A DNA stretch of 31,251 nt, from the IMG/VR virus record IMGVR_UViG_3300047552_001268, positions 1-31,251 of that record, one strand, 5' to 3'. The translations under genes were made by a program, and so were the position numbers. The stretch comes from a virus. This document shows, one piece after another, positions 1 to 31,251 of the stretch (the first letter of the stretch is position 1; each line of letters opens with the position of its first letter). The notes under the pieces were generated by a model. The model made no database searches and was not told the DNA's origin. It worked only from the letters and a program-made list of their open reading frames with translations.

Positions 1-291
1 GTGCGAGCCGCGCTGCGTGAGGCGCTCGCGATCGACCGTGATGAGTGGCTGACCCTTGACCGCGCCGCGGGGCTTGCGGGCACGAGCCCTCGTGCGCTGC
101 GTGATGCGGGCCGCCGGGGCGAGCTCACGATCGCGCATGCGGGCCGTCGCCCGGTGGTGAGCCGTGGCGAGCTGGATCGCTGGATCACATCACGCCCCGT
201 CGCGCCCCGCCACACGGTGGATGACCCGCACGCGGACGTGCGGGCCGCCGTCCAGCGTGCCACCGAGCGGGCGCGGAGGGGCGGGCGGTAG
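1..291 (+). CDS. Small helix-turn-helix DNA-binding protein, 5' end uncertain
   Basis: An open frame runs from the first base of the window to a TAG at 289-291 and gives 96 residues if the GTG at position 1 is the start. The frame may continue upstream, so the N-terminus is uncertain. Residues 15-60 (LTLDRAAGLAGTSPRALRDA...VVSRGELDRW) have the pattern of a MerR/excisionase-type winged helix-turn-helix: a helix with a small residue at the turn, a recognition helix with SPRALRDA, then a wing ending in an acidic-aromatic helix. The C-terminal 30 residues are charged and probably disordered. Excisionase-like proteins sit next to phage integration genes, which could lie just outside the window, but no integrase is visible. 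The DNA-binding fold is a moderate call and the role is unknown. Confidence 0.55.
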   Translation: MRAALREALAIDRDEWLTLDRAAGLAGTSPRALRDAGRRGELTIAHAGRRPVVSRGELDRWITSRPVAPRHTVDDPHADVRAAVQRATERARRGGR

Positions 292-338
292 CTGTTTGGG
301 CCGACTTGTCAGCTCGCTGGCCACCGTAGACAAAGGAG

Positions 339-369
339 GACCCCCGCGAGCCTAAGCTCTGCGGGGGTC
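339..369. terminator. Hairpin between convergent genes, likely bidirectional terminator
   Basis: A 9-bp perfect inverted repeat (GACCCCCGC at 339-347, GCGGGGGTC at 361-369) encloses a short loop that can pair further (GAG/CTC). It lies between the + strand gene ending at 291 and the minus-strand gene ending at 477. Neither side has a long T tract, so termination is inferred from the strong stem and the convergent position. The rest of 292-476 shows no other feature. Confidence 0.5.
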
Positions 370-476
370 AGGCACATTGTCCCGGCCATCTCTGAACCGG
401 GATACCCTTCCTCGTGGGAGGACGTGCGGCGGGATTCATCAACCATCTAGCACTGAACGACGCGCGCGGTGGCGTG

Positions 477-1097
477 TCAGCGGCGGTGAAGCGCGACCCG
501 GCCCTCGTCGATGCCTCCGAACAGGGGGGCCTTCGACAGCCCGGTCCGAGCGCGATCGTCGCGTGCAACGCGGACGACGATCTTGTCCGGCTCCTGGAAT
601 GCAGCCTCATCGCTCCGGAGGACGTGGCCCGTTCGCGTGACGACCACCCGCTCGTCCTTGAGCACCTCTCCGAGTCGGAGGTTCACGGCCGTCTTGGACA
701 GCATCAATCGATCGGCGACAGGCTCGAGCGCGTCCAGTCCGCGCCCGTAGAACGACACCGCCGATCGGACGAGCGCGCGTGGGAAAAGCAGGGCTGCGCC
801 CACGTAGTTCGCCATGCGTTCCTCATGCGGCCCGCAGTCATGCTCGTACCGACGGAACGCCCAGTGGGCCACCTCGTGAGCACACGCGAAATTCATGTCG
901 GCCAAGCCCTCTCGAATCTCGATCCGGTAGCCCGTCGGCGTCCAGCGCAGCCGAGCGCCGCACGCCAGCTTGTCGACGATCACGACGCTGCCATCGCCCA
1001 GTAGACGCGTGGCGAGCTCCGCAGCGTCCACCACCTCTTCGCCCCCCACCCCCGCCTCTCGCCGCACGCGCTCCGCAAATACTTCCAGTTGGCGCAC
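477..1097 (-). CDS. ImmA/IrrE family metallo-endopeptidase
   Basis: Predicted zinc peptidase of the ImmA/IrrE family (206 residues from the GTG at 1097). The zinc-binding helix HEVAHW (H74, E75, H78) is present, followed by the family's downstream helix PHEERMANYVGAALLFP, which supplies the third ligand glutamate and the typical AN..(A/G)..LLxP signature. In ICEBs1 and many prophages such peptidases cleave the partner repressor to induce the element. Here the gene lies directly downstream of, and in the same direction as, a helix-turn-helix repressor, exactly as expected for such a pair. A TTG at 1139 would add 14 residues and start 10 bases after the repressor stop. I prefer GTG because MRQLEVFAERVRREAG resembles the usual family N-terminus, but neither start has a good ribosome site. 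The C-terminal 60 residues may fold as a winged helix. Confidence 0.85.
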   Translation of the reverse strand: MRQLEVFAERVRREAGVGGEEVVDAAELATRLLGDGSVVIVDKLACGARLRWTPTGYRIEIREGLADMNFACAHEVAHWAFRRYEHDCGPHEERMANYVGAALLFPRALVRSAVSFYGRGLDALEPVADRLMLSKTAVNLRLGEVLKDERVVVTRTGHVLRSDEAAFQEPDKIVVRVARDDRARTGLSKAPLFGGIDEGRVALHRR

Positions 1098-1148
1098 CCC
1101 AACATGGAGACCATTATCGGGGCAGCTGTAAAGAGACAACCGGCGTTG

Positions 1149-1678
1149 TCACTTCGCGGGTCGTTCGAATTTCCGCACGGCCCGAAGGACCTTCGGCTCG
1201 TCTCCGCGCTCGACCTCATCAAGCCACTCGGCCCACGTCCCGTGAAGCGGCTCGCCATCGCCGCCGTGCAAGCGTGGCGCGCGGCGGAGGTCGATGATGA
1301 GTCGTTGGAGCGTCTCGATGCTCCAACGGGTCGCCTCCTCCCGGAGGGTCTCGGCGAGCCGCGGGTATTTTTGCAGGTAGATGGCGACGTCGTTCGCGGT
1401 CGCACGGGTCGGGTTTTTTTGATGAGCTCGTCGAAGGTCGCGTACCCAAGCGCCTTCAGGATCTTCTCGCCGACCTCGATCCCGCCCTCTCCGCGCGCCG
1501 TGATCTTGTAGACCGCGGGCTGCGAGACCTTGGCAGCCTTCGCCAGCGTCGACTGATTGAAGATTCCAGCCGCGATCTGAGCCTCGACTTCGAGCCGAAG
1601 AGCCTCGGAAACATGCGGAGGGAGCTGGGTTCTTCCCACCCGCACAACATAGTGTTGTGCCGCCGCGTCTCCAAGCAT
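1149..1678 (-). CDS. Phage repressor, Xre-type helix-turn-helix, with a -1 frameshift
   Basis: The N-terminal part (from ATG 1678) contains a clear lambda-repressor-type helix-turn-helix: NQSTLAKAAKVSQPAVYKI, then a helix and FDELIKK. At a run of seven A (complement of 1414-1420) the frame must shift by -1 to continue into a coherent C-terminal domain: after IKK the -1 frame reads NPTRATANDVAIYLQKY and continues with helix-like sequence to FERPAK and a TGA at 1149-1151. Unshifted translation instead gives a Ser/Arg-rich, shadow-like sequence running over the peptidase gene in another frame. With the shift the protein is 176 residues. The gene is divergent from a Cro-like gene and followed by an ImmA peptidase, so it is probably the lysogeny repressor and the cleavage target. 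The start is uncertain: no Shine-Dalgarno is visible, and an upstream ATG at 1699 or leaderless translation is possible. Confidence 0.7.
1414..1420 (-). other. Seven-adenine frameshift site inside the repressor gene
   Basis: On the coding (minus) strand the sequence reads CTC ATC AAA AAA ACC. The downstream coding frame is -1 relative to the upstream one. Slippage of Lys-tRNA on AAA, transcriptional slippage on A7, a real inactivating deletion from A8, or a homopolymer sequencing error would all explain it. In the original frame the preceding base is C, so this is not the canonical A AAA AAA heptamer arrangement seen at 28868-28874. Confidence 0.6.
1642..1660. promoter_or_regulatory. Candidate repressor operator (8-bp inverted repeat)
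   Basis: A perfect palindrome with arms GCACAACA and TGTTGTGC and a 3-bp spacer TAG lies at the 5' edge of the repressor gene, about 56 bp from the Cro-like start. Dyads of this size between divergent repressor and cro genes are typical phage operators. It lies inside the repressor coding sequence if translation starts at 1678. The short 37-bp gap to 1716 must hold the divergent promoters; a TATAGC at 1702-1707 is a possible -10 element for the + strand, without a well-spaced -35. Confidence 0.5.
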
Positions 1679-1715
1679 GGTTGCATCATTACAACGCATG
1701 GTATAGCACTCGGGT

Positions 1716-2024
1716 ATGAGCGGCACTCGATCGAAGGCAGCGGTTGATCTCAAGCGGCGGCTGACGCCGACCATCAATCAGGCGCGACTCGCGCGTGAAC
1801 TGGGGGTCTCCCAGCAAGCCATCTCGGCGTGGTGCGCTGGCCGCGCGATCCCAACACCGACGCGCATGGCCCGCATCGAGGACCTGATCGGCGTGCCGAT
1901 GCGGGACTGGACGATCGACGCGCCAACCGATGCTGACGGAAGTGAGCCCGCTGCGAGCGATGCCGTCGATGACGTTGTCACCGACGCGCCAGACGCGTTG
2001 GACTCGCCCGACTCGGCTGTCTGA
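1716..2024 (+). CDS. Cro-like helix-turn-helix regulator
   Basis: This 102-residue protein has an N-terminal Xre/Cro-type domain at about residues 12-60: INQARLARELGVSQQAISAW is a textbook helix-turn-helix with Q and S at the turn, followed by GRAIPTPTRMARIEDLIGV. The C-terminal 40 residues are acidic and low in complexity (repeated D, A, P, S), probably disordered. It is the first + strand gene, divergent from the repressor, which is the position and size of a Cro/anti-repressor that commits the phage to early gene expression. There is no clear Shine-Dalgarno before ATG 1716, so a leaderless or short-leader message is possible. The DNA-binding call is firm; the Cro role is inferred from position. 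Confidence 0.75.
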   Translation: MSGTRSKAAVDLKRRLTPTINQARLARELGVSQQAISAWCAGRAIPTPTRMARIEDLIGVPMRDWTIDAPTDADGSEPAASDAVDDVVTDAPDALDSPDSAV

Positions 2025-2179
2025 CCGCACGCGCCGCGGTTCTGTCGCGGCTCCCGTCCCCCTGGATGCCATGCCCGGAAGATGGGCCGGATGGGGATAG
2101 TGCGCAACCACCGATCATCCGTACCAGGGTCACAACGATGCAGCCTGCAACTTTTTCCACGCACGACTGGAGACTGAAC

Positions 2180-2560
2180 ATGTCCTCGCTGTCCGATGCT
2201 GAACAACACGACGCCGACTCGGAAAACCAGGCACCAAATAGGTCCGACATGCCTGCGTGTTCAGCGTCGCCGCTGACGCTGCGACAGGTGCAGGTGGTCC
2301 GGTGTGTCGAGCAATTTCTCCGCACTTATGGATTCCCTCCGACCCTTCGTGAACTGGCTCGCATGCTCGACATGACCTCGCTGAAGGCCGTTGTCGATCA
2401 TCTCGATCGCATCGAGACGAAGGGCTACATCGCTCGCGATCGCCACGAGGCTCGCGGGATCCGAGTGCTCATCGGATCGGACCGCGCGGCCCTTGCCGCT
2501 CCGCGTCCGCTCGCCAAGACACGACCCACCACACCGACGTCGCTGAGGCGGACCGCATGA
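2180..2560 (+). CDS. LexA-type winged helix DNA-binding protein lacking the peptidase domain
   Basis: From ATG 2180 (preceded by GGAGA with a suitable gap) this encodes 126 residues. Residues about 30-95 match the LexA N-terminal DNA-binding domain: LTLRQVQVVRCVEQFLRTYGF, PPTLRELARMLDM, an SLKAVVDHLDRIETKGYI helix, then a wing with RGIRVL. In LexA this is followed by a linker and the S24 autoprotease, but here the protein ends about 30 residues later in a basic tail, so no self-cleavage domain is present. It could bind the same type of operator as a host LexA or act as an independent early regulator. An in-frame start at 2066 exists but adds unconvincing sequence and has no ribosome site. The upstream gap 2025-2179 shows no other feature. 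Confidence 0.75.
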   Translation: MSSLSDAEQHDADSENQAPNRSDMPACSASPLTLRQVQVVRCVEQFLRTYGFPPTLRELARMLDMTSLKAVVDHLDRIETKGYIARDRHEARGIRVLIGSDRAALAAPRPLAKTRPTTPTSLRRTA

Positions 2561-2673
2561 TCGCGACGTGCGAGTGGATCGATCGCTTGCCCGATGCGGT
2601 CTGGCTGGCGATCGGACTGTTGTTGCTCGCTCCGGCGCTCGCCGAGCGATGCGAATGGAGGCGTGCTCGATGA
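2557..2673 (+). CDS. 38-residue single-pass membrane protein, translationally coupled
   Basis: A short frame starts with an ATG that overlaps the previous stop (ATGA at 2557-2560) and ends with a TGA overlapping the next ATG (2670-2673). It predicts MIATCEWIDRLPDAVW followed by the hydrophobic stretch LAIGLLLLAPALA and a basic tail (ERCEWRRAR), which is an N-out/C-in type membrane segment by the positive-inside rule. Overlap with both neighbours argues that it is translated. Function is not recognisable. Confidence 0.55.
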   Translation: MIATCEWIDRLPDAVWLAIGLLLLAPALAERCEWRRAR

Positions 2674-3077
2674 AATACGAAGAACTCGGAACTGAGATCG
2701 GTCGTCTTGTTGACCTGAAAAATGCGGCGTATGGCGCGTCGTTCGACAAGGCCGGAGACGTCCTTCGGATCCTGTACCCGAACGGGATTACGCCCGATCA
2801 GTACGTCGATGCACTGGCCGTCGTGCGCATCCTCGACAAGCTGTTTCGGACAGCAACTGATCGCGATGCTCTCGGCGAGTCCCCCTTCGGGGACATCGCA
2901 GGCTACGGACTTCTCGGCGCCGCGCGTGCACGGGAAGCGAAGTCGGCCGCGCAGCAAGCCAATGCTGCGAACCCTCCGCGCTGTCGCACGGAACATGTCT
3001 CGGGCGATGGCGGGCGCTGCCTGTTGGATCTGGGTCACAAGGGCCCGTGCGATTTCAGCAGACCGGGGGAGATGTGA
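2670..3077 (+). CDS. Conserved-type phage early protein, DUF1599-like N-terminus
   Basis: ATG 2670 is preceded by GGAGG at 2657-2661 with an 8-base gap and gives 135 residues. Residues 1-80 (YEELGTEIGRLVDLKNAAYG, SFDKAGDVLRILYPNGI, then DALAVVRILDKLFR and SPFGDIAGYGLLG) resemble the DUF1599 / nucleotide-modification-associated helical domain seen in many phages, where K-N-x-A-Y-G and the D-K-L-F-R helix are typical. This assignment is from memory of the family pattern and is moderate. The C-terminal 45 residues contain three cysteines and a histidine (RCRTEHV...GRCLLDLGHKGPC), a possible small zinc knuckle. It lies between the small membrane protein and another short gene, with 4-bp overlaps on both sides. 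Confidence 0.6.
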   Translation: MKYEELGTEIGRLVDLKNAAYGASFDKAGDVLRILYPNGITPDQYVDALAVVRILDKLFRTATDRDALGESPFGDIAGYGLLGAARAREAKSAAQQANAANPPRCRTEHVSGDGGRCLLDLGHKGPCDFSRPGEM

Positions 3078-3280
3078 GCCGCTCACACGCGCGCTATCGG
3101 CACATCCCCACGTCGACGCTCCGCGCGTGCGTGCGGGCGCTGCTCGCCGCGCCAGGCATGCTCTGGCTCTTCGGGCCAGCGCTGACTGAGATGAACGCGG
3201 AGCTTCTTCGACGCGAGATCGGAGGCATCGCGGCCAAGTGCGGCGGCTTTCCGGTCACACCAATCGATGGCCGGCAATGA
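3074..3280 (+). CDS. Small hypothetical protein
   Basis: GTG 3074 overlaps the previous TGA (GTGA), with a GGGGGA ribosome site just upstream, giving 68 residues. The sequence is mostly alpha-helical by composition (TLRACVRALLAAPGMLWLFG is a moderately hydrophobic helix) and no family is recognised. An in-frame ATG at 3047 lies inside the previous gene and is less likely. It is part of the early + strand cluster. Confidence 0.5.
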   Translation: MSRSHARYRHIPTSTLRACVRALLAAPGMLWLFGPALTEMNAELLRREIGGIAAKCGGFPVTPIDGRQ

Positions 3281-3339
3281 GGTCGGACGCGACACGCAAC
3301 AACGAATCGGCCGCACGTGCGGCAGCAAGGAGACGCGAC

Positions 3340-3927
3340 ATGCAAGCGATCAACACCGAGTCCAACGGCACCCAGACTTCGTGGTCCGACGTCATCGCGG
3401 CGAGCTCAGAAGCCCAGCCTGATGTCGAGCGCGAGACCGTCGAGGACGCGATCGACGTCACGCTGACGGAACAAGATCTCGTTCGGATCGCCCGCGAGAA
3501 CGCGGCCGACGACGAAGACAGGCTCGCCCTCGTCACGGAGCTCGACGACCTGAAGGCCGTAGTGAAGGCGAAGAAGTCTCTCATCGACGCGATCGACCAG
3601 CGCGTGCGCGAACGGAACGCCGCCGTGCGGTCTGGCTCTCAGCGTCGCAAGGGCGAATGGATCATGGAGACGCACTATCGCCTTGGGAAGGTGAGCTACC
3701 TCGATCCGGTCACGATGGCGGTCGTCTCTGAGCGGGCGCTGACGATGGAAGAACGACAGACGGAGCTACCACTCGACGTGAAGGCCGCACCCGACGCGGA
3801 CCCTGATGACATCGACGACAGCGATGCCGAGGCCGTCACCGACCCGGCGGCGCTGCTCGCGGCGGCTCAGAGCGGCGAACAGGACTCCGACGATGACGAG
3901 GACGACGACCTGGACGGTGACGAATGA
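3340..3927 (+). CDS. Acidic coiled-coil phage protein of unknown role
   Basis: ATG 3340 follows AAGGAGA, a strong ribosome site, and gives 195 residues. Residues 40-100 (LTEQDLVRIARENAADD, LVTELDDLKAVVKAKKSLID) form a long amphipathic helix, likely a coiled coil. Residues 105-145 (a METHYRLGKVSYLDPVTMAVVSERALTMEERQ block) have the look of a phage domain that often sits near recombination or replication genes. The C-terminal 50 residues are very acidic (runs of D and E). The stop overlaps the next ATG (ATGA, 3924-3927). I cannot assign a function; a DNA-mimic or binding-partner role for the acidic tail would be speculation. Confidence 0.6.
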   Translation: MQAINTESNGTQTSWSDVIAASSEAQPDVERETVEDAIDVTLTEQDLVRIARENAADDEDRLALVTELDDLKAVVKAKKSLIDAIDQRVRERNAAVRSGSQRRKGEWIMETHYRLGKVSYLDPVTMAVVSERALTMEERQTELPLDVKAAPDADPDDIDDSDAEAVTDPAALLAAAQSGEQDSDDDEDDDLDGDE

Positions 3928-4712
3928 GCGCGCTTGTGATTGGTCCGCACTCTGTTCGCCGCGACGGCGACATGTGGTGCATCACCGATCTGTGGCGCGC
4001 GGCGGGCGCGCCGAAGGACAAGCGGCCTGCGGAGTTCCTTCGATTTGAGGGGGCGACATTCGCTCAATTTCTGTCTGATTCCCTTGATGTGGGCCCTGCC
4101 CATATCAAGAAAACCCGCAAAATCGCGGGTGGCGGCGGAGAGACGTGGACGCACTGGCAGCTCGCGCTGGCCTACGCCAAGTGGATCGATCACGCGTTCC
4201 ACGCGCGAGTCAACGACGTCTACCGCGCCTTCGCCACTGGGCAGTTGACGGTTCGCGATCCGGAGGCCGTCCACCTTGCCCTCCGCATTCAGCGCCTCAA
4301 CTCCGCTGACTACGAGTCGGCCTGGGATACGGAGCTGAAGCTGGAGCTCGCCAGACTCCGGAAGGTGAAGGGATGGACGCCAGGTCCAGGCCACGGTCCT
4401 GAGCCAAGGGGACTCGCCCTCGCCTACGGTAGGACGTGGCGCATCATCCTTGGCGATGCCGTCTACGACGAGCTGAAGGCCCGTAATCCGGAGCCAAGGG
4501 ACGGGAGCCTCCACGGACAGTGGATCCGTGATGACAGGCTGCGGCTCATTCGGAGAGAGGACATGGTCCTCACTCTCTTCATTGCCCGTCGCGCGACGTC
4601 GTGGCGCGAATACGAATCAGAGATGCGTGCGCACTTCCGACGCACACCGATTCAGCTTCGGATGCCGTCCAGGTTTGCCGCGGTCATCCCGATCCGAGGA
4701 CGTGACGCATGA
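3924..4712 (+). CDS. KilA-N domain protein, probable P63C-type C-terminus
   Basis: This 262-residue protein starts with a KilA-N domain (about residues 1-110): MWCITDLWRAAGAPKDKRP, a middle segment, then ETWTHWQLALAYAKWIDHAF, the conserved T-W-x-H-x-x-L-A-x-x-Y-A-x-W-I pattern of KilA-N. The C-terminal half contains GRTWRIILGDAVYDELKARN and LHGQWIRDDRLRLIRRE with WREYESEMRAHF, resembling the P63C domain found in phage anti-repressor-type proteins. KilA-N binds DNA and is common in early regions of large DNA viruses and phages. It is coupled by 4-bp overlaps to the genes on both sides and precedes a DNA methyltransferase. Domain recognition is by motif only; the regulatory role is inferred. 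Confidence 0.75.
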   Translation: MSALVIGPHSVRRDGDMWCITDLWRAAGAPKDKRPAEFLRFEGATFAQFLSDSLDVGPAHIKKTRKIAGGGGETWTHWQLALAYAKWIDHAFHARVNDVYRAFATGQLTVRDPEAVHLALRIQRLNSADYESAWDTELKLELARLRKVKGWTPGPGHGPEPRGLALAYGRTWRIILGDAVYDELKARNPEPRDGSLHGQWIRDDRLRLIRREDMVLTLFIARRATSWREYESEMRAHFRRTPIQLRMPSRFAAVIPIRGRDA

Positions 4713-5530
4713 GGACCGAGTGCGGGGCGGGCTGGCCGATGCACTTGGCCGACTGCGTCGACGTCTTGCCGAAACTCGAGCCCGTCGACGTGTGCATTCA
4801 GGATCCGCCGTACGAGGTGGAGGCGCATACCAAGGCGCGTCGGTCTCTGAAGGACGCAACGCAGAAGCGCGGAGCTCGAAACACCGGAGAGGTCCGGCGC
4901 ATCGACCGACCGCTGCTCATCAACTTCACGCACATGACTTCAGCGTTGAGGTCCGATGTCTCGCGGCTCGAAGCCCGCATCGTTCGCCGATGGACACTCA
5001 CGTTCTGTCAGGTCGAAGCGATCGGCTTGTGGCGCCAGGCGTTCGAAGAAGCTGGCCTCCAGTGGATCCGAGCTGGCGTCTGGATCAAGCCCAACGGCAT
5101 GCCGCAGATGACCGGCGATCGTCCTGGTCAGGGCTTCGAGTCGTTGGCCATCGTTCACCCGAAAGGCCGGAAGCGCTGGAACGGCGGCGGGAAGCACGCG
5201 GTGTGGACGGTTCCGCTGGACCACAACGCTGGCGGCGGCGGGAAGAACGAGCATCCGACGTCCAAGCCGGTTGCGCTCATGTTGCAGCTCGTCTCCGACT
5301 TCTCTCAGCACGGTGAAGCGATCCTCGACCCGTTCGCCGGTAGCGGGACGACAGGCGTGGCCTGTCTTCGGCTCGGGCGGCGCTTCATCGGCGTCGAGAG
5401 GGACGAGCGGTACTTCGAGCTCGCCTGCGAGCGGCTCCGCGCCGAAGAGGCCGGGTCGACCGTCCAAGCGGCGCGCGCGCGGCAGCATGCACTCTTCGAC
5501 GTGCTCGCAACTCGACACGGAGGTGGTTGA
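4709..5530 (+). CDS. Site-specific DNA methyltransferase (beta-type amino-MTase)
   Basis: This 273-residue protein has the two hallmark motifs of N6-adenine/N4-cytosine DNA methyltransferases in beta order: catalytic DPPY at residues 32-35, and the S-adenosylmethionine-binding DPFAGSGTTG at residues 207-216, followed by RRFIGVERDERYFELACERL, which carries the acidic ribose ligand. The usual HPTSKPVALM segment before motif I is also seen. Between them lies a target-recognition region. It would methylate adenine or N4-cytosine in phage or host DNA, commonly to avoid host restriction. No restriction enzyme partner is adjacent, which fits an orphan phage methyltransferase. ATG 4709 overlaps the KilA-N stop and the TGA at 5528-5530 overlaps the next ATG. 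Confidence 0.9.
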   Translation: MRTECGAGWPMHLADCVDVLPKLEPVDVCIQDPPYEVEAHTKARRSLKDATQKRGARNTGEVRRIDRPLLINFTHMTSALRSDVSRLEARIVRRWTLTFCQVEAIGLWRQAFEEAGLQWIRAGVWIKPNGMPQMTGDRPGQGFESLAIVHPKGRKRWNGGGKHAVWTVPLDHNAGGGGKNEHPTSKPVALMLQLVSDFSQHGEAILDPFAGSGTTGVACLRLGRRFIGVERDERYFELACERLRAEEAGSTVQAARARQHALFDVLATRHGGG

Positions 5531-7305
5531 TGGTCTGGGCGAAGATCGACGATGAAATTCTCGACAACGAGAAGATCGCAAATGCTGGGGTGCTCGGCTT
5601 TGCGCTGCACATAGCCGCCATCACCTGGTGTTGTCGCAAGCTCACCGACGGCTTCATCCCTTACCCACGCGTCCGACTCCTTCTGGACCTGAGCGATCTC
5701 GCCGTCGAGTTTGTCGAGGCTACCGACAGCATCAAAGGCTTCAAGGACAGCGCCCAAAAGGCGCTGTACGACCTCGGGCAAGCTCAAGCCGACAACATCG
5801 CCAAGACCCTTGTTGGGTGCGGCCTCTGGCGAGAGGACGAGGAGCGCGGCGGGTTCTGGATCCACGACTTCCTCGAGTACAACCCAAGTCGCGAAGAAGC
5901 CGAGGCGCAGAAGGCGGCGCGGACTGAGGCCGGTCGGCGGGGTGGACAGGCCAACGCTCGAAAGCGAACACGAGCCACCCCGGAAGCACTTGCTCAAGCA
6001 AGTGCTCAAGCAAGTGCTCAAGCAAGTGCTCAAGCAAGTGCTCAAGCAAGTGCTCAAGCAAGTGCTCAAGCAAGTGCTCAAGCAAGTGCTCAAGCACCTG
6101 CTCAAGCAAGTGCTCAAGCACCTGCTCAAGCAAAATCGAAGCAAGGCGCGAGCAAAACTGTAGCGAGTCCTGCTGTCTTGACCGCGGCGGCGTCTCAGAC
6201 TGGTCTCCGATTGGCAGCACCACTCACCGTCCTGACCGCCACCCATGAGACAGGGTCGCGTGACGGAGATCGGTCGGAAGCCTTGCAAGTTTCCGAAAAC
6301 GCTTCTGTTTTCAAAACGGACCAAGCACTTGCTGTAGCACTTGCTCAAGCACCTGCTCAAGCAAGTGCTCAAGCACCTGCTCAAGCAAGTGCTCAAGCAC
6401 TTGCTCAAGCAAAATCGAAGCAAAACTGTACCCCGATCCCGATCCCGATCCCCTTAAGAGATCCCTCCCCTACCCCGCCCAAGGGGCGGGTATCGGCGGA
6501 CGACGCCGTGGCAGCGTTGCGCAAGCTCCGAGGCTACTCCGGTGCCGGCCTGCTAAACGATGCCGCGGTCGAGACCCTCACCGCCCACGGCTTCGAATGC
6601 TCGCGCGAGTTCGAAGTTGCAGACCGTGGCGACGGCCGCCGTGGATTCGTCGACATCGTCGCGCGACACGGATCGACCGTGGTCGCGATCGAACTGGATC
6701 GGGAGTCGCCGAGGGAGAAGTCGATCCGCAAGCTCGCCCAAGTCCCGGACGCACACCGGATCGTCGTGCTGCGAGAAGCACCGGACCCGATCGGGAAAGA
6801 TCCTCGCTTGGACTTCGTTGTCGGGCTCGGCGCGCCGCGCGAGACGGGACCATCTCGCCAGCGCATTGTCGACCTTGGCACACCCGGCATGGAGGAAGCC
6901 GTTTACGCATTCTCCGACGCGCTAGCTCGCGGGCTTGGCCACGAGGTGGCCGTGGTCAACGAGCGCTCGCCTCGAGTTGCGCTGGCGGCGGCGATCAACA
7001 CTCACCTGCGAGCCGACGGTACCATCTCCGGAGCACTCGCTGCGCTGCGAGAAGCCGTCGCCGAGTGGGTCGACGCGAATCGCGAGCAACCGAAGTTCAC
7101 CTCCGGCTGGAGCCCCCGAAAGTTTCTGGACTGGCTGAACGAGCGTGAGCACGACGTCGACGTCGACGAACCGCCGCCGCCCGCGGCACCCACCAAGTCC
7201 GAGCCACCCCGCGATCCGCCGATGACGCCTGCGCAGCGCGCGCAGCGCATGGCCCAGCTCGCCGAGCTCGAAAACGATCCCGCCTACCGGAGCAAGTTCC
7301 TGTGA
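5530..7305 (+). CDS. Replication initiator-like protein with AQAS repeats and nuclease-like domain
   Basis: ATG 5530 follows GGAGGT and overlaps the methyltransferase stop; the product has 591 residues. Residues 1-140 (MVWAKIDDEILDNEKIANAG, later GLWREDEERGGFWIHDFLEY) resemble the N-terminal winged-helix domain of phage replisome organiser proteins. Residues 154-202 and 271-295 are (A-Q-A-S/P) repeats encoded by the 12-bp arrays. Residues about 320-415 look like a PD-(D/E)XK nuclease or its inactive relative: GFVDIV (D375), AIELDR (E388, D390) and EKSIRKL (K397). The C-terminal part (SGWSPRKFLDWLNE, then proline-rich) is unassigned. The next two genes are primase and DnaB helicase, so initiation or helicase loading is the likely role. 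The combination of domains is unusual and may be a fusion. Confidence 0.7.
   Translation: MVWAKIDDEILDNEKIANAGVLGFALHIAAITWCCRKLTDGFIPYPRVRLLLDLSDLAVEFVEATDSIKGFKDSAQKALYDLGQAQADNIAKTLVGCGLWREDEERGGFWIHDFLEYNPSREEAEAQKAARTEAGRRGGQANARKRTRATPEALAQASAQASAQASAQASAQASAQASAQASAQASAQAPAQASAQAPAQAKSKQGASKTVASPAVLTAAASQTGLRLAAPLTVLTATHETGSRDGDRSEALQVSENASVFKTDQALAVALAQAPAQASAQAPAQASAQALAQAKSKQNCTPIPIPIPLRDPSPTPPKGRVSADDAVAALRKLRGYSGAGLLNDAAVETLTAHGFECSREFEVADRGDGRRGFVDIVARHGSTVVAIELDRESPREKSIRKLAQVPDAHRIVVLREAPDPIGKDPRLDFVVGLGAPRETGPSRQRIVDLGTPGMEEAVYAFSDALARGLGHEVAVVNERSPRVALAAAINTHLRADGTISGALAALREAVAEWVDANREQPKFTSGWSPRKFLDWLNEREHDVDVDEPPPPAAPTKSEPPRDPPMTPAQRAQRMAQLAELENDPAYRSKFL
5991..6134 (+). repeat. 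Twelve tandem 12-bp units, candidate iterons
   Basis: Unit TGCTCAAGCAAG occurs eight times without change (5991-6086), then one CC variant, one perfect unit, another CC variant and a final AAA variant. It encodes A-Q-A-S/P in the replication gene. The left edge also forms a 10-bp inverted repeat (5985-5994 with 5997-6006). Composition is less GC-rich than its surroundings. In lambda and related phages the origin iterons lie inside the initiator gene, which is why an origin role is suggested. Confidence 0.9.
6342..6413 (+). repeat. Second array of six 12-bp units
   Basis: Six units of the same family (TGCTCAAGCAAG with CC, CT and AAA variants) lie about 210 bp after the first array. Both arrays end with the same sequence (CAAAATCGAAGCAA, then GCAAAACTGTA further on or immediately), showing that the arrays and their right flank were duplicated. 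Confidence 0.9.
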
Positions 7306-8348
7306 GCGCGGTGCCGTCACGATCGGATCACGCTCGCGAGGTTCGCTACGCGCTGACCGACGCGTACCTGCTTTGCGAGCGCCTCGGACTGCTGACAGGT
7401 CCAGGCGCGTTCAAGCGTCAGGCTGGCGGCGTGATCATCCGTTGCCCCGCACATCAAGAACGCACGCCATCGTGCTCTGTTCGACGGGGGCCCGACGGGA
7501 CGATCGCCTGGAGGTGCCACGCATGCGGCGCGAGCGGTGATGCGTTGACCCTGATCGCGACGGTGCACGCGCTGAATCTTCGGGCCGACTTTCGGTCGGT
7601 GCTTCGCATCGGAGCCGAGATCGGCGGACTGCACTTGGTCGTTCACGAGCTCGACTCGGGCGAGCGTGTGGCGGAACGTCCGGCTCCGCCGCCACCGCCG
7701 GCACCGGAACCAGAACGAACGTACCCGCCCGAGTCGGAAGTCGCCGCACTGTGGGCCGCTGCGAAGTCGGTGTCCGACGACGCCGAGGCCGTTGCGTGGC
7801 TCGCCAGTCGTGGACTCGATCCGGACCTTGTCGCGAGTGACGACGCCGCGCGCGTGCTTCCGAAGGGCGCACGCCTTCCTCGGTGGGCGCGCTACCAGCG
7901 CGCGTCGTGGACCGAGACGGGGCACCGGTTGATCGTGCCAATGCGCGACAGCGCTGGCGCGGTGAAGTCTGTGCGCGCAAGCCGAGTCATCGACGGTGAC
8001 AGTCCGAAGCGCTTGCCGCCCGGAGGGCACAAGGCCACCGGTCTCGTGATGGCGTGCCCGATCGGCACCGCCATGCTCAACGGCACTGCGAACCCGCCGG
8101 AAGTCGTCATCGTCGAGGGCGAGCCCGACTGGCTGACGTGGGTGACGCGCAAGACGGCGCGACCTACAGCGCGCATCGGCATCGTGTCTGGGAGCTGGTC
8201 GCTCGCGATGGCTCAGCGGCTACCCCCTGGAACGATCGTTTGGCTGCGCACCGACCACGATGCCGCTGGTGATCGATACGCCGCAGAGATTGCCCGCACG
8301 CTTCGGTGGGTTGGTTGCTTCGTCCAGAGAGGTGGCATCCGTGTCTGA
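7302..8348 (+). CDS. DNA primase with CHC2 zinc finger and Toprim domain
   Basis: GTG 7302 overlaps the previous stop (GTGA) and gives 348 residues. Near residues 48-79 there is a CHC2-type zinc finger: CPAHQERTPSC, then WRCHACGASGDALTLI. Residues about 115-150 are a proline-rich linker. The C-terminal half has Toprim features: VVIVEGEPDWLTW (catalytic glutamate near residue 271) and RTDHDAAGDRYA (acidic pair near 317). This is the architecture of small phage primases that synthesise RNA primers for lagging-strand synthesis. The DnaB-like helicase gene overlaps its 3' end, so the two are likely made together. The call is firm for the two domains; activity is inferred. Confidence 0.88.
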   Translation: MSAVPSRSDHAREVRYALTDAYLLCERLGLLTGPGAFKRQAGGVIIRCPAHQERTPSCSVRRGPDGTIAWRCHACGASGDALTLIATVHALNLRADFRSVLRIGAEIGGLHLVVHELDSGERVAERPAPPPPPAPEPERTYPPESEVAALWAAAKSVSDDAEAVAWLASRGLDPDLVASDDAARVLPKGARLPRWARYQRASWTETGHRLIVPMRDSAGAVKSVRASRVIDGDSPKRLPPGGHKATGLVMACPIGTAMLNGTANPPEVVIVEGEPDWLTWVTRKTARPTARIGIVSGSWSLAMAQRLPPGTIVWLRTDHDAAGDRYAAEIARTLRWVGCFVQRGGIRV

Positions 8349-9978
8349 ATCGACCGCGCGCGATGAGAACGATCGTCTTCGGGATGGATCGCTTCCAGCG
8401 AATCCTGGCGATGACGCCGCACCGATCCCTCTTGAGTCCGACGCTCGCAAAACGGCGATGGGCCTTGCCGCTCAGAACGGCCGCCAGCCGCCGCCGAGTG
8501 ATGTGCCGGCCGAGACGTCGCTACTTGCCGCGCTGCTTTGGTGCGGGACGTACGCGCCGAACACGCACACTCCGAGCGTGGTGATCGACCTGATCGACCG
8601 CGCGGAGATGATGTTCCTTCCGGCCCACATAGCGATCTGGGCGGCGATGCTTGCTCTCAAGTCGCGCGATGTTCCTTGCGACGTCACCGCGGTACATAGC
8701 GAGCTTGTTCGGCAGAAGTCCGAACGGATCGCGAATGGCCTGAACTACCTAGAGCAGCTGATCATCAGCGCTGTCCCGGCGACAGTCCTGAAGCTCCGCG
8801 AGTATGCCGAGTCGGTACGTGAGACTTGGCTGCGTCGTCACCTCATCGAGCTTGCGCGTGACCTGCACACGCAGGCTCGCAACGCGAAGGGTGACGCATC
8901 CGAGATCGCAGCAGGCTTCGCCGTTCGCCTGAGCGACACTGCTGGCAAGGGCGCGCGCGATGCGTCGTTCGTGCACGTGTCGGTGCCGCTCTCTCGGACG
9001 ATGCGCAAGGCGCAAGCGCCTGCATCCAACGAGGCCCTCACGACAGGCTTCGCGAAGGTCGATGAACTCCTCCTCGGCGGCCTTCGCCGTAGACAGGTCA
9101 CGATCCTTGGAGCGCGCACGTCGGTGGGGAAGAGCGCACTAGCGCTCGAGATCGCAATCAGCGCGCATGAGGCGCGTCCGTCGGACGCGGTGCTCTACGT
9201 GAGCATGGAGATGACCGAAGACGAGTTCACGGACCGAATGGTTTCGTCTCGGGCGAAGGTCGACATGGACGTGATCCTTCGCGGAGAGGTTTCCGACGCA
9301 GAGTACGAACGGATGTTGGAAGTGAATCGCCAGATCCGAGGCGAGGAGATCTACTTCAACGTTCGTCAGAACCTGACGCTGACCCAGATCCGAGGCATGG
9401 CGTCGAAGGTCTCTCGAGAGACTCAGGCCAAAGGCAAACGACTTGGGCTCATCGTGGTCGATCACATCGGGCTCGTGAAGCCCGACGAACGCAAGCCGTC
9501 ACGTGAGCAGGAGGTCGCAAACACGTCGCGAGGTCTTCGCGACCTGGCGAATGACTACGACTGCCATGTGCTCGGCTTGGCGCAGATCGGTCGCGAGTCC
9601 GAGAAGCAAGCCGGCAAGAGCAAGATGCCCCAACTCCATCACCTGCGGGAGAGCGGCTCGATCGAACAGGACACGAACAACGTGCTGATCCTCCATCGCG
9701 AGCGCGACAAGGACGGGCTCTTCCCGGAAGGCAAGCCCGCCAAGCTCGCCGTAGCGAAGGCGAGGAACGGCCGGCTCGGCCTTGCGTGGCTCGCCGTGGA
9801 GCCGAGGTTCGTCAGATTCTCTCCGTGGGAGACCTCCGATCAGGCCAAGTCGCGACCACCGAGCAGCCGAGCAAACCGCAATCACGTGGCGAAGCCCGAA
9901 GACGGAATCGACGACGACGGACAGGAGTACGACCCGCAGTCGTTCCGACGATCGCTCGATCCGGAAGGCGACGCTTGA
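8341..9978 (+). CDS. Replicative DNA helicase, DnaB family
   Basis: From GTG 8341 the product has 545 residues; a GTG at 8332 is an equal alternative and both have AGAGAGG upstream. Residues about 55-185 form the DnaB N-terminal helical domain (VPAETSLLAALLWCG ... LNYLEQLIISAVPAT). The C-terminal RecA-like domain has Walker A GARTSVGKSALALE (K264), the H1a-type strand VLYVSMEM, Walker B GLIVVDHIGLV, and the downstream HVLGLAQIGRESEKQ and HLRESGSIEQD motifs typical of DnaB. It would unwind DNA at the phage fork with the adjacent primase. The start overlaps the primase stop. The C-terminal 50 residues are charged and probably disordered. Confidence 0.92.
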   Translation: MSESTARDENDRLRDGSLPANPGDDAAPIPLESDARKTAMGLAAQNGRQPPPSDVPAETSLLAALLWCGTYAPNTHTPSVVIDLIDRAEMMFLPAHIAIWAAMLALKSRDVPCDVTAVHSELVRQKSERIANGLNYLEQLIISAVPATVLKLREYAESVRETWLRRHLIELARDLHTQARNAKGDASEIAAGFAVRLSDTAGKGARDASFVHVSVPLSRTMRKAQAPASNEALTTGFAKVDELLLGGLRRRQVTILGARTSVGKSALALEIAISAHEARPSDAVLYVSMEMTEDEFTDRMVSSRAKVDMDVILRGEVSDAEYERMLEVNRQIRGEEIYFNVRQNLTLTQIRGMASKVSRETQAKGKRLGLIVVDHIGLVKPDERKPSREQEVANTSRGLRDLANDYDCHVLGLAQIGRESEKQAGKSKMPQLHHLRESGSIEQDTNNVLILHRERDKDGLFPEGKPAKLAVAKARNGRLGLAWLAVEPRFVRFSPWETSDQAKSRPPSSRANRNHVAKPEDGIDDDGQEYDPQSFRRSLDPEGDA

Positions 9979-10003
9979 TCCGAACCATGTGGAGACAACA
10001 GCG

Positions 10004-10366
10004 ATGAATCTTGGCGAACTGATCGAACTACTCAAGCCGCTTAGGAAGGACGCGATCGTCCTCGTCGACGGTCCATGTCGACTCACCCCGGGAGGGCTCG
10101 AGAGCTATCGGGGGTACTACGAGGATCTGGCCATCGGCGTGAACGTGGACAGCTTGGCGCCCACGGTGGCGGAGTTTCTCGCGGAGCTCGAAGCAGCGGT
10201 CGGAAAGACCTTCCATGGCTACAAGGGCGGTGAGTATCGAATGAGCCTTCGCACGCGCGTGTGGTTCTCGAACCACGGGGAGTGCAGCGACAACGGCCCG
10301 ACAGGGATCGCGCCCCGCGATGCTGACGACTACGTCGTCCGTCTGACTTACGGACGAGCCGAATGA
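10004..10366 (+). CDS. Hypothetical protein, 120 residues
   Basis: ATG 10004 is preceded by GGAG about 10 bases upstream. The N-terminus MNLGELIELLKPLRKDAIVL is helical, and the middle (GLESYRGYYEDLAIGVN, VAEFLAELEAAVGKTFHGYKGGEYRM) with later DDYVVRLTYG suggests a compact alpha/beta protein. The pattern 'P-x-x-L-x-S-Y-R-G-x-Y-x-D-L-A-I' is seen in small phage early proteins, but no function is known to me. It opens the run of small overlapping genes after the helicase. Confidence 0.6.
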   Translation: MNLGELIELLKPLRKDAIVLVDGPCRLTPGGLESYRGYYEDLAIGVNVDSLAPTVAEFLAELEAAVGKTFHGYKGGEYRMSLRTRVWFSNHGECSDNGPTGIAPRDADDYVVRLTYGRAE

Positions 10367-10375
10367 GGTGTCCCC

Positions 10376-10633
10376 GTGAGTAACTTCGCTGCCCGCATGG
10401 CTTCGTGCCTCGCTGCGTGGCTGTTCGAGGACTGGCTGTCTAGTACGAACCCGACTCCTCGGAGGTGGCCTGGACGCACGCGATCACCATGGACGCTCAT
10501 CCGCGAGACGTGTCGCAAGGCACCGGCGTTCGGGTACGTCCCTAGAACGGTCGACGGAATTACTGAAGTCGAATGGATGGGCGCGCAACGTCATCGTCGT
10601 GCAGTCGATGAGCGACGACGAGGTGGTTCGTGA
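10376..10633 (+). CDS. Small hypothetical protein, possible mosaic or decaying gene
   Basis: GTG 10376 follows GAGGTG and gives 85 residues; its stop overlaps the next GTG. The N-terminal segment CLAAWLFEDW resembles CLSVWLFEGW in the gene at 11958-12386, and the corresponding DNA is similar. Near the 3' end it contains 32 bases identical to the terminase large-subunit gene, but read here in a different frame (giving an Arg/His-rich tail). Frame quality is mixed in the middle. It may be a real small gene, a gene assembled from copied fragments, or a remnant. Confidence 0.4.
   Translation: MSNFAARMASCLAAWLFEDWLSSTNPTPRRWPGRTRSPWTLIRETCRKAPAFGYVPRTVDGITEVEWMGAQRHRRAVDERRRGGS
10589..10620 (+). 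repeat. 32-bp exact repeat shared with the terminase gene (copy 1)
   Basis: These 32 bases are identical to 15390-15421, and a GCGCGC block at the same offset upstream (10581-10586 and 15382-15387) is also shared. In terL the segment encodes VIVVQSMSDD; here the same frame would read N-VIVVQSMSDD-E, but the surrounding gene uses another frame. Confidence 0.85.
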
Positions 10634-10938
10634 AGCTTCGACTTGTGCGCGAAGACGGAACGCCCGCCGAGCTCGAAGACCTCGTCACGTGCGACGCATC
10701 GACCGCCATCGAGATCGACGGCGTGTCTTGCCGCATCGCCGGATACGAGGGCCCCGATGGTCTGGATCCACCATGGTCGGTGGCGTCAGCATCAGGATCG
10801 ATCACCATCGAACTGACCTACCATCTGCGACGACGTGAAGTCGTTGAGCGACGCAACCATCGATCGATCACACGCCACGAGTACGACTGCCCGTTCGCAC
10901 GAACGCGTCGGCGGAGAGAGCGAGGAGAGCGAACGTGA
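10630..10938 (+). CDS. Hypothetical protein, 102 residues
   Basis: GTG 10630 overlaps the previous TGA (GTGA) and has GAGG upstream. The sequence MKLRLVREDGTPAELEDLV, a beta-like middle (IEIDGVSCRIAGYEGPDG) and ITIELTYHLRRREVVERR suggest a small beta-rich protein with a basic C-terminus (FARTRRRRERGERT). No family is recognised. The stop overlaps the next start, so it belongs to the coupled early cluster. Confidence 0.55.
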   Translation: MKLRLVREDGTPAELEDLVTCDASTAIEIDGVSCRIAGYEGPDGLDPPWSVASASGSITIELTYHLRRREVVERRNHRSITRHEYDCPFARTRRRRERGERT

Positions 10939-11540
10939 GCAAGACATCAGAGGGTGTGAAGGCAACGCTGGGGGAGCTCGCGCGCTGCGCAAGCGAGAAG
11001 GTCGCCGTGGGGCGAGCGGCTCCGACGACTCTGCGGTTCACCATTCCGGGCGAGCCCGTCGGGAAGGAACGAGCGCGAGTCTTCCGCAAGGTGAATCCGA
11101 ACGGCACGGTCATCACGCGCGCAGTGACCCCCGAGAAGACCAGAGCCTACGAAGAGAAGGTCCGCACCATCGCTCAGATCGCCGTCAACCAATCGCGATG
11201 GGCGTGGTCGACGAAGGACCGCTTCTCGATGGTCATCAAGGTGTACCGCACGCACTGGGACGCCGGCGCGGACGCATCCAACGTTCTCAAGTCGATCGAA
11301 GATGCCTGCAACGGCGTCACCTATCGCGACGACCGCTACGTGCGCGGTGTTGGGATTGCGCTTCAGCCTCCGGACCCGGACAACCCCCGAGTCGAGGTGG
11401 AGATCCATCGCTACCTGGTGACCCACTCCCAACCAAAGAAGGTGGTCGTCAACGCCGAGGCGGAGTGCGACGCGATCATCGGCACAAGTCCTAGCGTGCC
11501 TGCGCTGACCGTAAGCGAGGCGAGGAGGTTGCTGCGATGA
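10935..11540 (+). CDS. RusA-family Holliday junction resolvase
   Basis: This 201-residue protein has the RusA fold signature: after a variable N-terminus, RFTIPGEPVGKERARVFRK, followed by the acidic catalytic region WDAGADASNVLKSIEDACNG and TYRDDRYVRG. The spaced aspartates (D-A-D-x-x-N-x-x-K-x-x-x-D and the D-D pair) match the metal-binding site of RusA. It would cut four-way DNA junctions formed during phage replication or recombination, clearing branches before packaging. The N-terminal 30 and C-terminal 45 residues extend beyond the usual 120-residue RusA. It overlaps both neighbours by 4 bp. Confidence 0.88.
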   Translation: MSKTSEGVKATLGELARCASEKVAVGRAAPTTLRFTIPGEPVGKERARVFRKVNPNGTVITRAVTPEKTRAYEEKVRTIAQIAVNQSRWAWSTKDRFSMVIKVYRTHWDAGADASNVLKSIEDACNGVTYRDDRYVRGVGIALQPPDPDNPRVEVEIHRYLVTHSQPKKVVVNAEAECDAIIGTSPSVPALTVSEARRLLR

Positions 11541-11773
11541 GGCGGGACCTCGAAGAGCTCACGCGGAAGGTCCGGAAAGGTGCCTACCCCGAGATCTTTC
11601 GAACGTCGGAGTGGGAGGACGACGCGCTCGTGCTCGCCGACCTGCTTCTCGAGGAAGGCATCCTTCGAGCGTACACGCCTGCATGGGTCGTTCTCGAAGA
11701 CGCGCAGGCTGCTGTGCGTCGGTGGAACATCGAACAAGCGGCGCGGTGGGCGACTGGGAGGTTGGTGCGATGA
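11537..11773 (+). CDS. Small hypothetical protein, 78 residues
   Basis: ATG 11537 overlaps the RusA stop. The protein is predicted to be helical (DLEELTRKVRKG, ALVLADLLLEEGILRAYTPA, VLEDAQAAVRRWNIEQAARW). It is acidic in the centre and basic at the end. No family or motif is recognised. Translational coupling and clean codon use support that it is real. Confidence 0.55.
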   Translation: MRRDLEELTRKVRKGAYPEIFRTSEWEDDALVLADLLLEEGILRAYTPAWVVLEDAQAAVRRWNIEQAARWATGRLVR

Positions 11774-11961
11774 CGAGGTTCACGATTGCATTCGAACACC
11801 GCGGCCTGACCAACGGTCAGACCTTGGAGTTGAAGTCGCTCGCGCCGGAGGAACTTGCTCGCATCGAGGATCTGATGCACGAGATGAAGGTCTACATCGA
11901 GCGCGTGGCGGAGAAGGAACGGCGCGACAAGATGCGCGCGACGCTGAGAGGTGAGCGATGA
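11770..11961 (+). CDS. Small hypothetical protein, 63 residues
   Basis: ATG 11770 overlaps the previous stop. MTRFTIAFEHRGLTNGQTLE looks like a beta hairpin, followed by a long charged helix (ELARIEDLMHEMKVYIERVA, EKERRDKMRATLRGER). No function is recognised. The stop overlaps the next ATG. Confidence 0.55.
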   Translation: MTRFTIAFEHRGLTNGQTLELKSLAPEELARIEDLMHEMKVYIERVAEKERRDKMRATLRGER

Positions 11962-12386
11962 CGACACCCCTCCTCAGCGAAGAGCAACGCCGCTACGACT
12001 TGATCGCGCTCGCCATCCAAGGTGCAGAGGATCCAGACGCGGCCGTCGTGCTGTCCGACGCGATGCACGAGATGGGTGTCGAGACGCCAAAGCTCGCCTT
12101 CTTGCTGGTAGCCAAGTTCTCGGAGGTGGAAGAGTTCATACGAGCGACCAAGGAGTTTGCAGGGAGCAATCCGCCCATGATGTGCTGGGCTCGCGCATGC
12201 CTCTCGGTGTGGCTCTTCGAAGGGTGGAGCACTAAGCCGTGGCCGCTCATCTCGAAGATCGAGAAGCAGATGCACGTGGTGTCAATGGCGGGGAGGATCC
12301 TCCGATCCGAAGAAGCCAAGACGCGGAACGTGCTCATAGAGGCTCTAGAAAAAGAGCTCTTTGGCCCGTACCTGCGCACGTACTAG
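11958..12386 (+). CDS. Hypothetical helical protein, 142 residues
   Basis: ATG 11958 overlaps the previous TGA. The sequence is helical throughout (RRYDLIALAIQGAEDPDAAV, LAFLLVAKFSEVEEFIRATK, EEAKTRNVLIEALEKELFG) with a Trp/Cys-rich centre (MMCWARACLSVWLFEGW). The central segment resembles the N-terminus of the small gene at 10376. No family is recognised. Confidence 0.6.
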   Translation: MTTPLLSEEQRRYDLIALAIQGAEDPDAAVVLSDAMHEMGVETPKLAFLLVAKFSEVEEFIRATKEFAGSNPPMMCWARACLSVWLFEGWSTKPWPLISKIEKQMHVVSMAGRILRSEEAKTRNVLIEALEKELFGPYLRTY

Positions 12387-12399
12387 CAACGGAGCAGCG

Positions 12400-12609
12400 A
12401 TGAACATGTCCCCAGACTTCTACTGCAACGTTTGCGACGTCTTCGATCTCGGGCCGCACGAACACGGTCGCGTAGCGACGGATCTGTCGGCTGCCGAGGT
12501 TCGCGCGCAAGCTCGCGAGTGGGGCGCGACTCGGCGGCCTTCGGGGTTGCGCTTGTTCTCCTCGCATCGCCTGATGCTCTCCTACGTGCGGCGCAGGGGA
12601 CCCGGATGA
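12400..12609 (+). CDS. Small protein with N-terminal CxxC and His motif
   Basis: ATG 12400 follows GGAG with a short gap and gives 69 residues. Near the N-terminus FYCNVCDVFDLGPHEHG has a CxxC pair and two histidines that could bind zinc, although a full four-ligand site is not certain. The rest is basic. The stop overlaps the next ATG at 12606. It is one of several small Cys/His proteins in this window. Confidence 0.5.
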   Translation: MNMSPDFYCNVCDVFDLGPHEHGRVATDLSAAEVRAQAREWGATRRPSGLRLFSSHRLMLSYVRRRGPG

Positions 12610-12812
12610 TGAGCGACACCGAACCAGTGACGCCGAACGAAGAGGCCGCGCTGCGTGAGCTCGAAGCGATGCTCACCGATCGCGGCCGCGTGCTCTCCCA
12701 TCGCGAGATCGCGCGCCGCCTCGGCATCTCCCATGGAGGGAGTCAGCTCATCGAGGCGCGCGCCATCGCGAAGCTACGGGACATGATCCGAAAGCGAGGA
12801 GCAGAGTGGTGA
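12606..12812 (+). CDS. Sigma-70 region 4-like helix-turn-helix protein
   Basis: This 68-residue protein (ATG 12606, or 12609) matches sigma factor region 4: NEEAALRELEAMLTDRGRVL, SHREIARRLGISHGGSQLIE, ARAIAKLRDMIRK. The pattern R-E-I-A-x-R-L-G-I-S-x-x-x-x-x-x-I-E-x-x-A-I-x-K-L-R is the classic recognition helix and its continuation. There is no region 2, so it is not a complete sigma factor. It could bind a -35 element, or act as a small co-regulator of middle or late genes. It lies just before the late control region. Confidence 0.7.
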   Translation: MMSDTEPVTPNEEAALRELEAMLTDRGRVLSHREIARRLGISHGGSQLIEARAIAKLRDMIRKRGAEW

Positions 12813-13054
12813 ACATCGAGTTTGACGAGACGACGTGCATCACGGCCGGACCGCTGCGCGCGCTTGGATGGCCGCTCCCGGAGACCATCCCCGACGTTGG
12901 GTGGATTCCTTTGGCGAGCATCAAGACGACGTTCCGTGTTGACCGCACGACCAACCCCATGGCCACCGGCATGCTGCGCGGAGAGATCGTCCACGAGTTC
13001 ACCGAGCCGTTTCGGTGGGTCGATGCTTCTGTCATGTGGTCGGAGCGGCCGTGA
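12809..13054 (+). CDS. Hypothetical protein, about 81 residues
   Basis: GTG 12809 overlaps the previous TGA; GTG 12806 is an alternative, and AGGAG lies upstream of both. The sequence has beta-like segments (NIEFDETTCITAGPLRALGW, IKTTFRVDRTTNPMATGM, GEIVHEFTEPFRWVDASVMW). No family is recognised. The stop overlaps a possible mini-gene start. Confidence 0.55.
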   Translation: MNIEFDETTCITAGPLRALGWPLPETIPDVGWIPLASIKTTFRVDRTTNPMATGMLRGEIVHEFTEPFRWVDASVMWSERP

Positions 13055-13134
13055 CGTCGTGGTGCCGACGGGTGCGCGATCCTGCGAGCGTGCTCCGTGC
13101 AGCTCTCGAGAGAGCTTGCAATCTGCAACCGTGA
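13051..13134 (+). CDS. Possible 27-residue mini-gene
   Basis: GTG 13051 overlaps the previous stop (GTGA), and a frame of 27 codons runs to TGA 13132-13134 (MTSWCRRVRDPASVLRAALE...). The only support is the overlapping start, which is the rule in this cluster, and the lack of other content here. It could be chance. Confidence 0.3.
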   Translation: MTSWCRRVRDPASVLRAALERACNLQP

Positions 13135-13150
13135 GGACCACAAAGAAGCA

Positions 13151-13181
13151 AACCCCACTCGACTGGGCATCGAGTGGGGTT
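13151..13181. terminator. 12-bp perfect hairpin closing the early gene cluster
   Basis: Arms AACCCCACTCGA (13151-13162) and TCGAGTGGGGTT (13170-13181) enclose a 7-base loop. On the + strand an A-rich stretch precedes it and only two T follow; on the minus strand the stem is followed by TTTGCTTCTTTG, so it may work in both directions. It separates the early cluster from the gene starting at 13256. The rest of 13135-13255 probably holds a promoter, but no convincing -35/-10 pair is visible. Confidence 0.6.
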
Positions 13182-13255
13182 CCGAGCGATGGTCTCCGCC
13201 TCGCGTGGTGAGGCAAACCGTACAGTCCGCGCGGGTCGCGGGCAAGGAGGAGACG

Positions 13256-14038
13256 ATGGATCGCTCAATGGTCGAGGCCGACCGCATGCTCTCGGAGCAC
13301 TTCACGTCGGCAATCGGGGTCAAGGCGCAACGCTACGAGCCGATGGTTCAGGGCGGCAACGTTGCGCCCGAAGAGATCATCATGTCAGCGGGAGCCGTGC
13401 ACGCGCGCGCCCGATGGGTGGACGTCGACGCGATGCTTCGGGATCTCGATCCGGGGCACCGGTCGAGGCTGCAACTCGTCTACGCGTTCGGCACCGACAC
13501 GTTCTCGGCCGATGAGAGCGCGCTCCGATCGTCCGGGCGCGCCGTTGGCCTTGTCCAGGACCGCAACCTCAAGGCCGACAAGCTAGGCCTGCTGCGCGTT
13601 GCGCTATCACCGACCGAGGGGCACGGGTCCTTCGTTCGGTTGGCGATCCTCCAGGACCGGACGCGGTCGGCCTTCGCTCGCCGGTACCCGAATCGTCCAC
13701 CGACCCACGATGCGGTCTTGGACTTCCTCGCCTTCGAAGCCGGCCGCGGCGATGCCTCCAGCCGATTCCTCGCCGAGGTCCGGAACGACTGCCAGGCGAA
13801 ACGCGATCTCTCGCTGAGGGCGTTCGCCCAGGTCGTGTCCGAGTCCAGAGCGAAGCGACGAGCTCGCGAGGACCAGGACGCCCAACGTGAGAGCCAGCGA
13901 CTCATCCGAGCCTCTGAGCGCGTGCGCGCCAAGATCAAGGCAACGCGACAGGACCTCGGCTTCACCGACGAGCACCGCACCGGGGCGATCGCCAAGCTCG
14001 CTGCCTTGCTCTACGTCGACGATGAGGTTGCGTCATGA
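13256..14038 (+). CDS. Hypothetical protein, candidate late-gene regulator
   Basis: ATG 13256 has the best ribosome site in the region (AAGGAGGAG) and starts a new unit after the terminator; 260 residues. Residues 50-100 (ARARWVDVDAMLRDLDPGHR, SRLQLVYAFG) resemble the 'L-x-x-L-x-x-x-x-R-x-x-L-x-x-x-Y' helices found in Q-like and RinA-like late regulators. The C-terminal 100 residues are a highly charged helix (RAKRRAREDQDAQRESQRLI, RASERVRAKIKATRQ), likely a coiled coil or nucleic-acid-binding region. Isolated position, strong ribosome site and placement just before the packaging genes suggest a role in late expression, but this is inference. No family is firmly recognised. Confidence 0.6.
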   Translation: MDRSMVEADRMLSEHFTSAIGVKAQRYEPMVQGGNVAPEEIIMSAGAVHARARWVDVDAMLRDLDPGHRSRLQLVYAFGTDTFSADESALRSSGRAVGLVQDRNLKADKLGLLRVALSPTEGHGSFVRLAILQDRTRSAFARRYPNRPPTHDAVLDFLAFEAGRGDASSRFLAEVRNDCQAKRDLSLRAFAQVVSESRAKRRAREDQDAQRESQRLIRASERVRAKIKATRQDLGFTDEHRTGAIAKLAALLYVDDEVAS

Positions 14039-14373
14039 GCGCCCAGCCGAAGCTCGGCAAGGTCCTCACGATGCCAGAGGTTGCGGCCATCGCCGGATGG
14101 GACGGGCCGCGCATGCGGCGTCACCTCCTTCGGCTGAATGCCGAAGCCGGCGGCAAACTCCTGCACAACATCGGCGGGAAGGGCAAACACGCCCGATGGA
14201 CGGTCACGCTCGCCAACCTCCAGCGCGTGGCCCCCCAGTGGTTCACCAGCCCTGACGACGCGATCTCGGAACTGAAGGACCGGGTCGAGGCAGTCGAGGC
14301 CGAGCAGCGCCGGCTCCGGAAGCTGACCACCGCCCTGGGGGTGGCGATCGAGAGCATCGGGGATCAACTCTGA
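14035..14373 (+). CDS. DNA-binding-like protein with C-terminal coiled coil
   Basis: ATG 14035 overlaps the previous stop; 112 residues. Residues 8-70 (VLTMPEVAAIAGWDGPRMRR, HLLRLNAEAGGKLLHNIGGK, ARWTVTLANLQRVAPQWF) look like a small winged helix-turn-helix with an excisionase-like 'T-x-x-E-V-A-x-x-x-G' opening. Residues 75-112 (AISELKDRVEAVEAEQRRLR) form a short coiled coil, so it probably dimerises. It is the last gene before the non-coding block ahead of the terminase, and may regulate it together with the upstream gene. Confidence 0.6.
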   Translation: MSAQPKLGKVLTMPEVAAIAGWDGPRMRRHLLRLNAEAGGKLLHNIGGKGKHARWTVTLANLQRVAPQWFTSPDDAISELKDRVEAVEAEQRRLRKLTTALGVAIESIGDQL

Positions 14374-14717
14374 CGCCCGGCGTCCCCGCCGCGCCCGCCA
14401 TGCCAGGAGCGCCGTTTGGGTGTCTGGACGGCCGCTGACCTATCCCGACTCCGAAACGGCGTCCTAGGGCCGATTGCGTGGCAGCAATCGCTATTAAGTG
14501 ACAATTGTGGAGCACAACTAACGATAAAAAGTAGGGCCTGAGAGATCGGATCGTGGCTGTCCGTGACCGTCGGCGGACGACGCGAGCAGCACCCTTACGA
14601 GCGCGCCGGTTGGTTCCCCCGACTGGCCGGCGCGTCGACCCTCCTCGTCTCGGGGAGACTCTCGGATCGGGTTTCTCCTTCCCGCCCGGGGGTCTCCCCG
14701 TGCCTCGTGGCTGCACC
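14374..14717 (+). promoter_or_regulatory. Non-coding block before terminase: candidate cos/packaging and late control region
   Basis: No gene is seen in these 344 bases. They hold four inverted repeats: CGATTGC/GCAATCG (14471-14477, 14484-14490), TTGTG/CACAA with a GAG spacer (14505-14517), CGCGCCGG/CCGGCGCG (14602-14609, 14627-14634), and CGGGGAGAC/GTCTCCCCG (14651-14659, 14692-14700). The stretch 14491-14535 is clearly A/T-richer than the rest and is the best place for a late promoter, although no consensus pair is convincing. Phage cos or pac sites usually lie just upstream of or within the small terminase gene, which starts at 14718, and dyads here would be natural terminase-binding or operator sites. 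Confidence 0.5.
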
Positions 14718-15161
14718 ATGGCTGGCGGATTCGATAGAGACCGAGCTGCACGCATCCTCGTGGACGCGATTGCGCTCGGCGATAGGACAGCAGCGGACAG
14801 GCATCAAGTAGCTGAAAGGACAATAGTAAGATACCGACAGCGGTTGTCGGTAGACCACGAGTTGTCCGATATTGTCCGGCGGCTGACCAAAGAGAGCGAG
14901 CAAGGCTGGCACGTAGCGCGGTCGCGGTTTCTCCGACGCGGACTCGAGAAGCTCATGGAGCTGGTCGAAGCCGCCGGGGTCAGCAATCTCAAGGATGTCA
15001 CCGAGGCTCTACGAGTAGTCGGAGAACTCGAGATCGCACGCGAGGCATTGGGTGTCAGCACTAGCGATCGTCGCGAAGATCCGCCGCATGCAGCGCCTTC
15101 GGGCAGCGTGCTTGCCGAAGAGCCCACCGGCGGAAGTGAGGGTCGAGGCTCCGACGACTGA
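14718..15161 (+). CDS. Probable terminase small subunit
   Basis: From ATG 14718 the protein has 147 residues. The N-terminus MAGGFDRDRAARILVDAIAL, followed by DRTAADRHQVAERTIVRYRQ, forms a helix-turn-helix like those of terminase small subunits, which recognise the packaging site. The middle has long helices (SEQGWHVARSRFLRRGLEKL, SNLKDVTEALRVVGELEIAR) of the type used for ring formation, and the C-terminal 35 residues are low-complexity. It overlaps the large subunit gene by about 110 bp if that gene starts at GTG 15052, or about 74 bp from ATG 15088. Identification rests on position directly before TerL, size and helix-turn-helix. In-frame starts further upstream enter the inverted-repeat region and are unlikely. 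Confidence 0.75.
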   Translation: MAGGFDRDRAARILVDAIALGDRTAADRHQVAERTIVRYRQRLSVDHELSDIVRRLTKESEQGWHVARSRFLRRGLEKLMELVEAAGVSNLKDVTEALRVVGELEIAREALGVSTSDRREDPPHAAPSGSVLAEEPTGGSEGRGSDD

Positions 15162-16680
15162 TCTCGATCGGTGGAAGGACGACTTCGTCGGCTTTGCCGC
15201 GCAGCTCGACATCATCCCGAAGGGGGGTCAGCGGCGGAAGCTTCGGCCGAACGCCATTCAAGCAGCGTTCGAGGCGACGCGTTCGAAGAACGGACGCGAC
15301 ATCGTCCTCAAGCCGCGCCAGGTCGGCCTCACAACCTGGGAGCTCGCAAGGGACGTCTGGTACTTCCTGACGCGCCGAGGTGCGCGCGTCGTCATCGTCG
15401 TGCAGTCGATGAGCGACGACGCGGCGATCAAAGAGATCGCCGACAAGCTCCGCGTGATGTTCGAGTCCCTTCGGGATGCGGGCATCGTGATCCCCGGACT
15501 CGACGCCGCCACGACGCGCTGGCTGCTTCCGGCGCGAGACGCGAGCATCAAGATCATCGGAGCCGGAGCGAGCGCCGCCAGCGCAGCCAAGAAGGGCCGA
15601 TCTGGCACCATTCACCGGCTGCACGTCACCGAGCTCGCGTTCTTCGAGCACGCGGACGAGACGCTCAACGCGCTACTCGAGTGCGTGCCTGGGCCGGAGT
15701 TCGGGACGGAGATCGTTCTCGAGTCGACGGCGAACGGCGCACAGGGCTGGTTCTACGAGGCGTACAAGTCAGCGCGCGCTGGGCAATCCTCGTTCGAGGC
15801 CCGCTTCTTCAGCTGGCTTGAGCAGTCCGAATACGCCGTCGCTCTTGAACCGGGTGAGATTGTTCTCCCGGAGACGGACCGAGAGCAAGCCATCGTCAGG
15901 GCCGGCGGTACCGCAGAACAGCTCAAGTGGTACCGGAGGAAGGTCGCCGACAAGAAGAGCCAGGACCTCGTCGACCAAGAGTACCCGCTCGACGAAGACA
16001 CGTGCTGGCTGACGAGCGGCCGAGCGTTCTTCGACGTTGCGGTGACGAAGTCCCTCATCGGGAAGGCAACAGACCCCGTTGAGACCAGGACGGTGGGCCG
16101 AGAGGGAGCCGTCGGATGCATCCGCATCTGGGAGCTTCCGAGGCCTGGCGTTGAGTACGTTGTGTCTGTCGACCCCTCGGAGGGCGTCGGCGGAGACCCA
16201 GGCGCCGCCGTCGTGTACGAGCGGGCAACGGGTCGGCACGTGGCCACGCTCCACGGTCAGTTCTCGACCTGGGAGATGGGCCGGCACATTGCGGCGCTCG
16301 GGCTCGAGTACAACTCAGCTCTCGTCGTTGTGGAGCGCAACAACCACGGCCACGCCGTGCTCCAAGCACTGAGCGAGAACCTCCACTACGCAAACCTCTA
16401 TCGAGACCACACCGGCAAGGCTGGATGGAACTCGAACCCAGTGTCGAGAGCTACGAGCCTAGAAGGCCTACTCGACGCGCACCGCGAAGGTCACTGGGTC
16501 TCGCCGGACAAGGAGACGCTGGCGGAGATGCTTCGCTTCATCGTCACGAGCTCTGGCCGACCAGAGGCTGCCTACGGCGACCACGATGATCTCATCATGG
16601 CTCACGCAATCGCCTGGGCCGTCATGAGCACGCCGCTGGACGACAACGAGGTGCTCATCGGTGGGGGCTCGAACCGATGA
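15052..16680 (+). CDS. terL: Terminase large subunit (packaging ATPase-nuclease)
   Basis: This 542-residue protein (GTG 15052; ATG 15088 is an alternative start 12 codons later) has the full set of large terminase motifs. The ATPase domain carries Walker A LKPRQVGLTTWELA (residues 86-99; K87, T95), strand VVIVVQSMSDD, and a Walker B-like RLHVTELAFFEH (catalytic E194). The RNase H-like nuclease has VVSVDPSEGVGGDPG (D374), VVVERNNHGHA (E428) and YGDHDDLIMAHAIAWA (D510, D512/D513). It pumps DNA into the prohead and cuts it. The linker TSRGRAF and the K-x-R-Q-x-G-x-T-T form fit the terminases found with Mu-like heads. The last 24 bases overlap the tail of a minus-strand gene. Confidence 0.95.
   Translation: MSALAIVAKIRRMQRLRAACLPKSPPAEVRVEAPTTDLDRWKDDFVGFAAQLDIIPKGGQRRKLRPNAIQAAFEATRSKNGRDIVLKPRQVGLTTWELARDVWYFLTRRGARVVIVVQSMSDDAAIKEIADKLRVMFESLRDAGIVIPGLDAATTRWLLPARDASIKIIGAGASAASAAKKGRSGTIHRLHVTELAFFEHADETLNALLECVPGPEFGTEIVLESTANGAQGWFYEAYKSARAGQSSFEARFFSWLEQSEYAVALEPGEIVLPETDREQAIVRAGGTAEQLKWYRRKVADKKSQDLVDQEYPLDEDTCWLTSGRAFFDVAVTKSLIGKATDPVETRTVGREGAVGCIRIWELPRPGVEYVVSVDPSEGVGGDPGAAVVYERATGRHVATLHGQFSTWEMGRHIAALGLEYNSALVVVERNNHGHAVLQALSENLHYANLYRDHTGKAGWNSNPVSRATSLEGLLDAHREGHWVSPDKETLAEMLRFIVTSSGRPEAAYGDHDDLIMAHAIAWAVMSTPLDDNEVLIGGGSNR
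15390..15421 (+). repeat. 32-bp exact repeat shared with the gene at 10376 (copy 2)
   Basis: Same 32 bases as 10589-10620. Here they encode the strand V-VIVVQSMSDD after Walker A, so this is the functional context and the likely source of the copy. Confidence 0.85.
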
Positions 16681-16846
16681 TCGTTCGGATCCGAACCGAC
16701 CGCGACCCGCACAGGCAGCGCTCTGCCGACTCGGCATAGAGAACGCCGTCGGACTCCACCACCCGCTCGGAGCTATCGGGCAAGTCCCGCGCTCGACCGC
16801 ACGTCACGCATCGCACGTCGACACCGAGGTTGACCGAAAGCTCCAT
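16655..16846 (-). CDS. Minus-strand zinc-ribbon protein between terL and portal
   Basis: On the minus strand ATG 16846 is preceded by GGAGG with a 5-base gap, the best kind of ribosome site. The 63-residue product MELSVNLGVDVRCVTCGRAR ends in a TGA at 16655-16657, overlapping the 3' end of terL. It has two cysteine pairs 34 residues apart (CVTC and CLCG), as in a zinc ribbon, and beta-type sequence between (RVVESDGVLYAESAER). The + strand between 16681 and 16895 holds no good gene of its own. It is the only minus-strand gene in the virion region, and may be a small accessory gene with its own promoter inside the portal start region, where none is obvious. Confidence 0.6.
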   Translation of the reverse strand: MELSVNLGVDVRCVTCGRARDLPDSSERVVESDGVLYAESAERCLCGSRSVRIRTIIGSSPHR

Positions 16847-16895
16847 GCAAACCTCCACGAAGGTCGCTCGACACCTATCGAGTCGAGACTAGCTC

Positions 16896-18584
16896 ATGGC
16901 TGACAAACCGGACGTTGCAGTCTTCCTTGAGCCGACGTCAACACGACGACTCCTGGAGTGGACGCCGCCGCTCATCCGTGCTGCGCGCGCGATGGCGGAC
17001 GCGGGCAACCTGGAGCTCGCCGCCGACTTCTGCGAGTCGGCCATGGGCGACGACCGCGTGCAGGCGGCACTCTCCACGCGCACGAAGGGTCTCGTTGCGC
17101 TACCCATCCGATTCGAGGCCGCTCGAACAGGCTCGAAGCGAGCGATCAAGGCGCTCGAAGCGGACGAGGATTGGTGGGTCGCCTTCGATGAGACCGCGCT
17201 ATCGCAGCTCCTGAACTGGGGCATCCTGCTCGGCGTCGGGCTCGCCCGGATCGTGTGGACCGTTCGCACGAACGTCGATCGCATCGTTCCGAAGATCGAA
17301 GTCTGGAACCCGCGGCACCTCCGCTACGACTGGGACCGCCGCGTCTGGACGGTGAAGGTCGCCGGCGGCGGCATCGAGGACGTCGTCCCGGGTGACGGGA
17401 AGTGGATCCTCTACACGCCGTACGGCACCTCTCGACCGTGGGCGTTCGGCGTCTGGCGAGCCATCGCGCTCTGGCACCTGCTGAAGCAGTTCGCCATCCA
17501 GGACTGGGCCTACTACAGCGCGAAGAACGGCGGCGGCCACCTCGTCGCGACCAGCGACATCAACGCGAAGGTCTCGAAGGAAGACCGGAAGAGTCTCGCC
17601 GCAGATCTCTTCGCGATGCAGGCGAACAGCGCCGTCGCGTTGCCCCCCGGCGTCTCGCTCGATCTCATCGAGTCGACGGCCGACACGAGCGGGACATTCG
17701 AGGCTCAGAAGAACGCAGCCGACCTCGGCATGAGCGTCTCTCTCCTCGGACAGAACCTCTCGACCGAGGTGACCGGCCCGGTGTCGACAGGAGCAACCCT
17801 TCACGGGAAGGTGCTTCAAGTCTTCATCGACGCGGACGCGCAGACCATCACGACGTGCATTCACGACCAGGCGCTGGTGTGGTGGGCGGAGTTCAACTTC
17901 GGGGCTCGCGACATCGCGCCGTGGCCCATCCTCGACACGAAGCCGCCGGAGAACCGGAAGGCAGAGGCCGACGTCCTCAGCGTCGTCTCAGCGGCGCTCA
18001 ACGTCTTCCAGAACGCCGGCGCACCCGTCGACGTCCGAGCTCTCCTCGAACGATTCGGCGTCCCGCTCAAGGACCCGAAGGACATCGAGCAGTCGGGGCA
18101 GGTCTTCAAGTACCACCTCGACTATGGCGTGCTCACGCTCAACGAGGTCCGCGAGCGTCTCGGACTGCCGCCCGTCTCCAACGGCGACGTCCCGCCGGTG
18201 CCTGTCGCGGCGCCTGCCGATCCGAACGCTGTTCCGGACCCGAACGCAGACACCAACTCAGACCCGAACGCGAAGGCGACCATGGCCGATTACGTGCAGC
18301 TTGCATCCGGTCGGATCGTGCGTCGTTCGAGTGGCGTTGCGGCGGGTCAAGAGTACGTCGACGGCCTTGCGGACAACGCCAAGGCTCGAGCCATCAAGGT
18401 GCTTGACGAAGACCTCGTCGCAGTCCTTGAGGCCATCAACGAAGCGACGTCCTTCGATGACGTCAAGACGCGCTTGGAGAAGGTCTACAAGGGCATGAAC
18501 TCCGACGCTCTGGCCAAGCTCGCCGAGGCGACCATCACGATGGCCCACCTCGGCGGACGTCACGCCATCAACGAGGATCTATGA
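16896..18584 (+). CDS. Portal protein, DUF935 (Mu gp29-like)
   Basis: This 562-residue protein matches DUF935-type portals: LIRAARAMADAGNLELAADF, MGDDRVQAALSTRTKGLVAL, NWGILLGVGLARIVW, KIEVWNPRHLRYDWDRRVW, and WAFGVWRAIALWHLLKQFA with IQDWAYYSAKNGGGHLVA. Later LIESTADTSGTFEAQKNAAD and QNLSTEVTGPVSTGATLHG are the conserved DUF935 C-terminal core. The last 110 residues (after a DPNA-rich linker near 445-465) carry helices such as ARAIKVLDEDLVAVLEAINE. The portal forms the dodecameric DNA gate at one capsid vertex and is the docking site for TerL, encoded just upstream. The last 4 bases overlap the next gene. Confidence 0.92.
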   Translation: MADKPDVAVFLEPTSTRRLLEWTPPLIRAARAMADAGNLELAADFCESAMGDDRVQAALSTRTKGLVALPIRFEAARTGSKRAIKALEADEDWWVAFDETALSQLLNWGILLGVGLARIVWTVRTNVDRIVPKIEVWNPRHLRYDWDRRVWTVKVAGGGIEDVVPGDGKWILYTPYGTSRPWAFGVWRAIALWHLLKQFAIQDWAYYSAKNGGGHLVATSDINAKVSKEDRKSLAADLFAMQANSAVALPPGVSLDLIESTADTSGTFEAQKNAADLGMSVSLLGQNLSTEVTGPVSTGATLHGKVLQVFIDADAQTITTCIHDQALVWWAEFNFGARDIAPWPILDTKPPENRKAEADVLSVVSAALNVFQNAGAPVDVRALLERFGVPLKDPKDIEQSGQVFKYHLDYGVLTLNEVRERLGLPPVSNGDVPPVPVAAPADPNAVPDPNADTNSDPNAKATMADYVQLASGRIVRRSSGVAAGQEYVDGLADNAKARAIKVLDEDLVAVLEAINEATSFDDVKTRLEKVYKGMNSDALAKLAEATITMAHLGGRHAINEDL

Positions 18585-18907
18585 ACGTCGAGACACCGCT
18601 CTCCGGAACGCTCACCGCAACGACGAACGGCGGCGCGATCAACGTCCAGCACGCACTGAGCCTCGTTGCTCACCTCAACGTCACCGCCGTCAGCGGCACC
18701 ACGCCATCGATGACGGTGAAGTTCCAGGAGTCGTTGGACGGCGCGCTCTGGATCGACATCCCGAGCGCGGCGTTCACGGCGGCGACGGCGACAGGGTCTC
18801 AGCGACTCGAGTTTGCCACCCGCGCCGCGATGGTCCGCGCCGTCGCGACCATCTCCGGCACGACGCCGAGCTTCACGTTCGACACGAAGCTTTGCGGCAA
18901 GCTCTGA
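18581..18907 (+). CDS. Small beta-sandwich-type virion protein, paralogue 1
   Basis: ATG 18581 overlaps the portal stop; 108 residues. It is beta-rich with repeated S-G-T-T-P-S blocks: VSGTTPSMTVKFQESLDGAL, then FTAATATGSQRLEFATRAAM and VRAVATISGTTPSFTFDTKL. The same scheme (SGTTPSMTV ... FTAATA ... R-A-V-A-T-I-S-G-T-T-P-S-F-T) recurs in the gene at 24028 and more distantly in the first half of the gene at 24403. It probably forms a small Ig- or jelly-roll-like domain, possibly decorating the capsid. Function is inferred from position between head genes. Confidence 0.7.
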   Translation: MNVETPLSGTLTATTNGGAINVQHALSLVAHLNVTAVSGTTPSMTVKFQESLDGALWIDIPSAAFTAATATGSQRLEFATRAAMVRAVATISGTTPSFTFDTKLCGKL

Positions 18908-19014
18908 TGAACTTCTGGGAGTTCCTCGATCGCAACGCGACGGGCATCGGCCTCCTCGTGCTCGCGGCGATGTTGGCCGCCACGTGGTGCGTCCTGTTCA
19001 TCCTCGAGAAGTGA
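18907..19014 (+). CDS. 35-residue membrane protein
   Basis: ATG 18907 overlaps the previous stop (TGATG) and the frame ends at TGA 19012-19014, just before the next start. The product MNFWEFLDRNATGIGLLVLA continues as a hydrophobic segment to FILEK, giving one clear transmembrane helix with an N-terminal charged end. Tight packing and coupling favour a real gene. The role is unknown; a holin-like function would be a guess. Confidence 0.6.
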   Translation: MNFWEFLDRNATGIGLLVLAAMLAATWCVLFILEK

Positions 19015-19017
19015 TCC

Positions 19018-20352
19018 GTGGCGTGGAAGGTCTCGAACGACCCAGTCGAATTCAGGGACGCGATCGCCTGGTTTCGAAAGCGGGTCGCCATGACGAAGGC
19101 TGCCGCCGATCAGCTGACGGCGGTGGAGAAGCGCAAGGCGTTCTGGATCGCTGGAGCCGCACAGCTCTCGATGGTGGAGCAAGCGTGGAAGGCGACCGAC
19201 GCCGCCATCAAGAAAGGCGCGAGCCTCGAAGACTTCAAGAAGGACATCGGCGACAAGCTCAAGGCAGCGTGGGGTGGAAGCGTCGCGAACCCCGCGTGGA
19301 GGCTCGAGACGATCTTCCGCAACAACGCACAGCTTGCGTACGGCGCGGGACGCCACGCTCAAGCAAATCACCCCGACGTAATCTGCGACCGACCGGTGTG
19401 GATGTTCGACGCGATCCTCGACGGTCGCGAGACTTTGATCTGCAAGGCGTGTGATGGGACCAAGCTTCCCGCGACCGACGCGTGGTGGTCGACGCACACG
19501 CCTCCGCTACACCACAACTGCCGGTCCTCGATCATCACGCTCGATGTGGCCTCGGCCGGAGCTCTGACCAAGAAGCCCACGAGCGACGCGCCTGACAAGG
19601 GATGGGGTCTACCTCCGTCCGCTGACGAGTGGACGCCCGACACGAGCGCGACTCCGAAGCCGCTCAAGAAGGTCTTCGACGACAAGGCGAAGGCCGCACC
19701 TCCGCCGCCTCCACCGACGACCTTCACCGAAGGACTCCACGCGAAGGCGCTGTTCATCGACAAGTCGCTTCTCGGTCAGTACGAGGCCGACATCAAGCAC
19801 GCGATGGACTTCTCATCGACGCCCGAGCTGCTTCGGTTCCTCGAGAAGAACCCGATCACGAAGCTGTCCTTCGAGCGCGCGAAGGATCTGGTCAACGGCA
19901 AGGACAAGGGGTTGGGTTGGTACTACCCAGTGGACTACGCCGGCCAAAAGGCTGGGACGCTTCGGGTCGCTTCAGACCTACTCGACGGAGTGTCGATCGG
20001 ACGCGGGCACGGGCCGAACACGTTCGGAGAACGGTGGACGTTCACCATCGCGTCACGTCAGACGAAGGACGCGATTCGCAACACGCTCCTCCACGAGCTC
20101 GGCCACCACGTTCACCTGAACGACATCCGTGCGCGGTCCGAAACGTACCTGAAGGTCGATGCTCTCATCCGTGAGGCGTTCAACGGGCGGCCTGGGAAAA
20201 CGGTGACCAGGTACGCAGGCACGGATCGGCATGAGTACTTCGCCGAGTGCTTCAACGCGTACTACTCCGCACGCTCCGAGCTGCGGGACAACGATCCGAG
20301 CGGCTTCAAGATGGTCGAGGACGTCCTGAAACTACGAGGCATCCTTCCGTGA
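19018..20352 (+). CDS. Mu gpF-like head morphogenesis protein fused to a metallopeptidase domain
   Basis: GTG 19018 gives 444 residues. The N-terminal 190 residues match the SPP1 gp7/Mu gpF minor head family: NDPVEFRDAIAWFRKRVAMT, ETIFRNNAQLAYGAGRHAQA, ICKACDGTKLPATD and THTPPLHHNCRSSI, where the paired cysteines and P-P-L-H-x-N-C-R are diagnostic. A proline-rich linker (about residues 225-240) leads to a C-terminal domain with the zinc-peptidase helix HELGHHVH (H359, E360, H363) and, 40 residues later, RHEYFAECFNAYY (E406, E410) as third-ligand helix. Such fusions place an enzyme inside the head. It may act on capsid proteins or be ejected with DNA. Domain assignments are firm, the target is unknown. 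Confidence 0.85.
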   Translation: MAWKVSNDPVEFRDAIAWFRKRVAMTKAAADQLTAVEKRKAFWIAGAAQLSMVEQAWKATDAAIKKGASLEDFKKDIGDKLKAAWGGSVANPAWRLETIFRNNAQLAYGAGRHAQANHPDVICDRPVWMFDAILDGRETLICKACDGTKLPATDAWWSTHTPPLHHNCRSSIITLDVASAGALTKKPTSDAPDKGWGLPPSADEWTPDTSATPKPLKKVFDDKAKAAPPPPPPTTFTEGLHAKALFIDKSLLGQYEADIKHAMDFSSTPELLRFLEKNPITKLSFERAKDLVNGKDKGLGWYYPVDYAGQKAGTLRVASDLLDGVSIGRGHGPNTFGERWTFTIASRQTKDAIRNTLLHELGHHVHLNDIRARSETYLKVDALIREAFNGRPGKTVTRYAGTDRHEYFAECFNAYYSARSELRDNDPSGFKMVEDVLKLRGILP

Positions 20353-20534
20353 AAGAGCCCGACTTCGACAAGCTCGCAGCGCTGAGCGCGGAGCTCGATG
20401 CGCTGTACGAAGACGGCAAGCTCGATCGGAAGGCGTTCGAGCGCGTTCTCACCGAGGCCGACAAGGCTTGCAACGGCCACCCCCTCACCGAGGGAATCGT
20501 GATGAAGGGAATCATGTATGGCGTCGCAGAGTGA
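20349..20534 (+). CDS. Small helical protein, 61 residues
   Basis: GTG 20349 overlaps the gpF-like stop. The sequence FDKLAALSAELDALYEDGKL, DRKAFERVLTEADKACNGHP and IVMKGIMYGVAE is helical and acidic. No family is recognised. It ends three bases before the next ATG. Confidence 0.55.
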   Translation: MKEPDFDKLAALSAELDALYEDGKLDRKAFERVLTEADKACNGHPLTEGIVMKGIMYGVAE

Positions 20535-20537
20535 GAC

Positions 20538-20864
20538 ATGAAGGACGTCAGCCCGGCAGTCGCTTACGCGATGCTGCTCCCGGAACTCATGCAAGCCGGT
20601 CGCGATGTCGGCTACGCGATCGCGGTGCACGGTTCCCTCTCACGCGATCTCGACGTCGTGGCAGTCCCGTGGACTGACGAAGCCGTCAGCGCCGAGCGAC
20701 TGGTGATGCATCTCATGTCGGCCGTCGGCGGGCGTCTGCGTGATGGCCACAAGCGCAAGGACGGAACCGAAGACCAATGGGAGAAGGTCTCAGGCGGTAA
20801 CCCAGCGGTGAAGCCGCATGGGCGACTTGCGTGGTCGATCTTCATCGCCGATGGCAGTCGTTAA
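20538..20864 (+). CDS. Phage protein with nucleotidyltransferase-like motif
   Basis: ATG 20538 lies 3 bases after the previous stop; 108 residues. YAMLLPELMQAGRDVGYAIA, then VHGSLSRDLDVVAVPWTDEA contains the G-S-x-x-x-D-x-D pattern of a minimal nucleotidyltransferase fold. KPHGRLAWSIFI near the end follows a scheme seen in many phage proteins of this type. The usual extra C-terminal strand with D-L-S appears to be missing, so it may be shortened or inactive. Its role in phage growth is not known. Confidence 0.6.
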   Translation: MKDVSPAVAYAMLLPELMQAGRDVGYAIAVHGSLSRDLDVVAVPWTDEAVSAERLVMHLMSAVGGRLRDGHKRKDGTEDQWEKVSGGNPAVKPHGRLAWSIFIADGSR

Positions 20865-20891
20865 TCGACATCTCAGTCATGCCGAGGAGCA

Positions 20892-21065
20892 ATGACCATC
20901 CGACGTGAGACGTGTCGCTGCGCGCACGAGAAGCACACGCACTACGAAGACCGCGCCACGGGACGCCGGCACGCATGCCTCGCAGCGTTCTGTCTCTGCA
21001 TCGAATACGAGCGCGATGACATGCCGGACGTGGTCCGGATTAACCGCCAAGTCGAGGACACATGA
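20892..21065 (+). CDS. Small cysteine/histidine-rich protein
   Basis: ATG 20892 follows GAGGAG with a short gap and the frame ends at TGA 21063-21065, overlapping the protease start. The 57-residue product has ETCRCAHEKHTHYED, then GRRHACLAAFCLCIEYE: cysteines and histidines are spaced as in a small zinc finger (C-x-C-x-H ... H-x-C ... C-x-C). Function is unknown. It is the third small Cys/His protein of the window. Confidence 0.6.
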   Translation: MTIRRETCRCAHEKHTHYEDRATGRRHACLAAFCLCIEYERDDMPDVVRINRQVEDT

Positions 21066-22135
21066 GCGAGCTACTTCACCTTTCGCATTCGTTCCAGGTC
21101 CGCGCGATGGCGCAGGAGGAACGGACCATCGACGTCATCGCATCCAGCGAGGCGATCGACTCGTACGGCGAGATCGTGGCGCAGGACTGGGACCTCCGCC
21201 GCTACCTCGCCAACCCAGTCGTTCTCTGGGGCCACAACTCCTGGGGCATGCCGATCGGTCGCGCGAGCGACGTGCGCGTCGAGACCGGCAGCGACGGTAA
21301 GAACCAGCTGCTCGCCAAGCTGCACTTCGTGGACGCGAAGGCGAACCCGATGGCCGAGCAGGTCTGGCAGGGCATCGTTCAAGGATCCATCCGCGCAGTG
21401 TCGGTCGGCTTCCGCACGAAGAACGTCAGCGTGAAGCCGATCGGAACCGACAAGGAGATCCTGGTCCTGTCGGGAAACGAGCTCATCGAGATCTCAGTCG
21501 TCCCGATCCCCGCGAACCCGGAGGCGCTCGCCATCGGGAAGAAGACCTTCGACACACTCAAGGCGCTCGCGACGCGCGGCGCTCCAACCCAACCGGAGAA
21601 AGCTCCCATGTCCATCCTCGTCACGCTCGCCGCGATTCTCTCTCTTCCCACCGACGCCAAGGAGCCCGACGTCATCGACGCCATCAAGCGGCTCGAGACC
21701 ACCTCGAAGGAACGCGAGCGCTCTCTTGGCTCCATCCTCGATGCGTGCGGCTCGAGCTCTGTCGATGCCGCGCTCGGCGTCATCGCTGCCGGCAAGGACG
21801 CGATCGCCAAGGGCGTGGAGCTCGCCAAGAAGCTCGACGACATGGAGCGCGACTCCGTCATCGAGAAGGCGAAGGCGGAGAAGAAGCTCACGCCTCACCA
21901 GGTGAAGACGCTCGCGGACAAGCCGCTCGACTTCGTCAAGGCGTTCATCGAACTCCAGGTGCCCATCCCGGCGCTCGCGTCGGAGGCGCAGGAGAAGCAG
22001 GGCAGCCACACGCTGGCGGCTCAGTCCTGGAACGGCAAGACGTGGAGCGAGCTTTCGCCCGGCGAGAAGCACGATCTCTACGTCGCGAACCACGACCTCT
22101 ACGAGGCGATGAAGGCCGCGGCCTCCGCCGCCTGA
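21062..22135 (+). CDS. Prohead protease (S78-type) with C-terminal scaffold domain
   Basis: This 357-residue protein has the HK97/Mu-type prohead serine protease in the first 175 residues: VIASSEAIDSYGEIVAQDWD, NPVVLWGHNSWGMPIG (H58), GSIRAVSVGFRTK (S114) and LIEISVVPIPANPEAL. The C-terminal 175 residues are helical and charged (KSL-type helices such as SVIEKAKAEKKLTPHQVKTL), as in scaffolding proteins, which are made as the protease's C-terminal part and separately from an internal start. It cleaves the scaffold and capsid precursors during maturation. The position just before the capsid gene fits. Start ATG 21062 overlaps the previous stop. Confidence 0.9.
   Translation: MSELLHLSHSFQVRAMAQEERTIDVIASSEAIDSYGEIVAQDWDLRRYLANPVVLWGHNSWGMPIGRASDVRVETGSDGKNQLLAKLHFVDAKANPMAEQVWQGIVQGSIRAVSVGFRTKNVSVKPIGTDKEILVLSGNELIEISVVPIPANPEALAIGKKTFDTLKALATRGAPTQPEKAPMSILVTLAAILSLPTDAKEPDVIDAIKRLETTSKERERSLGSILDACGSSSVDAALGVIAAGKDAIAKGVELAKKLDDMERDSVIEKAKAEKKLTPHQVKTLADKPLDFVKAFIELQVPIPALASEAQEKQGSHTLAAQSWNGKTWSELSPGEKHDLYVANHDLYEAMKAAASAA
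21608..22135 (+). CDS. Nested in-frame scaffold protein
   Basis: ATG 21608 is in frame with the protease (residue 183) and is preceded by GGAG at 21595-21598. Internal translation would give a 175-residue scaffold alone (MSILVTLAAILSLPTDAKEP). Mu gpI/gpZ and lambda C/Nu3 use the same nested arrangement. The sequence supports it; expression is inferred. Confidence 0.6.
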   Translation: MSILVTLAAILSLPTDAKEPDVIDAIKRLETTSKERERSLGSILDACGSSSVDAALGVIAAGKDAIAKGVELAKKLDDMERDSVIEKAKAEKKLTPHQVKTLADKPLDFVKAFIELQVPIPALASEAQEKQGSHTLAAQSWNGKTWSELSPGEKHDLYVANHDLYEAMKAAASAA

Positions 22136-22143
22136 TGAATCCA

Positions 22144-22249
22144 CCCGCGAGTCTCGCGGGCGCCGCCGCGGCGTAGCGCGGACTGTCCCATAGACCAGAC
22201 AGCCAAACACCCTGCCACGCCGAGCGCGTGTGCGGGGCGGCGGCGTTTT
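22144..22249 (+). terminator. Two hairpins in the capsid gene leader
   Basis: The gap before the capsid gene holds a 7-bp stem (CCCGCGA/TCGCGGG, 22144-22160) and a second stem (ACGCCG at 22217-22222, CGGCGT at 22241-22246) followed by TTT. The second looks like a weak rho-independent terminator or attenuator, or a processed leader that raises capsid mRNA stability. Confidence 0.45.
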
Positions 22250-22269
22250 CGAATCGGAGATCCCAACCC

Positions 22270-23487
22270 ATGGCTCGCACGACCAAGTCTGACATCCTCA
22301 TCCCCGAAATCTTCGTCGAGACGGTCCAGGGAGCGTTCGCGCAGAAGAACGTCTTCCAGGGCGACTCGATGCTTGCTCGCACCGGCGCCGTCGTCACCAG
22401 CGACGGCTTCACGGGCGACCGCAACGCGATCGGCACGACGGTCGAGGTCCCCTACTTCGGTGTCATCGGAGACTTCGCTCCGAACGCCGACGGGTCGGCT
22501 GTCACGCCTAGCAAGATCTCGCAGACCAGCGAGAAGGCGACCGTCAGCCGCGACAGCCTCGCGTTCGAGGTCACGCGCTGGGGCACGATCGCCAAGGGCG
22601 GCGATGCCTACCAGGAGGCCGCCGCGCAGGTGGTCACCGCCGCGGCGCGCGCGATGGACAAGCGGCTCATCGACGAGGCCGTGTCGCCGCAGAACGGCGG
22701 CGGCTTGGTCAAGTCTGCCCACAGCCTCACGACGCCGGTGTTCTTCGACTACGACCTGATGACCGACTCGAAGATGATGTTCGGTGACGAGCAGGACGAG
22801 ATCGTTGGGCTCGCGGTCCACTCGACCACGCTCGGCGACCTCTACAAGCTCCGCGACGGATCGGGGCGTCCGCTCATCTCGGACCCGCGTGACGGGGAGA
22901 TGCCGCGCTTCATGGGCGTTCCGCTCATGGTCTCGGATCGTCTCCCGACCACTGGGAGCACGATGACGGCGGTGACGTCGGCGGGTACCTCGCCCCCCAC
23001 GGTCACGCTGGCGGGCAGCCCGCTCGGTGCGTTCTCGCTCAAGATCATCGTGAGCGTGGGCGGCTCGTCGAACGGCACGGCCAAGTTCAAGTTCTCGGTC
23101 GACGGCGGCACGAGCTACTCGGCCGAGCTCACCATCCCAAACGGCGGCGGCGCGATCGCGCTCACCGACACGGCGGTCGACTCGCTCATCGGCGTGAACG
23201 GCGCGACCGGCATCACGGCCACGTTCGCCAACGGCACGTACAACGTGGACAACACCTACGTTGCGACGGCGCGCCTGAAGATCCGCTCGCTCATCATCAA
23301 GCGGGCGGCGTTCGGCTTCTGGTTCAACCGTGACGCGCTCACCCTCCTCACGGACAAGGACATCCTGAACGACAGCGCTGTCGGCGCGATGCACCTCTAC
23401 GCGGCGGCGCTCCGGTACCGCCGTCGTCGTGGCGGCACCAAGCCTGGTGTCGTCGTCATCGAGCACAACGTCCGCAACTGGACCTGA
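22270..23487 (+). CDS. Major capsid protein with internal Ig-like insert
   Basis: ATG 22270 follows GGAGA and gives 405 residues. Residues 1-233 and 334-405 look like a phage coat protein of the Mu/N4 gp56-like group: LIPEIFVETVQGAFAQKNVF, GTTVEVPYFGVIGDFAPNAD, AAAQVVTAAARAMDKRLIDE, GLAVHSTTLGDLYKLRDGSG and FMGVPLMVSDRLPTTG, resuming at IRSLIIKRAAFGFWFN. Between them, residues about 234-333 are an inserted domain rich in G, S, T and V with FKFSVDGGTSYSAEL and GITATFANGTYN, like an Ig-type fold. The same kind of insert is in the tail sheath. It probably protrudes from the capsid surface. The coat assignment rests on position after protease/scaffold and size. Confidence 0.85.
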   Translation: MARTTKSDILIPEIFVETVQGAFAQKNVFQGDSMLARTGAVVTSDGFTGDRNAIGTTVEVPYFGVIGDFAPNADGSAVTPSKISQTSEKATVSRDSLAFEVTRWGTIAKGGDAYQEAAAQVVTAAARAMDKRLIDEAVSPQNGGGLVKSAHSLTTPVFFDYDLMTDSKMMFGDEQDEIVGLAVHSTTLGDLYKLRDGSGRPLISDPRDGEMPRFMGVPLMVSDRLPTTGSTMTAVTSAGTSPPTVTLAGSPLGAFSLKIIVSVGGSSNGTAKFKFSVDGGTSYSAELTIPNGGGAIALTDTAVDSLIGVNGATGITATFANGTYNVDNTYVATARLKIRSLIIKRAAFGFWFNRDALTLLTDKDILNDSAVGAMHLYAAALRYRRRRGGTKPGVVVIEHNVRNWT

Positions 23488-23492
23488 TCGTC

Positions 23493-23762
23493 ATGGGCAT
23501 CGGACTCCTTCGCCGGCACCGCGCTTTCGCCGAGCCGGCAGAGAACCCTTCGCGTCCGCAGGAGGCTGTGCTCGAAGAAAAGCTGCGCCTCGAGCGGATC
23601 CGAAACGCCGAGCTCGAAGCGAAGCTGGCTGCAAACCAGCCGGCTGCGCCCAAGGAAGCGGCCCCATCACCGCCGGCTGCCGCGCCTGCCGAGGCGCCGG
23701 CTGCTGAGGCCGCATCGTCCACCGATGCGGAGGCCACGGACAAGCGCCGCCGACCGCGATGA
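23493..23762 (+). CDS. Small coiled-coil and Ala/Pro-rich protein
   Basis: ATG 23493 lies five bases after the capsid stop; 89 residues. The middle LEEKLRLERIRNAELEAKLA is a coiled coil, followed by an Ala/Pro-rich tail with a basic end (KRRRPR). This arrangement is common for small head-associated proteins but no family is recognised. Confidence 0.55.
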   Translation: MGIGLLRRHRAFAEPAENPSRPQEAVLEEKLRLERIRNAELEAKLAANQPAAPKEAAPSPPAAAPAEAPAAEAASSTDAEATDKRRRPR

Positions 23763-24019
23763 GCGTCGAGCGACCAAGGCGCTACTACCTCGGGAAGCGG
23801 CTGGAGGCTGCGGTCAGGGGCTCGTCCCTCGCAGAGGTCTGGCAGGCCAAGCAAGAGGCCGAGCCTGGCACCAGCCTCGCCGCTGACTTCCCCTACCGCT
23901 CGCGGCTCGTTGCTGCGGGCTACAGCACCGTCGAGGATCTCGACGGGGCGACGGTCGATGAACTGAAACAAGCCGGCTTCTCCGAGCGGGAAGCCTCCGC
24001 GGTATTGGCCGCGATCTGA
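23759..24019 (+). CDS. Small protein with helix-hairpin-helix-like C-terminus
   Basis: ATG 23759 overlaps the previous stop; 86 residues. The C-terminal 45 residues (RSRLVAAGYSTVEDLDGATV, DELKQAGFSEREASAVLAAI) have the L-x-x-A-G-x-x-T-x-x-D-L pattern of a helix-hairpin-helix/SAM-like domain. It lies in the Mu gp35-like position in the head-completion cluster. The role is unknown. Confidence 0.6.
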   Translation: MSVERPRRYYLGKRLEAAVRGSSLAEVWQAKQEAEPGTSLAADFPYRSRLVAAGYSTVEDLDGATVDELKQAGFSEREASAVLAAI

Positions 24020-24027
24020 GGACAATC

Positions 24028-24396
24028 ATGGGATACACCGCGAAAGACGGCGAGTTTGTAGACGTCGACCAAGACGTTCTCCTTGACGCGACCACGCGCA
24101 CGGCGACCGGACAGTCGACTCCGATCGAGGTCAAAAAGGGGACAGGTTGCTTCGAGCTCTCGGTCACGGCTGCGAGCGGCACCACCCCTTCGATGACCGT
24201 CACCATCCAGACGAGCAAGGACGGATCTGGATCGGGCCTCGGCTCTTGGCGAACGGTCGCCACCTTCACCGCTGCGACGGCGGCCACGGCGGAGCGTGTC
24301 TCGGCGACATCGCTCGACCGATTCATCCGCGCCGTAGCGACCATCAGCGGGACCACCCCGTCCTTCACCTACTCGGTCAAGGGCGACCTGAAGTAA
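24028..24396 (+). CDS. Beta-sandwich-type virion protein, paralogue 2
   Basis: ATG 24028 gives 122 residues. It repeats the scheme of the gene at 18581: FELSVTAASGTTPSMTVTIQ, RTVATFTAATAATAERVSAT and IRAVATISGTTPSFTYSVKG. The N-terminal 30 residues (MGYTAKDGEFVDVDQDVLLD) differ. It is probably a small surface or joining beta domain. It is adjacent to the fused version in the next gene. Confidence 0.7.
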   Translation: MGYTAKDGEFVDVDQDVLLDATTRTATGQSTPIEVKKGTGCFELSVTAASGTTPSMTVTIQTSKDGSGSGLGSWRTVATFTAATAATAERVSATSLDRFIRAVATISGTTPSFTYSVKGDLK

Positions 24397-24402
24397 GGCG
24401 TC

Positions 24403-25131
24403 ATGTCCAACTGGGAAACCGCCGTCACGTTGCTCGCGTCGACCGTCATCGGTGCGACCGGTGCGGGTGCGGCGGTCGACCTTGGCGCGACGGATCGTCT
24501 GCTTCGGCAGACGCTCGACATCACCGCAGCGACCGGCGCGATCAACGTCTCGCTGGAGTGCGCTCCATCGGCGAGCGGGCCGTGGAAGTCGTTCGCCTCG
24601 TACGCGCAGGCCGGCTCCGTCTCATCGGAGAAGGTCAGCGCGGTCTCGCCGGATCGGTACGTGCGCGTTGCATACAAGCTCACGAGCGGATCGGTTACTC
24701 TCTCGGTCAGCGGAACGAAGGGCACGTCGTTCGCGAATCTGATCGACCTCGCTGGCAAGGGCTCGCCCATGCCAGCGATGGTCAAGCTGTCCACGACCGA
24801 CAAGGCGGAGCAGCTTGCCGCCACCACGGAGGTCGCGGCGGGCATCCTGTCGCGACGCTACACGCTCCCGATCACCGCGTGGGGCGGTGATATCACGCTC
24901 GCCGTCGTCAAGATCGCAACGTACGAGCTCCTCGCGACGCGCGGCTACAACCCCGACGGCGACGACGACCAAGTCCGCAAGCGGTACGAAGACGCGATGG
25001 CGTGGCTGCGTGACGTCGCCGACGGCACGTTCAACCCCATCGGCTTGGTGGACTCGTCCACTCCAGGGACGGACACCGAGGGTGCTGGTGAGGCCTTCAC
25101 CGTGACCTTCCCATCGAGGGGATGGCGATGA
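24403..25131 (+). CDS. Beta domain fused to a Mu gp36-like (DUF1320) head-completion protein
   Basis: ATG 24403 gives 242 residues in two parts. Residues 1-115 are a third, more distant relative of the beta domain (LDITAATGAINVSLECAPSA, FASYAQAGSVSSEKVSAVSP, VRVAYKLTSGSVTLSVSG). Residues 125-242 match DUF1320/Mu gp36: LSTTDKAEQLAATTEVAAGI, LSRRYTLPITAWGGDITLAV, VKIATYELLATRGYNPDGDD, VRKRYEDAMAWLRDVADGTF. gp36-like proteins join the portal to the tail. A shorter DUF1320 protein normally lacks the N-terminal beta domain, so this is a fusion. Confidence 0.75.
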   Translation: MSNWETAVTLLASTVIGATGAGAAVDLGATDRLLRQTLDITAATGAINVSLECAPSASGPWKSFASYAQAGSVSSEKVSAVSPDRYVRVAYKLTSGSVTLSVSGTKGTSFANLIDLAGKGSPMPAMVKLSTTDKAEQLAATTEVAAGILSRRYTLPITAWGGDITLAVVKIATYELLATRGYNPDGDDDQVRKRYEDAMAWLRDVADGTFNPIGLVDSSTPGTDTEGAGEAFTVTFPSRGWR

Positions 25132-25646
25132 GCCGCGCGAACATCCGAGGGGACTTCAGCGCGCTCGCCAAGCTCCAAGCGAAGGTGAAGAAGCTCGCGT
25201 CGAACGACCGTCAACTTGGGCTCTCCAATGTCGTCGGAGCGGCGATGCTCGCCGAGCTCCAACTGGGCTTTCGAAGTAGCACCGACCCGTACGGGAATCC
25301 GTGGGCTCCGCTGAAGCTGCGCACGGGCGGGAAGCCGTTGCTCGATACCGGGCGGCTTCGATCATCCTTCTCCTACCAGCCTTCACGCTCGGTCGTCCGC
25401 ATCGGAACCAACTTCATCGGGGCGCGGGTGCATCAGTACGGCGCGACCATCACGCCGAAGAACGGCCGCTTCCTCGTCTTCCGTGGGAAGAAGCAGACGC
25501 GCCGGCGTTCGTTCACGCCTTGGATCTTTGCCACCAAGGTCGTCATCCCGCGCCGGCAGATGGTCCCTGAGGGATCGCTCGGCAACTGGCGCGAGCCGAT
25601 GGAGGCCGCGGCAACGCGCTTCCTTTCGAGAATCATGAAGGGATGA
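25128..25646 (+). CDS. Virion morphogenesis / tail completion protein (Mu gpG-like)
   Basis: ATG 25128 overlaps the previous stop (an ATG at 25122 is in frame); 172 residues. GFRSSTDPYGNPWAPLKLRT, KPLLDTGRLRSSFSYQ and RIGTNFIGARVHQYGATITP are the hallmark blocks of the phage virion morphogenesis (gpS/gpG) family: D-P-x-G-x-x-W-x-P-L and L-x-D-T-G-x-L-x-x-S followed by H-Q-x-G. These proteins complete the tail end that meets the head. Confidence 0.88.
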   Translation: MSRANIRGDFSALAKLQAKVKKLASNDRQLGLSNVVGAAMLAELQLGFRSSTDPYGNPWAPLKLRTGGKPLLDTGRLRSSFSYQPSRSVVRIGTNFIGARVHQYGATITPKNGRFLVFRGKKQTRRRSFTPWIFATKVVIPRRQMVPEGSLGNWREPMEAAATRFLSRIMKG

Positions 25647-25649
25647 CCC

Positions 25650-26156
25650 GTGCTCTCCGCACTCCTTGAGGAGCTCGAATCCAGGCTCGTCACGATCTAC
25701 CCGACGATCTCGTTCGGGACTGGCGCGCGAGACTTGGCTCACCAGCGAGCGCTTCCCAGCGTGGTCTGGGTTCCAACGACAGCGAAGCACGACGCGCCTC
25801 GGAAGAGCACGAACCCGAAGAACCTCCGCACGAGGATCCGCACCATCGTCGCCCACTGCTGGGCCGTGGCGGACGGCGACGATCCGGACGGGCGCAAGAG
25901 TCTCGACGCGTGCGACGAGCTCGTGTCGAACCTGATCGTCGCGCTGCACAAGGTGGCGTGGGGCTCGGTCCGCACCGTCGGAGAGGACTGGATCCAACCG
26001 GACGAGATCAGCCACGGCCACGCGTGCCTCGTCACGTTCGAGATCGAGACTCCGGTGCAGGATCGCCCGTACGTGAAGGCGAAGATCGCAACCATCCAAG
26101 CGGACACAGTCGGCTCTGTCGCCGGCGATACCAACGTCGACTGGGGCGAACCATGA
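25650..26156 (+). CDS. Tail terminator-like protein (Mu gp37-like position)
   Basis: GTG 25650 gives 168 residues. LSALLEELESRLVTIYPTIS, LAHQRALPSVVWVPTTAKHD, RTRIRTIVAHCWAVADGDDP and LVTFEIETPVQDR look like the small alpha/beta tail terminators that cap the tail tube. Identification is by position and fold-like pattern rather than sequence motif, so moderate. The stop overlaps the next ATG. Confidence 0.6.
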   Translation: MLSALLEELESRLVTIYPTISFGTGARDLAHQRALPSVVWVPTTAKHDAPRKSTNPKNLRTRIRTIVAHCWAVADGDDPDGRKSLDACDELVSNLIVALHKVAWGSVRTVGEDWIQPDEISHGHACLVTFEIETPVQDRPYVKAKIATIQADTVGSVAGDTNVDWGEP

Positions 26157-26392
26157 GCAAGTCAAAGTCTGAGCAAGCCTTCGAAGTGGAGAGCGCCATG
26201 GCCTCACCGGACCTCAAGCCGATCGAGCATTGGCGCGACATCCTCGGCACGCCTGACTGGTTGTTCGCCGCAACCAAGGTCGGCAAGGGCTGGGCGATCG
26301 GGCAAGAGGTCACACAAGCGGTCTACGAGAAGGCCGTTCGCTGGGCGGCAGGCACGCCGCTCGAAGGCGAAGACGCAGTCGTCTGTCGCTGA
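26153..26392 (+). CDS. Small tail-region protein, 79 residues
   Basis: ATG 26153 overlaps the previous stop. LKPIEHWRDILGTPDWLFAA, TKVGKGWAIGQEVTQAVYEK and AVRWAAGTPLEGEDAVV form a mostly helical protein with Trp residues. No family is recognised. It lies between terminator and sheath genes. Confidence 0.55.
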   Translation: MSKSKSEQAFEVESAMASPDLKPIEHWRDILGTPDWLFAATKVGKGWAIGQEVTQAVYEKAVRWAAGTPLEGEDAVVCR

Positions 26393-26582
26393 GAAGTACT
26401 TCACATCGCCGAGCGGGGAGTCGCGGGGCGCCGGAGAGACAACCGGTCCGCGGTGATGATCCGTGTGAGTGAGAGCGTTGCGAGCGCTGGCAGGGGTTGT
26501 TCGGCCTCCTGACCGTCTCGCTTGATTCGAGCAACCGAAACGACGCGCGCTGAGGAAGCGACGCGAACGGGAGAGATCCATC
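26393..26582 (+). promoter_or_regulatory. Non-coding leader of the sheath gene
   Basis: No gene is seen. ATCGCCG (26405-26411) can pair with CGGTGAT (26451-26457) with one G-T, and TCACA (26401-26405) with TGTGA (26464-26468). The 12-mer ACCGGTCCGCGG at 26442-26453 occurs again in the tube leader at 28061-28072. It could hold a promoter or a structured leader; no clear promoter is visible. Confidence 0.35.
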
Positions 26583-28025
26583 ATGCCGCTTCCGAAAGTG
26601 ACTCAGACCATCGCCGATGGCGGGCTTGGCCTTGCCGAGCCGGATGACAGCTCGACCCACGTCGCGGTCGGAGTGTCTTCGCTCGGGACGAACAACGTCC
26701 TCGCGTTCTACTCGGACCCAGACAAGGTCAAGGCGGACTTCGGAGTCGGGCCGCTCGTCGACAAGGCGGTCTATCACCTCCAGGTCGCCGGCGGATCGAT
26801 CGGGCTGATGAAGATCAACAGCTCGGTCGCCGGCACCAACGGATCGGTGACTGTCGTTCGCGGCGGCGCAGGAACGTCGACCGGCACGATGACCGTCAGC
26901 GGCACGCCGAACGACGGCTACGAGTTCAAGTTCGTCATCACCAAGGGCGGCGCCAACCTCGCTGCGGCGACGGCGACGTTCAAGTACTCCGTCGACGGCG
27001 GCGACAACTACAGCGCCGACATCGCGATGCCGGTCGGTGGCGTCTACGCCGTCCCGAACACCGGCGTCACCGTCACGTTCGCGAACGGCGCGGGCACCGC
27101 CTTCGTGGTGGACGACACGCACTCGTTCACGTGCACGGCTCCGGGCTTCTCCTCCACCGACGTCAACAACGCACTCGACGCGCTTCGGACGACTTTTGCT
27201 TCGGCTCGATTCGGCTTCATCCACATCGTGGGTGCGGCCTCGACTCCATCCGGCGCGGCGACGATCGCGGCGGCGGTCGACGTCAAGATGGCTGCCGAGG
27301 AGAACGTCTTCCGCTACGTCTTCTCCATCGTCGAGTGTCCCGAGGACACAGACGCGAACATCATCGCAGCGTTCACCTCGTTCTTCTCGACGCGTGTTGG
27401 CGTGTCGGCCGGGTACTGCGAGCTCGTCGCGAACGGCAAGGTGATGAAGCGCAACGCGGCCTGGCCCGTCGTTGCTCGCATCTCGAAGCAGGACATCCGC
27501 CGCGACGTGGCGCGCACGAAGGCCGACTCCGAGGGCGGACCGCTCAAGGGCGTGACCAAGATCTACCGCGACGAATTCGTCACCGAAGGACTCGACGCGG
27601 CGCGCTTCATCACGCTCCGAACGTACGCGGGCAAGAGCGGGTTCTTCGTCACGAACGGCCGCATGATGGCGTCGACGACGAGCGACTACCAGTTCATCCA
27701 GTTCCGTCGGTTGATGGATCGGGCGTGCACGCTCAACTACTCCAACCTCTTCGAGTACCTCAACGATGACGCCGTGCGCGTCGACGCTGCTGGGCTCATC
27801 GTCGAAGCGGACGCGCGTGCGATCGAGACCAAGATCAACGGCATCCTCTCGGCGGACCTCACCTCGAAGAACCGCGTCAGCGACACGTCGGTCAAGGTCG
27901 ATCGCACGAACAACATCCTGACGACGCAGACGCTCCGCACGAAGGTCCGCATTCGTCCGAAGGGCTACGCGAAGTTCATCGAGACCGACATCGGCTTCGT
28001 CAACCCCGCGCTCGTCCCCGCCTGA
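26583..28025 (+). CDS. Tail sheath protein with internal Ig-like insert
   Basis: ATG 26583 follows GGAGA and gives 480 residues. The N-terminus (MPLPKVTQTIADGGLGLAEP, THVAVGVSSLGTNNVLAFYS, then VDKAVYHLQVAGGSIGLMKI) and the long C-terminal part (DGSE-type ARFGFIHIVGAAS, ENVFRYVFSIVECPEDTDAN, TLRTYAGKSGFFVTNGRMMA, YQFIQFRRLMDRACTLNYSN and VRIRPKGYAKFIETDIGFVN) are those of contractile sheath proteins (DUF2586-type). Residues about 82-191 are an insert with FKYSVDGGDNYSADI and GVTVTFANGAGTA, closely resembling the capsid insert. Contraction of the sheath drives the tube into the host. Sheath proteins tolerate surface inserts, so it likely projects outward. Confidence 0.9.
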   Translation: MPLPKVTQTIADGGLGLAEPDDSSTHVAVGVSSLGTNNVLAFYSDPDKVKADFGVGPLVDKAVYHLQVAGGSIGLMKINSSVAGTNGSVTVVRGGAGTSTGTMTVSGTPNDGYEFKFVITKGGANLAAATATFKYSVDGGDNYSADIAMPVGGVYAVPNTGVTVTFANGAGTAFVVDDTHSFTCTAPGFSSTDVNNALDALRTTFASARFGFIHIVGAASTPSGAATIAAAVDVKMAAEENVFRYVFSIVECPEDTDANIIAAFTSFFSTRVGVSAGYCELVANGKVMKRNAAWPVVARISKQDIRRDVARTKADSEGGPLKGVTKIYRDEFVTEGLDAARFITLRTYAGKSGFFVTNGRMMASTTSDYQFIQFRRLMDRACTLNYSNLFEYLNDDAVRVDAAGLIVEADARAIETKINGILSADLTSKNRVSDTSVKVDRTNNILTTQTLRTKVRIRPKGYAKFIETDIGFVNPALVPA

Positions 28026-28041
28026 CAGGCCACTCAACTAG

Positions 28042-28083
28042 CAACGACGCTCGCGGCCTCACCGGTCCGCGGCGTCGTTGTTT
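28042..28083 (+). terminator. Strong hairpin with T tail between sheath and tube genes
   Basis: CAACGACGC (28042-28050) pairs with GCGTCGTTG (28072-28080), extended by CGCGG/CCGCG across a one-base bulge, and TTT follows. The stem of about 14 bp is a good intrinsic terminator; since tail genes continue downstream it is probably partial, setting the sheath-to-tail expression ratio. Confidence 0.65.
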
Positions 28084-28101
28084 GCACATCTGGAGATCAC
28101 C

Positions 28102-28554
28102 ATGGCAGACGCGCCCATCATCAACGGCAACGCCTACTCGTGGGCGTCCATCGGCTTTGCGATCGACGGCATCGACACGCCAGACCTCACCGAGATCACC
28201 TACTCGCCTTCGCTCGATCCGGGCAAGGTCCGAGGTCTCGGCCGTCGCGTGAAGGCAACGACGGCAGGAGAGGCCGACGCCGACGGCTCCTTCTCGATGC
28301 TCAAGGGTCAGGCTGCCAAGCTGATCAAGTCGATGGGTGACGGCTTCATGCTGAAGCGGTTCTCCATCACCGTCTCCTACGACGAAGACGGCGAAGGGGG
28401 CATCGTCACCGACGAGCTCTTCGGCGTCCGGATCACCAAGGTCGAGGATGCTCCGAAGCAAGGCAACGAGGCCGTCGTGACCAAGTTCGACATCCACATC
28501 ATGAGGCTGAAGCTCAATGGTGTGGACCCGCACGGAACCAAGGATGACGCATGA
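28102..28554 (+). CDS. Tail tube protein
   Basis: ATG 28102 follows TGGAGA with a 5-base gap; 150 residues. INGNAYSWASIGFAIDGIDT, ITYSPSLDPGKVRGLGRRVK, ATTAGEADADGSFSMLKGQA, FSITVSYDEDGEGGIVTDEL and NEAVVTKFDIHIMRLKLNGV match contractile-phage tube proteins (beta-barrel hexamer rings). It follows the sheath and precedes the chaperone, the standard order. The stop overlaps the next ATG. Confidence 0.85.
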   Translation: MADAPIINGNAYSWASIGFAIDGIDTPDLTEITYSPSLDPGKVRGLGRRVKATTAGEADADGSFSMLKGQAAKLIKSMGDGFMLKRFSITVSYDEDGEGGIVTDELFGVRITKVEDAPKQGNEAVVTKFDIHIMRLKLNGVDPHGTKDDA

Positions 28555-28880
28555 TCAACTTCGAACCGCCGACCGATGACCAGATCGCAGAGCTGACCGA
28601 GAAGCACGGCTCGCTCACCACCGTCGAAGACGGGGACAACGTCTACCTTCTCGCGAAGCCTTCGACCCCGCGAGCTCATCTCGACCGCATGGTGTCGATG
28701 GCGGGCGAGCCGAAGAAGAAGCTCGAAGGCTGCGAGGGCATCGTCAAGGCGTGCGTCGTCTACCCAGACAAGGACACACTGAAGAAGGTCCTGGCCGATG
28801 AGCCGGGCCTTGCTCTCTCGCTTGCCGAGCCGGCGATGGAGTTGGTCGGTGTGCGGCAGCTCACCGTAAAAAAAGGCTAG
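28551..28880 (+). CDS. Tail assembly chaperone, short form (gpG-like)
   Basis: ATG 28551 overlaps the tube stop; 109 residues in the zero frame. FEPPTDDQIAELTEKHGSLT, then PSTPRAHLDRMVSM and EGIVKACVVYPDKDTLKKVL suit a small chaperone that coats the tape measure protein. The frame ends K-K-G at TAG just past the slippery A7 (28868-28874), as in lambda G. Confidence 0.75.
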   Translation: MINFEPPTDDQIAELTEKHGSLTTVEDGDNVYLLAKPSTPRAHLDRMVSMAGEPKKKLEGCEGIVKACVVYPDKDTLKKVLADEPGLALSLAEPAMELVGVRQLTVKKG

Positions 28881-29032
28881 AGGAGGCACGCGGCAATCTC
28901 GAGGTCGCGGCCTCCGCGCTCATCGCATTCCGCGATCGGGTGGGCGGCGACGATGAGATCGTCGGCGCGCTTCTGATCGCAGACGCGATGCACGATCTCG
29001 CACTGATCCGATCCGCGTACCAGAAGAAGTGA
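28551..29032 (+). CDS. Tail assembly chaperone, -1 frameshift product (gpGT-like)
   Basis: Slippage by -1 on A AAA AAA (28868-28874) adds a C-terminal domain: KKRLEEARGNLEVAASALIA continuing to SAYQKK and TGA 29030-29032; the total is 160 residues. The extension is a clean, helical, in-frame sequence up to 7 bases before the tape measure start. Its place between tube and tape measure is diagnostic for the lambda G/GT system. Confidence 0.8.
28868..28915 (+). other. Programmed -1 frameshift signal
   Basis: The slippery heptamer A AAA AAA is correctly phased with the zero frame (GTA AAA AAA GGC). Seven bases downstream GGAGGC (28882-28887) pairs with GCCTCC (28910-28915), extended by CGCG (28889-28892) with CGCG (28906-28909) across a one-base bulge. 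Spacer length and stem are those of a stimulatory hairpin. Confidence 0.8.
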
Positions 29033-29038
29033 GGACCC

Positions 29039-31251
29039 ATGGCAGGTGAGAAGCTTACGTGGGTCTTCGAGCTCCTCGACAAGATGTCGGGCCCAGCGGA
29101 GAAGATCGCGGCGAGCATGAAGAAGCTCGACCCGGCGATCAAGTCGAACGCCTCGCAGACGAGTCTCTTCGCGCGCGGGATCGGATTCATCGGCAACACG
29201 TTTGGGCCCAAGGCTGCGAGCGCCGTCCTCCGATTCGCTGGCGCAGCGTCCGCGCTCTTCGAGAAATCGAAGGTCTTGGCTCCGATCATGGGATCGATCG
29301 GAAGGGTCGGCGCTACCGCAGGCAAGGGACTCGCGGTCGCCGGAACGGCGATGCTCGCCATCGGAGCGGCGGCAGCGACGGCATCCGCTGGCGCTGCCTT
29401 CGTCGGGGGTCGATTTGTTGCGAACGCGCTCATGTTCAAGGAAGACACGCTGGTCGCGTTCGAGTCGATCCTCGGATCGAAGTCAGAGGCGAACCGCGTG
29501 ATGGCGATGGCGACGAAGTTCGCCGCCACGACTCCGTTCAAGACGAGCGAAGTCGTCGACATGGCGAAGTCGCTTCTGACCCGTGGATTCAAGGCAAACG
29601 AGCTCGAAAAGCTGATGCTCGGCGTTGGCGACGTGGGATCGCTCCTCGGTGCCGAGAAGATGGACTCCGTCATCAACGCGCTCGGGAAGATGCGCGCAAG
29701 CGGCAAGCTCACCGGCGAGACGATGCAGATGCTCGCCGACGCAGGCATCAATCTACAGGCGGTCTACGGTGCGCTTCAGAAGGCGACCGGAAAGTCTAGC
29801 GCCGAGATCGAGAAGATGATGTCGGCTGGGCAGCTCACCGACAAGCAAGGAGTCGACGCGGTGATGTCCGCGATCGAGACGACGCTCTCCGGAGGCAAGC
29901 TCGGCGGAGGAATGGAGAAGGGGTCCAAGACCATCAAGGGCCTCTTGTCCACGCTGGAGTCCATCCCTGAAGAGCTGGTGATGAAGGCAAACATGGATGG
30001 CCTGACCGAGCCACTCAAGACGTTCATCAAGACCTTCTCTGATGCACTGGGCACCGAGAGTGAAGCCGGCCAGCGATTGGTCGCGATGCTGGAGAAGATC
30101 GGCAAATCGATCGGCGACATGTTCTACGCGATGTCGCAAGGTGACATCAAGGGAAGCATCGGCGGCATCCTCGATGTGCTCACGCCGATCGTGAGCCTGT
30201 TCACGTCCTTCGGTGAGGGCGTGTTCGCAGGCTTCCGCGCCGTCGTCGGTCCGGTCATGGAGTGGTTCTCGGAGGTCGGGAAGTCGATGACGGCTGCCGG
30301 AGGCTCGCTCTCCTGGTTCGTCGACGGCTTCAAGACTTTCGGCAAGGTGCTCGGCGGACTCATCGCTGGCGTCGGCGGATTCCTGGCCCTGATCGTCGGG
30401 CTCGAGATGGCTCTCGTCGGCACGCTCGGTCAGGCGATCAGCTGGGTCGTCGATGCGTTCCGCGAAGCGTGGGCCGCGATCATGGACAGCCAAGCGGTGG
30501 GCATGCTGCGGAAGTCGCTCGCTGACCTCGGTGCGAAGCTGCGAGAGCTCGGCGCGAAGCTCCAACCCGTGTGGGCTGCCTTTGGCAAGCTCTGGGACAT
30601 CGTCGCGAAGACGTGGTCGAAGATCACCGGCCTCGACACTGGCAGCTTCTCGTTCCTGGAGACGTCGCTGGGGGCCATCGTGTTCCTCATCAGCGGAATG
30701 GTCGACGCGATGACGTTCTTCGCGAGCGGACTGATCTGGGTCGTCGAGGGTGTCACCTCGATCCTGAAGGCGTTCAACGACCTCTGGACGAACATCGACA
30801 GCGGAGCCAAGGGCCACCCGTGGGCCGAGCTCGGAATGGACATCGTCCGCAGCATCATCAACGGCGTCTTCTCCATGTTCTCGCCCGCGGGCGGAGCGAT
30901 GGGAACGCTTGCCGACGTCATGAGCGGATCGTTCGAAGCGAAGCTCGGGTCCATGTTCGGAGCCAAGACGCCTGGCCCGGTGGTCGCGCCTCCGAGTCAG
31001 CCCAACATCGCGCCCGCCGCTACGGCGAGTATGGGCAACATGTTCCCTGCCGCGTTCGGCGCTGGTCAGCCCGGCGGCGCGCCGGCTGCGAACTCAGCGC
31101 CAACGTTCGGCGCGTCCTCGGGTCTGGTGCCTGGCGCGCAGCCGGCGCAACCGACCGAGCAAACCTTCAGCCTCTCGGGCCTCTCCGCTGTCTTCAACAT
31201 CAACGGCGGCGAAGGTGGAGCGGCCGCCGGCAAGGAGGCTGCGGACTCGTT
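29039..31251 (+). CDS. Tape measure protein, truncated at window end
   Basis: ATG 29039 follows GAGG and an open frame runs to the last base: at least 737 residues, 3' end outside the window. GEKLTWVFELLDKMSGPAEK starts a tail tape measure N-terminus (the 'L-x-D-K-x-S-G-P' block). A hydrophobic Gly/Ala-rich region (about residues 95-130) and TPFKTSEVVDMAKSLLTRGF, GEKM-type and LTGETMQMLADAGINLQAVY motifs follow, as in the phage tape measure family. Several further hydrophobic stretches (residues 410-470, 540-575) are expected. The end is Gly/Pro/Ala/Gln-rich. It sets tail length and is ejected with DNA. Confidence 0.93.
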   Translation, partial: MAGEKLTWVFELLDKMSGPAEKIAASMKKLDPAIKSNASQTSLFARGIGFIGNTFGPKAASAVLRFAGAASALFEKSKVLAPIMGSIGRVGATAGKGLAVAGTAMLAIGAAAATASAGAAFVGGRFVANALMFKEDTLVAFESILGSKSEANRVMAMATKFAATTPFKTSEVVDMAKSLLTRGFKANELEKLMLGVGDVGSLLGAEKMDSVINALGKMRASGKLTGETMQMLADAGINLQAVYGALQKATGKSSAEIEKMMSAGQLTDKQGVDAVMSAIETTLSGGKLGGGMEKGSKTIKGLLSTLESIPEELVMKANMDGLTEPLKTFIKTFSDALGTESEAGQRLVAMLEKIGKSIGDMFYAMSQGDIKGSIGGILDVLTPIVSLFTSFGEGVFAGFRAVVGPVMEWFSEVGKSMTAAGGSLSWFVDGFKTFGKVLGGLIAGVGGFLALIVGLEMALVGTLGQAISWVVDAFREAWAAIMDSQAVGMLRKSLADLGAKLRELGAKLQPVWAAFGKLWDIVAKTWSKITGLDTGSFSFLETSLGAIVFLISGMVDAMTFFASGLIWVVEGVTSILKAFNDLWTNIDSGAKGHPWAELGMDIVRSIINGVFSMFSPAGGAMGTLADVMSGSFEAKLGSMFGAKTPGPVVAPPSQPNIAPAATASMGNMFPAAFGAGQPGGAPAANSAPTFGASSGLVPGAQPAQPTEQTFSLSGLSAVFNINGGEGGAAAGKEAADS

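Follow-up and report, generated by a model that had tools for sequence, protein, structure and literature searches.

A flagellar hook-associated-protein-like domain inserted in both the major capsid protein and the tail sheath of a phage

Extra domains have been described on both the heads and the tails of phages. Among capsid proteins of the HK97 fold, SPP1 gp13 carries an extra hairpin in the A-domain at residues 224-234 (PMC6813328) and the I-domain of the P22 coat protein (residues 222-345) is an A-domain insertion as well (PMC9965877). Phage tail sheaths also carry extra domains, which in Evseev 2022 (PMC9230969) sit away from the tube, and which there and in an account of the XM1 sheath (PMC10457771) are inserted in the N-terminal part of the protein. 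The available text of these two papers describes such domains by fold similarity or as Ig-like sandwiches, the XM1 insertion domain (InD) being similar to FliD D3 at the fold level (PMC10457771), and does not mention the same domain in a capsid protein. A functional parallel is mycobacteriophage Douge, whose major capsid protein and tail tube bear outward-pointing Ig-like domains that attach to glycans of mycobacteria (PMC13033339).

Two homologous inserts in the capsid and sheath proteins

The locus analysed here is a viral record of 31,251 bases (hereafter the window), in which the capsid and sheath genes and the features within them lie on the plus strand; the capsid and sheath ORFs were translated and then classified. 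The gene at 22270..23487 encodes a major capsid protein (MCP) of 405 aa with the HK97 fold, related to SPP1 gp13 (1e-21) and to Gp6 of 9m66. Its match to Pfam Phage_capsid (PF05065) falls slightly below the cut-off and that to PHROG phrog_247 reaches 1.2e-17, with a fold match to the LME-1 capsid (Z 17). The gene at 26583..28025 encodes a tail sheath protein of 480 aa belonging to DUF2586/phrog_907, with PF10758 matching residues 3-475 (5.6e-44) and thereby covering both the N- and C-terminal core.

Alignment of the window MCP and three relatives with the MCPs of Meiothermus phage MMP7, Thermus phage Riverbug and a third contig, L008, revealed ~105 extra residues at a single point, where the flanking residues of the insert-free proteins are directly joined. 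In the sheath, the family models (386 positions in Pfam, 376 in PHROG) cover the 480-aa protein without its insert. Both are true, clean insertions, and the original prediction that each interrupts an otherwise normal virion protein was confirmed at sites expected to be exposed; it had also placed them correctly, at capsid residues ~234-333 and sheath residues ~82-191 (22969-27154). As aligned both with MCPs that lack it and with the sheath, the MCP insert occupies residues ~227-337 (22948..23280) of the A-domain, and its sheath counterpart residues ~82-190 (26826..27152). MCP residue 227 falls opposite residue 224 of SPP1 gp13, the start of the extra SPP1 hairpin, so that the A-domain site is equivalent to that of the P22 I-domain by chain position and SPP1 alignment rather than by superposition; the domain itself, however, differs from the insertions of P22 and SPP1. 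Because the MCP site matches the SPP1/P22 A-domain site and sheath extra domains sit away from the tube (PMC9230969), we infer that the insert would project outward as a non-core surface module on both head and sheath.

BLASTP between the two proteins found a single similar region, in which MCP 227-334 and sheath 85-184 share 37% identity and 56% positives over 113 columns (E 8e-14). A profile built from four MCP inserts alone retrieved ~100 sheath ORFs, with E-values down to 7e-19, and HHalign comparison of MCP-only and sheath-only insert profiles gave 99.4% (E 5e-22, 88 columns). Structure prediction agrees. The MCP model (42 sequences, pLDDT 87.6) has the HK97 fold with a confidently modelled insert (pLDDT ~84-98), and the sheath domain, modelled alone from 96 sequences (pLDDT 93.9), is a beta domain in which seven strands reach 3 residues or more. 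Strand order is identical in both models, and six of these seven strands pair one to one: MCP residues 245-249, 256-263, 272-276, 294-299, 312-319 and 329-335 are predicted to correspond to sheath residues 102-107, 114-121, 132-136, 154-157, 162-167 and 179-185. The two inserts are homologous by common descent, which bears out the suggestion that head and sheath carry the same domain. The closest predicted viral relative of the sheath domain is a BFVD protein of 472 aa, A0A411CVZ4 (TM 0.91), which the full MCP model also matches; this is probably the MMP7 sheath, to judge from its equal length (472 aa) and 54% identity, not from its name.

The most striking motif is FKxSVDGGxxYS, an Asp-box-like hairpin that the MCP and sheath copies share with those of FliD and that weakly matches BNR and sialidase Asp-boxes. 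It reads SVDGGTSYS in the MCP insert (residues 276-284, 23095..23121) and, placed by BLASTP alignment and conservation, SVDGGDNYS in the sheath insert (residues 136-144, 26988..27014). Conservation common to both sets falls mainly on this S-x-D-G-G-x-T-x-S hairpin and on glycines, threonines, a proline and a core phenylalanine, mostly in turns or the core. Further conserved positions are particular to each class, and MCP copies alone have a conserved loop of ~12 residues, TDTAVDSLIGVNG (residues 299-311, 23164..23202), that is absent from sheath copies.

Flagellar relatives, distribution and history of the copies

The domain is a beta-sandwich of ~105 residues. It belongs to a single family, absent from the catalogues, that shares ancestry with the outer domain of FliD, FlgL and FlgK. 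Pfam and PHROG scans of 96 members found no convincing family match. The BNR/Asp-box, Lipocalin_4 and InlB-repeat matches in these scans were weak and were taken as motif-level only, and a PDB sequence search returned mainly sialidase Asp-box stretches. Foldseek of the domain against the PDB gave no significant match. A second fold search (VIA) placed FlgL nearest among solved folds, at Z 8.4 (rmsd 5.9), followed by flagellin at Z 7.8 with 3.0 A over 108 residues, FlgK (Z 7.5) and FliD D2-D3 (Z 5.2); the solved sheath 3hxl also appeared, matching at residues 93-179 (Z 4.2). The fold is that of the hook-associated outer domains at moderate values, with a high rmsd of 5.9-6.0 A for the two best matches; because the Z values are moderate, these matches indicate a fold class rather than proof.

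A search of 235 Myxococcota genomes with the phage profile recovered phage sheaths. The chief class beyond these was made up of FliD-type proteins from eight genomes (per-genome E 1.7e-9 to 2.7e-5), five of them identified as FliD by Pfam and the remainder by equal length and alignment. The FliD matches end at the start of FliD_C and begin just after the Flagellin_IN motif where one is present. Reciprocally, a profile of the FliD domain recovered MCP inserts (E 2e-8 and 4e-7), sheaths (1e-7), FlgL (7e-17) and FlgK-like ORFs (2e-11), the last label being drawn from the character of the sequences and from their genomic neighbourhood rather than from a family scan. In HHalign, phage profiles matched FliD at 97-98% over ~87 columns and FlgL/FlgK alone at 79-86%, whereas an unrelated beta-domain from the same phages, used as a control, scored at most 16%. 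The profile relation to the hook-associated outer-domain family thus spans the full domain. No flagellar relatives were found in the 113 genomes searched from one other group, and scanning genomes with the MCP alignment brought up no relatives. A further Myxococcota protein (L177:1-2193) combines a lamin-tail domain with a significant match to the phage domain.

Besides whole-domain profile homology, the phage domain shares with those of FliD (HAP2), FlgL (HAP3) and FlgK (HAP1) the DGG hairpin and a GD(T/S)F-like end strand, and it likewise loops out in mid-chain, between the conserved halves of a protein that self-assembles. The host protein, export route and function differ, however: the flagellar core (FliD_N/FliD_C, FlgK, FlgL) is absent from the phage carriers, which are the MCP and the DUF2586 sheath, and the phage copies form a group of their own (100/96).

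Scans of viral contigs yielded 15 distinct MCPs with the insert and 35 without, 86 distinct sheaths with the domain (a biased count, as the search used domain patterns) and seven other proteins. Together these define an uncatalogued family with more than 100 phage copies. Nine sheaths, of 554-591 aa, have two tandem copies (L097, L098, L099, L101, L107, L108, L111, L113 and L129). Carriers elsewhere in virion regions include Mx4 p64 (L012:18532-19995), L084, L091, L092, L070/L071 and the structural protein gp97 of Cellulophaga phage phi38:1 (L011:7210-11193), in which the copy is weak. A less biased count comes from loci found through the MCP alone, some contigs being counted twice: all 31 sheaths have the domain, and the MCP has the insert at 12 of these loci and lacks it at 19. 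The capsid copy is therefore an addition. The sheath copy is general and old in the lineage, extending to phages of the thermophiles Meiothermus and Thermus, and the capsid copy is a later, derived gain at the A-domain hairpin. Cultured relatives in which the sheath alone has the domain are Myxococcus phage Mx4, Meiothermus phage MMP7 and Thermus phage Riverbug. The mosaic contig L008 has a sheath (4411-5856) 75% identical to that of the window, with the domain, and an MCP (184-1044) of ~38% identity, without the insert.

In a domain tree rooted with twelve flagellar domains (~110 columns, many forks weak), the flagellar copies form one group (100/96) and the MCP copies one clade (97/89) nested in the sheath copies; in the unrooted tree, a supported branch divides MCP from sheath copies. 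The window MCP insert has its nearest relatives, at 71% identity, among the capsid inserts of other phages rather than in its own sheath. A recent duplication within the window phage was ruled out by both trees. The copy accordingly predates this phage and was inherited vertically. The original prediction of one mobile domain copied onto two structures is supported as to copying. The rooted topology suggests a single sheath-to-capsid copy, a direction that is favoured but unproven because forcing the sheath copies into one clade was not rejected (AU p 0.124). The same test, and the supported MCP/sheath branch of the unrooted tree, would fit a different history, in which capsid and sheath each took up an insert separately from a shared pool of flagellar-type surface domains with no copying between them. 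We consider this possible but unlikely, as the flagellar root nests the MCP copies in the sheath copies via several supported forks and every flagellar copy falls outside the phage copies.

A tree of the MCP core without the insert puts the insert-bearing MCPs in two places (13 and 2), and confining all of them to one clade was rejected (AU p 0.004). Two capsid backbones therefore carry the insert, which appears either to have moved between them or to have been lost several times. The MCPs at L025:7001-8146 and L027:1101-2237 have it at the same point on a backbone apart from the main insert-bearing clade. The presence of the same domain on the head and tail of one virus offers a traceable case of spread between virion structures.

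Possible roles at the virion surface

Looped out of the N-terminal half of the DUF2586 sheath and of the A-domain of the HK97-fold MCP, the domain is probably a surface module. The reading that we favour, with moderate confidence, is that this flagellar-type outer domain faces outward on both proteins and is likely to act in weak, multivalent adhesion. The sheath gained it first, and there it is widespread; the capsid followed later. Numerous copies over head and sheath could then touch the cell surface or the surrounding polymer at many weak points. By analogy with Douge, adhesion seems the most likely role, rather than a part in assembly or contraction. Douge likewise has small domains on the head and tail of one phage, and they bind the same class of host glycan; unlike the inserts studied here, they are C-terminal and Ig-like, and sit on the tail tube of a siphophage (PMC13033339). 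Since the capsid and tail-tube domains of Douge bind the same glycans, the functional part of the original prediction has experimental precedent in another phage, and weak surface binding by the inserts is plausible. Mucin binding by FliD of some Pseudomonas strains (PMC8306008) is a suggestive parallel only. That both inserts bind one and the same ligand, as had also been proposed, finds no backing in the alignments: what the two copies have in common is largely structural and does not point to a shared ligand, and the conserved MCP loop is missing from the sheath. This pattern makes a shared binding site less likely. A direct prediction is that the isolated domains of head and sheath behave alike towards a given host surface, either both binding it or neither doing so.

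The main alternative to adhesion, and one that can coexist with it, is that the inserts act as cement, touching neighbouring subunits and stabilising the capsid and the extended sheath. The MCP insert lies in the A-domain like the P22 I-domain, which stabilises its capsid and makes salt bridges between subunits (PMC9965877), and the extra domain of the phage 812 sheath contacts its neighbour (PMC9230969). A loop conserved in MCP copies alone and a sheath copy in thermophile phages would also suit such a role. However, the MMP7, Riverbug and L008 capsids do without the insert, which is therefore dispensable for this capsid type, and at 19 loci the sheath copy is retained without a capsid copy. 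We regard cementing as a doubtful main role, and outward-facing adhesion as the better account. Improbable as a whole, and less likely still, is the full scenario in which a single sheath-to-capsid copy of the flagellar-type domain was followed by its transfer between two capsid backbones, with head and tail sharing an adhesive or host-mimicking surface.

Naming of the domain and minor observations

The original wording described the inserts as Ig-like, implying a classical phage Ig-like domain such as Big_2, FN3 or I-set. This label is imprecise: the domain is indeed a small beta-sandwich, but not a catalogued Ig-like domain, and its nearest relatives are the outer domains of FliD, FlgL and FlgK. 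In favour of the label, extra sheath domains are termed Ig-like in the literature and one weak BFVD neighbour is annotated as SbsA Ig-like; the sheath of FP_Mushu, which has the insert domain in our analysis, is listed as two-domain in PMC9230969. Against it, none of the 96 members reached the cut-off of the Ig-type Pfam models (Big_*, FN3, I-set), the best values being 0.03-0.04 in one or two members, and the top fold and profile relatives are flagellar. Among folds of Ig topology the list held just one weak designed beta-sandwich (3b83, Z 2.2), although absence from this list excludes nothing. We therefore think a classical Ig-like identity very unlikely, and the domain is better named flagellar hook-associated-protein-like; phage surface domains are usually filed as Ig-like, and the sequence of this one leads back to the cap and junction proteins of the flagellum. 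Fraser (2006, as cited in PMC9230969) is reported to have described the Ig-like domains of phages as mobile modules of the surface, found on virion proteins of several classes. The present domain resembles those as a mobile surface module on several virion proteins but belongs to different sequence families.

A chance or low-complexity resemblance between the inserts, in both of which G, S, T and V are abundant, is already refuted, since the MCP/sheath local score (168) far exceeds those of shuffled sequences (mean 40.5, maximum 89 of 3000; Gumbel p 5e-10) and composition is thus not its source, reversed-sequence controls of the HHalign comparison gave 0.3-2.8%, and the reciprocal searches concur.

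The window holds a second repeated domain (phrog_9522/phrog_5707-like, SGTTPSMTV...), present three times (18581-18907, 24028-24396 and 24403-~24730). One copy is fused to a Mu gp36-like adaptor and the first two copies are 47% identical. Kinship between it and the insert domain was tested by profile and none was found. A tail-protein-like ORF (28078-28554) also matches phrog_9206 ('major head protein'), a doubtful label. Lastly, an ORF of the early region contains a long AQASAQAS-type repeat (5527-7305).
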